From: Silvimonas amylolytica
GTDB taxonomy: Bacteria; Pseudomonadota; Gammaproteobacteria; Burkholderiales; Chitinibacteraceae
Reading direction: 5' to 3'
Length of the DNA: 64,000 bases
NCBI RefSeq assembly: GCF_014645555.1
Contig: NZ_BMLY01000002.1
Coordinates: forward strand, 427,109-491,108
Shown: positions 1-64,000 of the stretch, piece by piece
Numbering within the stretch: the first letter of the stretch is position 1
How the letters are laid out: the number at the start of each line of letters is the position of its first letter
Translations under genes and position numbers: made by a program
Notes under the pieces: generated by a model
The model's input: the letters and a program-made list of their open reading frames with translations, nothing else
Told to the model about the DNA's origin: nothing
Databases searched by the model: none

Positions 1-59
1 GACGTGGGCCCGGCACCCCGGGTTTGTAAAAGCTTTTACTCGCGCCGAAGGCGCTAACA
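1..59. repeat. Truncated copy of the urt inverted-repeat element
   Basis: The first bases of the window match, with changes, the right-hand end of the large inverted-repeat element found between urtB and urtC: a cccgg-rich block, a short A/T spacer and then a gcgcc...ggcgctaaca end (compare 3783-3827). The copy is cut by the window edge, so its other arm cannot be seen. It lies about 135 bases upstream of urtA, so the same type of element occurs both before and inside the urt gene cluster. Confidence 0.6.
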
Positions 60-195
60 AAAACAGCACCACCAAAAAAGAACACCTGTACGACAACTCG
101 ATAACACCGCATTACCAGAAAGCAAGAAAAGCAAAAAGCAGGAAGGAAACAACCCGTTCTCACACTTTCGTTATCAGTTATCAGGAGATGCAGTC

Positions 196-1461
196 ATGAA
201 CCGTCGTACCGCACTGAAACTTGTCACTGTTTGTACTCTCGCTGCTGCCAGCGGTTTGTCTGGTGGCGCGTTTGCCGCCGATACCATCAAGGTCGGCATC
301 CTGCATTCGCTGTCGGGCACGATGGCGATTTCTGAATCGGCGCTGGAACAAACCGCGCTGATGACCATTGCCGAAATCAACGCCCAGGGCGGCGTGATGG
401 GCAAGCAGCTGGAGCCGGTGGTGGTTGATCCTGCCTCCAACTGGCCGTTGTTTGCCGAAAAGGCCCGCCAGTTGCTCTCTAAAGACAAAGTCGCTGTGGT
501 GTTTGGCTGCTGGACTTCTGTCTCCCGCAAGTCGGTCTTGCCGGTGTTCCGTGAACTGAACGGCCTGTTGTTCTACCCGGTGCAGTACGAAGGCGAAGAG
601 CTGGAAAAGAACGTGTTCTACACCGGTGCTGCGCCTAACCAGCAGGCCATTCCGGCCGTGGACTACCTGTTGTCCAAAGATGGCGGTGAAGCCAAGCGCT
701 TTGTGCTGCTGGGTACCGACTACGTTTACCCGCGTACCACCAACAAGATCCTGCGCGCTTACCTGCATTCCAAGGGTATTCAGGACGCCGACATCATGGA
801 GGAGTACACCCCGTTTGGTTACTCCGACTATCAAACCATCATCGCCAAGATCAAGGACTTCTCTGCCCAGGGCAAGAAAACGGCCGTGGTCTCCACCATC
901 AATGGCGACTCTAACGTGCCGTTCTACAAGGAACTGGGTAACGCTGGCCTGAAGGCAACCGATGTGCCGGTGGTGGCATTCAGCGTGGGCGAAGAAGAAC
1001 TGCGCGGTGTGGATACCAAACCGCTGGTGGGCGAACTGGCCGCGTGGAACTACTTCATGTCTGTGAAGAACCCGGAAAACACCAAGTTCACCAAGATGTA
1101 TCGCGATTGGGCCAAGAAGCAAAAGCTGCCTAATGCCGATACCGCCGTGACCAACGACCCGATGGAAGCCACGTACGTGGGTATCCATATGTGGAAGCAA
1201 GCGGTCGAGAAGGCGCACTCCACCGACGTGGACAAGGTGATCGCCGCCATGGGTGGTCAGACCTTCAAGGCCCCGAGCGGCTTTACGCTGGAAATGGACC
1301 CGAAAAACCATCACCTGCACAAGCCGGTGATGATTGGCGAAGTGAAGGCTAACGGTCAGTTCAATGTGGTGTGGAAGACCAAAGAACCGGTCAAGGCCCA
1401 GCCATGGAGCCCGTTCATTGCCGGTAACGACAAGAAGAAAGACGAGCCGGAAGCGAATTGA
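196..1461 (+). CDS. urtA: Urea ABC transporter substrate-binding protein UrtA
   Basis: This is the periplasmic receptor that captures urea for the UrtABCDE importer. The 421-residue product begins with a signal peptide (about residues 1-28, ending AFA-AD). The signal has a paired arginine followed by a hydrophobic stretch, so Tat export is possible. The mature part starts IKVGILHSLSG, the typical first strand of type I branched-chain-amino-acid/urea receptors, and the length fits UrtA. An AGGAG Shine-Dalgarno sits about 9 bases before the ATG. urtB, C, D and E follow on the same strand, which separates it from the similar LivK family. In other bacteria urt genes are controlled by nitrogen status; no NtrC site was recognised here. 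Confidence 0.93.
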   Translation: MNRRTALKLVTVCTLAAASGLSGGAFAADTIKVGILHSLSGTMAISESALEQTALMTIAEINAQGGVMGKQLEPVVVDPASNWPLFAEKARQLLSKDKVAVVFGCWTSVSRKSVLPVFRELNGLLFYPVQYEGEELEKNVFYTGAAPNQQAIPAVDYLLSKDGGEAKRFVLLGTDYVYPRTTNKILRAYLHSKGIQDADIMEEYTPFGYSDYQTIIAKIKDFSAQGKKTAVVSTINGDSNVPFYKELGNAGLKATDVPVVAFSVGEEELRGVDTKPLVGELAAWNYFMSVKNPENTKFTKMYRDWAKKQKLPNADTAVTNDPMEATYVGIHMWKQAVEKAHSTDVDKVIAAMGGQTFKAPSGFTLEMDPKNHHLHKPVMIGEVKANGQFNVVWKTKEPVKAQPWSPFIAGNDKKKDEPEAN

Positions 1462-1480
1462 TCTGGCTGTGAGGTGAGTT

Positions 1481-1520
1481 TGTAGGGTGGATTGTCGCGC
1501 TGCTCCGAATCCACCCTACA
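1481..1520. repeat. REP-like palindrome, copy 1 (urtA-urtB gap)
   Basis: A perfect 13-base inverted repeat (tgtagggtggatt ... aatccaccctaca) encloses a 14-base centre. Related copies lie at 3181-3216 (inverted orientation) and 15703-15739, with a partial one near 6651. The hairpin falls in the 110-base urtA-urtB gap and could attenuate transcription or stabilise the urtA message; that role is inference. Confidence 0.75.
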
Positions 1521-1571
1521 GCTACCTGAATCAACTGCAGTCACCGCAACACCGAACACGGGGATACCCCA

Positions 1572-3164
1572 ATGAATACATGGATGCGTCATCTGCTGGC
1601 GCTGCTGCTGGGCTGTCTGATCATATTGCCCGCCCAGGCCGCGCTGGATGCCAAGGTCGTCCGCCAGTTGGTGGATGATGACTCTGACCAGAAACTGGCC
1701 GCCATTGCCGCGCTGGTGCAGGTCGGCACGCCCGAAGCCGCGCGCGTATTGCAGGCGCTGAGCAATGACGCTCTGTACGCCACGGACCAGCGCGTCTGGC
1801 TCAAGGCCGATGACAAGGTGTATGACGCCACCACCGGGGCCGAAATCAACCCCGCGCCGGATGACGTCGACACCGTATCGATCAACAACCGCGTGCGCGG
1901 CGCTCTGGATTCTGCCCTGAGCGGTTTCAAGCTGACCGACCCCGATCCGGCCGCGCGCCTGGCTGCGGCACAATCGCTGCAGGGCGACGTCAGCGCGGTC
2001 ATGATCCCGGCCCTGACTGCCGCACTCAAGAAAGAGACCGACAGCAAGGTCAAGCCGGTCCTGGAACAACTGCTGGCGCAAGCTAACCTGAAGAACCCGG
2101 ACGTGAAAGCCCGGCTGGCAGCGGTGGAAGACCTGAGCCATAGCAACTCGCCCAACGCGCGTGGCTTGCTGCTGACGCGGCTGGACCCGGCTAACGAACC
2201 CGACGCCAAAGTGCGCGCCGCCGCGCAATCCTCTATTGCCGCCATTGATTCACGCCTCGCCTGGATCAGCGCGCTGGCGAACGTGTTCTCTGGTCTAAGC
2301 CTTGGCAGCATCTTGCTGCTGGCGGCGCTGGGGCTGGCAATCACCTACGGCGTGATGGGCGTGATCAACATGGCCCACGGCGAACTCTTGATGGTGGGCG
2401 CGTACTCTGCCTACGTCGTGCAGGGTGTGTTCCGCGCGCATTTTCCCGGCGCGCAGGACTGGTATCTGGTGGCTGCTGTACCGGTCGCGTTCTGCGCCGC
2501 CGCAGCGGTCGGCATGCTCATGGAGCGCACCGTGATCCGCTGGCTGTACGGCCGCCCGCTGGAAACCCTGCTGGCCACCTGGGGGATCTCACTCGTCCTG
2601 ATCCAGGCCGCCCGCGCGCTGTTTGGTGCGCAGAACGTGGAAGTCTCCAACCCGTCCTGGATGTCTGGCGGTATTGAACTCTTGCCCAGCCTGACCTTGC
2701 CGTGGAACCGCGTGATCATCATCGGCTTTGCGCTGTCTGTGCTGGCGTTGATGTGGGCCATCATGCAAAAAACACGCCTCGGATTGTTTGTGCGTGCGGT
2801 GACGCAAAACCGCGCCATGGCCGGTTGCGTGGGCGTGCCGACGCGGCGGATTGATACCCTGGCATTTGGCCTTGGCGCCGGTATTGCCGGACTGGGCGGG
2901 CTGGCGTTGTCGCAGATCGCCAACGTCGGGCCGGATATGGGCCAGGGCTACATTGTTGACTCGTTCCTTGTGGTGGTGCTGGGTGGTGTCGGGCAACTGG
3001 CCGGCGCTGTCTGGGCTGCGCTGGGGCTGGGCATCGTGACCAAGCTGCTGGAAGGCTGGGCTGGGGCGGTGATCGCCAAGATCATTGTGCTGGCGATCAT
3101 CATTGTGTTCATCCAGCGACGGCCGCAGGGGTTGTTTGCGCTGAAGGGGCGGGTTGTTGATTGA
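1572..3164 (+). CDS. urtB: Urea ABC transporter permease UrtB
   Basis: This is one of the two inner-membrane permease subunits of the urea importer. The 530-residue protein has a signal-like N terminus (about 1-24). A long alpha-helical, HEAT-repeat-like periplasmic domain (about 25-225, repeated A-R-L-A-A-x motifs) follows; it is characteristic of UrtB and absent from LivH. A LivH-type permease core with about eight membrane segments fills the rest (about 235-530, with the conserved GVMGVINMAHGELLMVGAY region near 255). The first Met is preceded by gggataccccaat, a poor ribosome site, so translation may depend on context. The gene follows urtA by 110 bases containing a palindrome, and is separated from urtC by an unusual 714-base non-coding gap. 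Confidence 0.93.
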   Translation: MNTWMRHLLALLLGCLIILPAQAALDAKVVRQLVDDDSDQKLAAIAALVQVGTPEAARVLQALSNDALYATDQRVWLKADDKVYDATTGAEINPAPDDVDTVSINNRVRGALDSALSGFKLTDPDPAARLAAAQSLQGDVSAVMIPALTAALKKETDSKVKPVLEQLLAQANLKNPDVKARLAAVEDLSHSNSPNARGLLLTRLDPANEPDAKVRAAAQSSIAAIDSRLAWISALANVFSGLSLGSILLLAALGLAITYGVMGVINMAHGELLMVGAYSAYVVQGVFRAHFPGAQDWYLVAAVPVAFCAAAAVGMLMERTVIRWLYGRPLETLLATWGISLVLIQAARALFGAQNVEVSNPSWMSGGIELLPSLTLPWNRVIIIGFALSVLALMWAIMQKTRLGLFVRAVTQNRAMAGCVGVPTRRIDTLAFGLGAGIAGLGGLALSQIANVGPDMGQGYIVDSFLVVVLGGVGQLAGAVWAALGLGIVTKLLEGWAGAVIAKIIVLAIIIVFIQRRPQGLFALKGRVVD

Positions 3165-3180
3165 TCTGCGACCAAATTTC

Positions 3181-3216
3181 GTAGGGTGGATTCGGAGCGG
3201 TAGCGACAATCCACCT
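3181..3216. repeat. REP-like palindrome, copy 2 (inverted)
   Basis: Seventeen bases after the urtB stop lies gtagggtggatt, a 15-base centre, then aatccacct. The centre (cggagcggtagcgac) is the approximate reverse complement of the centre at 1494-1507, so this copy is inverted relative to copy 1. The last part of the right arm is degenerate. Confidence 0.7.
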
Positions 3217-3241
3217 TTGTTGGCCTAAAACCTTGAACTGC

Positions 3242-3827
3242 TGTTAGCGCCTTCGGCGCGCTTGTTTACACACCGGCGGTGGCCGGAGCACGTTACTTTC
3301 TTTGCTTCGCCACCTCGGCGGCCCCAAAGAAAGTAACCAAAGAAAGGCGACCCTAGCCTGGCGGCCCTCCGGGCTTCCCTCGGTTGGTCGGGAGCCTAAG
3401 GTCTCCCTCCACGCCCTCGGCGCTTGGCTTTAACGGGGGAGAAAGTCAAAAACAACGGCAACAGCAATAGCAGGAGAAGTCTGGGGCACCTGCAAACAGA
3501 CGGTTTGCGGGGTTGGGGTTGCAGTTGGGCCCCTTAAGGAGTGCCGAGCATCACAGGGAAGTCCGGGGTTTCGGCGTAAGGGTGTTTGAGGGCTTTAGCC
3601 CGAGTTCCTGCGCCCCTTGGTGGGTGCCCCCACAAAGCCATTAGTGAACCAGATGGCGGTTGCAGTGGGGGAGCCAGCCGGACTTCACGAGAAGCGTAGG
3701 GGACCCGCGAAGCGGGCGCTCCGCCGGGGTCGCCTTTTCTTTGGGTACTTTCTTTTGGCGATCCAAAAGAAAGTACCGTGCTCCGGGCACCCCCGGTATC
3801 AAAACACCGCGCCGTCTGGCGCTAACA
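3242..3827. repeat. Large inverted-repeat non-coding element inside the urt operon
   Basis: This 586-base block opens with tgttagcgc and closes with gcgctaaca. Its two arms, each about 110 bases, are imperfect reverse complements. Both carry in the same order a cgccg-rich block, a ccggagcacg box, an actttctttt box and an aaagaaag...aaggcgaccc box (3326-3353 on the left; 3727-3756 inverted on the right). The centre (about 3360-3720) is GC-rich without a convincing reading frame; a 75-codon frame at 3617-3844 runs across the repeat arm and looks spurious. No transposase is present. Similar aaagaaagtaacc-type blocks are recalled from many beta- and gammaproteobacterial genomes, and their function is unknown. 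Its position between urtB and urtC is odd for an operon. Confidence 0.75.
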
Positions 3828-3878
3828 ATGATTGTTTGATTTAAAGCTGCAATGTAATCCCAACAGGAACCAACCCCT

Positions 3879-5087
3879 ATGCGTACTTCCTACACCGAAC
3901 GCACTGCCAGGCTCCTTGGCCCCAAAGGCTGGACCGCGCTAGGCGTGTTCCTGGCCATCATGCTGATCGCCATGCCGGTGCTGCATCTCATGGTGCCGCC
4001 AGGCAGTCCGTTGCATGTGTCCAATTACGCCATCACGCTGATGGGCAAGATTCTTTGCTACGCGCTGGTGGCGGTGGCGATGGATCTGATCTGGGGCTAC
4101 GCCGGCATTCTCTCACTGGGTCATGGCCTGTTTTTTGCGCTGGGTGGTTACGCTTTTGGCATGTACCTGATGCGGCAGATCGGGCTGGATGGCAATTACC
4201 ACAGCCCCTTGCCGGATTTCATGGTCTTCCTGGACTGGAAAACCCTGCCCTGGTACTGGCAAGGTACTGATCACTTCATCTGGGCGGCGATCCTGACCAT
4301 AGCCGTGCCGACGGTGATTGCGTTTATCTTCGGTTTTTTCGCCTTCCAGTCGCGGATCAAGGGCGTGTATTTCTCGATCATCACGCAGGCGCTGACCTAC
4401 GCCGCCATGCTGTTGTTCTTCCGGAACGAGACCGGTTTTGGCGGCAACAATGGTTTCACCGACTTCAAACGCATTCTGGGTTACTCGGTGACTGCCCCAG
4501 AAACCCGTGTGGTGCTGCTTGGGCTCACCGCGCTGGCGCTGGCCGGTACGCTGGTGCTGGGCCGCTGGCTGGTGACCTCCCGCTTTGGCCGCGTGCTGGC
4601 CGCAACGCGTGATGCGGAATCCCGTGTCATGTTCATCGGCTACAACCCGCTCTGGTACAAGCTGTTTATCTGGACGCTTTCTGCCGCGCTGTGCGGTGTG
4701 GCTGGCGCACTGTACGTGCCGCAGGTGGGCATCATTAACCCGTCAGAAATGTCGCCAGCGTCTTCCATTGAAATTGCCATCTGGGTGGCAGTGGGCGGTC
4801 GCGGCACCTTGATTGGTGCCGTGATTGGCGCGGTGGCGGTGAGTCTGGCCAAGAGCTGGTTCACCGTGTCATTCCCGCAGTACTGGCTGTTTTTCCTGGG
4901 CTTTCTGTTCATTCTGGTCACACTGTTTTTGCCAGAAGGGTTGGTGGGGCTTTATCACAAGCTGCGTGGCAACAAGGTTGATGCGTCTGAACCCGCTTTC
5001 ACCCCTGATCCAGAAACCGTGAGCCCGGCCGCGGCCAAAGCCAGCGTCGCCCCATCACCACGTCACCTGACCGGAGAGAGCGCATGA
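3879..5087 (+). CDS. urtC: Urea ABC transporter permease UrtC
   Basis: This is the second inner-membrane permease of the urea importer (402 residues, LivM type). A short cytoplasmic N terminus is followed by about nine membrane segments. The family stretch MDLIWGYAGILSLGHG lies near residues 68-83, and SRFGRVLAATRDAESR (the loop that contacts the ATPases) near 232-247. The C-terminal 35 residues are a Pro/Ala-rich hydrophilic tail. The stop codon overlaps the urtD start (ATGA), indicating translational coupling. The upstream gap holds the inverted-repeat element, so urtC may need its own promoter or read-through from urtB. Confidence 0.93.
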   Translation: MRTSYTERTARLLGPKGWTALGVFLAIMLIAMPVLHLMVPPGSPLHVSNYAITLMGKILCYALVAVAMDLIWGYAGILSLGHGLFFALGGYAFGMYLMRQIGLDGNYHSPLPDFMVFLDWKTLPWYWQGTDHFIWAAILTIAVPTVIAFIFGFFAFQSRIKGVYFSIITQALTYAAMLLFFRNETGFGGNNGFTDFKRILGYSVTAPETRVVLLGLTALALAGTLVLGRWLVTSRFGRVLAATRDAESRVMFIGYNPLWYKLFIWTLSAALCGVAGALYVPQVGIINPSEMSPASSIEIAIWVAVGGRGTLIGAVIGAVAVSLAKSWFTVSFPQYWLFFLGFLFILVTLFLPEGLVGLYHKLRGNKVDASEPAFTPDPETVSPAAAKASVAPSPRHLTGESA

Positions 5088-5926
5088 TCACCGTTGCCAG
5101 TGGCACCGATTACGAAGCCCGCCCGCAATGGGCTGACCCCACCGCTGGCCAGGCACGTGCAGTACAGCCCGGCCAGTTGGATACCGCGCATGGTGTCATT
5201 CTGTATCTGGAAGACATCACGGTCAGTTTTGATGGCTTCAAGGCGCTCAACAACTTGAGCTTGAATATCGACGTGGGCGAACTGCGCTGCATCATCGGCC
5301 CCAACGGTGCGGGCAAAACCACCATGATGGACGTCATCACGGGTAAAACCCGCCCTGACAGCGGCAAGGCGTTTTTTGGCCAGACGCTGGATCTCACGCG
5401 TTTGAAAGAACCGGAAATCGCCCACGCTGGCATTGGTCGCAAGTTCCAGAAACCCACGGTGTTCGAGAACCACACGGTATTCGAAAACCTGGAACTGGCC
5501 ATGAAGACGGACAAACGCGTTTTCAAAAGCCTGTTCTTCAAACTCGATAGCGAAGCGCACGGTCGTATCGAGGCCGTGATGAAGCAAATCCGCCTTGACG
5601 CCCACGCCAACCGGCTCGCCGGGTTGTTGTCGCACGGCCAGAAGCAGTGGCTGGAGATCGGCATGCTGCTAATGCAAGAACCCAAGCTGCTGCTGCTGGA
5701 TGAACCCGTCGCCGGCATGACAGATGACGAAACCATGCGTACTGCCGAGCTGTTCTTGTCACTGGCTGGCCAGCATTCGCTGGTGGTGGTCGAGCACGAC
5801 ATGGCGTTTGTGGAAAAACTGGGTGGCAAGGTCACCGTATTGCATGAAGGCAGCGTGCTGGCCGAAGGAGACCTGGCCACTGTGCAGGCCGACCCGCGCG
5901 TGATCGAAGTCTATCTGGGCCGCTAA
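5084..5926 (+). CDS. urtD: Urea ABC transporter ATP-binding protein UrtD
   Basis: This is an ATPase subunit of the urea importer (LivG type, 280 residues). Walker A is GPNGAGKTT near residue 73, the signature is LSHGQKQWLEIGM near 183, and Walker B is LLLLDEPVAGM near 203, followed by the switch histidine in VVEHDM. The first 40 residues are an extension relative to LivG, which is normal for UrtD. The start ATG overlaps the urtC stop. Confidence 0.94.
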   Translation: MITVASGTDYEARPQWADPTAGQARAVQPGQLDTAHGVILYLEDITVSFDGFKALNNLSLNIDVGELRCIIGPNGAGKTTMMDVITGKTRPDSGKAFFGQTLDLTRLKEPEIAHAGIGRKFQKPTVFENHTVFENLELAMKTDKRVFKSLFFKLDSEAHGRIEAVMKQIRLDAHANRLAGLLSHGQKQWLEIGMLLMQEPKLLLLDEPVAGMTDDETMRTAELFLSLAGQHSLVVVEHDMAFVEKLGGKVTVLHEGSVLAEGDLATVQADPRVIEVYLGR

Positions 5927-5946
5927 GACAACAAGGACAAGCCACC

Positions 5947-6639
5947 ATGCTGCAAGTTGAAAACCTGAACCAGTATTACGGCGGCAGCCATATTCTGCGC
6001 GGCCTCTCATTCACTGCCCAACCGGGGCAAGTGACCACGCTGCTGGGTCGTAATGGCGTCGGCAAGACCACGCTGCTCAAAACCTTGATGGGCCTGGTGC
6101 CGGCCAAAACGGGGAGCATCCAGTTTGGTGGCGCAGATATCACCAAAATGGCGTCTTATGACCGGGTCAAAGCCGGCATTGGCTATGTACCGCAAGGGCG
6201 GGAGATTTTCAGCCGGCTCTCGGTGGAAGAAAACTTGCGGATGGGCCTGGCCACGCGCCCGGCCAGTTCAACCATTCCCCCCCGGATTTTTGAAATGTTC
6301 CCCGTGCTGCAGCAGATGATGCGGCGGCGTGGTGGGGATTTATCTGGCGGTCAGCAACAACAACTGGCGATTGGCCGGGCGTTGGCCATGGGGCCGAAGT
6401 TGCTGATTCTGGATGAGCCGACGGAAGGGATTCAGCCCTCCATCATCAAGGATATTGAACGGGCGATCCGCGCATTGGCAGAGACGGGTGAGATGGCGAT
6501 TCTGGTGGTGGAGCAGTATTACGATTTTGCCCGCTCGCTGGCGGATCAATACCTGGTGATGGAGCGGGGGGAGATTATCCGGGCGGGGAAGGGGTCTGAG
6601 ATGGATGCAGACGGCGTAAGGGAGCTGTTGTCCGTGTGA
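5947..6639 (+). CDS. urtE: Urea ABC transporter ATP-binding protein UrtE
   Basis: This is the second ATPase of the urea importer (LivF type, 230 residues). Walker A is GRNGVGKTT near residue 34, the signature LSGGQQQQLAIGRAL near 132, and Walker B LLILDEPTEGIQPS near 152; the DEPTEGIQPSI wording is typical of UrtE. It starts 20 bases after urtD with an aaggac ribosome site. It ends the transporter genes; no urease genes follow within the window, so urea breakdown must be encoded elsewhere or the nitrogen is used by another route. Confidence 0.94.
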   Translation: MLQVENLNQYYGGSHILRGLSFTAQPGQVTTLLGRNGVGKTTLLKTLMGLVPAKTGSIQFGGADITKMASYDRVKAGIGYVPQGREIFSRLSVEENLRMGLATRPASSTIPPRIFEMFPVLQQMMRRRGGDLSGGQQQQLAIGRALAMGPKLLILDEPTEGIQPSIIKDIERAIRALAETGEMAILVVEQYYDFARSLADQYLVMERGEIIRAGKGSEMDADGVRELLSV

Positions 6640-6649
6640 TTGTTTGAGG

Positions 6650-6676
6650 AGTGGGTGGATTCAGAGCCTAACGCTT
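6650..6676. repeat. Partial REP-like repeat after urtE
   Basis: The sequence gtgggtggattcagagc resembles the left arm and first centre bases of the REP-like palindromes but has no right arm. It sits in the 61-base gap between the convergent urtE and rsmE genes and looks like a decayed copy. Confidence 0.4.
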
Positions 6677-6700
6677 TCTTCTTCCGCCTTCTGGCCTGGG

Positions 6701-7423
6701 TTAGCCATCTCCAAACAACGCTTGCAACACTGACAACACGGCTGGCCCGGCAGTTTCCGTCCGCAAGATCCGTGGCCCCAGCACCACACCCTCAAACCCG
6801 CTAGCCCGCGCTGCGCTCTCTTCGCCATCAGACAAACCACCTTCTGGCCCGACCAACAGCACCACTTGGGTCTGCGGTGCGGGTAAAGCCGCCAGCCTGG
6901 TCGCTGCGCCGGGCGCCAGCAGCAAGCGGGTGGCGTCTTTGGGCGCCCTGGCCAGCGCTTCATCCAGCGATGTCACCGGCAAAATCTGCGGAATGCGCGT
7001 CCGCCCGCTTTGCTCGCATGCAGATTGCGCCACGCCTTGCCAGTGGGCCAGGCGCTTTTGTGCGCGCTCACCAGACAGTCGCTGCTGGCTGTAGGCACCA
7101 TGTACAGGCCAGATTTCCGTCACACCCAACTCGGTGGCCTTCTGGATGGTGTAATCCATGCGCTCGGCCGCGGAGACGGCCTGAATCAGGATGGTCCGCA
7201 ACGCCGATTCGCGGTTTTCCGGCGCAAAGCCAATGACGATCACCGCGACGTCGCGCTTGCCCATCAGGGTAATGCGCGCTTCGTATTCGCCGCCTTCGCC
7301 ATTAAACAAGGTGATGGTTTCGCCTGGTTGCATGCGCAAGACCTGGACATGGCGGGCCGGGCCTTCGGGCAGGTTGAAGGCGTTGTCTACAGATAATGTG
7401 TGGTCGACAAAAAAGCGCGGCAT
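6701..7423 (-). CDS. rsmE: 16S rRNA (uracil-1498-N3)-methyltransferase RsmE
   Basis: RsmE methylates U1498 of 16S rRNA in the assembled small subunit using S-adenosylmethionine. The 240-residue length is standard. An N-terminal PUA-like domain (about 1-72, MPRFFVDH start and EGPARHVQVLRM) is followed by a SPOUT methyltransferase domain. The knot motifs are VVLLVGPEGGLSDGE near 180-194 and LGPRILRTETAGPA near 211-224. The gene is convergent with urtE and divergent from ilvA. Confidence 0.93.
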   Translation of the reverse strand: MPRFFVDHTLSVDNAFNLPEGPARHVQVLRMQPGETITLFNGEGGEYEARITLMGKRDVAVIVIGFAPENRESALRTILIQAVSAAERMDYTIQKATELGVTEIWPVHGAYSQQRLSGERAQKRLAHWQGVAQSACEQSGRTRIPQILPVTSLDEALARAPKDATRLLLAPGAATRLAALPAPQTQVVLLVGPEGGLSDGEESAARASGFEGVVLGPRILRTETAGPAVLSVLQALFGDG

Positions 7424-7771
7424 TGCGGCGGGTCCAGCGGGCGGTAAAACATCTATTCTGGCAGATCGTGCGGGTTGATCGCCAGATAGCGACTGTTCTG
7501 GGGATCAGGGAACCTCTGAACAAGCCTGTCCGGAGCCGGGTGGGTCTGATTCAGGATGAGCTGCAAGGCATAAACCGCAGTCGTAGCATGGCTACAGCGA
7601 GGATTTATAACGCCGCAGATCGCCTGAAGCGGACACGCTCCGGCCGGAAGGGACTTGTTCAGCGGTTCCTTGGTAGTCAGATTGCTTCATGACTCAAACC
7701 CAAGCTTGTGGCTACAATGCAAGACCCGGTGCATTATTGGCCGGGTCCATTTACAACTGCCGGATAACACC
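7424..7771. other. Non-coding gap rsmE-ilvA
   Basis: This 348-base gap between divergent genes contains the MITE-like element at 7508-7670 and, closer to ilvA, a tacaat hexamer at 7713-7718 that could be the ilvA -10 box; no good -35 was seen. An open frame extends the ilvA frame upstream to 7655, but it runs into the repeat and is not believed to be translated. No T-box or other riboswitch was recognised. Confidence 0.6.
7508..7670. mobile_element. MITE-like element with terminal inverted repeats
   Basis: Ends of about 26 bases are imperfect inverted repeats: gggaacctctgaacaagcc on the left and, inverted, aggaaccgctgaacaagtcc on the right, continuing into tccgg on both sides. The 163-base unit has no open reading frame. 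An internal gtagc...gctac hairpin lies near 7582. Ends, size and lack of coding capacity suit a miniature inverted-repeat element; no target duplication was identified. Confidence 0.6.
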
Positions 7772-9292
7772 ATGTCTGAAGCCACGAACGACTATCTGGA
7801 ACGAATCCTCACCGCCCGCGTTTACGACGCTGCGATTGAAACACCGCTGGAAGCCGCGCCGAATATTTCGCGCCGAATTGGCAACCACGTGTTCATCAAG
7901 CGCGAAGATATGCAACCGGTGTTTTCGTTCAAGATTCGTGGCGCATACAACCGCATGGCGCAACTGACTTCGGCTGAGCTGGAACGCGGCGTGGTGACGG
8001 CTTCGGCCGGTAATCATGCCCAGGGCGTGGCGTATTCGGCGCAAATTCTGAAGTGCCGCGCCACGATCTTCATGCCGACCACCACGCCGAATATCAAGGT
8101 GGATTCCGTCACCCGCCGCGGTGCAGAGGCCGTGCTGGTGGGCGATTCGTTCAGTGATTGCTATCAAAGCGCGGTGAACCTGGCGCAGGAAACCGGCGCT
8201 GCGTTTATCCACCCGTACGACCACCCGGATGTGATTGCCGGGCAGGGCACGATCGGTATGGAGTTGCTGCGCCAGCATTCGGGCAAGCTTGATGCCATCT
8301 TTATTCCGGTGGGCGGCGGTGGTTTGATCGCTGGCGTGGCGGCGTATATCAAGCGCCTGCGGCCAGAGGTCAAGATCATCGGGGTCGAGCCGACCGATGC
8401 CAACGCCATGTATCTTTCGCTCAAACTGGGCGAGCGCGTCGTGCTGCCGCAAGTGGGTATCTTTGCCGACGGCGTGGCGGTGAAACAGGTTGGCGAAGAG
8501 ACCTTCCGCCTGTGTCAGGAACTGGTGGATGAAGTGATCCTGGTCGATACCGATGCCATGTGTGCGGCCATCAAAGACATGTTCGAAGAGACGCGTTCGA
8601 TTCTGGAGCCGTCCGGTGCATTGGCCCTGGCCGGCATGAAAGCCTGGGTGGCGCGTGAAAAGGCGCAAGACAAAACCCTGGTGGCGATCACCTCTGGCGC
8701 CAACATGAACTTCGATCGTCTGCGTTACGTGGCCGAACAAGCCGAGCTGGGTGAAGAGCGCGAAGCCATCATTGCGGTGACGCTGCCGGAGCGCCCGGGC
8801 GCATTCCGTGCACTTTGCAGTGCGATCGGTGCCCGCAATATCACTGAGTTCAACTACCGTTATGGGGACAAGGATCAGGCCCACGTATTTGTGGGCCTGC
8901 AGATTCAGAACCGCGCTGAAGTAACGGATCTGATCGAGAAACTGGCCGCTGAAAAACTGGCGGCAGTAGATCTGACCGATAACGAACTGGCCAAGCTGCA
9001 CATCCGCCATCTGGTGGGGGGCCATGCGCCGCAAGTGGATAACGAACGCGTGCTGCGCTTTGAGTTCCCGGAGCGGCCGGGCGCGTTGCTCAACTTCTTG
9101 AACAGCATGGTGGGCAGCTGGAATATCTCGTTGTTCCACTATCGTAACCATGGTGCTGACTATGCTCGTACGCTGGTGGGCATTCAGGTGCCCCCAGAGG
9201 AGGATGCCGCGTTTGCCGAGTTCCTGGAAAAGCTGGGCTACCCGCACTGGCTGGAAACCGACAACAAGGCGTACCAGCTCTTCCTGGGTTAA
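7772..9292 (+). CDS. ilvA: Threonine ammonia-lyase, biosynthetic (IlvA)
   Basis: This enzyme deaminates threonine to 2-oxobutanoate, the first step of isoleucine synthesis, using pyridoxal phosphate. The start chosen is the ATG giving MSEATNDYLER (506 residues, as in other biosynthetic forms). The cofactor lysine is in SFKIRGAYNR (Lys54), and the glycine-rich phosphate loop GGGGLIAG is near 187. Two C-terminal ACT-like regulatory domains (about 325-410 and 420-506, each beginning with a PERPGA motif) indicate feedback control by isoleucine/valine. These separate it from the catabolic TdcB form. A strong terminator follows. Confidence 0.95.
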   Translation: MSEATNDYLERILTARVYDAAIETPLEAAPNISRRIGNHVFIKREDMQPVFSFKIRGAYNRMAQLTSAELERGVVTASAGNHAQGVAYSAQILKCRATIFMPTTTPNIKVDSVTRRGAEAVLVGDSFSDCYQSAVNLAQETGAAFIHPYDHPDVIAGQGTIGMELLRQHSGKLDAIFIPVGGGGLIAGVAAYIKRLRPEVKIIGVEPTDANAMYLSLKLGERVVLPQVGIFADGVAVKQVGEETFRLCQELVDEVILVDTDAMCAAIKDMFEETRSILEPSGALALAGMKAWVAREKAQDKTLVAITSGANMNFDRLRYVAEQAELGEEREAIIAVTLPERPGAFRALCSAIGARNITEFNYRYGDKDQAHVFVGLQIQNRAEVTDLIEKLAAEKLAAVDLTDNELAKLHIRHLVGGHAPQVDNERVLRFEFPERPGALLNFLNSMVGSWNISLFHYRNHGADYARTLVGIQVPPEEDAAFAEFLEKLGYPHWLETDNKAYQLFLG

Positions 9293-9312
9293 GCCGGTTT
9301 CGCACGCACTCG

Positions 9313-9342
9313 AAAAAGCGAGGGGCAAACCCTCGCTTTTTT
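9313..9342 (+). terminator. Rho-independent terminator after ilvA
   Basis: The stem agcgaggg / ccctcgct closes a gcaaa loop and is followed by a run of six T. The A-run on the left side makes it work in both directions in principle. It lies 21 bases after the ilvA stop. Confidence 0.9.
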
Positions 9343-9406
9343 ATTTACTGCTGGCCTGAAGCTACAATCAGGCCCATCACTACGTTGCAATCATTTGGGT
9401 CAGGTC

Positions 9407-10654
9407 ATGAAGATTTACCGGGTTGGCGGCGCAGTCCGCGATGAAATGCTGGGCCTGCCGGTCAAGGATGTGGACTGGGTCGTCGTTGGCGCGACGCCGG
9501 ATGATATGGTCGCCCAGGGTTACAAAGCCGTCGGCAAGGATTTCCCGGTATTCCTGCACCCCAAAACACATGAGGAATACGCGCTGGCCCGTACCGAGCG
9601 CAAATCTGGCCATGGCTACAAAGGCTTTCAGGTTTACGCTGCGCCAGATGTCACGCTTGAAGAAGACTTGCTGCGCCGTGACCTGACCATCAACGCCATG
9701 GCGCAAGGTGAGGACGGCCAGATTGTCGACCCGTTCAACGGCGCTGCGGATGTGAAGGCGCGCGTGCTGCGGCATGTGTCTGAAGCGTTTGTCGAAGACC
9801 CGGTGCGCGTACTGCGGCTGGCGCGCTTTGCAGCGCGGTTTAATTTTGAAGTCGCGCCGGAAACCATGGCGCTCATGCAAGAGATGGTGAACACCGGCGA
9901 GGTCGATCACCTCGTGCCAGAGCGCGTGTGGCAGGAAGTCGCCAAGGGCCTGATGGAAGACACACCCTCGCGGATGTTCAACATCTTGCGGGAATGTGGT
10001 GCCCTGGCGCGGGTTATGCCAGAAATCGATGCTTTGTTTGGTGTTCCTCAACCGGAAAAGCACCACCCGGAAATCGACACGGGCGTGCACGTGATGATGG
10101 TGGTTGATTACGCCGCCAGCCAGCAGCTACCGCTACCCACGCGTTTTGCCGCGCTGTGCCATGATCTGGGCAAAGCACGCACGCCGGCAGAACTGCTCCC
10201 ATCGCATCACGGCCACGAAGGTAAGGGCGTGCCGCTGGTAGAGAAATTCTGCGAACGCATTCGCGCTCCGGCTGAGTGCCGCGACCTGGCCATCATGGTC
10301 TGCCGAGACCACACCAACGTGCATCGCGCGCTGGAACTTCGCGCCGCGACCGTGCTTGAGTTGTTTGGCCGCTGTGACGGCCTGCGCAAGCCAGATCGCT
10401 TTGCCGCCATGCTGGATGCTTGCGCTGCCGATGCACGCGGCCGGTTGGGTTTTGCCGACCGCGCCTACCCGCAAGCGGATTACCTGCGAGAGTTGCTGGC
10501 CGCCGCGCGGGGTGTGGATGCCGGCGCCATTGCCGGTGCAACCGAAGACAAAGCGCAGATCCCGCAGCGCGTGGCGGCAGCCCGCACTGAAGCCATCAGC
10601 AACGCCATGCAAACGCTGCGCGAGCGGGAAGAATTCCGCCGTCCGATGCACTGA
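9407..10654 (+). CDS. cca: Multifunctional CCA tRNA nucleotidyltransferase
   Basis: This enzyme adds and repairs the 3' CCA end of tRNAs. The start is the ATG giving MKIYRVGGAVRD; a frame 12 bases longer exists but lacks family residues. The polymerase motif GGAVRD lies at 7-12 and the catalytic aspartates in KDVDW (Asp21, Asp23). The template motif RRDLTINAMA is near 90. The long C-terminal HD phosphohydrolase domain (HHPEIDTGVH near 225, LCHDLGKA near 253) marks the gammaproteobacterial/betaproteobacterial multifunctional type with phosphatase activity; 415 residues is normal. A tacaat -10-like box lies at 9363-9368. Confidence 0.94.
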   Translation: MKIYRVGGAVRDEMLGLPVKDVDWVVVGATPDDMVAQGYKAVGKDFPVFLHPKTHEEYALARTERKSGHGYKGFQVYAAPDVTLEEDLLRRDLTINAMAQGEDGQIVDPFNGAADVKARVLRHVSEAFVEDPVRVLRLARFAARFNFEVAPETMALMQEMVNTGEVDHLVPERVWQEVAKGLMEDTPSRMFNILRECGALARVMPEIDALFGVPQPEKHHPEIDTGVHVMMVVDYAASQQLPLPTRFAALCHDLGKARTPAELLPSHHGHEGKGVPLVEKFCERIRAPAECRDLAIMVCRDHTNVHRALELRAATVLELFGRCDGLRKPDRFAAMLDACAADARGRLGFADRAYPQADYLRELLAAARGVDAGAIAGATEDKAQIPQRVAAARTEAISNAMQTLREREEFRRPMH

Positions 10655-10678
10655 AACCACTTTGGACCGAGCCACACC

Positions 10679-12019
10679 GTGACCCTGCTCTACCACCCCG
10701 ATACCATCGCCGCCATTGCCACCGCCCCCGGACGCGGCGGCGTGGGTGTGATCCGCGTTTCCGGCCAGGATCTGTCTGCCATCGTGGCCGGGCTGATTGG
10801 CCGCGCACTGACCCCGCGCCATGCGCACTTTGCCAAGTTCAAAGATGAAGATGGTTCGGTGATCGACGAAGGCCTGGCGCTGTATTTCCCTGGCCCTAAC
10901 TCATTCACCGGCGAGCACGTGCTGGAACTGCAAGGCCATGGCGGCCCGGTGGTCATGCGCATGTTGCTGGCGCGGTGTGTCGCTTTGGGTGCCCGTCATG
11001 CCGAGCCCGGCGAATTCACCAAGCGCGCGTTTCTGAACAGCAAGCTCGATCTGGCGCAAGCAGAGGCTGTGGCGGATCTGATCGATGCCCAATCAGAAGC
11101 CGCCGCGCGTTCGGCACTTAAATCACTTGATGGCGCTTTCAGCCGTGAGATCAACACGCTGGTGGAAGAACTGATCAACCTGCGCATGCTGGTTGAAGCC
11201 ACCATCGATTTCCCCGAGGAAGACATCGACTTTCTGGAGGCCGCCAACGCCCGTGGCCGCTTGAATGAGCTGCAAGCGCAACTCGCACGCGTGCTGGCCA
11301 CCGCCAGTCAGGGCCGTCTGCTGCGCGAAGGGATGCATGTGGTGCTGATTGGCCAACCCAACGTGGGCAAATCCAGCTTGATGAATGCACTGGCCGGTGA
11401 AGAAATCGCCATCGTGACCGACATAGCCGGCACCACGCGCGATACCGTGCGCGAGCTGATTCAGCTTGATGGCGTGCCGCTGCACATTATCGACACTGCC
11501 GGCCTGCGCGAGACCACCGATACGGTCGAGCAGATTGGCATTGAGCGCACCTGGCGCGCGGTGGATAAAGCCGATCTGGCGCTGTTGCTGCTGGACTCGC
11601 GTGAGGGTGTCACACCGCATGACGAAGCCATTCTGGAACGCCTGCCGCCCGCCCTGCCGGTGCTGCGCGTGTTCAACAAGATCGACCTGACCGGTGAAAC
11701 GGCCGGCGTGGTGGGTGAGACCGAAGTCCACGTTTCCGCGCAGTCTGGCAGCGGGCTGGATGAACTGCGTACCCGCCTGTTGCACATGGCGGGCTGGCAC
11801 GGTGCCAACGAAGGCGTGTTCATTGCGCGTGAACGCCATCTGGATGCTATCCGCCGTGCAGCGGAACACTTGATCAACGCAGGTCATGCTTTTCATGCGC
11901 TGGAACTGTTTGCTGAAGAACTGCGCCTGGCACAGGTCACCCTCAACGAGATCACCGGCGAGTTTTCATCTGATGACTTGCTGGGTGTGATCTTTAGCCG
12001 TTTTTGTATTGGCAAATAA
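10679..12019 (+). CDS. mnmE: tRNA modification GTPase MnmE
   Basis: Together with MnmG this GTPase installs the 5-carboxymethylaminomethyl group on wobble uridine of several tRNAs. Translation starts at GTG ([15 protein letters not shown]). The N-terminal folate-binding domain ([14 protein letters not shown]) covers about 1-120. The G domain has GQPNVGKSS near 224, AGTTRD near 246, DTAGLRE near 269 and NKID near 332. The invariant C-terminal FCIGK ends the protein, so it is full length (446 residues). It lies 24 bases after cca, probably in one transcript, and a terminator follows. Confidence 0.95.
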
Positions 12020-12045
12020 ACCGGCTTTCGTTGTGCCTCAACCTG

Positions 12046-12074
12046 AAAAAAGGCAGCCTGCGGGCTGCTTTTTT
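12046..12074 (+). terminator. Rho-independent terminator after mnmE
   Basis: gcagcc / ggctgc stem with a tgcg loop, an A-run on the left and six T on the right, 26 bases after the mnmE stop. Confidence 0.88.
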
Positions 12075-12163
12075 CAATTCTATTGATCCACGTTGTCACA
12101 ACTTCTGCGTTGTTCCCGTCTAGTTCGTGAAACCAGACGTTACTGCACCAAAGGAGTTGCAAG

Positions 12164-13369
12164 ATGAAACAACGGATTCTCGTGATTGGCGCCGGCTTTG
12201 CCGGCATGTGGGCTGCACTGTCTGCCTTGCGCCTGCTGGATCAACAAGATCGCCAGAATGTGGAAGTCGCGCTGATTGCGCCGCAGGCTGAACTGCATGT
12301 GCGACCGCGTTTGTATGAACAAAATCCGGGTGCCATGAAGGCACCGCTGCAGGCACTGTTTGATGCCGTCGGCGTGAGATTTGTCCAGGGTATGGTTGGC
12401 CAGATTGATACCGATCGCCACGAAGTGACATTGACCGATGCCACGGGCCAGGCATCAACATTGGGTTATGACCGCCTGGTACTGGCTGCCGGTAGCCGCT
12501 TGTTCCGGCCGCAGATTGAAGGCCTGGCGGAACACGCCTTCAATGTGGACCAACTGGCGGAGGCCGTCCGCCTGGATGACCATATCAAGGCGCTGGCGCA
12601 GCAGCCGTCCTCGCTGGCACGCAATACCGTTGTGATTGCGGGTGGTGGATTTACAGGGATCGAAACGGCCGCAGAAATGCCGGCCCGCTTGCGTGAGGCG
12701 TTGGGCCAGGAGACGCCGGTTCGGGTCATCATGGTGGAGCGCAATGCGGACATTGGCCCCGATCTGGGCCCCGGCCCCCGCCCGGTGATTGAAGAAGCCC
12801 TGGGCTCGCTCGGCGTGACCTGGCGGCTCAGTACGGCAGTGGCTGCCGTCGATCGCCACGGCGTGACGCTTGATAATGGTGAACGCATTGAAGCTGCAAC
12901 GGTGATCTGGACCGCCGGTGCGCGCGCCAGCACACTGACCGAACAGATTCCGGCACAACGTGACCCATTTGGTCGCTTGTTCGTCGATGACAATCTCAAG
13001 GTGCCAGGCGTGGCCGACGTCTACGCCACGGGCGATTGCGCCCACGCTGCAACGGACGACATCGGCAATCACGCCATGATGTCCTGCCAGCACGCCATGG
13101 CGCTGGGCCGTTCGGCCGGGAACAACGCCGCAGCTGATCTGCTGAGCGTAGCCCCTGCAGCCTATCGTCAGCCCAAGTATGTGACCTGCCTTGATCTGGG
13201 CCCTTGGGGCGCGGTCTACACCGAAGGCTGGGATCGTCAGGTGGTCTTGCGCGGTGCTGAGGCTAAAACCCTCAAACAGCAGATCAACAGTGTCTGGATT
13301 TACCCGCCCGAAGCTGACCGCGCTGCTGCTCTGGCGCTGGCCGACCCGGCCCGGCCGGTTGTGGCTTGA
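12164..13369 (+). CDS. NADH dehydrogenase type II-like FAD oxidoreductase
   Basis: This is a 401-residue flavoprotein of the two-dinucleotide-binding-domain family, resembling NDH-2. NDH-2 passes electrons from NADH to quinone at the inner membrane without pumping protons. The FAD-binding motif is IGAGFAGMWAAL at 6-17, the NADH-binding motif is AGGGFTGIETAAEM near 159, and ATGDCAH near 288 contacts FAD. The C terminus lacks an obvious membrane anchor, so a soluble ferredoxin/quinone reductase of the same family cannot be excluded. AGGAG precedes the ATG by 7 bases. It is monocistronic, behind the mnmE terminator. Confidence 0.8.
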   Translation: MKQRILVIGAGFAGMWAALSALRLLDQQDRQNVEVALIAPQAELHVRPRLYEQNPGAMKAPLQALFDAVGVRFVQGMVGQIDTDRHEVTLTDATGQASTLGYDRLVLAAGSRLFRPQIEGLAEHAFNVDQLAEAVRLDDHIKALAQQPSSLARNTVVIAGGGFTGIETAAEMPARLREALGQETPVRVIMVERNADIGPDLGPGPRPVIEEALGSLGVTWRLSTAVAAVDRHGVTLDNGERIEAATVIWTAGARASTLTEQIPAQRDPFGRLFVDDNLKVPGVADVYATGDCAHAATDDIGNHAMMSCQHAMALGRSAGNNAAADLLSVAPAAYRQPKYVTCLDLGPWGAVYTEGWDRQVVLRGAEAKTLKQQINSVWIYPPEADRAAALALADPARPVVA

Positions 13370-13698
13370 TTCCGCGCCCGCAGATCGCGCCCGTCTGACC
13401 TGATTGATCCAGAGGGTGAGTCGTGAACAGGACGTCATTGGCCAGCCGCACTAACGCGATGTGGCCATTTACCCCTTGTTTGTGACTTCACCCGACGGAC
13501 TGCCACGAAAATGCCAAATCCTTCAGGCAAAATAGCGTGTTTACTGGTGCCACGCCCCATGCGCGTGCTGCTGGTTCAACCCTGGTTGCAGGCCCATATT
13601 GGCCGGACATATTCGCAAAATGCCATAACACTGGCATGATGAGGTGTCCGGGCGGGGCTACACCCCCGTTGCAACCTTGTACCAAGTCAGGACACGCT
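13370..13698. other. Gap between the NDH-2-like gene and yegD
   Basis: This 329-base stretch has no gene that could be supported. The Hsp70 reading frame is open upstream to 13537, but the extra residues are Pro/Gly/Cys-rich and unlike the family. The promoter of the Hsp70 gene must lie here; none was clear. No hairpin terminator was seen after the flavoprotein gene. Confidence 0.5.
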
Positions 13699-15003
13699 TT
13701 GAATCATCCCGCAGTTTCGCAGTTAGCCCACCCCGTCGCCACTGAAGCCGCCCGCGCCTGCGGTATCGACTTTGGCACTTCCAACTCCACTGTCGGCTGG
13801 GTCCGCCCCGGTGCGCCGCTGCTGCTGGCGCTGGAAGATGGCAAGAACACGCTGCCTTCCATGCTGTTTTTCAATATGGAAGAAGACACAGTCAGTTATG
13901 GCCGCGCTGCGCTGGGTGAATACCTGGAAGGCTATGAAGGGCGCTTGATGCGCTCGCTCAAGAGCATTCTGGGCACGGGTTTGATGGATTTGCAGACCGA
14001 AGTCCAGGGTCGATCACTCTCGTTCAAACATATTCTGGGCCACTTTGTTGCCGAACTGAAACGCCGCGCCGAAGCCTCTGCCGGACGTGGTTTTGATTGC
14101 GCTGTGCTGGGCCGGCCAGTGCATTTTGTCGATGACAACGCCGCCGCCGATCAATTGGCACAAGACGTACTGGCCGAGATCGCCCGCGCCCACGGCCTCA
14201 AGCATGTTGAATTCCAGTACGAGCCGATTGCCGCCGCGTTTGACTATGAAAGTACCCTGTCGCGCGAAGAACTGACGCTGATTGTTGATATCGGCGGTGG
14301 TACGTCTGACTTTTCTTTGCTGCGCCTCTCGCCTGAGCGCGCGCGCAAGACCGAGCGGCTGGATGACATTCTGGCCAATGGCGGCGTGCACATCGGCGGG
14401 ACCGACTTCGACAAGGCGCTGAGCCTGTCGAGCATCATGCCGCTGCTGGGTTATCGCAGCCGCCTGATGAACAACTCGGAAGTGCCATCCAGCTATTACT
14501 TCAACCTGGCGACCTGGCACACCATCAACTTTGTCTATACCCGCAAAATCTGGACCGAATTGCAGGATGTCTTCCGTGATTCCGGCACCGAAACCCGCGC
14601 CGTGCTGGATCGTCTGTTGAACCTGATCCAGCGTCGCACTGGTCACTGGCTGGCCATGCGGGCTGAAGAAACCAAGATTGCCCTGTCCGATAGCCCCACC
14701 CACCGCCTTGCGCTGGAACGCATTGAAGACGGCCTGTATCACGATATCGGCCGCCAGGATTTTGAAGGCGCCATTGACGGTCAGATCACCCGCATTGAAG
14801 AAACCGTACAACAGATCCTGACCAGTGCCGGCCTGCGTGCCGATCAGGTCGATACCGTGTTCTTTACGGGTGGTTCCAGTGGCGTGCCTTTGTTGCGTCA
14901 GCGTGTGGCCGCGTTGTTGCCGGCCGCAAAACATGTGGAAGGCGATCTCTTCGGTAGCATTGGCGCGGGTCTGGCGATCGACGCCCGCCGCAAATTCGGC
15001 TGA
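13699..15003 (+). CDS. yegD: Hsp70-family protein, YegD type
   Basis: This is a short Hsp70 homologue (about 434 residues) consisting of the actin-like ATPase domain without the DnaK peptide-binding domain, as in E. coli YegD; its client and role are unknown. The phosphate-1 motif CGIDFGTSNST is near residue 20, phosphate-2 VDIGGGTSDFSLLRL near 196, and the adenosine motif FFTGGSSGVPLL near 388. The start is uncertain: a TTG at 13699 gives MNHPAVSQ and has AGGA seven bases upstream. An ATG at 13636 would add 21 residues unlike the family. Confidence 0.82.
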   Translation: MNHPAVSQLAHPVATEAARACGIDFGTSNSTVGWVRPGAPLLLALEDGKNTLPSMLFFNMEEDTVSYGRAALGEYLEGYEGRLMRSLKSILGTGLMDLQTEVQGRSLSFKHILGHFVAELKRRAEASAGRGFDCAVLGRPVHFVDDNAAADQLAQDVLAEIARAHGLKHVEFQYEPIAAAFDYESTLSREELTLIVDIGGGTSDFSLLRLSPERARKTERLDDILANGGVHIGGTDFDKALSLSSIMPLLGYRSRLMNNSEVPSSYYFNLATWHTINFVYTRKIWTELQDVFRDSGTETRAVLDRLLNLIQRRTGHWLAMRAEETKIALSDSPTHRLALERIEDGLYHDIGRQDFEGAIDGQITRIEETVQQILTSAGLRADQVDTVFFTGGSSGVPLLRQRVAALLPAAKHVEGDLFGSIGAGLAIDARRKFG

Positions 15004-15081
15004 CCTGCTGTACCAGACCGGGCTTGCGCAAGGCTGGTCCGGTCTGGTTGGATAGGGGTTTTCTGATCGCAGGAGCACTGC

Positions 15082-15681
15082 ATGTACACGGTTCATGGCG
15101 TTGCCCAGTCCGGCAACTGTTACAAGGTCAAACTCGCCCTTAGCCAGCTGGATAAACCGTTCACCTGGAACGAAGTGGACATGATGGGCGGCGCCACGCA
15201 CAGCCCCGGATTCCTGGCCATGAACCCCACCGGGCAAGTACCGGTCCTGCAGATTTCTGCCAGCACTTTCCTGCCAGAATCCAATGCCATCCTGTATTAC
15301 CTCGCCCAGGGCACAGACTTGTTCCCGCAAGATCGGCTGGAACAAGCGCAGGTGATGCAATGGCTGTTTTTTGAGCAATACAAACACGAGCCCAATGTCG
15401 CCGTGGCCCGCTTCATTGTGCTGTTTGCGGGCCGTCCGGCTGAGCGTGAAGCCCAGTTGCAACAGAAGATCAAAGCAAGCGGCGACGTGCTGGCGGTGAT
15501 GGAGCAACATCTATCAACCCGTCGTTTCTTTGTGGGTGAGCGTTATTCCATCGCAGACATCGCGCTGTATGCCTATACGCACAAAGCGCATGAGGGGCTG
15601 ATTGATCTGGCGCCGTTTCCGGCGATCCGAGCCTGGTTAGACCGCGTGGCCAGCCAGCCGGGGTATGTAGACATGGGATGA
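15082..15681 (+). CDS. Glutathione S-transferase family protein
   Basis: This 199-residue cytosolic protein has the glutathione transferase fold. The thioredoxin-like N-terminal half (1-78) has GVAQSGNCYKVKLAL around the usual catalytic Ser/Cys, the cis-proline in TGQVPVL near 55, and ESNAILYYLA (glutathione Glu/Ser contact) near 66-75. The helical half contains the N-capping motif FFVGERYSIADIALYAY near 150. The substrate cannot be inferred. An AGGAG ribosome site lies 8 bases before ATG. Confidence 0.85.
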   Translation: MYTVHGVAQSGNCYKVKLALSQLDKPFTWNEVDMMGGATHSPGFLAMNPTGQVPVLQISASTFLPESNAILYYLAQGTDLFPQDRLEQAQVMQWLFFEQYKHEPNVAVARFIVLFAGRPAEREAQLQQKIKASGDVLAVMEQHLSTRRFFVGERYSIADIALYAYTHKAHEGLIDLAPFPAIRAWLDRVASQPGYVDMG

Positions 15682-15702
15682 GGGTTGGCGAGGCAGCCAG
15701 CC

Positions 15703-15739
15703 GCAGGGTGGATTCGAAGCGGTAGCGGCAACTCACCAT
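15703..15739. repeat. REP-like palindrome, copy 3
   Basis: gcagggtggatt, then cgaagcggtagcggc and a degenerate right arm (aactcacc). Same orientation as copy 2, with four or five changes in the right arm so the hairpin is weaker. It lies between the GST and TSUP genes. Confidence 0.65.
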
Positions 15740-15846
15740 TGCAATGTGCGTCTCAGCGCGTTCACGCCCCGTTCGGGTTGCGCACAATATTCACGCAACA
15801 CAGCTAATGGCAAGCTGTCAGCCTGATCCCCACCCCAGTACTCGCC

Positions 15847-16617
15847 ATGATCGACCCCAGTACTATCGCCCTGCTGATCCCCTTGTCTTTTGTCGCCGGC
15901 ATGATTGATGCTGCAGTGGGCGGAGGCGGGTTGATTCAAGTGCCCGGCTTGTTTGCCATCCTGCCTAATGTTGCGCCGGCCACGCTGATGGGCACCAACA
16001 AATTTGCCAGCATCATGGGCACGGCGTCAGCCACATGGCGCTATGCGCGGCAGGTGAAGCTGGACTGGCACATTCTGCTCCCCTGTGCGGTGGCAGCTTT
16101 TCTGGGTTCTTATGGCGGTGCCAGCATGATCCAGCTGCTGGACAAGCACTGGGTGCGGCCGCTGGTGATCGTTTTGCTGGCGGTCATGCTGGTTTACACG
16201 TGGATCAAACCCACGTTTGGCACCGAAGACGCCGGCCGGCCGCTAACCCGGCGTGATCTGTACGTGGGCCTGGTGATTGGCGCGTGCATCGGGTTTTACG
16301 ATGGCTTCTTCGGGCCGGGTACCGGATCATTCCTGATCTTTTTGTTTGTGCGGTTCTTTCACTTTGATTTTCTGCGCGCCTCCGCATCCGCCAAGGTGGT
16401 GAACCTGGCGACGAATCTCGCTGCGCTGGTTTCCTTTATCCCAGTCGGCGCGGTGATCTATGGTTATGCCATACCCATGGCCGCGGCCAATGTGGCCGGC
16501 GCGCAGGTGGGTAGCCGCATGGCACTCAAAGGCGGCAATACGTGGATACGCCGTCTGTTTCTGACCCTGGCTATTGTGCTGTTGGCCAAATTGATCTGGG
16601 ATACCTTGCACGCATGA
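15847..16617 (+). CDS. TSUP-family membrane transporter (TauE/SafE type)
   Basis: This is an inner-membrane protein of 256 residues with about eight hydrophobic segments. The family signature GMIDAAVGGGGLIQVPGLF is at 18-36, and the second-half repeat GFYDGFFGPGTGSFLIF is near 142. TSUP proteins move sulfite, sulfonates or other small organic anions; the substrate is not readable here. The stop overlaps the start of the EVE-domain gene (ATGA), so the two are translationally coupled. Confidence 0.85.
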   Translation: MIDPSTIALLIPLSFVAGMIDAAVGGGGLIQVPGLFAILPNVAPATLMGTNKFASIMGTASATWRYARQVKLDWHILLPCAVAAFLGSYGGASMIQLLDKHWVRPLVIVLLAVMLVYTWIKPTFGTEDAGRPLTRRDLYVGLVIGACIGFYDGFFGPGTGSFLIFLFVRFFHFDFLRASASAKVVNLATNLAALVSFIPVGAVIYGYAIPMAAANVAGAQVGSRMALKGGNTWIRRLFLTLAIVLLAKLIWDTLHA

Positions 16618-17078
16618 GTACTCGCCCTGTTCACTATTGGCTGATGAAATCCGAACCCGATGAAGCGGGCATTGACCATCTGGCAAGGGATGGCAAGCTG
16701 GGCTGGTTTGGCGTGCGCAATTATCAGGCGCGCAATTTCATGCGGGATCAAATGCAGGTGGGTGATGTAGTGCTGTTTTATCACTCCAGTTGCCCGGAGC
16801 CGGGTATCGCCGGCATTGCCGAAGTGAGTAGCAGCGCGTATCCAGACCCAACCCAGTTTGAGTCAGAGTCCAAATACTTTGATCCGAAGTCCAGTCGTGA
16901 AAACCCGCGCTGGATGCAGGTCGATGTGAAGTTTGTGAAGAAAACCCGGCTGATGGGTTTGCCGGAAATGCGCGCGATGCCAGAGCTGGCCGACATGCAA
17001 GTGCTGCAGCGGGGAAACCGGTTGTCGATTACGCCGGTGAGCCGCGCCGAGTGGGAAGCCATCAGCAAAAAACTCTGA
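16614..17078 (+). CDS. EVE-domain protein
   Basis: This 154-residue protein is a complete EVE domain, a PUA-like fold thought to bind modified bases in DNA or RNA. Family features are YWLMKSEPDE at 8-17, GWFGVRNYQARNFMRDQM near 30-47, GDVVLFYHS near 50, and the C-terminal SRAEW motif. The ATG overlaps the TSUP stop; a longer frame upstream lies inside that gene and is not used. It could act in tRNA or modified-DNA recognition, but no restriction or modification genes are close. Confidence 0.88.
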   Translation: MSTRPVHYWLMKSEPDEAGIDHLARDGKLGWFGVRNYQARNFMRDQMQVGDVVLFYHSSCPEPGIAGIAEVSSSAYPDPTQFESESKYFDPKSSRENPRWMQVDVKFVKKTRLMGLPEMRAMPELADMQVLQRGNRLSITPVSRAEWEAISKKL

Positions 17079-17086
17079 TGTCAGAG

Positions 17087-17110
17087 GCATGTTTGCCATG
17101 GCAAACATGC
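17087..17110. repeat. Perfect 24-base palindrome
   Basis: gcatgtttgcca followed by its exact reverse complement, 8 bases after the EVE gene stop. No T-run follows, so it is not a classical terminator. A related dyad with GTTTGC / GCAAAC arms lies at 17308-17338, on the other side of the non-coding region. Confidence 0.8.
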
Positions 17111-17121
17111 GGCGCAGAAAA

Positions 17122-17151
17122 GAAAAAAGGCACCTGCATCAAGCAGGTGCC
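17122..17151 (-). terminator. Strong terminator facing the minus strand
   Basis: Stem ggcacctgc / gcaggtgcc with a five-base loop. Read on the minus strand it is followed by six T; read on the plus strand it has no T-run. No minus-strand protein gene lies upstream of it (to the right), which suggests that it ends a non-coding RNA. Confidence 0.75.
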
Positions 17152-17280
17152 CTAAAGCTCGTGCCAGTTAAGGCGACAGAGCGTTGTCAACCGCACACGA
17201 GCAGCTCTCGCCGCCCGCACGGTAATAACGGGGTGTTTTTCCGGCTGGTTGACACATTTCGCAAAAAATCTTCAAAAACC
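17122..17280 (-). ncRNA. Candidate small RNA (unnamed)
   Basis: This protein-free stretch between the EVE gene and nudC ends in a minus-strand terminator. Transcribed leftwards, tgtcaacc (from 17247-17254) can pair with ggttgaca (from 17185-17192), enclosing a GC-rich region with ggcgagagc / gctctgtcgcc pairing options. A tataga -10-like box on the minus strand lies at 17281-17286, but its -35 region is poor. About 150 nucleotides would be expected. The sequence did not match 6S, tmRNA, SRP or RNase P RNA as remembered. The call rests on terminator and pairing only. Confidence 0.4.
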
Positions 17281-17307
17281 TCTATAGAACGGTCCGAGCC
17301 CCAAAAC

Positions 17308-17338
17308 AGTGCATATGTTTGCCGGACGCAAACACTGT
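17308..17338. repeat. Dyad related to the 24-base palindrome
   Basis: agtgcatatgtttgccggacgcaaacact: GTTTGC and GCAAAC arms around cgga, with outer acagtg / cactgt arms. It lies 40 bases before the preferred nudC start and could be an operator or leader hairpin. Confidence 0.5.
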
Positions 17339-17377
17339 GTCATGAACTTTTGCCATCACAGCGCGTATGATGAATCC

Positions 17378-18211
17378 ATGCCGCTCTCCAGCTTTATTCC
17401 CGCCTTTGCCTCCCGCTGCGCCGATGACGAAGCGCGTTGTTACGCCTTTGTCGGCGACGAGTTGTTGCTTGATGACCGCCGTGGCCTGCCGCGTGCGTCT
17501 GTCCTGATAGAACACCTGGGGCCACCCGAGCTGGACTATCTGATCGGTCATCGTGCCGGCCAACCGTGCCGCTTGTTGTTCTGGCCGCAAACCACACAAG
17601 CACCCGCCGGCTGGATGAACCACAACCTGCGTGCCATTTACGGCCACATGGATGAAGCCGATTTCTGGATCGCCACCCGCGCCAAGCAAATGGCGACATG
17701 GGATCGGGAACACCGTTTCTGCGGGGTTTGCGGCACGAAAACCGAAGTTGCAGAACGAGAACCCGCGCGCGCTTGCCCGGCGTGTGGTCACCGCCATTAC
17801 CCGCGTGTATCGCCGGCGATCATGGTGTTGATCCGCGATGGTGACCGCTTGCTGCTGGCGCGATCGCCCCATTTCAAACCCGGCATGTACAGCGCACTGG
17901 CCGGTTTTGTTGAGGCCGGCGAATCATGCGAAGACACTATCCACCGCGAGGTGATGGAAGAAGTTGGCTTGCGGGTGAAAAATCTGCAGTGGTTCGACAG
18001 CCAGAGTTGGCCGTTTCCGCATTCTTTGATGCTGGCTTTCAATGCCGATTACGATGGTGGAGACATTGTCTGCCAGCCGGAAGAGATCGAAGATGCACAG
18101 TGGTTCACGCTGGATGCCTTGCCCGATTTGCCCATGGGGGCCAGCATTGCGCGGCACTTGATTGAAGCGACCATAACCCGCATGAAAAACGACGCGGCAA
18201 CCGACCAGTAA
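17378..18211 (+). CDS. nudC: NAD+ diphosphatase NudC
   Basis: NudC hydrolyses NADH and NAD+ to NMN and AMP, and in E. coli removes NAD caps from RNA 5' ends. The zinc ribbon is CGVCGTK...CPACGHRHYPR (cysteines near 115, 118, 133, 136). The Nudix box GFVEAGESCEDTIHREV... starts near 175, and the NudC-specific SQSWPFPHS lies near 207. The first Met with family-like sequence is at 17378 (277 residues); the frame is open to 17309 and an ATG at 17342 is an alternative, none with a good ribosome site. Confidence 0.9.
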   Translation: MPLSSFIPAFASRCADDEARCYAFVGDELLLDDRRGLPRASVLIEHLGPPELDYLIGHRAGQPCRLLFWPQTTQAPAGWMNHNLRAIYGHMDEADFWIATRAKQMATWDREHRFCGVCGTKTEVAEREPARACPACGHRHYPRVSPAIMVLIRDGDRLLLARSPHFKPGMYSALAGFVEAGESCEDTIHREVMEEVGLRVKNLQWFDSQSWPFPHSLMLAFNADYDGGDIVCQPEEIEDAQWFTLDALPDLPMGASIARHLIEATITRMKNDAATDQ

Positions 18212-18235
18212 ACGCTTTGGGCCAGATCCTGCGCG

Positions 18236-19150
18236 ATGAATGACCGCACTATCGCCATCACAAAAGACACGCATGACGCTGGTTTTCGCTTTGGCGTGAT
18301 CCTGGCGCTATGCGCCGCGACCGGTTTTGCCTCCAAAGCCATTTTTGTGAAGCTGGCGTACCGTTATCACGTTGATGCCATCACCTTGCTGACGCTGCGG
18401 CTGGCGCTGGCCTTGCCCTTGTTCTGGCTGGTGAAACTGACGCGGCGTGAAGATGGCCCGCCCATGACGCGTGCCGACCGCTGGCACCTGATCGGCCTGG
18501 GGCTGGCCGGTTATTACCTCTCCAGCTTGTTCGACTTTCTGGGGCTGGTGACCGTCAGCGCCAGCCTGGAACGGCTGATTCTCTTTTTGTACCCGACCTT
18601 CACCGTGTTGTTATCGGCCGTCTTTGCGCACCATCCCATCACCCGGCGCGTGGCCGGTGCGTTGGTGATTTCGTACACTGGCATGTTGCTGGTGTTGTGG
18701 CCGGAACTCTCGGCCGCCCAGGGTACCTGGCTGGGAATCGGTCAGGTGTTTCTCAGCACCTTGTGCTACGCCGTTTTTCTGACGTTCAGCCCGCGCGTCA
18801 TTGCCCGCGTAGGCGCCATGCGCTTTACCGAAAATGCCCTTACGGTTTCAGCGGCGGCCATGCTCACGCACTTTGCGCTGACCCGACCCTTGTCGGCGCT
18901 GGTATTGCCATGGCCAGTGTGGGCCTATGCTGCGGTCATTGCGTTGGTCGCGACGGTCTTCCCGATCTACGCGCTCGCTGCCGCCATGGCCCGCATCGGG
19001 GCACCACGGACGGCCATTATCGGTAGCATGGGGCCGATTCTGACCATCTTTCTTGGCGTGCTGATACTGAATGAGCACCTCACGCCGTTACAATGGCTGG
19101 GCACTGTGGTTGTTATGGCCGGGGTCTGGCGCATCAGCCACAAGAAATGA
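18236..19150 (+). CDS. EamA/DMT-family permease
   Basis: This is an inner-membrane transporter of the drug/metabolite superfamily, 304 residues with ten predicted segments in two five-helix EamA repeats. The first repeat starts LALCAATGFASKAIFVKLAY near 22; the second ends with the conserved PILTIFLGVLILNEHLTPLQWLG near 264-286. Substrates of the family include amino acids and other metabolites; none can be assigned. It starts 24 bases after nudC and ends 12 bases before the patB-like gene, so an operon is likely. Confidence 0.85.
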   Translation: MNDRTIAITKDTHDAGFRFGVILALCAATGFASKAIFVKLAYRYHVDAITLLTLRLALALPLFWLVKLTRREDGPPMTRADRWHLIGLGLAGYYLSSLFDFLGLVTVSASLERLILFLYPTFTVLLSAVFAHHPITRRVAGALVISYTGMLLVLWPELSAAQGTWLGIGQVFLSTLCYAVFLTFSPRVIARVGAMRFTENALTVSAAAMLTHFALTRPLSALVLPWPVWAYAAVIALVATVFPIYALAAAMARIGAPRTAIIGSMGPILTIFLGVLILNEHLTPLQWLGTVVVMAGVWRISHKK

Positions 19151-19162
19151 CAAGGATTGCGG

Positions 19163-20317
19163 ATGTTTGATTTTGATACGGTGATCAACCGTCGTGACAG
19201 TGACAGCACCAAGTGGCGCAAGTACGACGAGGACATCCTGCCGCTGTGGGTCGCGGATATGGACTTTGCTTCGCCACCTGCCATCACCGCCGCGCTGCAA
19301 GAGCGCGTCGCGCACGGCGTGTTTGGCTATCCGGACCCGCAAGCCTCACTGGTTCAAACGCTGGTCCTGGCCATGCAGCGCGATTACAACTGGCGCATCC
19401 AGCCAGACTGGCTGGTGCCGCTGCCGGGCCTTGTCGTTGGCTTGAACGTGGCTTGCCGCGCCACGGGTGGGCATGATGATCCGGTGCTCACCGCCACGCC
19501 GGTTTATCCGCCGTTTATGAGTGCGCCCATTTTGTCGCAACGCCGGTTGGTGCGCGTCCCCATGCTCGAAGCAGAAGGCAGCGATGGCACACATTGGGCG
19601 TGGGATATCGACCAGCTTGCCGGTAGCCTTGGACCTGGCAACAACACGCTGATGCTGTGCCACCCGCACAACCCGGTGGGCCGCGTCTGGCGTACAGAAG
19701 AACTGCTGCAACTGGCGGCGGTGGCGCAGCGCCACGACATGATCGTGGTCAGCGATGAAATCCACTGCGATCTGATTCTGGATGCCGAACACAAACACGT
19801 ACCGTTTGCCGCGATCTCTGAAGATGCCGCTCAGCGCAGCATCACGCTGATGGCGCCGTCCAAAACATATAACGTGCCGGGGCTGGGCTGTTCGTTTGCC
19901 ATCATTCCCAACCCGGTACTTCGCAAGAAATTTGCCGATGTCATGCGCGGGATCGTGCCGCACGTGAACATCTTTGGTTATGTGGCCTGCGAAGCGGCCT
20001 ACCGTGATGGCGTGGCCTGGCGTGCCGAGTTACTGGACGTGCTGCGCCGTAATCGCGATCTGGTCATGCAAGAACTGGATGGCTATGAGGGATTGCGGGT
20101 GACCCGGCCAGAAGCGACTTATCTGGCCTGGGTGGATTGCCGCAGCACCGGTATTGAAGACCCGGCTGCGTTCTTTGAAGCGGCGGGTGTGGGTTTGTCC
20201 AACGGGGCAGATTTTGGTCTCAAAGGTTTTGTGCGACTGAACTTTGGTTGTGCGTTGAGCACATTGCAAGAAGCCCTGCGCCGCATGCGCGACGCACTGG
20301 CCAGTCGCGCCAGTTAG
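19163..20317 (+). CDS. patB: PatB/MalY-type PLP-dependent cystathionine beta-lyase
   Basis: This fold-type I pyridoxal phosphate enzyme (384 residues) most resembles PatB and MalY, which cleave the C-S bond of cystathionine or cysteine. Evidence is the start FDFDTVINRRDSDSTKW, LWVADMDFASPPAI near 28, HPHNPVGRVW near 170, SDEIHCDLI near 197 and the Schiff-base lysine in APSKTYNVPGLG near 233. AAGGA seven bases upstream supports the ATG at 19163 rather than a TTG six bases earlier. An aminotransferase role is possible. Its place after an EamA exporter may suggest thiol amino-acid handling. Confidence 0.87.
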   Translation: MFDFDTVINRRDSDSTKWRKYDEDILPLWVADMDFASPPAITAALQERVAHGVFGYPDPQASLVQTLVLAMQRDYNWRIQPDWLVPLPGLVVGLNVACRATGGHDDPVLTATPVYPPFMSAPILSQRRLVRVPMLEAEGSDGTHWAWDIDQLAGSLGPGNNTLMLCHPHNPVGRVWRTEELLQLAAVAQRHDMIVVSDEIHCDLILDAEHKHVPFAAISEDAAQRSITLMAPSKTYNVPGLGCSFAIIPNPVLRKKFADVMRGIVPHVNIFGYVACEAAYRDGVAWRAELLDVLRRNRDLVMQELDGYEGLRVTRPEATYLAWVDCRSTGIEDPAAFFEAAGVGLSNGADFGLKGFVRLNFGCALSTLQEALRRMRDALASRAS

Positions 20318-20393
20318 CCAGGATTGCCGCATTTGGCACAGCGCCGTTGTGTGCGCAGTTAAGCTTTGCTTATTCGTAACACGGGGCGGGACC

Positions 20394-20972
20394 ATGGCCA
20401 GGGAATCGGTGAAGTACGAGTTTGCAGACATCGGGCAAAACCGGGACGCCCGACAAACTGCGCGCGAGCACCTGCAACGCTTCAATAATCCGGCAACGTC
20501 TGATGCCGATCGCGCCGCGCTGCTGCCGCAATTATTTGGTCAGGCCGAAGGCGCCAGTGTGACGCCGCCGTTGTTCCTTGCCAGTGGTCACAATGTGCGG
20601 CTGGGCAAGAAGGTGTTCGTCAATCTGGGCCTGACCATTTCTGGCAGCGCGCCGGTCATCATCGGTGACTACACCCTCATTGCGCCCTGGGTTCAAATCC
20701 ACAGCACCACGCACCCGGTCGATCCGTGGGAACGTCAGCAGGTGGCGTTCACCGCCAAGCCCGTGACGATTGGCGAGAACGTCTGGATCGGTGCCGGTGC
20801 CATTATTTGCCCCGGCGTCACGATTGGCGATCATGCGGTTATCGGTGCTGGCGCGGTGGTCACGCAAGACGTCCCGCGCTGCACGCTGGTGGCCGGCAAC
20901 CCGGCGAGCGTGGTCAGAACGCTGGATGAACCGGATATGGCGACGATATATCTGAAACGGCAAGAAGGGTGA
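20394..20972 (+). CDS. Hexapeptide-repeat (maltose O-acetyltransferase-like) acetyltransferase
   Basis: This 192-residue acyl-CoA-dependent O-acetyltransferase has a left-handed beta-helix of the LacA/Maa/NodL type. The stretch HNVRLGKKVFVNLG is near 68, the catalytic His is in QIHSTTHPVDP near 108, and isoleucine-patch hexads (IGENVWIGAGAIICPGVTIGDHAVIGAGAVV as imperfect repeats) cover about 126-160, with AGNPASVV closing the coil. The acceptor is probably a sugar or glycolipid. The ATG at 20394 has a GGGGCGGG upstream; an upstream extension to 20349 has no family residues. Confidence 0.87.
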   Translation: MARESVKYEFADIGQNRDARQTAREHLQRFNNPATSDADRAALLPQLFGQAEGASVTPPLFLASGHNVRLGKKVFVNLGLTISGSAPVIIGDYTLIAPWVQIHSTTHPVDPWERQQVAFTAKPVTIGENVWIGAGAIICPGVTIGDHAVIGAGAVVTQDVPRCTLVAGNPASVVRTLDEPDMATIYLKRQEG

Positions 20973-21011
20973 TCGATAGAACGATCCTGCCCGCTAAACA
21001 TCCAGGCCGTT

Positions 21012-21017
21012 TATAAT
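21012..21017 (+). promoter_or_regulatory. Possible -10 box of msbA
   Basis: A perfect tataat 30 bases before the msbA start; the region 17 bases upstream does not resemble a -35 box. Confidence 0.4.
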
Positions 21018-21046
21018 CAGCGTTTTGCGCCAGACAAGCCGCCTGC

Positions 21047-22819
21047 ATGAGCAACCGCACCACCAGCCGTAACCTCTATTTCCGCATCCTGCAACAGATC
21101 AAGCCTTATTGGGGCATGGTCGTGATGTCCATGGTGGGCCTTGCCGTTTCTGCCGGCGTGGATGCCGCACTGACGCGTCTTTTGCAGCCACTGGTTGATC
21201 ACAACCTGCGTGCCGATTCGCTCGCCCGCAAGGATGCCTGGATTTTGCCTGCCGTGATTCTGGGCATGGCCGTGCTGCGGCTGGTGTCCAATTTCTCCAG
21301 CGATTACGCCAGCGCGTGGTTGTCTTCCCGCGTGATGCATGATCTGCGTGAACGGATGTTCGGCCGTTTCATGCAGCTGCCGGTGAAGTACTTCGACAAA
21401 TCCTCCGTTGGCGTGCTGGTCTCGCGGGTCACGTATGACGTGAACCAGATCATGGACGCCGGTGTGCAGGTGCTGACGGTACTTGTGCGCGACTCCATGC
21501 TGGCCGTATTCCTCCTGGGCGTGATGATCTACACCGACTGGAAGCTCACACTGCTGTGCGTGGTGTTGTTGCCTGGCGTTGCGTTGTCGATCCGCATTGT
21601 AGGCAAGCGGCAGCGCAAACTCTCGCGCGCGACGCAGTCTTCCATGGGTGAAATGACCAGCATTCTGGATGAGTCGATCTCTGGCCAGCGCATCGTCAAG
21701 GTATTTGGCGGTGGCCAATATGAGACCAGACGTTTTTTCACCGTGAACAACCGTGTGCGTTCGCTCGCCGTGAAACGTGCCGCGACATCCAGCACCAACT
21801 CAGGCTTGATCATGTTCCTGATCGGGATCACGCTGGCGGCCATCATCTACTATGCCAGCTTGCGCGCGCAGGCCGGTGTACTCACCGCGGGTTCGTTTGT
21901 GTCGTTCATGGTGGCCATGATGGCATTGCAAACACCAATCAAGAACATCACCAAGATCAATGAAAGTCTGCATCGTGGTCTGGCTGCGGCAGAGTCTGTG
22001 TTTGCGGTGCTTGATGAAGAAACCGAACACGATCAGGGGACGCAAACGCTGGAGCGTGCCCAGGGTGAACTCAAGGTTGAAGATCTGCAGTTCAGCTACA
22101 ACGACGAGGACCGCGCCGCACTGGATCATGTCTCGTTGACCGTTTCGCCGGGTGAATCGGTGGCGCTGGTCGGTAGCTCGGGCAGCGGCAAGACCACACT
22201 GGCCAATCTGCTGCCCCGCTTTTATGACCCTACGGGTGGCAGTATCAAGCTGGATGGCGTGAAGCTGTCTGATTACAAGCTGCTGGATCTGCGCCGGCAA
22301 TTTGCCATGGTGAGTCAGGATGTCGTGCTGTTCAACGACACGGTGGCTGCCAACATCGCATACGGTGACCCCAATCCCTCGCGTGAGCGCGTGCTGGCTG
22401 CAGCACAAGCCGCCTTTGCGCGTGATTTTGTAGAGGCCATGCCGGAAGGGTTTGACAGTATTCTGGGTGAGAACGGCGTGCGTCTATCTGGCGGTCAGCG
22501 TCAGCGGCTGGCCATTGCCCGCGCCATCTACAAAGATGCGCCCATCCTGATTCTGGATGAAGCCACCAGTGCGCTGGATACCGAGTCTGAACGCAAGGTC
22601 CAGGCCGCGCTGGAAAACCTGATGAAGAATCGCACGACCATTGTGATCGCGCACCGGCTTTCCACCATTGAGAACGTGGATCGGATCATCGTCATGCAGC
22701 ACGGCAAGATTATTGAATCTGGCCACCACAGCGAGCTGATCACCAAGGGCGGTCAATACGCCCATATGCATGCGGCGCAATTTGCCGGTGATGATTCGTC
22801 ATCAGCCGCTAAAGCCTGA
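21047..22819 (+). CDS. msbA: Lipid A export ABC transporter MsbA
   Basis: This is a half-transporter, working as a homodimer, that flips core-lipid A across the inner membrane. It has 590 residues: a six-helix membrane domain (about 20-330) fused to an ATPase domain. Walker A is GSSGSGKTTL near 377, the signature LSGGQRQRLAIARA near 480, Walker B ILILDEATSALD near 502, and the switch His is in IVIAHRLSTI. Length and sequence fit MsbA. The waaA and waaC genes elsewhere in the window serve the same LPS pathway. It is followed by metX after 53 bases without a clear terminator. Confidence 0.9.
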   Translation: MSNRTTSRNLYFRILQQIKPYWGMVVMSMVGLAVSAGVDAALTRLLQPLVDHNLRADSLARKDAWILPAVILGMAVLRLVSNFSSDYASAWLSSRVMHDLRERMFGRFMQLPVKYFDKSSVGVLVSRVTYDVNQIMDAGVQVLTVLVRDSMLAVFLLGVMIYTDWKLTLLCVVLLPGVALSIRIVGKRQRKLSRATQSSMGEMTSILDESISGQRIVKVFGGGQYETRRFFTVNNRVRSLAVKRAATSSTNSGLIMFLIGITLAAIIYYASLRAQAGVLTAGSFVSFMVAMMALQTPIKNITKINESLHRGLAAAESVFAVLDEETEHDQGTQTLERAQGELKVEDLQFSYNDEDRAALDHVSLTVSPGESVALVGSSGSGKTTLANLLPRFYDPTGGSIKLDGVKLSDYKLLDLRRQFAMVSQDVVLFNDTVAANIAYGDPNPSRERVLAAAQAAFARDFVEAMPEGFDSILGENGVRLSGGQRQRLAIARAIYKDAPILILDEATSALDTESERKVQAALENLMKNRTTIVIAHRLSTIENVDRIIVMQHGKIIESGHHSELITKGGQYAHMHAAQFAGDDSSSAAKA

Positions 22820-22872
22820 CGACGCCTGCATTACCACAAGAACAAACCTGCATTTAGCCAACAGGACCGACC

Positions 22873-24012
22873 ATGACCAACCCGTCAAGCGTAGGGATCG
22901 TCTCAGCCCAGAAGGCTGTGTTCGACCAGCCCATCGCCTTGTCGAGCGGCGTGACCTTGCCGCGCTACGAGCTGATGTATGAAACCTACGGCACGCTCAA
23001 CGAAAACCGCACCAATGCCATCCTGATTTGCCATGCGCTGTCGGGCCATCATCACGTGGCCGGCCGCTATGAGGAAACCGACAAAAATCCAGGTTGGTGG
23101 GACAACATGGTCGGGCCGGGCAAACCTATCGATACCAACCGGTTCTTTGTCATTGGCCTTAACAATCTGGGTGGTTGTCATGGCTCGACGGGTCCGTCGT
23201 CCATTGACCCGGAAACTGGTACGCCCTATGGCTCGCGGTTCCCGCTGGTGCTGGTGCGTGACTGGGTTGAAACCCAGGCGCGCCTTGCCGACATGCTGGG
23301 TATTCACCAGTTTGCGGCCATCATTGGCGGCAGTCTTGGTGGCATGCAGGCGCTGCGCTGGACCATCACCTACCCGCAACGTGTGCGACATGCACTGGTG
23401 ATCGCCTCTGCGCCCAGACTTACCGCGCAGAACATTGCTTTTAACGATGTTGCCCGCCAGGCCATCCTGACTGACCCGGATTTCCACGGTGGCGACTTCT
23501 ACGCCCATAACACCGTGCCACGTCGCGGCTTGCGCCTGGCACGCATGCTGGGCCACATCACCTATCTGTCTGATGATGGCATGGGCGAGAAATTCGGCCG
23601 TCTTTTGCGCAGCGGCGAGTACCGCTACAGCTACGATGTCGAGTTCGAGATCGAATCTTACCTGCGCTATCAGGGCGACAAATTCTCTGACATCTTCGAT
23701 GCCAATACGTATCTCTTGATGACCAAGGCACTGGATTATTTTGATCCGGCCCGTCATTACGGCGGTGACCTGGCGACGGCACTCAAAGAGGCGCTGGCCA
23801 AATTCCTGGTGGTTTCGTTTACCAGCGACTGGCGCTTTGCGCCGGAGCGCTCACGCGAGATCGTCAAAGCCTTGCTGGACGCACGCAAACACGTCAGTTA
23901 TGCCGAGATCGAGTCGGCTCACGGCCACGATGCCTTCCTGATGGAGGACGCGCCGTATTTCAACATCATGCGGGCGTATCTGAACCGCATTGCCGCGGAG
24001 GTGAACGCATGA
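22873..24012 (+). CDS. metX: Homoserine O-acyltransferase MetX
   Basis: MetX acylates homoserine in methionine synthesis; in MetX/MetW bacteria the donor may be acetyl- or succinyl-CoA. The 379-residue alpha/beta hydrolase has the nucleophile elbow [10 protein letters not shown] (Ser near 153), [11 protein letters not shown] near 54 and the catalytic His in SAHGHDAFL near 351. The pairing with metW, which overlaps the 3' end by four bases, is the usual arrangement in proteobacteria. Whether it prefers succinyl- or acetyl-CoA cannot be told by eye. Confidence 0.93.
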
Positions 24013-24602
24013 ACAACCTGAACCTGCGTCCCGACTTGCGTAATGTGGCGGACTGGATCACTCCGAACGGCAGCGTGCTGGATTTGGGTTGTGGCGATGG
24101 CTCGCTGCTGGCCTGGTTGTCAGCCAACAAACGCGTCCAGGGCTATGGGGTCGAGATCGACGTTGAGGGCGTGACCGCTTGTGTCGAGAAGAATGTCGAC
24201 GTGATCCAGACTGACCTGGAAAGCGGTCTGGGCACGTTCCAGGACAATACGTTTGACTATGTGGTGTTGTCGCTGACGATTCAGGCCATGCATAACATCG
24301 AGAACATTCTGGTGGAAATGCTGCGCGTGGGCCGTACCGGCATCGTTACCTTCCCCAACTTTGGCTATTGGGAAAACCGCTGGCAACTGGCGCTGGGCCG
24401 TATGCCCGTCTCAGAGACCATCCCCTACGAGTGGTACAACACGCCCAACATCCACCTTTGCACCATCTATGATTTTGGTCTGCTCTTGAAGAAACTGGGG
24501 ATGAAGGCCACTGGTCAGGTCGTGATGCACCAAGGCCAGAAGGTATCGTTCTTGCCTAACTTGCGTGGCAGTCTGGCACTGGTCCGCTTCGACAAAGCCT
24601 GA
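24009..24602 (+). CDS. metW: Methionine biosynthesis protein MetW
   Basis: MetW is a small class I methyltransferase-like protein (197 residues) needed with MetX for homoserine acylation in many proteobacteria. The SAM motif [15 protein letters not shown] is at 25-39, [12 protein letters not shown] near 84, and [14 protein letters not shown] near 111 is typical of the MetW family. The ATG overlaps the metX stop (ATGA), showing translational coupling. A terminator follows. Confidence 0.93.
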
Positions 24603-24624
24603 TCTGGCTAGTGTCTGGATGTAT

Positions 24625-24650
24625 AAGGGCTGCCTGGTGCAGCCCTTTTT
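24625..24650 (+). terminator. Rho-independent terminator after metXW
   Basis: gggctgc / gcagccc stem with a five-base loop followed by five T, 22 bases after the metW stop. Confidence 0.85.
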
Positions 24651-24778
24651 CATGTCCGCAAAGCAAGTTTGCCGAGCACAGGATTTGATCCTTGCCGGCT
24701 GTCCAGTGTTTACCCGGTTCGCCCATCACACCGGGCGGGTTATCATGGCCGGACAAAATCCAGTAAACGGAATGTGCC

Positions 24779-25771
24779 ATGTCCTCCCAAACCATACGCT
24801 TTGGCGTGATCGGAACCGGCGGGATTGCCCGTCGTTTTGCCGACGGCCTGCAACTCGTGCCTGATGCCACTCTGGCTCAGGTCTGGAATCACACTGCCGA
24901 CAAGGCCGCAGCCTTTGCCAAAGACTTTGGTGCGACGGCGGCGCCTTCGCTCGAATCACTGCTGGCCAGTGATATCGACGCCGTTTACATTGCCACGCCA
25001 CACAACAGCCACGCCCAGTATTGCCTGGTGGCACTCGGTGCCGGCAAGGCCGTGTTGTGTGAAAAGCCGGCCGCAATCAGCCTGGGTGAGCTGGAAGCCG
25101 TGCTGGCGCAGGCCGCCGTCAGCGGCAAACTCTTCATGGAAGCCATGAAGCCGCCGTTCTACCCGTTGTATCGCAAACTGCGCGAGACACTGCAAAAAGA
25201 CCCCATCGGCCAGATCCGGTTCACCCGTGCCGGTTTTGCAATTCCGGAAGCCCAGTCAGGCGGTCGTTTGTATGATCCGCAACTGGCAGGTGGGGGCTTG
25301 CTGGATATTGGCGTTTACGGCGTGTTTCTGGCTGTGGACTGGCTAGGCGCAGCAGATGACGTGCAGGTGCAAGGCAAGGTTGAAGGTGGGGTAGACACCT
25401 TTGCCGCCATCAACAGCCGTCATCGCAACGGGTTCTCACAGGTGTATTGCGGGTTGGGCGTTGGTGGGTCAGGCGATGCCATGATCGGCGCAACCGGTGG
25501 CCACATTGTGATTCACGAGAAATGGTGGCATCCGGAACGCGCCACAATTGTGTACGCCGATGGTCGCAAGGTAGAACTGCATGAACCGGCAGAAGGTGGC
25601 GGTCTGAACTACGAAGCTGCCCACTTTTGCGAGTTGCTGCGTGAGGGCAAGCGGCAGAGCCCGATTTTGTCGCATGAGACCTCACGCGCCATGATCCGTT
25701 TACTGGATCATGCGCGGGCGGATCTGGGTGTGGTTTACCCGTTTGAACGCGGGCTTATCGGTTCAATCTGA
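24779..25771 (+). CDS. Gfo/Idh/MocA-family oxidoreductase
   Basis: This is a 330-residue NAD(P)-dependent dehydrogenase. The Rossmann motif FGVIGTGGIARRFADGL is at 7-23, and the family motif CEKPAA near 95 supplies the catalytic lysine. The C-terminal domain contains GGGLLDIGVYGVFLA near 171. Closest in style are dihydrodiol/sugar dehydrogenases; the substrate is unknown. The last 17 bases overlap the end of the convergent inositol-phosphatase gene. Confidence 0.85.
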   Translation: MSSQTIRFGVIGTGGIARRFADGLQLVPDATLAQVWNHTADKAAAFAKDFGATAAPSLESLLASDIDAVYIATPHNSHAQYCLVALGAGKAVLCEKPAAISLGELEAVLAQAAVSGKLFMEAMKPPFYPLYRKLRETLQKDPIGQIRFTRAGFAIPEAQSGGRLYDPQLAGGGLLDIGVYGVFLAVDWLGAADDVQVQGKVEGGVDTFAAINSRHRNGFSQVYCGLGVGGSGDAMIGATGGHIVIHEKWWHPERATIVYADGRKVELHEPAEGGGLNYEAAHFCELLREGKRQSPILSHETSRAMIRLLDHARADLGVVYPFERGLIGSI

Positions 25772-26552
25772 CCCAGTCCCGCCAAGGGCCGAACAGGGCA
25801 GCGGTGCGCGCGGCAATGGCTGAGCGTGCCATCACCCGGTCGGCCCAGTAATCATCCAGGTTAAGCGTTGCCAACTGGCAGCCGGCTTCTTCGGCGATCA
25901 GTGCGCCGGCGGCGTAATCCCATAGTTTTTGCGAGCCATGCAGCATGATGTCGACGCGACCGGCCGCCAGAAAACACCAGTCGATGGTAGAAGCGCCAAA
26001 GTTGCGCAGGCTGGCAAACGGAGCGACGGTCACCACGCGGTTGGGCAGGCGGCCGGTGAGGTGTTTGGTCTCGACAATGGCCACGCCGTCACCAGTCTGG
26101 ATGTCCGGCGCAATCAGCGGCAGCGGTTCACCGTTGCACCACGCACCCTGGCCGGCCGCCGCGTAATAACACTCGTCAAGCACTGGCAAATACACCACCC
26201 CCAGCGCAGAGCGGCCTTGCCGCATCAAGGCAATGGAGATCGCGAAGTACGGTAGCCCATGGATAAAGTTGGTGGTGCCATCGATAGGGTCGACGATCCA
26301 CAGGCCATCCGGGTTCTCTTCCAGCAGTTCCAGTTGCTCCGCCGTGGTCATTTCCTCGCCCAGGACCGGGCAATTGACGATCTCCGGCAGGCCTTTGACC
26401 AACGCAACCTGGCTAGCCAGATCAGCTTCGGTAAACGTGCTGCCATCGTGTTTGCGCCCGCCGGCTACTTTCAGGAAACGAGGCATGACTTCGCGCGCGG
26501 CAACGTCGCGGGCAAGGTCACAGATTCGGGTCAGTAGTTCCAGGTCAGACAC
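25755..26552 (-). CDS. Inositol monophosphatase family protein
   Basis: This 265-residue Mg-dependent phosphatase has the family motifs GEEM (metal Glu) near 71, WIVDPIDGTTNFIHGLPYFA near 90-109, and WDYAAGALIAEEAG near 218. These motifs are shared by SuhB, CysQ and histidinol-phosphatase HisN-type enzymes; this sequence is not the usual SuhB (a separate paralogue is expected), so the substrate is left open. The gene is convergent with the Gfo/Idh/MocA oxidoreductase and overlaps it by 17 bases. Confidence 0.87.
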   Translation of the reverse strand: MSDLELLTRICDLARDVAAREVMPRFLKVAGGRKHDGSTFTEADLASQVALVKGLPEIVNCPVLGEEMTTAEQLELLEENPDGLWIVDPIDGTTNFIHGLPYFAISIALMRQGRSALGVVYLPVLDECYYAAAGQGAWCNGEPLPLIAPDIQTGDGVAIVETKHLTGRLPNRVVTVAPFASLRNFGASTIDWCFLAAGRVDIMLHGSQKLWDYAAGALIAEEAGCQLATLNLDDYWADRVMARSAIAARTAALFGPWRDWVRLNR

Positions 26553-26688
26553 AGGGCACTCCGGCTTGGTGGCTCAGTGCTCGATTGTATGCGAGCTCCA
26601 GAGAATGTACTGTCGGAATTTGCCGCACCGCAATACTGGTTTTCCAGGCGGCCTGCGTTTTGTCATGGCAAATGCTGACAAGACCCAA

Positions 26689-26718
26689 TAAAAAACGACC
26701 CGCCTGAGCGGGTCGTTT
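26689..26718 (-). terminator. Terminator of the phosphoketolase gene
   Basis: aacgacccg / cgggtcgtt stem with a short loop; on the minus strand it is followed by TTTTTTA. It lies 25 bases past the phosphoketolase stop. Confidence 0.9.
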
Positions 26719-26742
26719 GTGTTGTGAAACAAGAGAAACAGC

Positions 26743-29130
26743 TTAGTAAGGCCACTTCCAGTCGCGCACTTCCGGCATGTCATCGCCGTGCTCATTGATG
26801 TAGTGCTTGTGTTCAATGAGTTTGTCTTCAAACTTCTGACGCACGTGCGCACCCTTAACGGCCAATTCCGGCACGCGGTCGATCACATCGATGGCCAGCG
26901 AGTAACGGTCTACCTGGTTCATCACCACCATATCAAACGGCGTGGACGTCGTGCCGTTTTCCACATAGCCGCGTACGTGCAGGTTGTCGTGACCGTTGCG
27001 GCGATAGGTAATGCGGTGGATCAGCCACGGGTAGCCATGGAAGGCGAACACGATCGGCTTGTCAGTGGTGAAGACCGAGTCGAACTCGTGATCATCCAGC
27101 CCGTGCGGATGCTCCACCTTCGGTTGCAGGGTCATCAGGTCAACCACGTTCACGAAGCGGATCTTCAGGTCCGGGAAGTGCTGGCGCAAGAGATCGGTTG
27201 CGGCCAGTGCTTCCATGGTTGGCACATCGCCCGCGCAAGCGACGACGACATCCGGTTCAGCGCCTTGATCGTTCGATGCCCAATCCCAGATGCCCACACC
27301 CTTCGTGCAGTGCTTGATGGCCTGATCCATGGTCAGGTATTGCAGCGCGGGCTGTTTACCTGCGACCACCACGTTCACATAGTGACGTGAGCGCAGGCAG
27401 TGGTCGGTCACCGACAACAGCGTGTTGGCATCGGCTGGCAGATAAACGCGGATTACTTCGGACTTCTTGTTGACCACGTGATCCAGGAAGCCCGGATCCT
27501 GGTGCGAGAAGCCATTGTGATCCTGACGCCAGACATGGCTGGTCAACAGGTAGTTCAGCGACGGTACTTGCTTGCGCCAGTGAATGTCACGCGTGGTTTT
27601 CAGCCACTTGGCGTGCTGGTTGAACATGGAGTCAATGACGTGGATAAAGGCTTCGTAGCAGCTGAAGAAGCCGTGACGGCCAGTCAGCAGATAGCCTTCC
27701 AGCCAACCCTGGCAAGTATGTTCTGACAGGATTTCCATCACGCGGCCGTTCTGCGCCAGGAAGTCGTTATCAGCGTCTTCGGCTTTGTAATCGGCTTGCC
27801 ACTGTTTGCCGGTGACTTCATACACATCTTGCCAGCGGTTGGATGCGGTTTCGTCCGGGCCGAAGATACGGAAATTCTTTGCGTCCAGATTGTCCTTCAT
27901 CACGTCGCGCAGGAACTTGCCCATCACGCGGGTGGCTTCGGCATTGGTCGTGCCTGGCTTTTTGACGTCAACTGCGTATTTACGGAAGTCCGGCATTTTC
28001 AGATCGCGCGAGACCTGGCCATGTACGTGCGGATTGGCGCCCATGCGCAGTTCACCCTTCGGTGCCAGTTCCTGCAGTTCAGGCTTGAGCGCGCCGTCAT
28101 CAGTAAACAGTTCTTTGGGCTTGTAGCTCTTGAGCCAGTCTTCCAGATTCTTCACGTGCTCCGGTGTCATATCGGAGAACGGCACCTGGTGGCTGCGCCA
28201 GTAATCTTCAACTTTCTTGCCGTCAATGGATTCCGGGCCCGTCCAGCCTTTGGGGCTGCGCAAAATGATCATTGGCCATTTCGGACGGGTCAGCGGCTTG
28301 CCAGCTTTTTGTTCCTTGAGCGCGTTTTTGCGGATGGCCTCCAGCTCATCAAGTACGGTGTCGAGCGTGGCGGCAAAGCGCTGGTGCATGTCGGCATAGT
28401 CATGGACATCTTTACCCACTTCTACAAAGTGCGGCTTGTAGCCATAACCTTCGAACAACTTTTGCAGTTCATCATGCGGAATGCGCGAGAGCAGCGTCGG
28501 GTTGGCGATCTTGTAGCCGTTCAGATGCAGAATCGGCAGGACAAAGCCGTCGTCGATCGGGTGCAGGTATTTGTTTGAGTGCCAGCTGGTGGCTAGCGGG
28601 CCGGTTTCGGCTTCACCATCGCCCACGACGCAAGCAACGAGCAGGTTCGGGTTATCGAATGCCGCGCCAAACGCGTGGGAAACCGAATACCCCAGTTCAC
28701 CGCCTTCGTGCATGGAGCCCGGGGTTTCTGGCGCCACGTGGGACGGAATGCCACCCGGGAACGAGAACTGTTTGAACAGGCGCTGCATGCCATCGGCAGT
28801 CTGGCCAATGCTCGGGTAGACCTCGCCGTACGTGCCTTCCAGCCAGGTATTGGCCACGAGGCCCGGGCCGCCATGGCCAGGACCGGCAATGTAGGCTACA
28901 GACAGGCTGCGATCCTTGATGACCCGGTTCAAATGTACATAAACAAAGTTCAGGCCCGGTGTGGTTCCCCAGTGACCCAGGAGGCGCGGCTTCACATGTT
29001 CGCGCTTGAGTGGTTTTTTCAGGAGGGGGTTATCGAGCAAGTAAATCTGGCCAACTGACAGGTAGTTAGCGGCGCGCCAGTAGGCGTGCATCTTGTCGAT
29101 GAGGTCCTTGGGAAGAGCTTTTTGAGCCAC
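26743..29130 (-). CDS. xfp: Phosphoketolase (Xfp)
   Basis: This thiamine diphosphate enzyme splits xylulose 5-phosphate and/or fructose 6-phosphate with phosphate to acetyl phosphate and an aldose phosphate. At 795 residues it is full length. Motifs include [11 protein letters not shown] near 81, EGTYGEVYP near 97, [32 protein letters not shown] (read in pieces, about 150-180; the GDGEAETG motif binds Mg-diphosphate), and the C-terminal YGSHYxN-like [15 protein letters not shown]. It is monocistronic with its own terminator. No acetate kinase or phosphotransacetylase gene is next to it. Confidence 0.95.
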
Positions 29131-29476
29131 GGTTCACCTCGTTCTGGTTGTGATTGCAAAACTGGTCTGGCGGACTTTCTTTGCGCTGCAAAGCTTTTGC
29201 CGGGTTGTAGTCAGTTTATGCCGTTTACATGAACGGTTTCTGACCTGGATCAACACGTCAGGATTGGCTTTTGATCGCTGTGACAAAGTTACTGGGTAAC
29301 CTTAGAACAAACTTTGAGAAATAGAGAGAAAGTTACCAGATAGGTTCAACGGCCAAATTCACGGATCAAAAGAAAGTGCCGTGAAAATTATCATGGCATA
29401 TTTTGAGAAATATGCCTGGCAGGCAGAAGGCAGCGGTAGACCGGATCGCGGGCAGATTGCGGCGCGATCCGCCAGA
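29131..29476. other. Regulatory gap upstream of xfp
   Basis: This 346-base stretch separates two minus-strand genes and contains no supportable gene. It is more A/T-rich than its surroundings near 29270-29420. It holds a possible FNR/Anr-like half-conserved site (29240-29253) and an imperfect hairpin ggcatatt / aatatgcc at 29395-29416 that could end the antiporter transcript, although the T-run is poor. Confidence 0.5.
29240..29253 (-). promoter_or_regulatory. Possible FNR/Anr-type site upstream of xfp
   Basis: Read on the minus strand this is TTGAT-ccag-GTCAG, matching eight of the ten fixed bases of the FNR/Anr consensus TTGAT-N4-ATCAA. It lies about 110 bases before the phosphoketolase start, a usable distance for activation. 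Oxygen-dependent control would fit a fermentative enzyme but is inference. Confidence 0.3.
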
Positions 29477-30880
29477 TCAGAAGTGAAAGAAGATCAGCGT
29501 AACCAGCAGGAAGAGTGGCAGCAAAATCGCGCCCGACCAAAGCATGTAGCCAAAGAATCCTGGCATGTTCACTTTGCTTTGTTCGGCAATGGCTTTGACC
29601 ATGAAGTTGGGCGCATTGCCAATGTAGGTATTCGCACCCATGAACACGGCGCCCATCGAAATGGCCAGCAGGGTCGAGGCCATCGGGCCCATCATGTGGG
29701 CCGCGTCGCCATGCGCCAGATTGAAAAACACCAGGTAGGTCGGTGCGTTATCCAGAAAGCTCGACAACAACCCGGTCATCCAGAAATACATACCATCAAT
29801 GGGCTCGCCCATCTCGTTACTGACGAGATTCACCAGCCCGGCCAGATGCCCCTCGGGCCCGGCGCGCAAAATGGCAATGGCGGGTGCAATGGTAATGAAG
29901 ATGGCCGCAAAGAGCTTGGCCACTTCCAGAATGGGAAACCAGTTGAATTCGTTGCCAGCGCGGATCTGCTTGGGTGTCAGCCACAGCGAAACCAGACCAA
30001 GCGCCAGCAAGAGAGCATCGCGCACCAGGCTTTGCAGACTCACTGTCGTGCCATAGATATCAACCTGTACACCGCTGTTCCACAGCCCTGACAACAATAC
30101 CGCGCCGACGACGCCAGCAATCAGCAAGATGTTCCAGGTGCCATAGAGCTTGAGCGGCTGCGGTTTTTCGGTGGCGACCGGGGCGGGATCGCGTTGCCAG
30201 AAATGCCGGTCGAGGAAATAGAACAAGGTAAGCAAAACCGCGGCGCAAAACGCAACGGAGGGCAGCATATGCTGCACCGTCCACATAAACGATACGCCAT
30301 GCAAAAAACCCAGGAACAGCGGCGGATCGCCCAACGGGGTAAGCCCACCACCAATATTGGCAACCAGGAAAATAAAGAACACCACCACGTGCACATTGTG
30401 CTGCCGATGCGCATTGGCTTTAAGTAAAGGGCGGATCAGCAGCATGGCTGCGCCTGTAGTACCCATGATTGAAGCGAGGAGCGTCCCCAGCGCTAACAGT
30501 CCGGTGTTGAGCGCAGGTGAACCGCGTAGCGTGCCCCACACCAGAATCCCGCCTGAGATGGTGTACAGCGCAAACAGCAGCAGCATGAACGGAATGTACT
30601 CGCCTACCAGCGCGTGCACGACGTTATGCAATGCGGCATCAACACCAAACACACCGGCAAAGGGGACCAGAAACAACGCCACCCAAAATGCGGCGATCTT
30701 GCCGAAATGGTCATGCCACAGGTGCGGTGCGACCAACGGAAAGATCGCAATCGACAACAACATGCCGGCAAACGGAATGGTCCAGGCCAGTGAAAGACTG
30801 GCAGCCGCAGGCTCTGCGCCAAAGGCCAGCGCAGGCAACATCATCAACAGCGGAACAAGGCGTTTATAAAGAAGCGGCAT
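29477..30880 (-). CDS. nhaD: Sodium:proton antiporter, NhaD type
   Basis: This 467-residue inner-membrane protein of the ion transporter superfamily has about twelve hydrophobic segments. The conserved loop VFFIFLVANIGGGLTPLGDPPLFLGFL (read in pieces, about 170-195) is typical of NhaD antiporters, as is LSSFLDNAPTYLVFFNLA near 383. The start at 30880 (MPLLYKRLVPLL) gives a signal-like first helix; an ATG 13 codons upstream is possible and neither has a clear ribosome site. It would export sodium in exchange for protons. Confidence 0.82.
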   Translation of the reverse strand: MPLLYKRLVPLLMMLPALAFGAEPAAASLSLAWTIPFAGMLLSIAIFPLVAPHLWHDHFGKIAAFWVALFLVPFAGVFGVDAALHNVVHALVGEYIPFMLLLFALYTISGGILVWGTLRGSPALNTGLLALGTLLASIMGTTGAAMLLIRPLLKANAHRQHNVHVVVFFIFLVANIGGGLTPLGDPPLFLGFLHGVSFMWTVQHMLPSVAFCAAVLLTLFYFLDRHFWQRDPAPVATEKPQPLKLYGTWNILLIAGVVGAVLLSGLWNSGVQVDIYGTTVSLQSLVRDALLLALGLVSLWLTPKQIRAGNEFNWFPILEVAKLFAAIFITIAPAIAILRAGPEGHLAGLVNLVSNEMGEPIDGMYFWMTGLLSSFLDNAPTYLVFFNLAHGDAAHMMGPMASTLLAISMGAVFMGANTYIGNAPNFMVKAIAEQSKVNMPGFFGYMLWSGAILLPLFLLVTLIFFHF

Positions 30881-30963
30881 GAGTGGGGGTCTGGATTCAA
30901 TCCATCTAGAAGATAGCAAGGCCGGGCGGGTGCCCGGCTCGACTGGATAACAAGTGAATCCGA

Positions 30964-31350
30964 TCAGGTCTTTTTCTGAATGAATTCGATTTTGTAACCA
31001 TCCGGGTCAGCCACGAATGCGATCACGGTCGTACCATGCTTCATCGGGCCGGGTTCGCGGGTCACAGTGCCACCCTTTTGACGAACTGCTTCACAGGTCG
31101 CAAAAATATCGTCGGTTTCCAGTGCAATATGGCCGTAACCGGTACCCAGGTCGTAATGATCGGTATCCCAGTTGTGGGTCAATTCAATAACGCTGGTGTC
31201 GCTTTCATCGCCATAGCCGACAAAGGCCAGCGTGAATTTGCCATCCGGGTAGTCATGCTTGCGCAAAAGGCGCATGCCCAGAACTTCGGTATAAAAGGCA
31301 ATGGAACGATCAAGGTTGCCGACGCGCAGCATGGTGTGCAGCAAACGCAT
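30964..31350 (-). CDS. gloA: Lactoylglutathione lyase (glyoxalase I)
   Basis: GloA converts the methylglyoxal-glutathione hemithioacetal to S-lactoylglutathione. The 128-residue product has the four metal ligands of the family: His5 (LLHTMLRVG), Glu near 56 (VIELTHNW), His near 74 ([11 protein letters not shown]) and Glu near 122 (YKIEFIQ). The open frame extends 34 codons upstream without family sequence; GGAG nine bases before the ATG at 31350 supports this start. The short form with these ligands fits the Ni-dependent bacterial class. Confidence 0.93.
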
Positions 31351-31496
31351 GGATAATAACTCCGTGTCTATCAATGTATATAAACCGCCCAAACGGGCTT
31401 GCCCGGACGATAACAGGCCAGCGCGTACCGGGCCACGTAAATTGATAACCAATCACAATCTGGCTGGTGCCGATTCAATAAACAAGGAAGATCTCC

Positions 31497-32438
31497 ATGA
31501 GTTCCCCGCAACGTGTCGCGCTGATTGGCGAATGCATGATCGAACTACAAGAAGAAAGCGGCGGGCTTTTGCGCCGAACCTTCGGGGGCGACACGCTCAA
31601 TACCGCGGTTTATCTCTCCCGCCTGCTTCAAGGGCACGCGGTGGACGTCAATTACGTGACCGCATTGGGCGATGATCCGCACAGCGCCGCCATGTTGGCT
31701 GCCTGGCAAGCTGAAGGCATCAAAACCGATCTGGTCCAGCAACTCCAGGGGCGCGTACCAGGCCTGTACATGATTCAGGTCGATGACACTGGGGAGCGCC
31801 ATTTCAGCTACTGGCGCGATACCAGCGCTGCCAAAGCGTACTTCGAAACGAACGTCACGCCGCTGGAAGCCGCACTTGCCGAGATCGACGTACTGTATTT
31901 CAGCGGCATCAGCCTGGCCATCCTGCCCGCCGCTGGCAGGGAGCGGCTACTGCATGCCGCCGCCGCACTGCGCACGCGCGGCGGCAAAGTCATCTTCGAC
32001 AACAACTACCGCCCCCGACTGTGGCGCGATGCGGCTGAAGCGCGCCAATGGTATGAGCGTGCCTACGCCTGTTGCGACATCGCCCTGATCACGCTGGATG
32101 ACGATATCGCCATGGCGGCGCAGGCCGTGAGTGCTGAACAAGCATTGATCAACGCGCTGGCGCTACCGGTGGCAGAGGTCGTGGTCAAACAGGGCGGTAG
32201 TGACACGGTCGTACGCCTGGCGGGTCAGCCCCCCCAGTCTGTCAAACCGACTCGGGTTGACAAGGTCGTCGATACCACGGCTGCAGGTGATTCTTTCGGC
32301 GCCGGTTACCTCGCTGCCCGCCTTACCGGCCACAACCCCGCTGAAGCCGCAGCCACGGGCAATACACTGGCCGGAACGGTGATCCAGCACCGGGGTGCCA
32401 TTATTGCTACACAGGCCATGCCCAACATCAAACTGTAA
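31497..32438 (+). CDS. kdgK: 2-dehydro-3-deoxygluconokinase KdgK
   Basis: This PfkB/ribokinase-family sugar kinase phosphorylates 2-keto-3-deoxygluconate, feeding the lower Entner-Doudoroff pathway or pectin/glucuronate breakdown. The 313-residue protein begins VALIGECMIELQ. The substrate region FGGDTLNTAVYLSRL is near 31, and the catalytic motif DTTAAGDSFGAGYLA near 259-273 carries the proton-abstracting Asp. A GGAAG ribosome site precedes the ATG. It is divergent from gloA and stands alone; no aldolase gene is adjacent. Confidence 0.9.
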   Translation: MSSPQRVALIGECMIELQEESGGLLRRTFGGDTLNTAVYLSRLLQGHAVDVNYVTALGDDPHSAAMLAAWQAEGIKTDLVQQLQGRVPGLYMIQVDDTGERHFSYWRDTSAAKAYFETNVTPLEAALAEIDVLYFSGISLAILPAAGRERLLHAAAALRTRGGKVIFDNNYRPRLWRDAAEARQWYERAYACCDIALITLDDDIAMAAQAVSAEQALINALALPVAEVVVKQGGSDTVVRLAGQPPQSVKPTRVDKVVDTTAAGDSFGAGYLAARLTGHNPAEAAATGNTLAGTVIQHRGAIIATQAMPNIKL

Positions 32439-32456
32439 AAAAGTGCGTCAATGCGC

Positions 32457-32485
32457 TTGACAGGTCGGGAATGCCTATATAGTAT
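32457..32485 (+). promoter_or_regulatory. Sigma-70 promoter of tRNA-Lys
   Basis: A perfect ttgaca -35 box at 32457-32462 and tagtat 17 bases later (32480-32485; an overlapping tatagt gives 15 bases). The tRNA starts 13 bases downstream. Confidence 0.75.
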
Positions 32486-32497
32486 TGCGGGCTCGTT

Positions 32498-32573
32498 GGG
32501 CTGTTAGCTCAGTTGGTAGAGCAGCGGACTCTTAATCCGTAGGTCGAGTGTTCGAGCCACTCACAGCCCACCA
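32498..32573 (+). tRNA. tRNA-Lys (CUU anticodon)
   Basis: A 76-base cloverleaf: acceptor stem gggctgt / acagccc, D arm agctcagttggtagagc, anticodon loop ctcttaa (anticodon CUU), T arm with ttcgagc, and an encoded CCA end. It reads AAG codons. It has a good promoter and is followed by a terminator. It marks the left side of the accessory region, as tRNA genes often do, but no integrase or 3'-end duplicate was found. Confidence 0.95.
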
Positions 32574-32582
32574 GCGAATACA

Positions 32583-32618
32583 AGCAAAAGGCCACTCTGC
32601 AAAGAGTGGCCTTTTGCT
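32583..32618 (+). terminator. Terminator after tRNA-Lys
   Basis: A 16-base near-perfect stem (agcaaaaggccactct / agagtggccttttgct) with a four-base loop. The stem contains the cctttt run, so it may work in both directions. Confidence 0.85.
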
Positions 32619-32732
32619 TTCAGCGCGTGTGTAGGCACTGTATAGGCTTTTCCAGAGGCTACAAAGCGCAGGCCCTGCCTACCGTGAAAGATGCCTTGCG
32701 GTTTCGCCATTTCTTTCGGGGTAGTTTTCACC

Positions 32733-32940
32733 CTATCCGGTCGGCACACGTTCGCAAAAGCCCCGCAAGCTGCGTAACTCATCCTGCATCGCCCTCGAAT
32801 ACATCTCGTGTTTCCACGCATTACGGGCGCAGGCCATCTTGCCGCGCGTGGTTTGCGGCCCGGTGGCGTGCTGCCATGGCTTCCATTGACGTATTAGCGT
32901 AGCCCGCGGCTCGATGTTCCGGAGTTCTGAGGTAGCTCAC
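32733..32940 (-). pseudogene. Frameshifted small conserved gene
   Basis: A GTG start at 32938-32940, four bases overlapping the stop of the 211-residue gene and with a perfect AGGAGG five bases upstream, opens MSYLRTPEHRA. The expected continuation is in the next frame: ATLIRQWKPWQHATGPQT, then TRGKMACARNAWKH, ending at TAG 32733. The GPxTxxGKxxxxxNAxKH pattern is recalled from small proteins of unknown function in proteobacterial mobile regions. Without the shift the product would stop after about 42 residues. A single-base insertion or deletion near 32905-32915 would explain it. Sequencing error or programmed frameshifting are alternatives. Confidence 0.55.
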
Positions 32941-33572
32941 GTCTGCCTCCTGATAGTTCGTTTGAGACTTTTTCCGGTTTTCCCGTGCGCGAGCGTATCG
33001 TCGCCAGCAGGGGCTGGCTTATACGTGGTGGGTGGTGCGTTGTTCACCTGCTGCGGGCCGTGTGCGATGTTGGCCTGTTTCACGAAGGCGACCGGGCGCG
33101 GGTTCTTGATGTCGGCCAGGGCTTCCAGGCTGGCACGGCATTGTGCCTGCGCCTTGAGCGCCAGCCGCAGCAGCGTGTCCATTTGTTGCATGAGAGGGTT
33201 CTGGATGGCTTGCGTGGCCAGCCGGTTGAATGCCATGTCCAGCGTGTTTGCCTGAGTCAGCAGCATGGTTTCAATCTCCGCCATGTTGCCCGCTTTCATG
33301 GCGTCGGCCTGGTGCTGAAGCGTTTCCATGTAGGCGGTCGGGTCGATGTCCGTACCAAAGACGGTTTTACCGAACTCGCGGCCTGTCGCCGTGCCGCGCA
33401 CAAGGGCGCTGGTGGCCGTTCGGACCATTGCCGTGGCATCGTTTTCACCTGTCTGGCGGACAACCTGCAGCGTCCCGGAACGTGACGTTTCAGGTGCGTT
33501 GTCGGTCGGGTTCAGTGTTGTAGCTGCCTGTGCTGGAACGTCAGGCGGGTTTGTGCCGGTTTTTCTCCCCAT
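32937..33572 (-). CDS. Conserved hypothetical protein (211 residues)
   Basis: No function recognised. The product has a low-complexity, Thr/Pro-rich N terminus (about 1-45), a long helical middle with many Gln, Met and Leu (about 60-160, including LTQANTLDMAFNRLATQAI), and a basic tail ending KRTIRRQT. The segment KNPRPVAFVKQANIAHGPQQV near 155-175 is, from memory, shared by proteins in other betaproteobacteria next to the same small downstream gene seen here as a pseudogene. No signal peptide or membrane segment. The ATG lacks a ribosome site, so the true start may be internal. Confidence 0.6.
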   Translation of the reverse strand: MGRKTGTNPPDVPAQAATTLNPTDNAPETSRSGTLQVVRQTGENDATAMVRTATSALVRGTATGREFGKTVFGTDIDPTAYMETLQHQADAMKAGNMAEIETMLLTQANTLDMAFNRLATQAIQNPLMQQMDTLLRLALKAQAQCRASLEALADIKNPRPVAFVKQANIAHGPQQVNNAPPTTYKPAPAGDDTLAHGKTGKSLKRTIRRQT

Positions 33573-33779
33573 GTGGTTGCACCCAACGGTTACCTGGTTT
33601 GATTATGGCAAACCGTAGGGCAGGCAGCAGCGCCAGCGGCTCGGATATATTTTCTTTCTCAAAAATGGTTACTTGTTGCCAACGGCATATGGCAACTGTT
33701 TGTGGTGTGACTATGCCACGTCCAAAGTGTGCAGCACTTGGCTATCTTGGTGGCTTTAAACCCAGCTCGATATATCGCC

Positions 33780-33935
33780 ATGAACGATACGCTCCCGCCA
33801 GACGTGATTGCCAAGAACAGTCCACTTGAGCATGCAGATACGGAGGGAGTCGAGTGCGGAGGCACACCCATTCCTCGCCAGTTTGACGCAACATGGCGAC
33901 CCCTTCAGGCCACCGTGGGCGGTGTTGCGTCATGA
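33780..33935 (+). CDS. Small ORF coupled to the toxin gene
   Basis: A 51-codon frame (MNDTLPPDVIAKN...) whose stop overlaps the start codon of the toxin gene (ATGA at 33932-33935). This coupling is the same as between the toxin and the next gene, which supports it as the first gene of the operon. The sequence is polar, without signal peptide; no family recognised. No convincing ribosome site precedes it, so it could also be the tail of a truncated longer gene. Confidence 0.4.
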   Translation: MNDTLPPDVIAKNSPLEHADTEGVECGGTPIPRQFDATWRPLQATVGGVAS

Positions 33936-36205
33936 TTATTTCCTGGCCTTTCCTGTTCACTCCCGAAGACCCGGAAAACACGACCGAAGCCCGTAACAAC
34001 AGTTACGAGCGCCCGCATGGCATGTACCCGGTTTCCTATGACCTGCGCTGGCATGGAGGTTGCCATTTGCTGGGTTCGTATACGACAGAGCCTGTTCGCG
34101 CCATTGCCGATGGTGTGCTGGTTGTCTACCGCGTTGCCCCTGACATGGTGTTGTGGGGTGACGAAAAGCAGAAGTGCCACACCAGTTTTGCGTTACTCAA
34201 GCACACCACGGAAACCGGTGCGGGCCGCACACTTACGTTCTACTCGCTGTACATGCATCTGCATTGCATCAACCAGGATATTTCGTTCCCCCAAAGACAG
34301 GCTATCATCGCGCCCCTGCGCACGCCGACCGGCCCGGACGCAATTGCCGACGGCCACACCAAGGTTTACCGTAAAGACATCCTGGGTTATCCCGGCGGCA
34401 TGTATGGCGAGGGTTATCTGCATTTTGAAATATTCATGGAAGATGCAGACTTCAGCGCCTGGTTTGATGCGCCGCATACCAGCCTTGGTGTGGCAGAGCC
34501 AGCCGCCCGCACCGATGCGCAGACCGATTATTGGGGTAACAGTTATTACCTGATACCCAAGGGCGTACCGTTGCGAGCGGTCCATCCCCGTCAGGATGCG
34601 GGCCATAAGGTCGCCGGATATCTGTTCCCGATGCTGGCTGGTATCGAACATACCCCTTGCAAGTTGCTGGTACAGGTCAGGTATGACCGGGGCGACCGAA
34701 AAACGACCGTCTGGAATGCAGAGACCGGGCAGCGTATTTCCGGTACGGAAGACGGCGACAAAGAACCAGGCTACGAGTACGGGCTGTATGCGCGGGCCGT
34801 GGCGCTTTATCCCACCTGCCCAAGTGCCGGCTACGAGTTGCTGCGCTATGGCCGCATTCTTGGACCGGACCGCTTTCCGCTCAACACACCTGCAACTGCC
34901 CTGGAAAACTGGCAGCCCGTGGAGTTTGCCCACGGCCAGAGAGGTTATGCGGACTTCAGCGCCAGCAACATCGTCAAACTGTCTGATGCCGACTTTGCGG
35001 GAGCAACCGGGTGGGCCAAGGTCAACGGCGCGATGGATGGCCCACAAGTCAATGTCACCGCCTTGTCGCAGATGATCAAGGATGCCGACACCAATCACGA
35101 CGGCACCACCACGGCAGAAGAACTGGAACAATGGGCCCGCCAGGACCATATCCGCAAGAAACTGCGCCGGATGATATGCCGCGCGCCCAGCGAATGGGAT
35201 ACCGCCAACAATGGCCGGTACAACTATTTGTTGGAGCAAGGCGCACCGATGGCGGACGACCCGGCCAGGTTCAAGAAACGGAACGACTTCATCCTCAAGT
35301 TCCAGTTCTGGCAAGTGCTGGGTGGCATGTCCAGCAAGGTCTGGCACTTCCACCCGCTGGAGTTTATCGCGCACTTCAGAAAATGTGGCTGGCTGAGTGA
35401 AGGCGAGCTTAAGCAGGTTCTGCCCATGTCGGCAATACGGGCCTCAAAGGGTGAATGGGTGGCTGAAGTCGTCCAGTTTCCTGATGGGGTCAAACTGCGA
35501 ATAGAGGGCCAGCGAATAGAGCTAAACAGGGCTTTACGCAAGTTCGGCATAAGCAGTGCGCCGCTGCGTCTGGCCGCTTTTTTTGGCAATGCCACCCAGG
35601 AAACGCAGTGGTTCAGCAAGTTGCATGAAAATAATCCAAATCAGCGCTATTTCCCGTGGGGTGGACGCGGCTTTTTGCAACTGACCTGGCCGTTCAACTA
35701 CATCAAATACTGGCGTTTCCGGGGGCGGCAGGTACCGGAAAAGCTGGAAGCTGAACTCAAGGCTGCGCAGAACGCCTCCAAGACCAACCCTGCTGGCATG
35801 CAGGACGCCCAGCATCCAGGCCTGACGGCGGAGATAATTGGCTGGCGCAATCAAATTGAAACGCGGGATATTGATGCGGCAAACAGCGCCGGGGCCTATT
35901 GGGCCTGGAGCGGCGCAGCAATGTATGCCGACAGGCAACCCGTCATGAAGCGTCGCACTTGCCTGGTCAAAGACAAATCCATGCTTTTTTATGAAAGCCT
36001 GCCATTTGGTCAGGTTGCCGCCACAGTCAATATTGGACAGCCGACCACGGATGGCAAACAGATCAATGGGGTTAATGGGCTTGTTGCTCGTTACCAAGCG
36101 TATACCCACGCGCTCACGGTACTGGCCGAAGGCGTCGTTTTTCCGGATGCCAAGGGCGAAAAGCAAGATACCCCGGAAGGCTTTACACCCCGGAGAGAAA
36201 AATGA
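33932..36205 (+). CDS. Putative T6SS peptidoglycan-hydrolase effector (M23-like, EF-hand, GH19-like)
   Basis: A 757-residue multidomain protein. Residues about 30-190 resemble an M23 peptidase fold: RWHGGCHLL near 40, VRAIADGVLVVYRV near 53 and YLHFEIF near 161, a version of the HLHFEI motif, with some metal ligands apparently changed. An EF-hand loop DADTNHDGTTTAEE is near 384. The C-terminal half has a GH19 lysozyme/chitinase-like core: GNATQETQWFSKLHE near 551 (candidate catalytic Glu) and GRGFLQLTWPFNYIKYWRF near 578. From memory this layout occurs in type VI secretion effectors of Burkholderiales. No signal peptide, as expected for such cargo. The start overlaps a small upstream ORF and the stop overlaps a secreted protein likely to give immunity. 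No vgrG, PAAR or T6SS gene is in the window. Confidence 0.65.
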   Translation: MIISWPFLFTPEDPENTTEARNNSYERPHGMYPVSYDLRWHGGCHLLGSYTTEPVRAIADGVLVVYRVAPDMVLWGDEKQKCHTSFALLKHTTETGAGRTLTFYSLYMHLHCINQDISFPQRQAIIAPLRTPTGPDAIADGHTKVYRKDILGYPGGMYGEGYLHFEIFMEDADFSAWFDAPHTSLGVAEPAARTDAQTDYWGNSYYLIPKGVPLRAVHPRQDAGHKVAGYLFPMLAGIEHTPCKLLVQVRYDRGDRKTTVWNAETGQRISGTEDGDKEPGYEYGLYARAVALYPTCPSAGYELLRYGRILGPDRFPLNTPATALENWQPVEFAHGQRGYADFSASNIVKLSDADFAGATGWAKVNGAMDGPQVNVTALSQMIKDADTNHDGTTTAEELEQWARQDHIRKKLRRMICRAPSEWDTANNGRYNYLLEQGAPMADDPARFKKRNDFILKFQFWQVLGGMSSKVWHFHPLEFIAHFRKCGWLSEGELKQVLPMSAIRASKGEWVAEVVQFPDGVKLRIEGQRIELNRALRKFGISSAPLRLAAFFGNATQETQWFSKLHENNPNQRYFPWGGRGFLQLTWPFNYIKYWRFRGRQVPEKLEAELKAAQNASKTNPAGMQDAQHPGLTAEIIGWRNQIETRDIDAANSAGAYWAWSGAAMYADRQPVMKRRTCLVKDKSMLFYESLPFGQVAATVNIGQPTTDGKQINGVNGLVARYQAYTHALTVLAEGVVFPDAKGEKQDTPEGFTPRREK

Positions 36206-36825
36206 AATACCTACTTATTCTGATAACGCTTGCGTTGCCATCAGCATTTGTTTGTGCCAAAGGAAAGCCGGTATTGGGACCGGTTGTGCACGAAGTCCGG
36301 TTTGATGCCTGCCATTACCGTGTAACCGATACCTTTAATGGGTGGATTGACCTGAACACCGAAGGGTCTACGCACACATTTAGCTATATCGCCAACCTCA
36401 ACCCGAAGGCAAAGCGCCCCTTTGAGACTTCTATCCAGTTTTATTGCGATAGCAACAAAGGCATGGACAAGGCTTTTTTTGACATGGGTATGCAGCGCAC
36501 TACTGGCAAGTGGGCACTGAAAGATGGCGACGACAAGCCACTTGCGGAGGAGCATGCGGTTTTTTATACCTTGCAAAGCACAGGCTGGAATGGCGGTGGC
36601 TACGGGTTAGACCAGACGTGGGGAGAACCCAAAGACCGGACCCGTAGCTTTGCGTTTTGCCTGACCAATGGGCCACAAACGCTGTGTGGGTATAGTGAAG
36701 TCGTCGGGTATGCCAAACGCCCTCACGAATGGGTTATTCCCCAGGTTATCAAGCTGCTCCAGAGCATTGAGTTCATTGACGTTCCGGTGACTGACAAGGC
36801 CTCGGCAACCGCCGCTGCGCCATGA
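36202..36825 (+). CDS. Secreted protein, putative immunity protein 1
   Basis: 207 residues with a signal peptide (about 1-20, cleavage likely after VCA). The mature protein has paired cysteines and conserved blocks FDACHYRV near 33 and KRPFETSIQFYC near 66. The start overlaps the toxin stop (ATGA), and a ggagag ribosome site lies inside the toxin gene. A periplasmic partner encoded directly behind a peptidoglycan hydrolase is the normal layout for T6SS immunity genes. The fold is not recognised, and immunity is inference from position and export. It is a paralogue of the next gene. Confidence 0.6.
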   Translation: MKYLLILITLALPSAFVCAKGKPVLGPVVHEVRFDACHYRVTDTFNGWIDLNTEGSTHTFSYIANLNPKAKRPFETSIQFYCDSNKGMDKAFFDMGMQRTTGKWALKDGDDKPLAEEHAVFYTLQSTGWNGGGYGLDQTWGEPKDRTRSFAFCLTNGPQTLCGYSEVVGYAKRPHEWVIPQVIKLLQSIEFIDVPVTDKASATAAAP

Positions 36826-36842
36826 CCGCCCCGGAGAGAGAA

Positions 36843-37472
36843 ATGAAATGCCTGCCTGTTTTGATTATGCTCGCATCACTATCAGCGATAGCATGCGCCA
36901 AAGAAAACCTGGCATCAGTGCCCGTTATGCGCGAAGTCCAGTTTGATGCCTGTCACTTCAGACTCAAAGATGCTTACGGCGGCGACCTGTCGGCGACCAA
37001 ATACAGCACGCCTGCGCAGGCGAACTACTCTGCAAACTTCCACCCGAAGGCAAAGCGTCCCTTTGAGACTTCTATCCAGTTTAGCTGCATGAACCCTGTC
37101 ACGCCTGAAGCCCTGTCTGACAGGGCGGGGATAATCATGACCAGCCATGGCTGGGCGCTGGACAGGTCACCTGACAATATCGGCCCCAAAACTCAGCACA
37201 CCACATTTCAGCCATTAAATGGCAAGGGGTGGAAAGGGGGCGGTGTGACCCAGGATGATATCAACGGTGATGAAGCAAACCGTCGCAGGGTTTTTGCTTT
37301 CTGCATCCCCCATGGCACCGTTGCGCTTTGCGGTGTCGCCCGGCACGTTGCGTATCTCCGAAAACTGAAAGAAAGCGTCTTGCCGCAAACTGTCCAGTTG
37401 TTGGAAAGCATTGAGTTTATCGGGGCTCCAGCCAATGCTCAGGCATCGGGGGTAGAAGCAGCCCATCCCTGA
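36843..37472 (+). CDS. Secreted protein, putative immunity protein 2
   Basis: 209 residues, paralogous to the preceding protein. It has a signal peptide (about 1-20, cleavage likely after ACA), then FDACHFRLKDAYGG and KRPFETSIQFSC in the same positions, and a C-terminal LLESIEFIG close to LLQSIEFID of its neighbour. The ATG at 36843 has ggagagaga just upstream; an ATG at 36822 overlapping the previous stop would add seven residues before the signal peptide. About 40 bases around 37040 are almost identical to 36400-36440. A tandem duplication in an effector operon suggests broadened or backup immunity, which is inference. Confidence 0.6.
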   Translation: MKCLPVLIMLASLSAIACAKENLASVPVMREVQFDACHFRLKDAYGGDLSATKYSTPAQANYSANFHPKAKRPFETSIQFSCMNPVTPEALSDRAGIIMTSHGWALDRSPDNIGPKTQHTTFQPLNGKGWKGGGVTQDDINGDEANRRRVFAFCIPHGTVALCGVARHVAYLRKLKESVLPQTVQLLESIEFIGAPANAQASGVEAAHP

Positions 37473-37628
37473 CACATGAAAGCGGCGTCCACGCATTAAT
37501 GGTATTGTCCTGGGCTTGGCCGGAGCTTTACATGACTTCTTGGTACAAGTCGGTCCACACGCTGCGGCTCTTCATATACTTGGCACAGCCTGCTTTTGAA
37601 CCACCTGTATGGCTACAATAGAAGGTGA

Positions 37629-37729
37629 GGATATTTTCACTCCCAGCGGCAAGCTAAAAACCGCCGCATTAGGAGAGTTTTTCATCCCCAGAACGCAGTT
37701 TTATGGGTCTGGGGGCGAAAATATCGCCT
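37629..37729. repeat. Nested inverted repeats between immunity and control genes
   Basis: Outer arms gaggatattttcactcccag (37627-37646) and, inverted, ctgggggcgaaaatatcgcc match at 16 of 20 positions; inner arms ccccaga / tctgggg lie at 37686-37714. The right arm reaches the end of the minus-strand gene stopping at 37728. No T-run, so it is not a standard terminator. Confidence 0.5.
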
Positions 37730-38159
37730 AATTGGCTGGGTGCGGCGATGACAATTTCACCTGCTGTTTTTGTTTTTTCAGCGGCTTGGTAATGCCTGCA
37801 TTCCGGTATGCATACATCTGAAAACCTGCCAGGCCAAAGTCCAGTTTGGGCGACCCGTTCAAAGGCCGCCAGGTGAGGGCGTACAGGTTGGGGTCGTGGT
37901 GCATCCCGCCAATATGGGTTTGCTGTATCAAGCCAGCCCACTCCAGTTCTTTGGCTGCTTTTCTGACGGTTGCCCGGTCGCCAAGGCCACGCGGCTGAAC
38001 CCGGCCTGGTGCGGTTGTCAGGTCACCATTGTTACGGATGTCGCCCGTATGCGCATTGGTGCGTAATTGCGAAACCAGTTCAAACAGTAATGCCCGCGCG
38101 CTGAACGACAGACTGCAATACGCAGCGCTATCCAGTATCGTGGGCCGCTCATCGTTCAT
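37728..38159 (-). CDS. Replication/control-type winged-helix protein
   Basis: A 143-residue basic protein resembling small helix-turn-helix proteins of plasmids, prophages and integrative elements. SLSFSARALLFELV is near 16, and the segment RGLGDRATVRKAAKELEWAGLIQQTHIGG near 56-84 reads like a recognition helix followed by a wing; DPNLYALTWRPL follows. Exact function unknown. The start codon overlaps the stop of a 15-codon leader frame with a good ribosome site (38156-38203), whose residues (VVRRKKAP) would suit the missing N terminus of this family, so a frameshift near the start is possible. Confidence 0.5.
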   Translation of the reverse strand: MNDERPTILDSAAYCSLSFSARALLFELVSQLRTNAHTGDIRNNGDLTTAPGRVQPRGLGDRATVRKAAKELEWAGLIQQTHIGGMHHDPNLYALTWRPLNGSPKLDFGLAGFQMYAYRNAGITKPLKKQKQQVKLSSPHPAN

Positions 38160-38203
38160 TGTGGGGCTTTCTTGCGCCGCACTACTCGGTCGCCAGCACT
38201 CAT
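38156..38203 (-). CDS. 15-residue leader ORF (possible frameshifted N terminus)
   Basis: ATG at 38201-38203 with GAGG five bases upstream, seven bases after the stop of the 128-residue gene, encoding MSAGDRVVRRKKAPQ. Its TGA overlaps the ATG of the next gene. It is either a coupling leader or the separated N terminus of the downstream protein. Confidence 0.35.
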   Translation of the reverse strand: MSAGDRVVRRKKAPQ

Positions 38204-38210
38204 GACAACC

Positions 38211-38597
38211 TCACGACACGTCAGGTGCATCGGTGTGCTCAGCAAGCCACTGCTGCGCTAAAAACCGGTCACCTTCGGTCAGGCAATAGCGACCAGGGCG
38301 ACACAGGAGACCATCGCGGTCATGGTGGCATTTGGGCGTACAGGGCAGTTCCAGCCCCGCATTGCGTAGTGTAAATACCAACCCCGGTGCGTTTGAGCAC
38401 CCCACCAGAGCATCAATCTGTTCACGCATCAGGGATGAGTGTGCGACCAATGTGGCTAGCAAGCGTTTCATGCGCGGAGTAGGGGCGACGCACATGTGGG
38501 CGGATGGCAGGTCAGCCAGCAACGTAGCAGCTTGTGAGACAATGCCAGTGTGAGTGTCGGCGCTCGTCTTCGTGGTTTGGGGGCGGGTGCTTTTCAT
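38211..38597 (-). CDS. Small winged-helix-like hypothetical protein
   Basis: 128 residues. A polar N terminus is followed by RMKRLLATLVAHSSLMREQIDALVGCSNAPGLVFTLRNAG (about 60-98), which looks like a helix-turn-helix for choosing between DNA sites, then a Cys/His-containing stretch CTPKCHHDRDG near 102 and ITEGDR-type CLTEGDRFLA near 115. Similar sequences are known in prophage-like elements, where they have no assigned function. The ATG at 38597 overlaps the stop of the gene before it by one base; a frame open to 38705 lies inside that gene. Confidence 0.5.
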   Translation of the reverse strand: MKSTRPQTTKTSADTHTGIVSQAATLLADLPSAHMCVAPTPRMKRLLATLVAHSSLMREQIDALVGCSNAPGLVFTLRNAGLELPCTPKCHHDRDGLLCRPGRYCLTEGDRFLAQQWLAEHTDAPDVS

Positions 38598-38950
38598 TAT
38601 TTCACCGCCTTGCCCGTCAGCAGCGCGGCCAGATCGGCGACACGCCAGGACAGACAGCCATGAATGCGGACCGGGCGGATAGGGCCGTGTTCCTCGCTGG
38701 CCCATTTGCGCAATGTCTTCGGGCGGCGGTTGATAACCGGCCCGGCTTCTTCGGTCGTCAGCGAGTCCTGACCCTTCGCAATCGCTTCAAGGCCGGGTGG
38801 AATGATTGTTTTTCGGGCATTGTCTTCTCCCTTTCCCGCTGTGGTGGGGGTTGGCGTTATTGACGATGCGAATATTCCTGTGTCCCTCTGCGCCGATACC
38901 CCACACCGTCGATGCGGTGGTGTTTGCAGTTGAACGATAGAATGCGGCAT
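38597..38950 (-). CDS. AlpA/excisionase-like DNA-binding protein
   Basis: 117 residues, of which the last 60 resemble small excisionase/AlpA-type DNA-binding proteins: LTTEEAGPVINRRPKTLRKWASEE near 63-86, then RPVRIHGCLSWRVADLAALL. This is the usual plan of a helix-turn-helix that reads tandem sites, with the Trp-Arg pair before the last helix. The first half is Pro/Thr-rich and may not be translated: the ATG at 38950 has its AGGAG directly abutting, so the true start may be internal. Such proteins normally control excision of an integrated element; no integrase is present here. Confidence 0.5.
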   Translation of the reverse strand: MPHSIVQLQTPPHRRCGVSAQRDTGIFASSITPTPTTAGKGEDNARKTIIPPGLEAIAKGQDSLTTEEAGPVINRRPKTLRKWASEEHGPIRPVRIHGCLSWRVADLAALLTGKAVK

Positions 38951-38970
38951 CTCCTCTCTTTGTCCCTCAC

Positions 38971-39414
38971 ATGACCCCTGCTATTCGCCTCGCCCTGATG
39001 GCGGACGCGCCTGCGATTGCCCAATGCTTGCTGGCCCTGGGGCATGATCGGTATACCGTTCTGGCCGAAGACGTGGCCCAGCGCCTGGCGCAGTTGCAAA
39101 CGGAGGGGGCCGCCGTTCTGGTTGTTGAGTTGCCGGAGCAAGGCGTGGTTGGTGTGTGTCATATCGCCGGCGTTCGGAACCTCTCAACCACGGGCTATGC
39201 AGAAATCATGGAACTGGCGGTGCGTGAAGATTGTCAGGGGCAAGGGGTCGGGACTGCACTGATTCATGCGGCAAAAGACTGGGCGCAGTGCCGGGGCTTT
39301 GCCCGCTTGCGTCTGCGTTCAGGAGTGCACCGTGTGCAAGCACATGCCTTTTACGAACGTCTTGGGTTCAGGTGTTCTCGCGCCAGTTACGCCTTTGAAC
39401 AGACCTTGGTTTGA
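38971..39414 (+). CDS. GNAT-family N-acetyltransferase
   Basis: 147 residues with a complete GNAT fold: an N-terminal start IRLALMADAPAIAQCL, the beta-4/acetyl-CoA motif EIMELAVREDCQGQGVGTALIHAAKDWA near 75-102 (R/Q-x-x-G-x-G/A in QGQGVG), and HAFYERLGFRCSRASYAF near 126. Substrate unknown. It is divergent from the excisionase-like gene, 20 bases away, and may be cargo of the accessory region or the first ordinary gene after it. Confidence 0.8.
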   Translation: MTPAIRLALMADAPAIAQCLLALGHDRYTVLAEDVAQRLAQLQTEGAAVLVVELPEQGVVGVCHIAGVRNLSTTGYAEIMELAVREDCQGQGVGTALIHAAKDWAQCRGFARLRLRSGVHRVQAHAFYERLGFRCSRASYAFEQTLV

Positions 39415-39495
39415 GGCTGGCATTTGTTTGCTAAATACGTAGTAGCCCATTTGCGCTGCTAAAATGGCGGCCAGTTTTTTTCGGGGGATGTCCCG

Positions 39496-39837
39496 GTGTT
39501 TCTATTCCTGTTCCTGCTCGTGATGTTGGGCTCGCCCATCCTTTTTATTCAGAGCAGTATCCGGATCAGAACGGCTGGCCGGATTCTGATCGCTATCATT
39601 CCAGTGACCTTTACCGGTGTGGGTTACGGGCTTGCTTCATTGGTCGCCAATCATTGCGCGGGCGGTCTGAAAGACATTCACGACTGCATCTTGTGGGGAA
39701 GTGATGTGAGCCGTCTGGTTGAGGACGGAATGTTCCTTGGCATCTGGTTCATTTTCGGCGGCATCCCCCTGTCATTGGCCATGTTGATCGGGTTTGCTTG
39801 GGACACCATTCAAAACAGACAAAAACCAGCTGCTTAG
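39496..39837 (+). CDS. Small integral membrane protein, unknown
   Basis: 113 residues starting at GTG, with a GGGGGATG ribosome site eight bases upstream. Three hydrophobic segments are seen (about 1-20, 28-50 and 77-100), with short polar loops including two cysteines between the second and third. The C terminus is basic. No family recognised. The gene lies between the GNAT gene and the molybdenum cofactor cluster. Confidence 0.5.
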   Translation: MFLFLFLLVMLGSPILFIQSSIRIRTAGRILIAIIPVTFTGVGYGLASLVANHCAGGLKDIHDCILWGSDVSRLVEDGMFLGIWFIFGGIPLSLAMLIGFAWDTIQNRQKPAA

Positions 39838-39953
39838 CCCTTGCACCGGATCGTTTTGTTTCCGGCTTTGGCAATGCAGCTCGGGCAAGCGGCAGTACGC
39901 GGGACAAGTGCAACGCAAGTCTCGCTATATTGATTGCGGAGTGGCCGTCAGAA

Positions 39954-41054
39954 TCAAGCCACCCAATGCCCCGACTTGCCACCCTTCTTCTCCAGCAATT
40001 TCACATCCCCGATCACCATCCCGCGATCCACCGCTTTGCACATGTCGTAGATGGTCAACAATGCAATCTGCACGGCGGTCAGTGCCTCGATTTCCACGCC
40101 GGTACGGCCGACGGTTTCGGCGCTGGCTTCGCAATGCACGCGGTTTGAGGCGTGGTCGATGCTGAAGTCGACCGTCACGCGGGTCAGCGCAATGGCGTGG
40201 CAGAGCGGGATCAGGTCCGGCGTTTTCTTGGCCGCCATGATGCCGGCAATGCGGGCAATGCCCAGTACATCGCCCTTTTTATGATTGCCCCCGGCGATGA
40301 GCGCCAGGGTTTCTGGCTTCATGCTGATCTGACCGCAGGCGCGGGCGACGCGGTGCGTTTCTTCTTTGGCGCCGACGCCGACCATATGGGCCTGGCCGGC
40401 GGCGTCAAAGTGGGTCAGGCCGCCGTTGGGGCTGGCGCTGTTGTTGGCGGACTCGAGCATGTTGGCATCGCCCAGGCGAGTCGCGGCGGCGGCGAGTTCG
40501 TCGGGGGAGTTGAGGTTGGCAAACGCCGTATCAAAGCTGACCCACACCGGCGAGAGTGTATTCAGCCAGTCACCCAGTTTGAATTGCTTGTGTTCGATAT
40601 GATCAACCAGCGATGCCAACACACTGCGGCGAAGTAGACATAGCGCAGGATGGGTGCGGCCGTCCGTGGTTTTGACGGCGGCAACCTGGGCATTGGGGTG
40701 ATCATCCAGTGCAGTGGCGAGGTCGCGCAGCAGGTTGGGGGGCAATTCGGGCACATCGCACGGGACAACCAGCAGCGTGTTGGCGGGCGACGCCAGCATG
40801 GCGGCGTGGATGCCGGCCAGCGGGCCAGAAAAACCGGTGTAGACGTCGTGCAGTACCGGGAAACCAAAGCGGGCATAGTCGGCCAGGTTGCGGTTGGCAG
40901 AGACCATAATCTGCCCGATGGGGCGGGTCTGGTGGCGGAGTGCTTCGGCTACCCAGGAGACCAGCGCGTGCCCGTTCAGCACCACAAGGCCCTTGTCCTG
41001 GCCGCCCATGCGCCGGCCCTCGCCCCCAGCAAGGATCACTGCATCAATCGTCAC
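39954..41054 (-). CDS. MobA-MoaC fusion (molybdenum cofactor synthesis)
   Basis: One 366-residue frame joins two enzymes. Residues about 1-190 are MobA, which attaches GMP to molybdopterin: [15 protein letters not shown] near 8, [10 protein letters not shown] near 72 and VPCDVPELP near 92. A Ser/Asn-rich linker (about 192-210) leads to MoaC (about 211-366), which forms cyclic pyranopterin monophosphate: [26 protein letters not shown] and [13 protein letters not shown] carry the catalytic Lys, His, Asp and Lys. The usual MVDV of MoaC is MVGV here. A GTG start at 41054 with GGGAG upstream overlaps the moaE end by 11 bases. The two activities act at opposite ends of the pathway, so the fusion is unusual. 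Confidence 0.88.
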
Positions 41055-41511
41055 CTGTTTGCTCCCAACGTTGGCGGGCTGCTTCGTCGCTGGCGCGCGC
41101 ATCAACCCAGTGGGCCCCTTGTTCACTGACTTCCTGTTTCCAGAAAGGGGCCTCGGTTTTCAGATAGTCCATGATAAATGCATTTGCATCGTACGCTGCA
41201 AGCCGGTGTGCACTGGCTGTTACCACCAGCACAATCTGGTCGGCCGGGTGCAGCGTACCAACACGGTGGATGACGCGTACCGCGTTCAGTGGCCAGCGCT
41301 GGCATGCCTGATCGGCAATGCGCGCCAAGGCTTTTTCCGTCATGCCTGGGTAGTGTTCCAGCCGCATGGCTTTACCGCCATGCCAATCACGCACCAGGCC
41401 GACAAAGGCGACAATGGCACCAGAACCAGGCACGTTTTGCGCCGCGGTGTACTCGGCAGCGAGGTCGAAGTCGGCTTCGCCCACGCGGATATGGATATGC
41501 GGCTGGCTCAT
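41044..41511 (-). CDS. moaE: Molybdopterin synthase catalytic subunit MoaE
   Basis: The large subunit of molybdopterin synthase, which transfers sulfur from MoaD to cyclic pyranopterin monophosphate. 155 residues with [22 protein letters not shown] near 40-61, [22 protein letters not shown] near 84-105 and the lysines of [12 protein letters not shown] near 120. It starts 10 bases after moaD, and its end overlaps the mobA-moaC start. Confidence 0.93.
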
Positions 41512-41520
41512 GGTGATTGC

Positions 41521-41790
41521 TCAGCCGCCAGTGACAGGCGGGAACAGCGCGACTTCGGCGCGATCGGGGAGGGTTTCATCCAGCGAGACGATATCTTGAT
41601 TGATGGCGGCACGGAATGGCCGTGTACCGCTAAATTGTGCGTCCCATTCACCGCCACGCTGGCGCAACCAAGCGACAAGATCGCGCACGGTATTGACCTG
41701 CGCCGGCACGCTCACGGTTTCGGCATCCAGCCCTAGCGCATCTCGCAGACGCGCAAAATATCTGAGTTCGAGTTGTTTCATGGTGTTCAT
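41521..41790 (-). CDS. moaD: Molybdopterin synthase sulfur carrier subunit MoaD
   Basis: A ubiquitin-fold carrier of 86-89 residues ending in the Gly-Gly that receives the thiocarboxylate (FPPVTGG). The N terminus ELRYFARLRDALGLDAETV is typical. Two starts are possible: the ATG at 41790, overlapping the moeA stop (ATGA), or an ATG at 41781 three codons later. Confidence 0.92.
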   Translation of the reverse strand: MNTMKQLELRYFARLRDALGLDAETVSVPAQVNTVRDLVAWLRQRGGEWDAQFSGTRPFRAAINQDIVSLDETLPDRAEVALFPPVTGG

Positions 41791-42989
41791 CCACGCAATT
41801 CGTAAGGCAGGAAGACCAGCTTGTCGCCGACCTGGACGGGTTGGTTCTCTGGCACGACGGCTAGTCCGTCCGAAGCTGCGACAGAAGTCAGCACACCCGA
41901 GCCCTGATTGCCGAATGGCACCAGTTGGCCGTCCACAATGCGCACACGCAAGAACTCGCGGCGGTTGCCCGCATTACGCGTGAACCCGGCCGGAATCAGG
42001 ATTTGTGGCGGCATGCGGGCGTCGGTCTGACCTTGGCGGCGCGCAAGGAACGGTCGCACCAGCACAAAGAAAGTGACAAAGCTGGAAACCGGGTTGCCCG
42101 GAAGACCGATGAAATCGGCTTCTGTGCCATCTGTGCGGGTAATGCGGCCCTGTGCAAACGGTTTGCCCGGCTTGATTGCCATCTTCCAAAGATTGAGCGT
42201 ACCCAGCGATTCGACCGCAGCTTTTACATGGTCTTCCTCGCCGACCGAGACGCCACCCGTGGTGATGACAATATCGTGTTCGTTCGCGGCATTCTGCAGC
42301 GCCAATTGCGTGGCATCGAGCCGGTCGGCGACGATGCCGGCGTCTGTGACTTCGCAACCCGCCTCTCTCAGCATGGCCGCCAGCAGATAGCGGTTGCTGT
42401 TGTAAATCTGGCCGGCTCCGAGCGGTTGGCCGGGTTCGACCAGTTCGCTGCCAGTGCTCAGCAATGCCACACGCAGCGGGCGGGTGATATCAACTTCCGC
42501 CACACCAATTGAGGCCAGCAGGCCCAATTGGGCCGCGCCCAGGCGTGTTCCCTGGGTGACGGCAACGGCATTCAGTTGTATGTCGTCGCCAGTCCGGCGG
42601 ATGTTCTGGCCTGCGTTAATCTGGCTCGTGACGCTGACCCCGTCAGGGGTCACGCTGCAGTCTTCCTGCATGGCAACCGCATTGGCGCCCGGCGGGACTG
42701 GTGCACCGGTGAAGATACGCGCCGCTTCCCCGGCTTCAAGTGCCACGCCGGTTTCGCCAGCCGCGATGCGCTGGGTGAGCGCGAAGGCGGCTGGCACATT
42801 GGCAAAGTCCGCCACATTCAGTGCGTAGCCATCCATGGCGCTATTATCAAACCCGGGAACTGCCACGGGCGAGATCACATCAGTGGCAAGGTAGTGGCCG
42901 TGGGCTGCGGTCAGGGGCAGAGTGCGGGTTTCAGTCAGCGGGCGGGCCAGCGACAGTAACTGGTCGAGAGCCTGGTCTACAGAGAGCAT
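41787..42989 (-). CDS. moeA: Molybdopterin molybdenumtransferase MoeA
   Basis: MoeA inserts molybdate into adenylated molybdopterin. The 400-residue protein has PGFDNSAMDGYA near 48, the nucleotide-binding ALLSTGSELVEPGQPLGAGQIYNSNR near 172-197, TTGGVSVGEEDHVK near 233, MAIKPGKPFAQG near 256 and GLPGNPVSSF near 279. The start giving MLSVDQALDQLL agrees with the family; an ATG ten codons upstream (43019) is an alternative, neither with a good ribosome site. It is first in the moeA-moaD-moaE-mobA/moaC operon. moaA and moaB are not in the window. Confidence 0.92.
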   Translation of the reverse strand: MLSVDQALDQLLSLARPLTETRTLPLTAAHGHYLATDVISPVAVPGFDNSAMDGYALNVADFANVPAAFALTQRIAAGETGVALEAGEAARIFTGAPVPPGANAVAMQEDCSVTPDGVSVTSQINAGQNIRRTGDDIQLNAVAVTQGTRLGAAQLGLLASIGVAEVDITRPLRVALLSTGSELVEPGQPLGAGQIYNSNRYLLAAMLREAGCEVTDAGIVADRLDATQLALQNAANEHDIVITTGGVSVGEEDHVKAAVESLGTLNLWKMAIKPGKPFAQGRITRTDGTEADFIGLPGNPVSSFVTFFVLVRPFLARRQGQTDARMPPQILIPAGFTRNAGNRREFLRVRIVDGQLVPFGNQGSGVLTSVAASDGLAVVPENQPVQVGDKLVFLPYELRG

Positions 42990-43113
42990 GCGTGTTCGGT
43001 CATGTCGTTTGGATAACATCCATAATACGCGCCCGGCCAGACCGGAAAAAGGCAACCATTGTGGGTATTGCTGTCGATTCCAGCCTGTGCCAGTCATAGA
43101 TGGCGCTGGCAAT

Positions 43114-43146
43114 AAAAAACGCCGCATCCCGAAGGTGCGGCGTTTG
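43114..43146 (-). terminator. Terminator after the parvulin gene
   Basis: aacgccgca / tgcggcgtt stem followed on the minus strand by TTTTTTATT, directly behind the peptidyl-prolyl isomerase gene; it separates that gene from moeA. Confidence 0.88.
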
Positions 43147-43165
43147 ATCTGGCTTGCGCGGCGAA

Positions 43166-43897
43166 TCAGGCCGCAGGCTTGAGTTCGTAGCCCTGAATGT
43201 CGGCAGCTTGGACCAGCGTTTGCAGGTATTCATGCATTGCACGACGAGACTTGGTCTCTGTCAGGAACTCGCCCAGGCGGTCTTTGACTTCGTCATAAGA
43301 GACGGTGTCGCCCGAGGTCTTCTTGCCAGTGCGGATGATATGCAGGCCAAACTGGGTTTCTACCAGGGTTGGCAGAAGTTCGTTTTCGCCCATGCTGAAC
43401 ACGGCTTGATCGAATTCCGGCACCATCTGGCCGCGGCCAAACTGGCCCAGCGCGCCGCCTTGCTTGCCCGACGGGCATGCCGAGTGTTCACGGGCCAGGG
43501 CTTCAAACTTGAACGGCTGTTCTTTGAGCTCGTTCAGGATGCCTTCGGCCTTGGCGCGAACCAGCGCGGCTTCGGTCGGGTTGTCTGCGGTGAACAGAAT
43601 ATGGCTAGCTTCAGCTTGTTCGCCACGCACGAAGGCTTGCGGGTTTTCAGCGTAGAAAGCCTGGCATTCTTCTTCAGTGGCGTCTTCGGACTGGACTTCG
43701 TTTTGCAGCAGGGTGCCGATGGCTTCTTCCGGCTTGGAAGCATCCAGGCCCTTGGCCTTGGCGGCCTGCAGCAAGAGTTCGCGCAGAATCAGTTCTTGCA
43801 CAGCGCCATCGACCGCGTGCGGTGCGTCGTCGTGGTGCGGCAGTTCTGCCTGGATCATGGCGTCGGTAATTTCTACGCCGTTGACGGTGATCGCCAT
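43166..43897 (-). CDS. Parvulin-type peptidyl-prolyl cis-trans isomerase
   Basis: A 243-residue PpiC/NifM-type foldase. An N-terminal SurA-like helical region (about 1-100) precedes the parvulin domain: ASHILFTADN near 110, HSACPSGKQGGALGQFGRGQMVPEFDQAVF near 143-172, then FGLHIIRTGKK. No signal peptide is seen with the start at 43897, chosen for AGGAG eight bases upstream, so it is probably cytoplasmic. The frame is open 24 codons further, without ribosome site. Confidence 0.87.
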   Translation of the reverse strand: MAITVNGVEITDAMIQAELPHHDDAPHAVDGAVQELILRELLLQAAKAKGLDASKPEEAIGTLLQNEVQSEDATEEECQAFYAENPQAFVRGEQAEASHILFTADNPTEAALVRAKAEGILNELKEQPFKFEALAREHSACPSGKQGGALGQFGRGQMVPEFDQAVFSMGENELLPTLVETQFGLHIIRTGKKTSGDTVSYDEVKDRLGEFLTETKSRRAMHEYLQTLVQAADIQGYELKPAA

Positions 43898-44155
43898 GTT
43901 GGTTACTCCTGGTCCATAAAAAGTGAGAGCCACCGGATCGGGGTGGCTATCTGATGATTGTAGCCGCATATCGGCAGCCTTCGCCTTGCAATTGGTGCCG
44001 ATACTTGCCGATGCAAGAGCTTTGGCGCGTTATTTTTTGGGCCAATCCGGTAAAACGTGACGTATTCCCACCGTCGGGCCGCATGGTAGCTACGCGCAAT
44101 GCCGATCTGTCCACTACAATCCGGACATTGATTTCAGGTGCTTTACTCTCACGTC

Positions 44156-44875
44156 ATGCAGGATTTTTTCGCCCTCTTTTTCAGCAAGTTCCTTGTGGCG
44201 ATTGCCGGTCTGATCCCCATTCTGAACCCGCTGGGTGCCACACCGATCTTTTTGTCGCTGACGACCAGCTATAGCTCGGAAGAGCGTGCGCTGCTGGCGC
44301 GGCGCGTGTCGGTCTACAGTTTTTGTTTGCTGTTATTCAGCATGTTCATTGGCACCTACGTGTTGGCGTTTTTCGGGGTATCCATCCCGATTGTGCGGGT
44401 ATGTGGCGGTTTGCTGGTGGCAGCGGCGGGCTGGAAACTGCTCAATAGCCCTGAGAACACGGGTGGGGCCAGCGAACCTATTGGTAGTGCGGCGGATCAC
44501 GCCCGGCGTGCGGCGGAATTGCGGCAGCGGGCGTTTTACCCGTTGGCATTCCCGTTCACCGTTGGGCCCGGCTCGATTACCGTGGCCATTACGCTGGGTG
44601 TGGGTATTCACGGCCAGGATGCCCACCAACTGGCGATCCCGCTGGGCAGCGCCTTCGGTGCCGCAGCGCTCTCTGGCATCATCTATGTGTGTTATCGCTA
44701 TGGCGATCGCATGCTGAGGCTGATTGGTTCGACAGGTACGGTAGTGTTCCTGCGCTTGTCCGCATTTATTTTGCTCTGCCTGGGCGCCCAGATCCTCTGG
44801 GATGGCGCCAGCGGGTTGGCCGGGGAATTTCTGGCCGCTCATCCGTGGCAGTTTGCTCCTACCGGGCAGGGCTGA
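44156..44875 (+). CDS. MarC-family integral membrane protein
   Basis: 239 residues with six predicted membrane segments in the MarC/UPF0056 arrangement. IAGLIPILNPLGATPIFLSLT near 13-33 and the second-half repeat YPLAFPFTVGPGSITVAITL near 127-146 are the family's two conserved N/G-P motifs. MarC was once linked with antibiotic resistance in E. coli, but that was not confirmed, and the function is unknown. The ATG at 44156 is preferred over one six codons upstream because it matches the normal family N terminus. Confidence 0.85.
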   Translation: MQDFFALFFSKFLVAIAGLIPILNPLGATPIFLSLTTSYSSEERALLARRVSVYSFCLLLFSMFIGTYVLAFFGVSIPIVRVCGGLLVAAAGWKLLNSPENTGGASEPIGSAADHARRAAELRQRAFYPLAFPFTVGPGSITVAITLGVGIHGQDAHQLAIPLGSAFGAAALSGIIYVCYRYGDRMLRLIGSTGTVVFLRLSAFILLCLGAQILWDGASGLAGEFLAAHPWQFAPTGQG

Positions 44876-44884
44876 TCTTCCGGC

Positions 44885-45439
44885 TTAAGGCGTGCCGGCA
44901 CTCACGCCGCGCCGGGCCGCCATCTGCCGGCCCATATCCTCACGCTCAGCATCGCTTAGTAAAGTTTGTGCATAGGGATAAACCGCATTTTCTTCGCGTG
45001 CTGCGTGTTGCGTGTAGAGCGCTACAAAGCCGTCGACTTCTGCTTCGTTCAATATCGCAGACTCCCCCTGGCCGATGGCCATCAGCGTTACACGCAACTG
45101 TGCCCATTGGGCGTGTAGATGTGGATGTTCTGCGGCCAGAGCGTTGATTTCTGCACTCAAGGTGGCGTCAGCACGCGTTTTTAACAGGGCGAATAAATGA
45201 TCGTCTTCGTCCTGATGGTGCAATGGCGCGGCCACGTCGAAATACCGTAGCACCGCGCGTGCCGCGTCTTGCGCTTGTTCGTCGCTGCCATGACTGGCGT
45301 GGTGGGTGGTGAGCTTTTGCAGCAGGCTGAGATAGTGGCGCACCCGTTCGTGACAAGCCAGCAGCAGTGACACCGGGTCGTCAAACCCGGCATGCCGGTC
45401 AGAGAATCGATTGAGCATGCGCATACCCATAACTTGCAT
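44885..45439 (-). CDS. Hemerythrin-domain protein
   Basis: 184 residues forming a four-helix hemerythrin HHE domain with iron-ligand histidines and carboxylates spread along the helices (HERVRHYLSLL near 30, APLHHQDEDDHLF near 71, AEHPHLHAQW near 103, YTQHAAREENAVYPYA near 146). Related proteins bind oxygen or nitric oxide or sense iron. Several Met codons follow each other at the start; 45439 has an AGGCG upstream. It is convergent with marC, 9 bases away, and precedes waaA in the reverse direction. Confidence 0.82.
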   Translation of the reverse strand: MQVMGMRMLNRFSDRHAGFDDPVSLLLACHERVRHYLSLLQKLTTHHASHGSDEQAQDAARAVLRYFDVAAPLHHQDEDDHLFALLKTRADATLSAEINALAAEHPHLHAQWAQLRVTLMAIGQGESAILNEAEVDGFVALYTQHAAREENAVYPYAQTLLSDAEREDMGRQMAARRGVSAGTP

Positions 45440-45464
45440 ATGAAATGCGCCTATTGTACGCCGC

Positions 45465-46766
45465 TCAGTGCGCTGGTGGTGTGCTGCCTGTCGGTGGCGC
45501 GGTACGGGCCAGTTGCTGCGCCAGTTCACTCAGTACCCGCTCGGTTGCGCCGCGGTGTGCGCTGGCAAAGTGCAGGGCGGCCACACTGGCTGTGTGGCGA
45601 GCCGCATCGTTTTGCAAAAGCCCAATCGCAAGTTGTGCCACTTGCGCAGTATCCGCACCCTGTAGCGCGGCTCCGGCTTCAACCGCCATGCGCGCGGCTT
45701 CCGCAAAATTGAAGGTAGATGGGCCCATTACCACGGGTGTGCCGACTGCGCAGGACTCAATGAGATTCTGGCTACCAAAAGGCAGTAACGAGCCGCCAAT
45801 GATGGCAACATCGGCCAATGTGTACCAGGCCGTCAGTTCACCCATACTGTCACCCAGCAGCACCTGCGCATCGCCTGCGTCCTGGCCATTCCATTCGCTA
45901 CGACGCAAACAACGCATACCGCGAGCGCTGATCAGTGCGGCGACTTCGTCAAACCGCTGGGGGTGACGGGGCACGATGACCAGCAGGGTATCGGCGGGTA
46001 AGGTGTTGTGCGAGAGTGCATCCAGCAACAGGGTTTCTTCACCTTCACGACTGGATGCAAACAGTAATACGGGGCGCGGGCCGAGTGCGTTGCGCCACTC
46101 TTTACCCAGACTCACCTTGGCGGTGGGCGGATCAAAATCGAATTTGACGTTGCCGGTGACCAGAACGGATTGCGCACCCAGCGCGGCAATGCGAGCGGCG
46201 TCGGCATCGCTTTGGGCAAACGTCGTGGTTAAACCGGCAAAAGCTGGGTTGGCCAGCCAATGCCAGCGCTGGTAACCCGCAGCAGATTTGGCCGACAGCC
46301 GGGCGTTGACCAGAAACAGTGGTACGCCGCGGGCACGGCACACAGCGACCAGGTTTGGCCAGATTTCGGTTTCCATCAGCAAGCCGAACACCGGCTTGAA
46401 CTGGCGGATAAAGCGGCGGGTGGCACCTGCATAGTCATAAGGCAGATAGGCGATCATCACCGCGTCACCCAGCAACTCTTGCGCGGTGGCACGACCTGTT
46501 GGCGTCATGCAGGTCAAGAGGATGCGGTGGTCGGGCCACGCGTCTTTCAGTGATTTGATCAGTGGTGCGGCAGCACGGACCTCACCCACCGATACAGCGT
46601 GGAGCCAGATCGTGCGTTGGTCGCTGCGCGTGCGCTTGCCGTAGAAACCCCAGCGTTCGTTCCAGTGTTTGCGATAGTCCGGTTGCTTGAGCGAACGACG
46701 CCACAAATAGAGCATGACCAGCGGCGTCATTAACCATAACAGCACGGAGTAAAGAGCGCGGATCAT
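45465..46766 (-). CDS. waaA: 3-deoxy-D-manno-octulosonate transferase WaaA (KdtA)
   Basis: WaaA adds Kdo residues to lipid IVA in lipopolysaccharide synthesis. 433 residues with an N-terminal membrane anchor (about 3-22), HAVSVGEVRAAAPLIKSL near 56 carrying the catalytic Glu, LLTCMTPTGRATAQ near 84, LPYDY near 105, ETEIWPNL near 132, and the C-terminal GTPVVMGPSTFNFAE near 370. The start overlaps the waaC stop (ATGA). With waaC next to it and msbA in the window, the region carries several steps of LPS assembly. Confidence 0.93.
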   Translation of the reverse strand: MIRALYSVLLWLMTPLVMLYLWRRSLKQPDYRKHWNERWGFYGKRTRSDQRTIWLHAVSVGEVRAAAPLIKSLKDAWPDHRILLTCMTPTGRATAQELLGDAVMIAYLPYDYAGATRRFIRQFKPVFGLLMETEIWPNLVAVCRARGVPLFLVNARLSAKSAAGYQRWHWLANPAFAGLTTTFAQSDADAARIAALGAQSVLVTGNVKFDFDPPTAKVSLGKEWRNALGPRPVLLFASSREGEETLLLDALSHNTLPADTLLVIVPRHPQRFDEVAALISARGMRCLRRSEWNGQDAGDAQVLLGDSMGELTAWYTLADVAIIGGSLLPFGSQNLIESCAVGTPVVMGPSTFNFAEAARMAVEAGAALQGADTAQVAQLAIGLLQNDAARHTASVAALHFASAHRGATERVLSELAQQLARTAPPTGSTPPAH

Positions 46767-47722
46767 GCGCGCATGCCCGCGACAACGGCTTGCCAGACCT
46801 CGTGGACTTCCGGTGAAGCCCCGTTGTGGCCCACGTTGACGGCGTAAGTCGAGGCCAGTACCCCGTTCTCGACGGGGTCAGAGGCGAGAAATACAGCTAC
46901 AACCGGTGTGGCCATGGCCGCCGCCAGATGCGCCAGACCCGTGTCTACGCCGACCACGATGCGAGCGTCTGCCAACAAGGTGGCTGCGGCATCAAGCGCC
47001 ATTTTCGGGGCAACGACTGCGTTTGGAATACCCTTGGCCACCCGCTCGGCACGCGCTTGTTCCTGCGCGTTGCCCCAAGGCAGCACGCACGCCAGACCCT
47101 GTGCGGCAAAGTGTTGACCCAGACTGATCCAGCGCGCTTCTGGCCATTCTTTTTCCGGACGGCTGGTCGCGGTGAGCAGCACAGCATAGGACGAAGCTGG
47201 CAGCCATGACAGGGTGATATCTGGCCGGGCAAGACCATAATTGATATTGACCGGCAGTGGGTAATCAAAAGCTTGTGCAGCCAGTTTGCGTACACGCTGG
47301 ATCGCATGTTGATGCCAGACGATGGGGTAGCTTTTCTGGTAGGCCAGCGCGGCCAGACCTTCGCGTGCGCTGTGGCGATCCGGCCCGGCAATGGGGCCAC
47401 GGGCCATCCGCGCAAAGAACACGCTTTTGAGCAGCCCCTGGACATCCAGGATCAGGTCATAGGGTTCTTGTGCCAGTGCGTTGCGAGCGGCGCCGAATTC
47501 TCGCCAGCTTGTGCCCGACAAAGGCGATTTGCGCCAGCGACGCAATGCGACCGGAATGATGCGGTCTACGGCCGGATGCAGCCGTGGCAGGGTCTGGAAG
47601 CTGTCTTCCACCACCCAGTCCAGCTTCAAGCCAGGCATGGCCTGCGCCATATCGGTCACAGCCGGCATGGCGTTGATGATGTCGCCCATGGAAGACAGGC
47701 GTACAAGCAGAATTTTCGACAT
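46763..47722 (-). CDS. waaC: LPS heptosyltransferase I (WaaC)
   Basis: This GT9-family enzyme adds the first heptose to Kdo2-lipid A. 319 residues from MSKILLVRLSSMGDIINAMPAVTDM; the C-terminal donor site VVGVDTGLAHLAAAMATPVVAVFLASDP is near 254-281 and DLILDVQGLLKS near 88. The frame is open 39 codons upstream but those residues are not family-like. It precedes and overlaps waaA, unlike the commoner waaC-waaF pairing. It is divergent from the GGDEF-like gene. Confidence 0.9.
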   Translation of the reverse strand: MSKILLVRLSSMGDIINAMPAVTDMAQAMPGLKLDWVVEDSFQTLPRLHPAVDRIIPVALRRWRKSPLSGTSWREFGAARNALAQEPYDLILDVQGLLKSVFFARMARGPIAGPDRHSAREGLAALAYQKSYPIVWHQHAIQRVRKLAAQAFDYPLPVNINYGLARPDITLSWLPASSYAVLLTATSRPEKEWPEARWISLGQHFAAQGLACVLPWGNAQEQARAERVAKGIPNAVVAPKMALDAAATLLADARIVVGVDTGLAHLAAAMATPVVAVFLASDPVENGVLASTYAVNVGHNGASPEVHEVWQAVVAGMRA

Positions 47723-47817
47723 GGGCGGCATTCTAGCAGGCTGTCGGCACTGGCGTATGGCCGGGCGCAGGCTACACTGGTTAGAGTTATTCATAATGGA
47801 TATTGGGGAAGCAGCCC

Positions 47818-48471
47818 ATGCCAACTGTGCCCGTTTCATTTGTCTGGTTTCTCGCCGCTTCAGGCTGGGTGGTGGCCGTACTGGCTATTGCTGCCTGGAA
47901 CCTGGAGCGCTTGCGCCACAAGACCCTCATTGTTAAACAGGCACGCCGCGCGGGGCTGGATGTGCAGACCGGCCTGAGCTCCCGCGATCGCTTTCTCACC
48001 GAAGCCGGTGCGTCCATCAACCGCGCGCAACGTACACACGCCTCGATCTGTGTTTTGCTGGTCTGCGTTGAGAAACTGGAAACCATCGAACAAAGTCACG
48101 GCCCGCTGGCGCGGGACCTGGTGTTGCGGCAACTGGCAACACTGTGTCGCACCAATGTGCGTGACTTCGATATTGTGGGACGGTTTTCTCCCAGCGAAGT
48201 CGCACTTGTACTCATGGACATCGACCTGCCTGGCGCGCACGTGGTGGCGAACCGGCTGGTGAACCGCAAGCCGGCACAAATGGTGACGTTACCGGATGCC
48301 CACGTGATCAATTTCTCGCTGGAATGGGGTCTGGCACAATTGCGCAGCGAGGCCGACACCATTGAAGACTTGATGCTGGCGGCCGATGCCGATCTGGTAG
48401 CGAGCCGTAACCGCAAGAACCGGCCAGAGTTGCAGGTCATTGCTGGCGGCAAGGCGGTCGGCGCCGTGTAA
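47818..48471 (+). CDS. Degenerate GGDEF-like membrane protein
   Basis: 217 residues: one N-terminal membrane segment (about 7-27), a basic linker, and a domain with the fold pattern of diguanylate cyclases: DVQTGLSSRDRFLTEAG near 45, LLVCVEKLETIEQSHGPLARDLVLRQLATL near 73-102, and VGRFSPSEVALVL near 115, where active enzymes have GG(D/E)EF. The signature is RFSPSE, so catalytic activity is very unlikely; it may bind a nucleotide or a partner. A GGGGAAG ribosome site precedes the ATG. Confidence 0.7.
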   Translation: MPTVPVSFVWFLAASGWVVAVLAIAAWNLERLRHKTLIVKQARRAGLDVQTGLSSRDRFLTEAGASINRAQRTHASICVLLVCVEKLETIEQSHGPLARDLVLRQLATLCRTNVRDFDIVGRFSPSEVALVLMDIDLPGAHVVANRLVNRKPAQMVTLPDAHVINFSLEWGLAQLRSEADTIEDLMLAADADLVASRNRKNRPELQVIAGGKAVGAV

Positions 48472-48549
48472 AAACGCCCGCTGCCATGTGTCTAATTCTT
48501 GTTGAATGGTTACCCGGCCTGGCCCTGCGCTCGCCGGATTGAACGTCTT

Positions 48550-48810
48550 ATGAAGATCATCCGATTACTGGAAGTTTGGGAGAAAGGCATGGATGGCCGC
48601 TTTGTCGGTCATTTGCCGGTGGCCTCAACCGTGACTACGCCGTTCTTGCTTGGACTGTTTGCCCATGAGCAAGATCGGCCAGACCCTGAAATGAAGCTGT
48701 CCTACATGCTGGATGCCGCACGCGCTGAGCGGCTGCAGCCCTATGTGGCTGAACAGCTTTTGCCAGCGCGTTATGACTACATCCTCACCGCGCACGGTGT
48801 GCCGGACTAA
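48550..48810 (+). CDS. Hypothetical protein (86 residues)
   Basis: A small soluble protein of unknown function starting [13 protein letters not shown]. It is moderately charged with a mixed alpha/beta pattern and ends [13 protein letters not shown]. No known motif. The frame is open 17 codons upstream with little support. The ATG lacks a clear ribosome site. It lies 78 bases after the GGDEF-like gene and overlaps the convergent macrodomain gene by four bases. Confidence 0.55.
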
Positions 48811-49316
48811 CTGGCCAGTGCAGCCTCGTATACAGAGAGGTCATGCTCAGAAAAACAGCAAAACACCACCTCTTGCAGTGGGCCAGGGTGTGCCAGTGTT
48901 TCTTTGCGCACAGTGTCGATTGCGATGCGCGTTGCTTCTGCCAGCGGATAACCATAGACGCCCGTGCTGATGGCGGGGAATGCAATCGAATGTAGCCCGC
49001 GTTTTGCAGCCAGGCGCATGGACTCGCGATAGCACGATGCCAGGAGTTCGGCTTCTTTCTGCTGACCGCCGTGCCAGACCGGGCCCGGGGTATGGATCAC
49101 ATATCGGGCAAGTAGACGATAACCCTGCGTGATACGCGCCTCGCCCGTATGGCATCCACCCAACGTGCGGCACTCTGCCAGCAAATCCGGGCCGGCGGCA
49201 CGATGGATCGCGCCATCCACCCCGCCGCCACCCAACAAAGAGGTGTTGGCCGCATTCACAATGCAGTCGACGTCAAGCTGAGTGATATCGGCGCGGATCG
49301 CGCGAAGACGGGCCAT
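48807..49316 (-). CDS. ymdB: Macrodomain protein (O-acetyl-ADP-ribose deacetylase)
   Basis: 169 residues forming a complete MacroD/YmdB-type domain, which hydrolyses O-acetyl-ADP-ribose or removes mono-ADP-ribose. The ADP-ribose pocket motifs are [34 protein letters not shown] in pieces near 9-42, [11 protein letters not shown] near 58, HTPGPVW near 74 and [13 protein letters not shown] near 110. A GGAGAGAG ribosome site precedes the ATG at 49316; the frame continues 29 codons upstream without family sequence. Confidence 0.9.
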
Positions 49317-49337
49317 AACCGGCTCTCTCCGGAATCT

Positions 49338-49381
49338 GGAAAAAAGAAACCCCGGCCCAAGGGGAGAATGACCGGGGTGTA
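49338..49381 (-). terminator. Terminator after engB
   Basis: accccgg / ccggggt stem with a loop of about 16-18 bases; on the minus strand a T-rich tract (TTTCTTTTTT) follows. A second hairpin (gccttgg / ccaaggc, 49388-49409) lies just upstream of it in transcript order. Confidence 0.65.
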
Positions 49382-49489
49382 ATACGCCTTGGCATTTGGC
49401 CAAGGCACCCGCTCAGGGAGGAAAAGCGGGAGGTGCAGGGGCGCACCCAGATTTCAGGGTAGAAAGGTTCGCGCAAAGTTCAAGGAATA

Positions 49490-50119
49490 CTATTCGCCGT
49501 TCGTCAATTCGACGTCGTCAGGCTCTGTCTGGGTAAACCAGGCGCCGACAACTTTCTCTGTCTCTTCAACCCCTTGTTTTTTAAGGCTGGAGAACAACTG
49601 AACGGTGACTTGAGGGTTATCGGCGAACTCTTTTTGCACGCCCCTGAGCGCTTGCGTGCGTTCTTGATTAGAGAGTTTGTCGGACTTGGTCAGCAGACAA
49701 TGCACGGGCTTGCCGGTGGGCAAAAACCAGTCAAGCATGCGACGATCCAGCTCCGTGAGTGGCCGGCGTGAATCCATGATCAGCACGAGGCCAATCAGGT
49801 TATCCCGTTCTTTCAGATAGCGGCCCAGCAAGGTTTCCCAATGCGCGCGGACAGCAGCGGGGACTTCGGCATAGCCATAGCCTGGCAAATCAACCAGTCG
49901 CTTGAGCTCATCGCTGCCAAACGTAAAATAATTGATATGCTGGGTGCGGCCTGGCGTCTTGGAGACATAAGCCAGGCGAGTGTGGTTGGCAAGGGTATTG
50001 ATCGCGCTGGATTTACCCGCGTTGGACCGCCCGGCAAATGCGACTTCTCGCCCTTCATGGGGAAGAGTTCGCAAATCATTGACGGTGGTTAGAAATTTGA
50101 GCCCGCGAAACAGCGACAT
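49490..50119 (-). CDS. engB: Ribosome biogenesis GTPase EngB (YihA/YsxC)
   Basis: An essential GTPase for large-subunit assembly in many bacteria. 209 residues with [15 protein letters not shown] (P-loop) near 30, [12 protein letters not shown] near 56, [14 protein letters not shown] near 77 and LLTKSDKLS near 140. The start [10 protein letters not shown] fits the family. It is divergent from the cytochrome c4 gene, the usual arrangement in betaproteobacteria. Confidence 0.94.
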
Positions 50120-50154
50120 GGTGCCTGGTCTGGTATATGGTCTAGATATAGTCT

Positions 50155-50167
50155 TGATATAGTATCA
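50155..50167. promoter_or_regulatory. 13-base palindrome between engB and cytochrome c4
   Basis: tgata-tag-tatca is a perfect dyad in the A/T-rich engB-cyt c4 gap (also tatag-rich, with repeated gatata words). With flanking bases it reads TTGAT-N5-ATCAG, like an FNR site with one extra spacer base. It may be an operator or part of a -10 region. Confidence 0.3.
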
Positions 50168-50244
50168 GGATTTGATACGTCAGCCGTTCCTGACGCCTGG
50201 CGATACTCAAAAACGAAATATCAATTAGGGAAGGGAGCCAAGTT

Positions 50245-50859
50245 ATGCGCAGAGCGCCTGTCGCAGCCTTGCTTGCTGCACTGACGTTGATGAGCACCGG
50301 CGGCTTTGCCGCTACCACCAAAGCTGATCCAGCCAAAGGCAAGGAAATCGTTGATAAAGTCTGTGCCGCCTGTCATGGTGCCGACGGTAACAGCGTCATT
50401 CCGGCCAACCCCAGCCTTGCCGGCCAGCATTCCGAATACATCTACAAACAGCTCACTGAATTCAAGTCGCAAAAGCGCAAAAACCCGGTGATGCTGGGCA
50501 TGGCGGCGACTTTGTCAGACGCGGATATGCACAATGTGGCGGCTTATTTCGCTTCGCAAAAGGCCAAGGAAGGCGGCGCATCAGACAAAGTGCTGATTGC
50601 AGCGGGTGAGAAAATCTACCGGGGTGGCGTTGCAGCCAAGAACGTGCCAGCCTGTATGGCCTGTCATGGCCCCAGTGGCGCAGGCATTCCGGTACAGTAC
50701 CCACGTTTGGCGGGTCAGCATTCTGCATATGTGATCGGCGAACTGAACCTGTTCCGCTCTGGCGAACGAGCCAATGGCCCGATGATGAACGACATCGCAG
50801 CCCGCCTCTCGGATCAGGAAATTAAAGCGGTTGCCGAGTACATCCAGTCCTTGCACTGA
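50245..50859 (+). CDS. Cytochrome c4 (dihaem)
   Basis: A periplasmic dihaem electron carrier feeding terminal oxidases. 204 residues with a signal peptide (about 1-23, cleavage after GFA), haem motifs CAACH near 43 and CMACH near 137, and Met ligands in GMAATLSD near 84 and MMNDIAARL near 176. The two halves are homologous. A GGGAAGGGAG ribosome site precedes the ATG. The haem-handling resB-ccsB genes follow 88 bases downstream. Confidence 0.93.
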   Translation: MRRAPVAALLAALTLMSTGGFAATTKADPAKGKEIVDKVCAACHGADGNSVIPANPSLAGQHSEYIYKQLTEFKSQKRKNPVMLGMAATLSDADMHNVAAYFASQKAKEGGASDKVLIAAGEKIYRGGVAAKNVPACMACHGPSGAGIPVQYPRLAGQHSAYVIGELNLFRSGERANGPMMNDIAARLSDQEIKAVAEYIQSLH

Positions 50860-50947
50860 GCTTTTTGCGGTTTTATGGCCTGTGCCATGCAACCTTAACC
50901 TTGGCAGCATATTCTAGGGGGGCGGCTATACGCCCCTCTTTTGCTTT

Positions 50948-53005
50948 ATGAACCAGAACATATCCCTCCGCCCGCCTCGTGCCGTCCCGTTCACTCGGGC
51001 TTTGTACGATCTTCTTTCCTCAATGCGCTTTGCCGTCAGCCTGCTGACGGTACTGGCCATTGCCTCCGTCATCGGCACCGTGCTCAAGCAAGGTGAGCAA
51101 TATGTCGATTACCGGATCGAGTTTGGAGAATTCTGGTTTGCCATCTTCAAACCCGTTGGATTGTTCGATGTCTATCACACCAGCTGGTTTTTGCTGATTC
51201 TGGGTTTTCTGGTCCTTTCCACGACGTTGTGCATCTGGCGTCACGCGCCAGGCATGCTGCGGGATATCCGGGGTTACCGTGAAAACGCCACGCGCAACTC
51301 TTTGCGTTTGATGGCGCATAACGCCGAAGCCGACGGTGAAGTCGATCGCACTGCAGCGCAAGCGTATTTGCGCCAGGCGGGCTACCGCTGGCGCATCCTT
51401 GATAAAGATGGCGTGTGGACGCTGGCGGCCAAGAAAGGCGTGGGCCAGCGCTTGGGTTATTTCTTTGCGCATGCCGCCATTGTAGTGATCTGTATTGGCG
51501 GTTTGATGGATGGCAATTTGCCGCTCAAGCTGCGCGAGCTTGTTGGCAATAAAGTGCCTGAAACCCGCGATCTGCCGCAAAGCAAAGTCCCCGCGCAAAG
51601 CCGGCTTTCGCCGGACAACCTCTCGTTCCGTGGCAATGTCACCTTGCCAGAAGGCGCGGTCGCAGATGTGGTGTTTCTGAACTCCGGAGAGGGCTTTTTC
51701 GTTCAGGATTTACCCTTCGCATTGCGTCTCAAGCAGTTTCAGGTGGACTACTACAGCACGGGCATGCCCAAACGCTTTGCCTCAAGCATTGACGTGCTTG
51801 ATCCGCAAACCGGCAAGGTCGTGAAGAGCGGTGTCGTGGAGGTCAATAAACCTTTGCTGTATGACGGCATTGCCATTTACCAGGCCAGCTTTGGTGATGG
51901 CGGCTCGCCGTTGCAACTGACGGGCTGGCACCTGAATCGCCCGGTTTCGCAAAAATTTGAAGCGCGTTCACGCAGCACGCAAAGCATTGATCTGGACGGC
52001 AAGGCGTATACGCTAGAGTTCGGCGACCTGCGCGTGACCAACGTCGAGAACATGGGCAAAAACACGCCAGATCAAACTTCTGCAGTGGCAGTAAACAAGC
52101 TGGAGCAAGCGCTGGCATCGTCGCAATCGGTGAAATCGACCAGCACCATGCGCAATCTGGGCCCGATGATCCAGTTCAAACTGCGTGATTCCTCTGGCCA
52201 GGCCGTGGAATACCAGAACTATATGTCGCCGTTTCTGGATGACGGCGCGTTGTACTTGATGACGGGTGTGCGCAAAGAGATCAACGCGCCATTCCAGTAT
52301 GTCCGCATTCCGCTGGATGACGACATGAAGGTAGATACTTTCATGCGGCTGCGCGATGTCATGCTTGATTCGTCGGCCTGGGCAGAGATCGCCAAACGCA
52401 CCACGGACAAAGCCTTCCAGGGCGGCGGCTTTACCGAGACCAAACGTGCAGAGTTTGCGGCTGTCACCGAGATGATCCTCAAGCAGTTTGCGCAGGGCGG
52501 CTTCCCGCGGATTGATGCCTTCATCCGGGAGAAAGTCCCCGAAGACAAACGACCATCTGTAGCGCAGACGTATCTGAAGATTCTGCAAGGAGCCACGGTT
52601 GATGCCATGGATATCGCGCAGCAACGGGCCGGTCTGCAAGCTGTTGCCATGAGCGATACACAGTACCGTTTCTTGATGGACAGCCTCGTGGCCACGAGTG
52701 GTTTCTTTGAATATGGTTCGCCCGTGTATCTTCAGCCAAGTGGGTTTACCGAAGTGAAGTCTTCGGGCTTCCAGCTCACCCGTTCGCCGGGAAAACGCGT
52801 GGTTTATCTGGGTTCCATCCTGCTGGTCATTGGCATATTCTGCATGTTCTATCTGCGCGAAGAGCGCATCTGGCTTCGTAGCGAAAACGGCAAGACCGTG
52901 CTGGCGTTGACTGGTAACCGCCGTTCCGCCGATCTGGAATCCGCATTTGAACGGCACCGCGCCGCATTGTTGCCAGCCACATCCAAAGAAGAGATCGCGA
53001 CATGA
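50948..53005 (+). CDS. resB: Cytochrome c biogenesis protein ResB
   Basis: A component of the System II cytochrome c maturation machinery that works with CcsB to move haem to apocytochromes. 685 residues: membrane segments near 20-40, 75-95 and 160-180, a large periplasmic domain, and a final segment near 620-640. FHRSWFLLL-type YHTSWFLLILGFLVLSTTLCIWRHAPG lies near 76-102, and its histidine is a candidate haem ligand. The start codon has only a weak ribosome site. It overlaps ccsB by four bases. Confidence 0.93.
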   Translation: MNQNISLRPPRAVPFTRALYDLLSSMRFAVSLLTVLAIASVIGTVLKQGEQYVDYRIEFGEFWFAIFKPVGLFDVYHTSWFLLILGFLVLSTTLCIWRHAPGMLRDIRGYRENATRNSLRLMAHNAEADGEVDRTAAQAYLRQAGYRWRILDKDGVWTLAAKKGVGQRLGYFFAHAAIVVICIGGLMDGNLPLKLRELVGNKVPETRDLPQSKVPAQSRLSPDNLSFRGNVTLPEGAVADVVFLNSGEGFFVQDLPFALRLKQFQVDYYSTGMPKRFASSIDVLDPQTGKVVKSGVVEVNKPLLYDGIAIYQASFGDGGSPLQLTGWHLNRPVSQKFEARSRSTQSIDLDGKAYTLEFGDLRVTNVENMGKNTPDQTSAVAVNKLEQALASSQSVKSTSTMRNLGPMIQFKLRDSSGQAVEYQNYMSPFLDDGALYLMTGVRKEINAPFQYVRIPLDDDMKVDTFMRLRDVMLDSSAWAEIAKRTTDKAFQGGGFTETKRAEFAAVTEMILKQFAQGGFPRIDAFIREKVPEDKRPSVAQTYLKILQGATVDAMDIAQQRAGLQAVAMSDTQYRFLMDSLVATSGFFEYGSPVYLQPSGFTEVKSSGFQLTRSPGKRVVYLGSILLVIGIFCMFYLREERIWLRSENGKTVLALTGNRRSADLESAFERHRAALLPATSKEEIAT

Positions 53006-54306
53006 TGATGACGCTTCCCCTGGCCCGGCGCACGCCGCTGGACTTCGTCTTCGCCGTATTGATGCTGGCCGCCGGCGGTTATGCTTTTGCCCGCTACGGC
53101 CAGTACATGGATTACTACGAACACGGTATCTTGCTGGGTGCGACACTGGCACTCGTCTGGTTTGGCTGGTTCTGGCCCGCAATGCGTTACTTCTTGCCGG
53201 GTGCGGCGGTGCTGGCGCTGTTGGGCACCAGCAGTTACCACGGTGATCTGGCTACTGCGCAGCACTCGTTCATCCTCAAGTATTTTCTGGCCAGCCAGTC
53301 CGCCGTGATGTGGATGTGCGTGCTGTATTTCATTGCCACCGTGGTGTATTGGGTGGGCCTGGTGCGGCGGGCCAATACGGTATTGTCGATCGCCTCTGGT
53401 CTGACCTGGACAGCCGCGCTGGCGGCGCTGACCGCTATGCTGGTGCGCTGGTACGAAAGCTATCTGATCGGGCCGGACGTCGGGCACATCCCGGTATCCA
53501 ACCTGTATGAAGTGTTCATTCTGTTCTGCCTGATTACCACGCTGATGTACCTGTATTACGAGGCACGCTTCAAGGCCCGCACGATGGGCGCTTTTGTGTT
53601 GCTGGTGATCAGTGCGGCAGTGGGTTTTATCTTGTGGTACTCGCTGGATCGCCAGGCGCATGAGATCCAGCCGTTGATTCCAGCATTGCAATCCTGGTGG
53701 ATGAAGATTCACGTGCCGGCCAATTTCATTGGTTATGGCGCGTTTTCACTGTCTGCCATGCTGGGTGTGGCCTGGATGCTGGCTTCACCCATAGAGCGTA
53801 AACCGGCAACCCGTAATACCTTGCATGCATTGGCGCTCGCCAGCGTCGTACTGGCACTGGCTATCGGTATTTATGGTGCCAGCTGGTTTGACATCTCCGG
53901 CGCTGCGGCACAACTGACCATGGGCGGTGTGCTGTGCGGTGCCGTGCTGCTGGTCATTGCGGCCTGGCCGGGTGTGATGGCCAAAAGCTTGCCGTCACCC
54001 CAGGTCCTGGAGGAAGTGTCTTACCGCGCTGTGTCTGTCGGATTTTTGTTCTTCACCATTGCCACCATTCTGGGGGCCGCCTGGGCTGCTGATGCCTGGG
54101 GTGGGTACTGGAGTTGGGACCCGAAGGAAACCTGGGCGCTCATCGTCTGGCTGAATTACGCGGCCTGGTTGCATGTGCGGCTGGTCAAAGGCTGGCGTGG
54201 TGAAGTGCTGGCCTGGTGGTCGGTTATTGGCCTTGCCGTGACCACCTTCGCGTTTCTTGGTGTGAACATGTTTCTCTCTGGTCTGCACTCCTACGGCGGC
54301 TTGTAA
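53002..54306 (+). CDS. ccsB: Cytochrome c synthesis protein CcsB (CcsA/ResC)
   Basis: The haem-handling partner of ResB in System II cytochrome c assembly. 434 residues with about nine membrane segments and the tryptophan-rich WWD motif WGGYWSWDPKETWALIVWLNYAAWLH near 366-391, which binds haem, plus flanking histidines (HVRLVKGWRG after it and HVPANFIGYGAFS near 235). The ATG overlaps the resB stop (ATGA). A terminator follows. Confidence 0.94.
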   Translation: MMMTLPLARRTPLDFVFAVLMLAAGGYAFARYGQYMDYYEHGILLGATLALVWFGWFWPAMRYFLPGAAVLALLGTSSYHGDLATAQHSFILKYFLASQSAVMWMCVLYFIATVVYWVGLVRRANTVLSIASGLTWTAALAALTAMLVRWYESYLIGPDVGHIPVSNLYEVFILFCLITTLMYLYYEARFKARTMGAFVLLVISAAVGFILWYSLDRQAHEIQPLIPALQSWWMKIHVPANFIGYGAFSLSAMLGVAWMLASPIERKPATRNTLHALALASVVLALAIGIYGASWFDISGAAAQLTMGGVLCGAVLLVIAAWPGVMAKSLPSPQVLEEVSYRAVSVGFLFFTIATILGAAWAADAWGGYWSWDPKETWALIVWLNYAAWLHVRLVKGWRGEVLAWWSVIGLAVTTFAFLGVNMFLSGLHSYGGL

Positions 54307-54333
54307 CAGGGCAATTGAGGCAAATCAAAGCAT

Positions 54334-54367
54334 AAGGGCGGGTCAGTTGATCCGCCTTTTTTTATGG
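54334..54367 (+). terminator. Terminator after ccsB
   Basis: ggcggg-tca / tga-tccgcc stem with a short loop followed by seven T, about 27 bases after the ccsB stop. Confidence 0.85.
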
Positions 54368-54598
54368 GGTCAGCTTGCGTACAGCTAACGGATTCTGCCC
54401 GCAACAGAAAGATTGCCGTGTAGCGGCTGCGTGTCTCATTCAAATCATAAATGTCGCATGCGCCTTTCCGTGACAGCTTGATTGCAGTAAAAACCGTGTT
54501 TGCTATTGCTGTTACATCAGCGTTTCATGAATTACGGCCTCATCCAAGAAGTGCCGGATTCGCATGGCGTGGACATATAAATCAGGGGGAGCGCAACC
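54368..54598. other. Gap before the 179-residue hypothetical gene
   Basis: No gene or repeat was recognised in this 231-base stretch; it is relatively A/T-rich and should hold the promoter of the following gene. Confidence 0.4.
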
Positions 54599-55138
54599 AT
54601 GCTCGATGTCATTTATCGCAAGACCCAGGCTGGGCTGACTGAAATTCAGACGCGCGCCAGCGGTCTTTCGCTCAAGCAACGTCAATTGCTGATCATGATT
54701 GATGGCAAGACCCCGGCACACGCTCTGCCCATGGCGATGCCGGAAAAAGATCTGGTTCACAAACTGCTGGAACTGGAATGGGATGGCTTGATTGAGCGCG
54801 CTGGCTCATTGCCACCCAAAAATGCAGCAGTGCCGGCACCAGCACCAAGCACCGCGGCTGCGACGGCTGCCGTTGCAGCGCCAGGCGGGTTCACCCTGGG
54901 TTTGAATGTGGTTCGGATCAGCGCAGGGCAAGTAGCGCGTATTCGCTCCATTTTGCACATGACCAACCAGAATCATCTGTCAGGTGAGCTGGATGACATG
55001 ATCGGCGAGATGGAGCATCTCGTCTCGGTGGCCGATATTGAGCGCTGCATCGGTCGTTATCTGCAGGTCATGAAGACACGCGGCATGGAGAGTGCCGCGC
55101 AGACCTACCTGGCGCAGATCCGCACGGTCGTGCGCTGA
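54599..55138 (+). CDS. Hypothetical protein (179 residues)
   Basis: No function recognised. Residues 1-70 are helical and may form a winged-helix-like unit (GLSLKQRQLLIMIDGKTPAHAL near 22-43, DLVHKLLELEWDGLIERAG near 51-69). An Ala/Pro-rich linker (about 72-96) follows, then a helical C-terminal domain (about 100-179) including SGELDDMIGEMEHLVSVADIERCIGRYLQVMK. A strong GGGGAG ribosome site precedes the ATG. It stands alone, convergent with the CobW-type gene. The two-domain layout with a flexible linker suggests a regulatory protein, which is only a guess. Confidence 0.6.
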   Translation: MLDVIYRKTQAGLTEIQTRASGLSLKQRQLLIMIDGKTPAHALPMAMPEKDLVHKLLELEWDGLIERAGSLPPKNAAVPAPAPSTAAATAAVAAPGGFTLGLNVVRISAGQVARIRSILHMTNQNHLSGELDDMIGEMEHLVSVADIERCIGRYLQVMKTRGMESAAQTYLAQIRTVVR

Positions 55139-55148
55139 TACCAGATGT

Positions 55149-56231
55149 TCAGTTTTGCTGGCTGCCAGGCGCAATGCGGGTGGCCAGCAAACGTGCTTCC
55201 AGCGCGGACCAGTCCGGTGGTGCATCCCCTTCCACAATGATTTCAAAACGGCTGTCGCGCCGGTAGGCCGAGATATTGGCGCTCGGGTAAAAATCCACCC
55301 AGTCAAAGCGGTACCAATCCCGTTCCGTGTGAAAGACGCCCTTGGCACGTGAGAGACCTTTCACGCCCAGCGTTTCCGGTTGCTGGAATGCCTGAAACAG
55401 ATCGGCGACTGCGCCGCTGTCAAACAAGGTTTCAGGACTGAAGATCCAGCCACAGGCGTGTGAGCCCAGGCTCGATTGGGCTTTGCGTACAGGCTCGCTA
55501 CCTTGCGGGGTGACGATGGCTGGCGCAGCTTCTGGCTTGCGGCGTGGCGCTAGCGGGTTATGGGTGCCTGTGGCGTGCGGGGCTTCTTGCCACCGGTCTG
55601 CGTTCAGTGGGGCGTCCAGCAAATCAGCGTCAAACAGGCCGTTTTGAACTTGCATGATGGCCAGCTTGGGCGGGAAAGCCGCGCGTGCCATAGCCAGTGC
55701 CGCATCCAGTTGAGCCGCGTCAGCCAGGTCGGTTTTGTTGATGACCAGCACGTCGGCCAGTTCGATCTGATCGCGCCAGGTTTCGTTACGGGTATAGCGG
55801 GCGTCTTCCAGGTGGCGAGCGTCCATCAGGGTGACCACACCGCGTACTTCAAAGGTGGCACTCATGAACGGATCGCGCAGCAGGTCGATGATCCCGGCAG
55901 GGTGCCCAAGACCAGAAGGTTCGATCAGAATGCGGTCGGGCCGCTTGCCTTGCACCAGCTTGTTCAGGTTTACGCGCAGCATGGGGCTGGTGGTGCAGCA
56001 GATGCAGCCACCCGGTACTTCGGCCACTTGCAGACCTTCGCCGGCTGAGGACAGCGTCGCGCCATCAATGCCGACTTCGCCAAATTCATTGACCACAACA
56101 GCCCAGAATTCGCTAGCTGGCTTGCTGGCCAGCAAGTGAGAGATAGCCGTAGTTTTGCCGACCCCCAGGAAACCGGTGATCAGATTGACGGGGATGCGGG
56201 GTTGCGAAGCCACTTGAGGATTGCCTGCCAT
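55149..56231 (-). CDS. CobW-family GTPase (metallochaperone)
   Basis: 360-residue GTPase of the COG0523 group, whose members deliver zinc, cobalt or other metals. P-loop GFLGVGKTTAI near 20, the metal motif GGCICC near 74 (CxCC), LIEPSGLGHPAGII near 101, VTLMDARHLED near 133 and NKTDLAD near 165, then a separate C-terminal CobW_C domain. No histidine-rich stretch is seen. The start lies 52 bases inside the end of the parA-like gene; a GTG at 56213 is another option. No Zur site was recognised. Confidence 0.87.
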   Translation of the reverse strand: MAGNPQVASQPRIPVNLITGFLGVGKTTAISHLLASKPASEFWAVVVNEFGEVGIDGATLSSAGEGLQVAEVPGGCICCTTSPMLRVNLNKLVQGKRPDRILIEPSGLGHPAGIIDLLRDPFMSATFEVRGVVTLMDARHLEDARYTRNETWRDQIELADVLVINKTDLADAAQLDAALAMARAAFPPKLAIMQVQNGLFDADLLDAPLNADRWQEAPHATGTHNPLAPRRKPEAAPAIVTPQGSEPVRKAQSSLGSHACGWIFSPETLFDSGAVADLFQAFQQPETLGVKGLSRAKGVFHTERDWYRFDWVDFYPSANISAYRRDSRFEIIVEGDAPPDWSALEARLLATRIAPGSQQN

Positions 56232-56830
56232 TGTTCCAGGTCACGCTCGAACCGCCGGCCAGGCAGGTCGAACAGCGTGAGCCCTTTGGGTTGAAGTTGC
56301 ACATACAGCTGCGTGTTGCGCAGCCAGCTGAGCACCGGAAATCCGTATCCGGCGAGGAAATGCTCAAGCTGTTGTGCGGCGTGAGTACGCGGGTCTACCC
56401 GCATGCCGACGATACCGATATCCACCTGTTTTTTGCGTACGGCTTTTTCTTCGGCCAGCTGCGCAAAGAAACCTTCGAGCGCCCACATATCAAATGACGA
56501 CGGCGCAACTGGCACTAACACCCGACTGACCGCCTTGAGTGCGCCTTCCAGTTTCTTGCCGTGCAGGCCGGCTGGGCTATCCAGGACGGCGACGGTCGCG
56601 TTTTTGGGGGCGTGGGGTGCATCTTCGCCGGCCGCATCCCAGTCATGGATGCGCGGATATTGTTCCGGGCGACGCGTCAGCCAATAACGTGCACTTTGCT
56701 GCCGGTCCAGATCACCCAAGGCCACTTTGTCGCCTTGCCAGGCAAAATAGCCGGCAAGGTTGGTGGCCAGTGTGGATTTGCCACTTCCCCCTTTGGGGTT
56801 GGCGATCAGGATGGACAGCGGTGTCGTCAT
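56180..56830 (-). CDS. ParA-family ATPase (orphan)
   Basis: 216 residues with the deviant Walker A motif [20 protein letters not shown] near 11-30, [13 protein letters not shown] (Walker A') near 38 and VLDSPAG near 85. Such ATPases position plasmids, chromosomes or protein complexes. No parB gene is adjacent, so it is probably a chromosomal orphan positioning another structure. Its 3' end overlaps the CobW-type gene, and its start overlaps the end of pth by four bases. Confidence 0.85.
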
Positions 56831-57435
56831 GGTGCGGGTTTATGCGGTCTTTGTTTTGATTCGTCAGTATGCAATTGCTGCATGGCGATATTCATTTCGC
56901 CTTTAAGCATGCGCGGCAACAAATTCTGCGCACGCAGCATGGCGGCATCAATCAGTTCTTGTTCTTCGCGGCGCGGCGGTTTGAGCACAAAGCTCACCAC
57001 TTCGTTGCGATCTCCTGGGTGGCCCACACCCAGACGCAGGCGCCAGAAATTGGGAGTCGACAGATGAGACTGAATATCCTTGAGGCCATTGTGGCCGCCA
57101 TTGCCACCGCCTTGTTTGAGTTTGACCTGGCCGGCCGGGATATCCATTTCATCATGCACGACCAGAATCTGGTCTGGCAGGATTTTGTAGAACTGTGCGA
57201 GGGCTACGACTGACAGACCGCTGCGGTTCATGAAAGTTTGCGGCTGTAGCAACCAAACCTCTTCGCCATGCAGACGGGCCTTGCCCGCAAGGCCATGAAA
57301 CTTGCTGTCATGGCGCAACGTGGTACCGCTTTCACGGGCCAGTTCATCAATAAACCAGAAGCCGGCATTGTGGCGGGTTGCAGCGTATTCGGCCCCGGGA
57401 TTACCGAGACCGACAATCAATTTGATGGTGGACAT
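56827..57435 (-). CDS. pth: Peptidyl-tRNA hydrolase
   Basis: Pth releases peptidyl-tRNAs that drop off ribosomes. 202 residues with [19 protein letters not shown] near 8-26 (catalytic His near 22), PQTFMNRSG near 65, [27 protein letters not shown] near 92-118 with the catalytic Asp, and [11 protein letters not shown] near 132. It follows rplY in the usual order with one additional gene between. Its stop overlaps the next gene start (ATGA). Confidence 0.95.
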
Positions 57436-57519
57436 AAATGCATGGCCGGATGCATGGGCTACGCATCCGGCAAAGAGAAGACAAAAGCCGATGATAAAGG
57501 CTGGGGCTCGCGCCCGCTA

Positions 57520-58113
57520 CTAGCGGGGTGGCATAAACGGGATATGACGGATGACGCGCGGTTCGCCGCCCAGGGTCAGGTACAGGGCGCTATCACTGTA
57601 GATTTGCGGTGAATTGACGGTGACGCGCCATCCGCCGCACCAGGCCCAGCCACTATCTTGTTGTGAGAAACGCCAGTCGCCCGCGTAGGGGTTGCGGTCA
57701 AAGCGCTGCATCCATACCAGATTGCCCTGTGCGTCTTTGAGGGAAATATCGTAATACGCGACACCGCCATCATGTTGTTCGACCCGCCAGCCAGGCCAGT
57801 TACCAATCAGATTGAGTGTGACGGCAGAGAGCAGTTTTTCATGAGGCAGGGCGTTGGTGACTGTGCCGCCGGCGTCAGTGAAATAAGGGCGGTAATCAAG
57901 CTGATCCTGGCGCGTATGGAAAGGTGAGACGCCCCAGCGCGGACCAAACCAATATGAGACCAGCAGCAATGCACAAAGGGCAAAAAAGCCTCGCAACCAG
58001 GGACGAAAACGGCGCGGTGTGATCGGCATACTCGCGAGCCAGTCGAGTGGGCTGCTGCGGTAGCGCCGATAATAGTCAACCGTGGAATCGGATTCCTGTT
58101 CGCTGTGATACAT
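57520..58113 (-). CDS. Single-pass membrane hypothetical protein
   Basis: 197 residues: an N-terminal cytoplasmic stretch rich in Arg and Ser (about 1-42), one membrane helix near 43-60 (GFFALCALLLVSYWFG), and a periplasmic domain of about 135 residues with many aromatic residues (WPGWRV, WAWCGGWRV). No family recognised. A GGAGAG ribosome site is present. It interrupts the otherwise common rplY-pth neighbourhood, and a 30-base dyad lies just upstream of its start. Confidence 0.6.
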   Translation of the reverse strand: MYHSEQESDSTVDYYRRYRSSPLDWLASMPITPRRFRPWLRGFFALCALLLVSYWFGPRWGVSPFHTRQDQLDYRPYFTDAGGTVTNALPHEKLLSAVTLNLIGNWPGWRVEQHDGGVAYYDISLKDAQGNLVWMQRFDRNPYAGDWRFSQQDSGWAWCGGWRVTVNSPQIYSDSALYLTLGGEPRVIRHIPFMPPR

Positions 58114-58131
58114 CGATCTCTCTCCACGTAC

Positions 58132-58161
58132 ATTGTTTGCCTTATAAGTAAGACAAACAAT
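58132..58161. promoter_or_regulatory. 30-base A/T-rich dyad upstream of the membrane protein
   Basis: attgtttg-c-ctta-taa... with inverted gtaag-a-caaacaat: twelve of fourteen positions match across the centre. It lies 19-48 bases before the start of the 197-residue gene, so it would overlap its promoter or leader. It may be an operator; no family of regulators is suggested by the sequence. Confidence 0.4.
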
Positions 58162-58217
58162 AGCAGCAGAAAAGGTCTATGCCAGCTAAAACAGACTGGA
58201 ACTGACGTGATAGATAC

Positions 58218-58251
58218 AAAAAAGCCGGCAGGTTTCCCCGCCGGCTTTTTT
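58218..58251 (-). terminator. Terminator after rplY
   Basis: aaaagccggc / gccggctttt stem with a loop of about ten bases and T-runs on both strands, about 25 bases past the rplY stop. Confidence 0.9.
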
Positions 58252-58275
58252 AAAACGCGTTTGAAGCGTGGCGAA

Positions 58276-58857
58276 TCAGTCGCCGCCCTTCGGTGCGTTG
58301 TAGGTTGCAACGGCCAGATCTTCGCCGCGAACCAGGGACTTGAGCTCAACGCCTTCCGGCAGCTTCAGGTCGGACAAGTGAACGGATGCATTGCCGGCGC
58401 CCAGGTTGCCCAGGTCAACCTCAATGAATTCCGGCAGCTTGGTGGCGGCGCAACGCACAACCACTTCGTTCAGGATGTAGCCAATGGAACCACCATCCAT
58501 CTTCACGCCCGGAGCAACATCAGCGTTCTTGAAGTGCAGCGGCACTTTCAGTTCAACGCTGGTGTTGTCATCAACACGCTGGAAGTCTACGTGCAGGATC
58601 AGTTGCTTGAACGGGTGGTATTGCACCGAACGCAGCAGAACCTGCTCGGTGGCGCCATCTACCACTACCTTGACGATAGCAGTGTGGAAGGCTTCATCCT
58701 TCAGGGTGTACCACATGCTGTTGTGGTCGAATTCGACCGCAATAGGGGTCTTGCTGCCACCGTAAATGATGCCGGGCAGCTTGCCGCTGTTACGCAGGCG
58801 GCGGCTCGCACCAGTACCTTGCGCAGCACGGGCTTGTGCTTGAATTTCGAAAGTCAT
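58276..58857 (-). CDS. rplY: Ribosomal protein bL25 (Ctc form)
   Basis: The 5S rRNA-binding large-subunit protein in its longer Ctc form (193 residues). The N-terminal L25 domain has ARAAQGTGASRRLRNSGKLPGIIYGG near 8-33; the C-terminal TL5-type domain starts near 95. GGAG lies before the ATG. It is downstream of prs, the order normal in beta- and gammaproteobacteria. Confidence 0.95.
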   Translation of the reverse strand: MTFEIQAQARAAQGTGASRRLRNSGKLPGIIYGGSKTPIAVEFDHNSMWYTLKDEAFHTAIVKVVVDGATEQVLLRSVQYHPFKQLILHVDFQRVDDNTSVELKVPLHFKNADVAPGVKMDGGSIGYILNEVVVRCAATKLPEFIEVDLGNLGAGNASVHLSDLKLPEGVELKSLVRGEDLAVATYNAPKGGD

Positions 58858-59008
58858 GGTTGTTACTCCATCTCAGTTAAACACTTCGCCACCCGCGACC
58901 AGGACTGGCAAAGGACCCGGGGGACCATTCCCCCAAATAGCGTAAACGGTGAAGTGGGGCTGGCCCGCTTCACCGTCTTGTAAATCTGTTTGTTGCTACG
59001 TCGTGCAA

Positions 59009-59959
59009 TCAGTCCACAAACAAGGAAGAGACCGACTCTTCATTGTTGATGCGGCGCATGGTCTCAGCCAGCAAACCGGCAATCGAGACAATGCGGATAC
59101 GCTCGCACTGACGGGCAGCTTCCGACAACGGAATCGTGTCGGTCACTACCACTTCATCCAGTTCAGACTGGACAATGCGTTCAACGGCTGCACCGGAGAA
59201 CACGGCGTGGGTTGCATAAGCAATCACGCGGGCGGCACCGTGGGCTTTCAGGGCCTGGGCGGCTTTGACCAGCGTGTTGGCGGTATCGATCATGTCATCG
59301 ATGATCACGCAGGTACGGCCGGATACATCGCCGATGATATGCATGACTTCAGCCACGTTCGCCTTCGGGCGACGCTTGTCGATAATGGCCATGTCCACGG
59401 TCAATTGCTTGGCCATGGCACGCGCTCGCAGTACACCGCCAACGTCCGGGCTCACCACCATCAACTGATCGTGGTTCTTGGCACGGATATCAGCCAGCAG
59501 CACCGGTGTGGAGTAGATGTTGTCGACCGGGATATCAAAGAAACCCTGAATCTGGTCGGCGTGAACATCTACCGTCAGGACACGGTCAACACCTGCAACC
59601 TGCAGCATGTTGGCAATGACCTTGGCCGAAATCGGCACACGGGCAGAGCGTGGACGACGATCCTGGCGGGCGTAACCGAAATACGGAATCGCCGCAGTAA
59701 TGCGACCAGCCGAAGCGCGTTTGAGCGCGTCGACCATCAGCATGACTTCCATGATATTGTCGTTAGTCGGAACGCAAGTCGATTGCAGGACGAAAACGTC
59801 GCGACCGCGAACGTTCTCGAGCAATTCAACCGTCACCTCACCGTCCGAGAAGCGACCCACTGTGGCGCGACCCAGAGAAATGTCGAGGTGATTGACGACG
59901 CTTTCGGCAAGCTTGGGATTAGCATTGCCGGTAAATACCATGAGGCTGTCGTAAGCCAT
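59009..59959 (-). CDS. prs: Ribose-phosphate pyrophosphokinase (PRPP synthetase)
   Basis: This enzyme makes PRPP, the precursor of purines, pyrimidines, histidine, tryptophan and NAD. 316 residues with [13 protein letters not shown] near 9, [10 protein letters not shown] near 94, the ATP/metal loop [12 protein letters not shown] near 129, and the PRPP-binding region [13 protein letters not shown] near 216. The sequence is full length. It follows tRNA-Gln and a hairpin, and precedes rplY. Confidence 0.95.
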
Positions 59960-59980
59960 TTTCTGCGCCCTGGAAAAACG

Positions 59981-60009
59981 AAAAGCGTGTAACTGGTGTA
60001 CACGCTTTT
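59981..60009 (-). terminator. Hairpin between tRNA-Gln and prs
   Basis: aaaagcgtgta / tgtacacgctttt forms an 11-base stem with a five-base loop; on the minus strand the T-rich side (cttttcgttttt) follows. It could terminate or attenuate transcription from ispE-tRNA into prs. It lies only 22 bases before the prs start. Confidence 0.55.
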
Positions 60010-60022
60010 CTGTCTTTAGAAG

Positions 60023-60099
60023 TGGCAGGGGAAGAAGGATTCGAACCTTCGCATGTCGGAATCAAAATCCGATGCCTTAACCAACTTGGCGACTCCCCT
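60023..60099 (-). tRNA. tRNA-Gln (UUG anticodon)
   Basis: A 77-base cloverleaf on the minus strand: acceptor aggggag / ttcccct, anticodon loop ttttgat (UUG), T arm gaagg-ttcgaat-ccttc, encoded CCA. It reads CAA (and CAG). It lies 23 bases after ispE, and probably shares its transcript. Confidence 0.95.
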
Positions 60100-60122
60100 A
60101 TCGAAACTGCTGGAACTTGAAA

Positions 60123-61025
60123 TTACTGCTCAGCAAATTCGCTTAACTCGTGCTTTTGGAGTGACCTTGCAACAAAACCGGTCATCTCTTCAGGAACCAG
60201 CGATACTACACGATCCGCTTCGCTTTGTGAAGCACATATTGTGAACACGCAGCTTCCTGATCCAGTCATCCGCGCTGGTCCAAACTGGCTTAGCCATTTC
60301 AGACTTTCAGCAATACGCGGCTGCTGACTCAGCGCTACTGGCTGCAAATCATTTCGCGTCGCAGCAACGTTGAGGTCGCGCATTGTGATGGAGGGTGTAT
60401 CTCTTGTCAAGCGTTCATCTTTAAAAATTGCGGGCGTTGATACATGCACTTGTGGGTGCAGCACCGCAAACCAGGTTTCTGGCGTGTCGTGCGCAGTCAT
60501 GATTTCGCCCACGCCTTCAACAAATGCATTGCGGCCAAAGATAAAGAAAGGCACATCTGCGCCCAGTTTCAGGCCCAGGGTCATCAACGCCTGGCGTGAC
60601 AGGTTGACACCCCACAACTGGTTGAGTGCCAGCAAGACTGTGGCCGCATCAGAGCTACCGCCGCCCATGCCGCCGCCCATAGGGATGCGTTTAGTCACGC
60701 GGATATCTACTCCGGCGGTGATGTTTGCGTGTGATTGCAGCAAACGTGCCGCGCGCACGGTCAGATCATCTTCCGGATCGACGCCGGGCAACGGGTTGTA
60801 ATGCTCAATCTGGTTATCCCCGCGGACACGCAGTTCAATGGTGTCCTGGAGATCAACCAGCTGGAATACAGATTGCAGCAGGTGATAACCGTCTGCACGG
60901 CGGCCGATCACGTGCAAAAACAAATTGAGCTTGGCCGGGGCCGGAAAGCTGCGCCAGCCTTCAGATGTGGCGGGGAAGCGATCAAGCGCGGATGAACCGG
61001 AATCAGAATGTGTTACGGAAGCCAT
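60123..61025 (-). CDS. ispE: 4-diphosphocytidyl-2-C-methyl-D-erythritol kinase
   Basis: A step of the MEP isoprenoid pathway. 300 residues, GHMP kinase fold: FPAPAKLNLFLHVIGRRADGYH near 27-48, the ATP-binding KRIPMGGGMGGGSSDAATVL near 109-128, and the C-terminal RMTGSGSCVFTI near 256. The first 25 residues are an extension compared with E. coli; a start further in is possible. It overlaps the lolB end by 13 bases. Confidence 0.94.
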   Translation of the reverse strand: MASVTHSDSGSSALDRFPATSEGWRSFPAPAKLNLFLHVIGRRADGYHLLQSVFQLVDLQDTIELRVRGDNQIEHYNPLPGVDPEDDLTVRAARLLQSHANITAGVDIRVTKRIPMGGGMGGGSSDAATVLLALNQLWGVNLSRQALMTLGLKLGADVPFFIFGRNAFVEGVGEIMTAHDTPETWFAVLHPQVHVSTPAIFKDERLTRDTPSITMRDLNVAATRNDLQPVALSQQPRIAESLKWLSQFGPARMTGSGSCVFTICASQSEADRVVSLVPEEMTGFVARSLQKHELSEFAEQ

Positions 61026-61570
61026 TGCCAGTCAGACACCACAATTTTTAGATCAAGCCCATTCTGGGCGGCGTGAATACGCCAGGGTAATTTACCTTCC
61101 CGGCCTGCATCGCGCAGGTCGGTTGCGTCGATTTCCCAGCCGTTTTGCGAGATATGAATACCCTCCGCCGTCGGCGTGACCACGGAAGGCGTGGCGGGAT
61201 CAGGCTTGCCCCGTAGCCACCAACGCATGCCTTGCACCGGTAACTGCCAGCCTGTGCGTTTTTGCAGCAGCACTTCCGGGCTGGTTGCAACGGTATCCGT
61301 TCCGCTGGTGTCTTTCAATCTTGCGCCGTGGGTATCAAAGGTCAGCCGCGCAACGGTCTGACCCAGCGGTGTCCCCAGGTCCAGCGCCGCTTCCTGACCA
61401 TCGTCACGCCAGGTGAAGTTGGCAATCTGCGAGTCATTGGGCAGGCGCACGGCGACCCGCCCGGTGGCAACGAGTTCACCGGTGTGTGAGGGTGCCGCCG
61501 GTGGCGTGGCACAACCAGCTAGCCAGAACGTTGCCAGCCACAAGTAGAAAACGGCGATCCGACGCATCAC
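61013..61570 (-). CDS. lolB: Outer-membrane lipoprotein insertion protein LolB
   Basis: LolB receives lipoproteins from LolA and inserts them in the outer membrane. 185 residues with a lipoprotein signal ending LAGC (acylated Cys near 19), a beta-rich body, and LPVQGMRWWLRGKPDP near 113-128, where the Trp-rich loop fits the insertion loop of LolB. The ATG overlaps the stop of the TPR gene. The lolB-ispE-tRNA-prs order is a hallmark of beta- and gammaproteobacteria. Confidence 0.9.
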   Translation of the reverse strand: MMRRIAVFYLWLATFWLAGCATPPAAPSHTGELVATGRVAVRLPNDSQIANFTWRDDGQEAALDLGTPLGQTVARLTFDTHGARLKDTSGTDTVATSPEVLLQKRTGWQLPVQGMRWWLRGKPDPATPSVVTPTAEGIHISQNGWEIDATDLRDAGREGKLPWRIHAAQNGLDLKIVVSDWQWLP

Positions 61571-63333
61571 GGCTGGCCGATTTCCTGGCCGATGGCGATG
61601 ACGGATTCGTTGTCCGGGTCCAGCTTTTGCGCTTGCGCCATGACCTTGTGGGCATCACTCTTTTCGCCCAGCTTGAACAGAGTGGCCGCAAGGTGAGCAC
61701 CGACTTCCGGGTCAGGCATGGCTTTATATGCGCGGGTCAGCAAATCACGCGCTTCGGCGAGGCGGTTCTGCTTGTAGCGTAACCAGCCCAGGCTATCCAT
61801 GATGACCGGGTTGTCCGGGTCGAGCGTGTTGGCTTTTTCCAGATAACCGTTGGCTTCATCGTAGCGATCGGTGCGGTTGGCTAGCGTGTAACCCAACGCA
61901 TTCAGCCCCTGGGCGCTATCCGGTTGCAGTTCCAGATACTTGTGCAGATCCGCTTCGGCGGCCGGTACGTTGTGCTGCAAGTCAGCAATCAGCGAGCGTT
62001 CGTACAGAAGGTCCGCGTTTTTCGGATCCTTGCTGATGGCCAGCGTCAGTACGAACCAGGCTTTGTCGTAGTTCTTGGCCTCGCGCCAGACGCTCGATTC
62101 CAGCAAGGTCTGACGAGTTTGCTGTTCGGTGGTCAGCGCAACGTTTTCATGGATCAGGTCAATGGCCTTTTGCGGCTGTCCCGTGCGGGCATACAAACGG
62201 ATCAAGCGCTCGACAGCGGCGTCATGCATATCGCCTTCCACGCTTTGATACCAGGCGATGGCGTCCTGGTTCTGACCGCGTGCTTCGGCAATCTGGCCCA
62301 GGTACAGGCGCAGGTTGTTGGTGTTGCGCGGGTTTCTCTGGACGGCAGCACTGAGGCGTTGTTGGGCGGTATCGAAATCACGCAATTCCATCGAGACCAG
62401 ACCGGAGCCGACCAGCGCCTCCAGATTATCCGGCTGAATCTTCAGAATGCCGTTGTATTCGTCCAGCGCATCTTTCATCTGCTTGTTGATGACCAGTTCA
62501 CGCGCCAGCGCGTTACGGATGGGTAGCGAATCCGGATTTTTGCGCAGGGCGGAATGCAGATAATCAATACGCTCCTGGCCAGGCCGATCGGACATCAGTT
62601 GAATGCGGTAGAGCACGGCCGGTTCCCAGCCCGGACGCAATGCTTCGGCGGCATCCACTTCCTTGATGGCATCGGGAACGCGGTTGGTGTTGGCGTAAGC
62701 CACTGCACGCGCAAAGTGCGCTTCTGGCAGATTCAGGTACGGTGCGGTGACATCTTCGGTGAGCTTGGCCGCTGCATTGCGGTCCGTGTTTTTATCCCAC
62801 AGCGTGTGCATGCGCAGGAAGAACGACGGCGCGTCTTGTGGTTTGGCTTTGAGCAGCGCCTCAAGGTGCGGTTTGGCTTCGTCCAGGCGGTTGGCGCGCA
62901 ACAAGAGGCTCAGCATGACTTGTTGTGGGCCGACGGCATTGGGCGAGGCGTCGATCCATTGTTTGGCTGAATCCATGGCCAGGTTCAACTGACCCGCACC
63001 AATAGCGACTTCGGTAGCGCGTTTGGCTACCCGCGGATCATGCGTGCGTTTGGCCAGATCATTCCAGGTTTGTGCACCCAGCGTGGCTTGTCCGCGTTGC
63101 AAGGCGATATCACCCACCAGGAAACGCAACACCAGCTCGTCGGTTAACTCTTCGTTGGGCAGCGGGCCGTCGGCCGCGTTGGGATCTTGCGCGTTGTCAT
63201 CTGCCGCCGGCGCGCTGGCCGTGGGCGCTTTGCTGGCTGCCGTGGGTTGTCCGACCGTGGCGCAACCGGCAAGAACCGTCAGGCTCAGGCATACAAGAGT
63301 CAGGAGAGGTTTCCGGGAAAACGGAAAAGGCAT
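61567..63333 (-). CDS. TPR-repeat lipoprotein
   Basis: 588 residues with a lipoprotein signal (LTVLAGC, acylated Cys near 23), an Ala/Pro/Asp-rich linker (about 25-60), and from about 75 to the end a series of tetratricopeptide repeats with the usual alternating helix pattern (e.g. ALNALGYTLANRTDRYDEANGYLEKA near 490). Likely an envelope scaffold. The frame is open 26 codons upstream without a signal peptide, so 63333 is chosen. A gene of this kind before lolB is common in Betaproteobacteria; its role there is not known. Confidence 0.82.
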   Translation of the reverse strand: MPFPFSRKPLLTLVCLSLTVLAGCATVGQPTAASKAPTASAPAADDNAQDPNAADGPLPNEELTDELVLRFLVGDIALQRGQATLGAQTWNDLAKRTHDPRVAKRATEVAIGAGQLNLAMDSAKQWIDASPNAVGPQQVMLSLLLRANRLDEAKPHLEALLKAKPQDAPSFFLRMHTLWDKNTDRNAAAKLTEDVTAPYLNLPEAHFARAVAYANTNRVPDAIKEVDAAEALRPGWEPAVLYRIQLMSDRPGQERIDYLHSALRKNPDSLPIRNALARELVINKQMKDALDEYNGILKIQPDNLEALVGSGLVSMELRDFDTAQQRLSAAVQRNPRNTNNLRLYLGQIAEARGQNQDAIAWYQSVEGDMHDAAVERLIRLYARTGQPQKAIDLIHENVALTTEQQTRQTLLESSVWREAKNYDKAWFVLTLAISKDPKNADLLYERSLIADLQHNVPAAEADLHKYLELQPDSAQGLNALGYTLANRTDRYDEANGYLEKANTLDPDNPVIMDSLGWLRYKQNRLAEARDLLTRAYKAMPDPEVGAHLAATLFKLGEKSDAHKVMAQAQKLDPDNESVIAIGQEIGQP

Positions 63334-63560
63334 GGCAAAGTCCGGCGGGTGGTGGAGTGTTGTGTCGCAAGCAATGACAGACGCCGCGGCATTTTTGGCA
63401 CGGGATGACATACAGGCCCGTGCTACTTCATATTAAGGTAAATTCCGTCGCGAAGTCCAAGCCGCAAGGTGATGGGCCTTGCGCAACTTTTAACCGCGTT
63501 GTGTTATGACGTGCAAATGACAATCTATGTTCCATCTGCCTTTCACCCACTGGTTGGATC

Positions 63561-64000
63561 ATGCCTGAATTACCCGAAGTCGAAACGACGCGCCGCGGCA
63601 TTGCCGATATTCTGACCGGCAATATTGTTGCTCAGGTCACTGTCCGCGATCCGCGTCTGCGCTGGCCGGTGCCTGATACCTTGCATACGCTGCTGCAAGG
63701 GCAGCGCATTCTTTCGGTGGACCGTCGCGCCAAATATCTGCTGATCGGCTTTGAGCACGGTACGCTGATCGTCCATTTGGGCATGAGTGGCACCTTGCGC
63801 GTTGTCACTGCCGCTCGCGCGGTTGAAAAACATGATCATATTGATCTGATGCTGGAAGACGGCCGCATTTTGCGTTACCGCGATCCCCGTCGTTTTGGTT
63901 GCATGCTCTGGCACGAGGCCTCCCCGGCAACCCACCCCTTGCTGGCAGCACTGGGGCCGGAACCGTTGTCTGACACCTTTGACGCCAGCTATCTGAAGCA
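63561..64000 (+). CDS. mutM: Formamidopyrimidine-DNA glycosylase (5' part)
   Basis: This DNA repair enzyme removes oxidised purines such as 8-oxoguanine. The window ends after 146 codons of about 270. The start [14 protein letters not shown] is diagnostic, with Pro2 as Schiff-base nucleophile and Glu3 as general acid. RRAKYLL near 54 and [10 protein letters not shown] near 73 are the lesion and DNA contacts, and [13 protein letters not shown] near 108. It is divergent from the TPR gene. The zinc finger lies beyond the window. Confidence 0.94.

Follow-up and report, generated by a model that had tools for sequence, protein, structure and literature searches.

H-type pseudoknots in which a loop and a stem form a triple helix are known from ToxI, telomerase and frameshift signals. 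Among dispersed bacterial repeats, REP sequences and their BIME and REPIN arrangements are intergenic and palindromic, occur in many copies and form inverted dimers, as outlined in the available text of PMC3733652 and PMC2817692. The TIRs of TIRtrons, as far as the available text of Di Nocera et al. 2013 (PMC3733652) describes them, are long inverted repeats that fall into families, stand singly, in dimers or in groups, and flank tyrosine transposase genes. The repeat described here, which lies between urtB and urtC of Silvimonas amylolytica, resembles the triple-helix pseudoknots in topology and in having a third, A-rich strand next to stem 1, but it is a dispersed intergenic repeat, and its triple contacts are predicted ones. 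In contrast to REP and REPIN sequences, whose REPs measure 20-40 nt, it is built of units of 220-260 nt with a pseudoknot core, and its ends (TGTTAGCGCC) lack the GTAG or CGTC tag. Searches of the open-licence literature with sequence strings of the element returned no relevant paper, and no such element is described in the available text of PMC8632094 and PMC2817692.

The window that we analysed is a 64,000-nt stretch of S. amylolytica contig NZ_BMLY01000002.1 (positions 427,109 to 491,108). Its urt genes encode, in order and according to Pfam, a substrate-binding protein, two permeases and two ATPases, and a gap of 714 nt separates urtB (1572-3164, stop at 3164) from urtC (3879-5087, start at 3879). 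The initial annotation had placed a non-coding inverted block with arms of about 110 bases in this gap, at 3242-3827. The block was confirmed, and the computed coordinates and identities show its arms to be real (3263-3303/3766-3806, 85%; 3323-3345/3736-3758, 91%; 3343-3366/3714-3737, 75%), but they are portions of two larger units, roughly 220 and 260 nt in length, which are inverted and placed tail to tail. The left unit, of type A, runs head to tail on the plus strand from 3242 to 3467 (match to model R2 at 3339-3455, equivalent to 8448-8564 of locus L068) and terminates in a low-complexity tail of the CAACGG/CAACAG type; the right unit, of type B, occupies 3513-3827 on the minus strand (match to model R1 at 3513-3741, L068 8622-8850). 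The right unit also holds a hairpin-like extra insert of ~65 nt (3609-3674, approximate limits drawn by eye) that has no counterpart in the orthologous copy of Silvimonas terrae (L070 6447-6979). By direct reading, the element ends in perfect 10-nt inverted repeats, TGTTAGCGCC and GGCGCTAACA, and two internal hairpins have arms of 100% identity. Its computed RNA folding energy is -315 kcal/mol, compared with -245 +/- 7 in 100 shuffles (z = -9.7). The copy at 1-59, upstream of urtA, had been taken for a truncated one; it is instead the right end, on the minus strand, of a complete 570-nt element that is cut by the window edge and extends to about -510 (contig C2 of the same genome, 426598-427167, including 10 N).

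This element belongs to a family of dispersed, non-coding repeats, and the expectation of additional copies in the genome was borne out. A blastn search of the genome listed 100 pieces, and the 26 loci examined contained 45 unit matches, some of them fragments, with about 30 sites in the genome. Two profiles gave 58 and 66 matches over these loci and those of relatives, which after resolution of overlaps amounted to 57 units, 45 of them from the S. amylolytica genome. Twenty type-B units served to build model R1, which found 24 type-B units in S. amylolytica (G000), at least 72 in a sister species (G001) and at least 71 in S. terrae (G002), from no more than 77 scored candidates; counting S. 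amylolytica in each case, the model matched 34 of the 37 genomes in the family and 30 of 274 genomes sampled from the class. A full copy consists of two homologous units, inverted and tail to tail, and lone units are also found. From its outer end inward, a unit opens with an end hairpin (GCGCC-GGCGC) and a GC hairpin; the long, A/T-rich S1 hairpin, an A-rich segment and a conserved stretch of the GGCGACC type come next, and a multi-helix inner domain precedes the tail, for instance (CAACGG)n or (CAACAG)n. Types A and B differ in the inner domain and are nevertheless homologous, because the model of each type also detects the other. Tails differ in sequence and length from copy to copy, and the spacer between them often contains other repeats, including palindromes of the GTAG and CGTC types (tags as given in the available text of PMC3733652). 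The inverted-dimer arrangement of REP and REPIN sequences was seen in 32 of the 37 pairs of neighbouring cores less than 900 nt apart: these 32 (17 in Silvimonas and 15 elsewhere, at distances of 352-748 nt) were tail to tail, one pair was head to head and four had the same direction. Terminal inverted repeats are present, and no autonomous copy that might share them was noticed in the loci read.

Several arrangements were observed beside this general pattern. Three cores in the same direction at 213-nt spacing form a tandem, unlike the inverted pairs, in genome G620 (contig C46, 3980-4431), and two inverted cores of Burkholderia stagnalis, 2.1 kb apart (L216 5544-7715) and considered as a possible autonomous copy, enclose several ORFs, one of which resembles a PAAR-type protein by eye. 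An element at L076 3561-4819 has an SAH riboswitch on one side and two glycine riboswitch aptamers on the other, and an Rfam search over six loci of S. amylolytica found riboswitches adjoining elements and no match across the elements themselves. A separate GTAG-tagged palindrome, identified by direct reading, lies just ahead of the urtB-urtC element at 3181-3215 and occurs in the S. terrae gap too. Such GTAG-starting palindromes (GTAGGGTGGATT...AATCCACC) are found at 1482-1519 and at 3181-3215, that is, in both the urtA-urtB and the urtB-urtC gap, and palindromes of the same kind recur in the spacers of other elements; GTAG is a tag of REP-type palindromes in the available text of PMC3733652.

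The core of each unit fits an H-type pseudoknot in which an A-rich third segment (L3) would lie alongside S1 in register; we propose this topology because the S1 loop covaries with a downstream segment and because L3 mirrors S1. The S1 stem has the form CT(a)CT(b)G ... CA(b)GA(a)G, and the segment that follows it, CA(a)GA(b), is the mirror of its 3′ strand. Among informative units, defined as those with unequal a and b and perfect S1 runs, L3 matched the register of S1 in 42 of 44 cases in Silvimonas and in 142 of 148 elsewhere, and the reversed register was never seen; without the units that hold the exact 26-nt core used for picking loci, the match was 38 of 44. The unequal run classes comprised (4,3), (3,4), (4,2) and (3,2), and less frequent tracts (T3CTCT2 with A3GAGA2, for example) also obeyed the mirror rule in a scan that sought mirrors and hence displays successes only. 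Beyond L3, the S1 loop recurs in reverse complement (S2). In 79 distinct loop/tail combinations from outside Silvimonas, the mean pairing run was 4.04 nt, compared with 2.41 nt after shuffling, and none of 5000 shuffles, which ignore relatedness, reached this value; in 18 of these combinations, the pairing that starts at the first position covers fewer than 3 nt. Loops vary little within Silvimonas, and with its 17 combinations alone, 34 of 5000 shuffles were as high. In the left core of the urtB-urtC element (plus strand), S1 (GTTACTTTCTTTG/CAAAGAAAGTAAC) with its loop spans 3292-3337, as assigned from the inverted-repeat pair and the pairing rule, and the loop holds an insert of the CCTCGGCGG type in this copy. 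L3 (CAAAGAAA, 3338-3345) and then S2 (GGCGACCC), which would pair with the S1 loop, follow within 3338-3353, as read from the sequence and the pairing rule. On the minus strand, the right core has S1 (GGTACTTTCTTTTGG/CCAAAAGAAAGTACC, an inverted-repeat pair) with its loop at 3744-3777, and L3 (CAAAGAAAA, 3735-3743) with the S2 strand (GGCGACCCC, 3726-3734) at 3726-3743, read in the same way as on the left. From the registers we infer base triples between L3 and S1. We also considered whether the third segment pairs with the partner unit and dropped this idea, because each unit matches its own sequence.

Is this fold conserved? Compensatory changes support a conserved, RNA-like structure that extends far beyond the pairing of one arm with the other. 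In MAFFT alignments, double compensatory changes were present at 9 of 24 predicted pairs in 25 type-A inner domains and at 5 of 28 in 20 type-B inner domains. In sets fitted to the models, which retained 50 of 68 rows for type A and 47 of 73 for type B once those of the other type had been removed, 98.1% of cells were paired in the 50 type-A units, compared with 54-71% when the partners were slid, and 96.7% in the 47 type-B units, compared with 34-56%; double changes occurred at 9 of 24 and 8 of 30 pairs, respectively. Which strand would be active is arguable both ways, because the bias of the inner helices is opposed by S1 and by the strand of the Rfam matches. On the head-to-tail strand, the inner helices have 123 G-U cells as against 26 A-C cells (23 and 14 when counted by positions, a single pair supplying 37 of the G-U cells). 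In the outer S1 stem, however, 20 of 98 Silvimonas units have C-A mismatches, which are G-U on the opposite strand, and none has T-G, and in the loci inspected the three Rfam matches beside cores (see below) lie on the tail-to-head strand.

The family reaches well beyond Silvimonas. At least 118 stretches containing the exact 26-nt core were listed, among them sequences from Burkholderia, Halopseudomonas, Pseudomonas abyssi, Polaromonas, Rhodoferax, Aggregatibacter, Actinobacillus, Rodentibacter, Mannheimia, Lysobacter and Psychromonas, and the matches listed also include metagenome-assembled genomes (MAGs) labelled Ruminococcus, Bacteroides, Bacteroidales, Lentimicrobiaceae and Selenomonadales, labels that may be wrong for single contigs. 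Relatives of the element occur in Pasteurellaceae and Lysobacteraceae genomes, and two Selenomonadales MAGs gave 29 and 39 near matches to the core. With up to three mismatches, a pattern that misses the other run classes, the core was found in 11 of 299 Pseudomonadota genomes (all 11 from one class), in 8 of 200 genomes of the order, S. amylolytica included in both, and in 2 of 149 genomes of the phylum of one of the Selenomonadales MAGs, that MAG included; the reversed pattern used as a control gave no match. No match was found in 20,395 Escherichia coli records. A plasmid passenger was considered and rejected: 12 of 72,556 plasmid records matched, covering only 16-19% of the 264-nt query. 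A tie to one gene function was likewise rejected, since of ten genes upstream of units in other genomes, eight had Pfam families, all different (including HisG, fumarase, QueH, MsrA and AcrB), and two had none. How could a 26-nt core be kept identical between Pseudomonadota and MAGs that bear the labels Bacteroidales and Selenomonadales without a visible transposase?

We tentatively favour, as a plausible but far from assured reading, a dispersed structured element that most likely acts at the level of RNA and that, between urtB and urtC, would uncouple urtAB from urtCDE, a function we infer from the predicted fold and the position of the element. The selected object would be a folded single strand, most likely RNA produced by transcription of a neighbouring gene. 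On a urtABCDE transcript, the left unit could fold right after urtB, and both units could pair together; the folded units might then form a barrier to 3′-to-5′ exonucleases and possibly a processing site, and we propose that the mRNA levels of urtAB and urtCDE would thereby be uncoupled. REP elements inside operons have been proposed to act likewise on mRNA levels. A preference for gene 3′ ends has been reported for REPs and is weak in these units, whose heads, by a rough ORF method, face gene 3′ ends in 34 cases versus 24 in Silvimonas and in 80 versus 68 elsewhere; 18 of these 68 ORFs lie partly over the unit itself and are possibly spurious.

It is also a real possibility that the element is selfish DNA whose fold, as single-stranded DNA or a cruciform, is recognised by a transposase or recombinase acting in trans, in the manner of REP/REPIN or MITE-like sequences, any effect on urt being incidental. 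Structured mobile DNA would produce much of the same covariation, and the perfect ends of the inverted pair in the urtB-urtC copy, the many copies with their patchy occurrence over distant taxa, the coexistence of single units and pairs, and the unrelated flanking genes are all as this explanation would have them. So is the behaviour of S1 and L3 in orthologous units: in the eight orthologous pairs with clean parses and a changed run class, L3 had changed too (8/8), the remaining pairs having kept their run class or being unparsable, and these coupled switches suggest either exchange among copies or repeated compensation. Most sites, however, are common to the sister species. When 26 flank markers were sought in G001 and S. 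terrae and the regions retrieved, a unit was present at 17 of the 24 sites of G001 and at 18 of the 22 sites of S. terrae at which both flanks were found; the single clean empty site (L090 versus L305) had no recognisable target duplication, the flanks being otherwise too diverged. The Silvimonas copies are now mostly inherited in place, and they seem to swap sequence with one another. Nor do the genomes supply the expected enzyme, as a search for Y1_Tnp (PF01797) found no match in S. amylolytica, G001 or S. terrae. The domain is present in 22 of the 37 genomes of the family, with two matches in another sister (G003), and unit and Y1_Tnp counts were uncorrelated across the 37 (Spearman 0.06, p 0.72), although one genome (G011) has both, with 30 units and six Y1_Tnp matches. 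Among 20 Y1_Tnp surroundings taken from the 60 listed in relatives, 19 had no core and one a single core in a pattern search, and none was flanked by a core pair, so that the units are set apart from the TIRs of TIRtrons, as these are described. Mobilisation by a RAYT/REP system is therefore unsupported for these genomes by the PF01797 search, the surroundings and the count correlation. A phage passenger was rejected as well, since none of 50,697 phage records matched and no viral contig was found by the exact core.

Could the units instead be pieces of small RNAs, acting in trans or as sponges, with a global regulator (CsrA or Hfq, for example) as their target? We consider this improbable. 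Many tails consist of A-R-N triplets, which are a motif of the Hfq type, but tails vary among copies in sequence and in length. On sequence grounds, three unconnected Rfam names hold parts of the family in other taxa. TwoAYGGAY (RF01731), which the available text of PMC2864571 lists as a probable RNA and that of PMC4333381 proposes to bind CsrA, had 119 matches at E 0.01 in genome G509, 34 of them over the cut-off, and corresponds to the inner domain only, on the opposite strand, falling inside the units of that genome: 8 of the 13 listed plus-strand cores were followed 80-94 nt on by a minus-strand match (for example, core 136856 with matches at 136936(-) and 137300(+)). A sub-threshold TwoAYGGAY match in L111 also lies inside a region found by R1. 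No TwoAYGGAY match at E 0.01 was found, however, in S. amylolytica, G001 or S. terrae. Bp1_684 (RF02421), for which RT-PCR validation is listed in the available text of PMC3521395 and whose description there states no pseudoknot or paired architecture, has a match beside a core in Burkholderia seminalis (L171), and AaHKsRNA22 (RF02902) has one beside a core in Aggregatibacter actinomycetemcomitans (L169); neither matched window positions 1-8000 or the six S. amylolytica loci. An ordinary known RNA was rejected for the locus itself, where Rfam gave two sub-threshold matches in 1-8000, one of them (purD, E 0.72) inside the element. Least probable of all, and in our view very improbable, is a terminator or promoter block that divides urtAB from urtCDE. 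Four terminator-like sites lie in 3100-4000, compared with 2.0 +/- 1.4 expected, but this excess is small, and a weak consensus scan of the same interval found no sigma-70-like site, which leaves the promoter for urtCDE suggested by the initial annotation unsupported.

A more doubtful proposal than the reading favoured here is that the units represent a class of paired pseudoknots, crossing phyla and carrying an RNA triple-helix strand that follows the stem base for base, which would have spread horizontally and then been kept between genes as a general transcript-protecting or an RNA-level selfish element, the three Rfam families being fragments of it. If this were true, several orphan RNA families would be joined through one element, the units would provide an extensive set of natural pseudoknots in which the third strand could be read from covariation, and gene dosage set by operon-internal repeats would be open to a direct test.

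The urtB-urtC gap itself was compared in relatives, and it is filled differently from genome to genome, not with a conserved unrelated sequence. The S. terrae gap has the same left junction and the same kind of element as that of S. amylolytica; the helices of the right unit differ, and S. amylolytica has the additional insert. In G001, a single unit lies elsewhere in the gap, and G006 has a partial unit. Other palindrome-like sequence, judged by eye, occupies the gap in G003 and G008 (L071 and L073), and in G028 and G020 the gap is short and no unit was seen. The gap looks as if it tolerates or attracts repeats, as judged by eye for G003 and G008. A neighbouring gap of the same operon is also unusual in S. 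terrae, where the urtA-urtB interval (L070 4445-4775) contains a run of N and an odd G/T-rich sequence that perhaps reflects misassembly.
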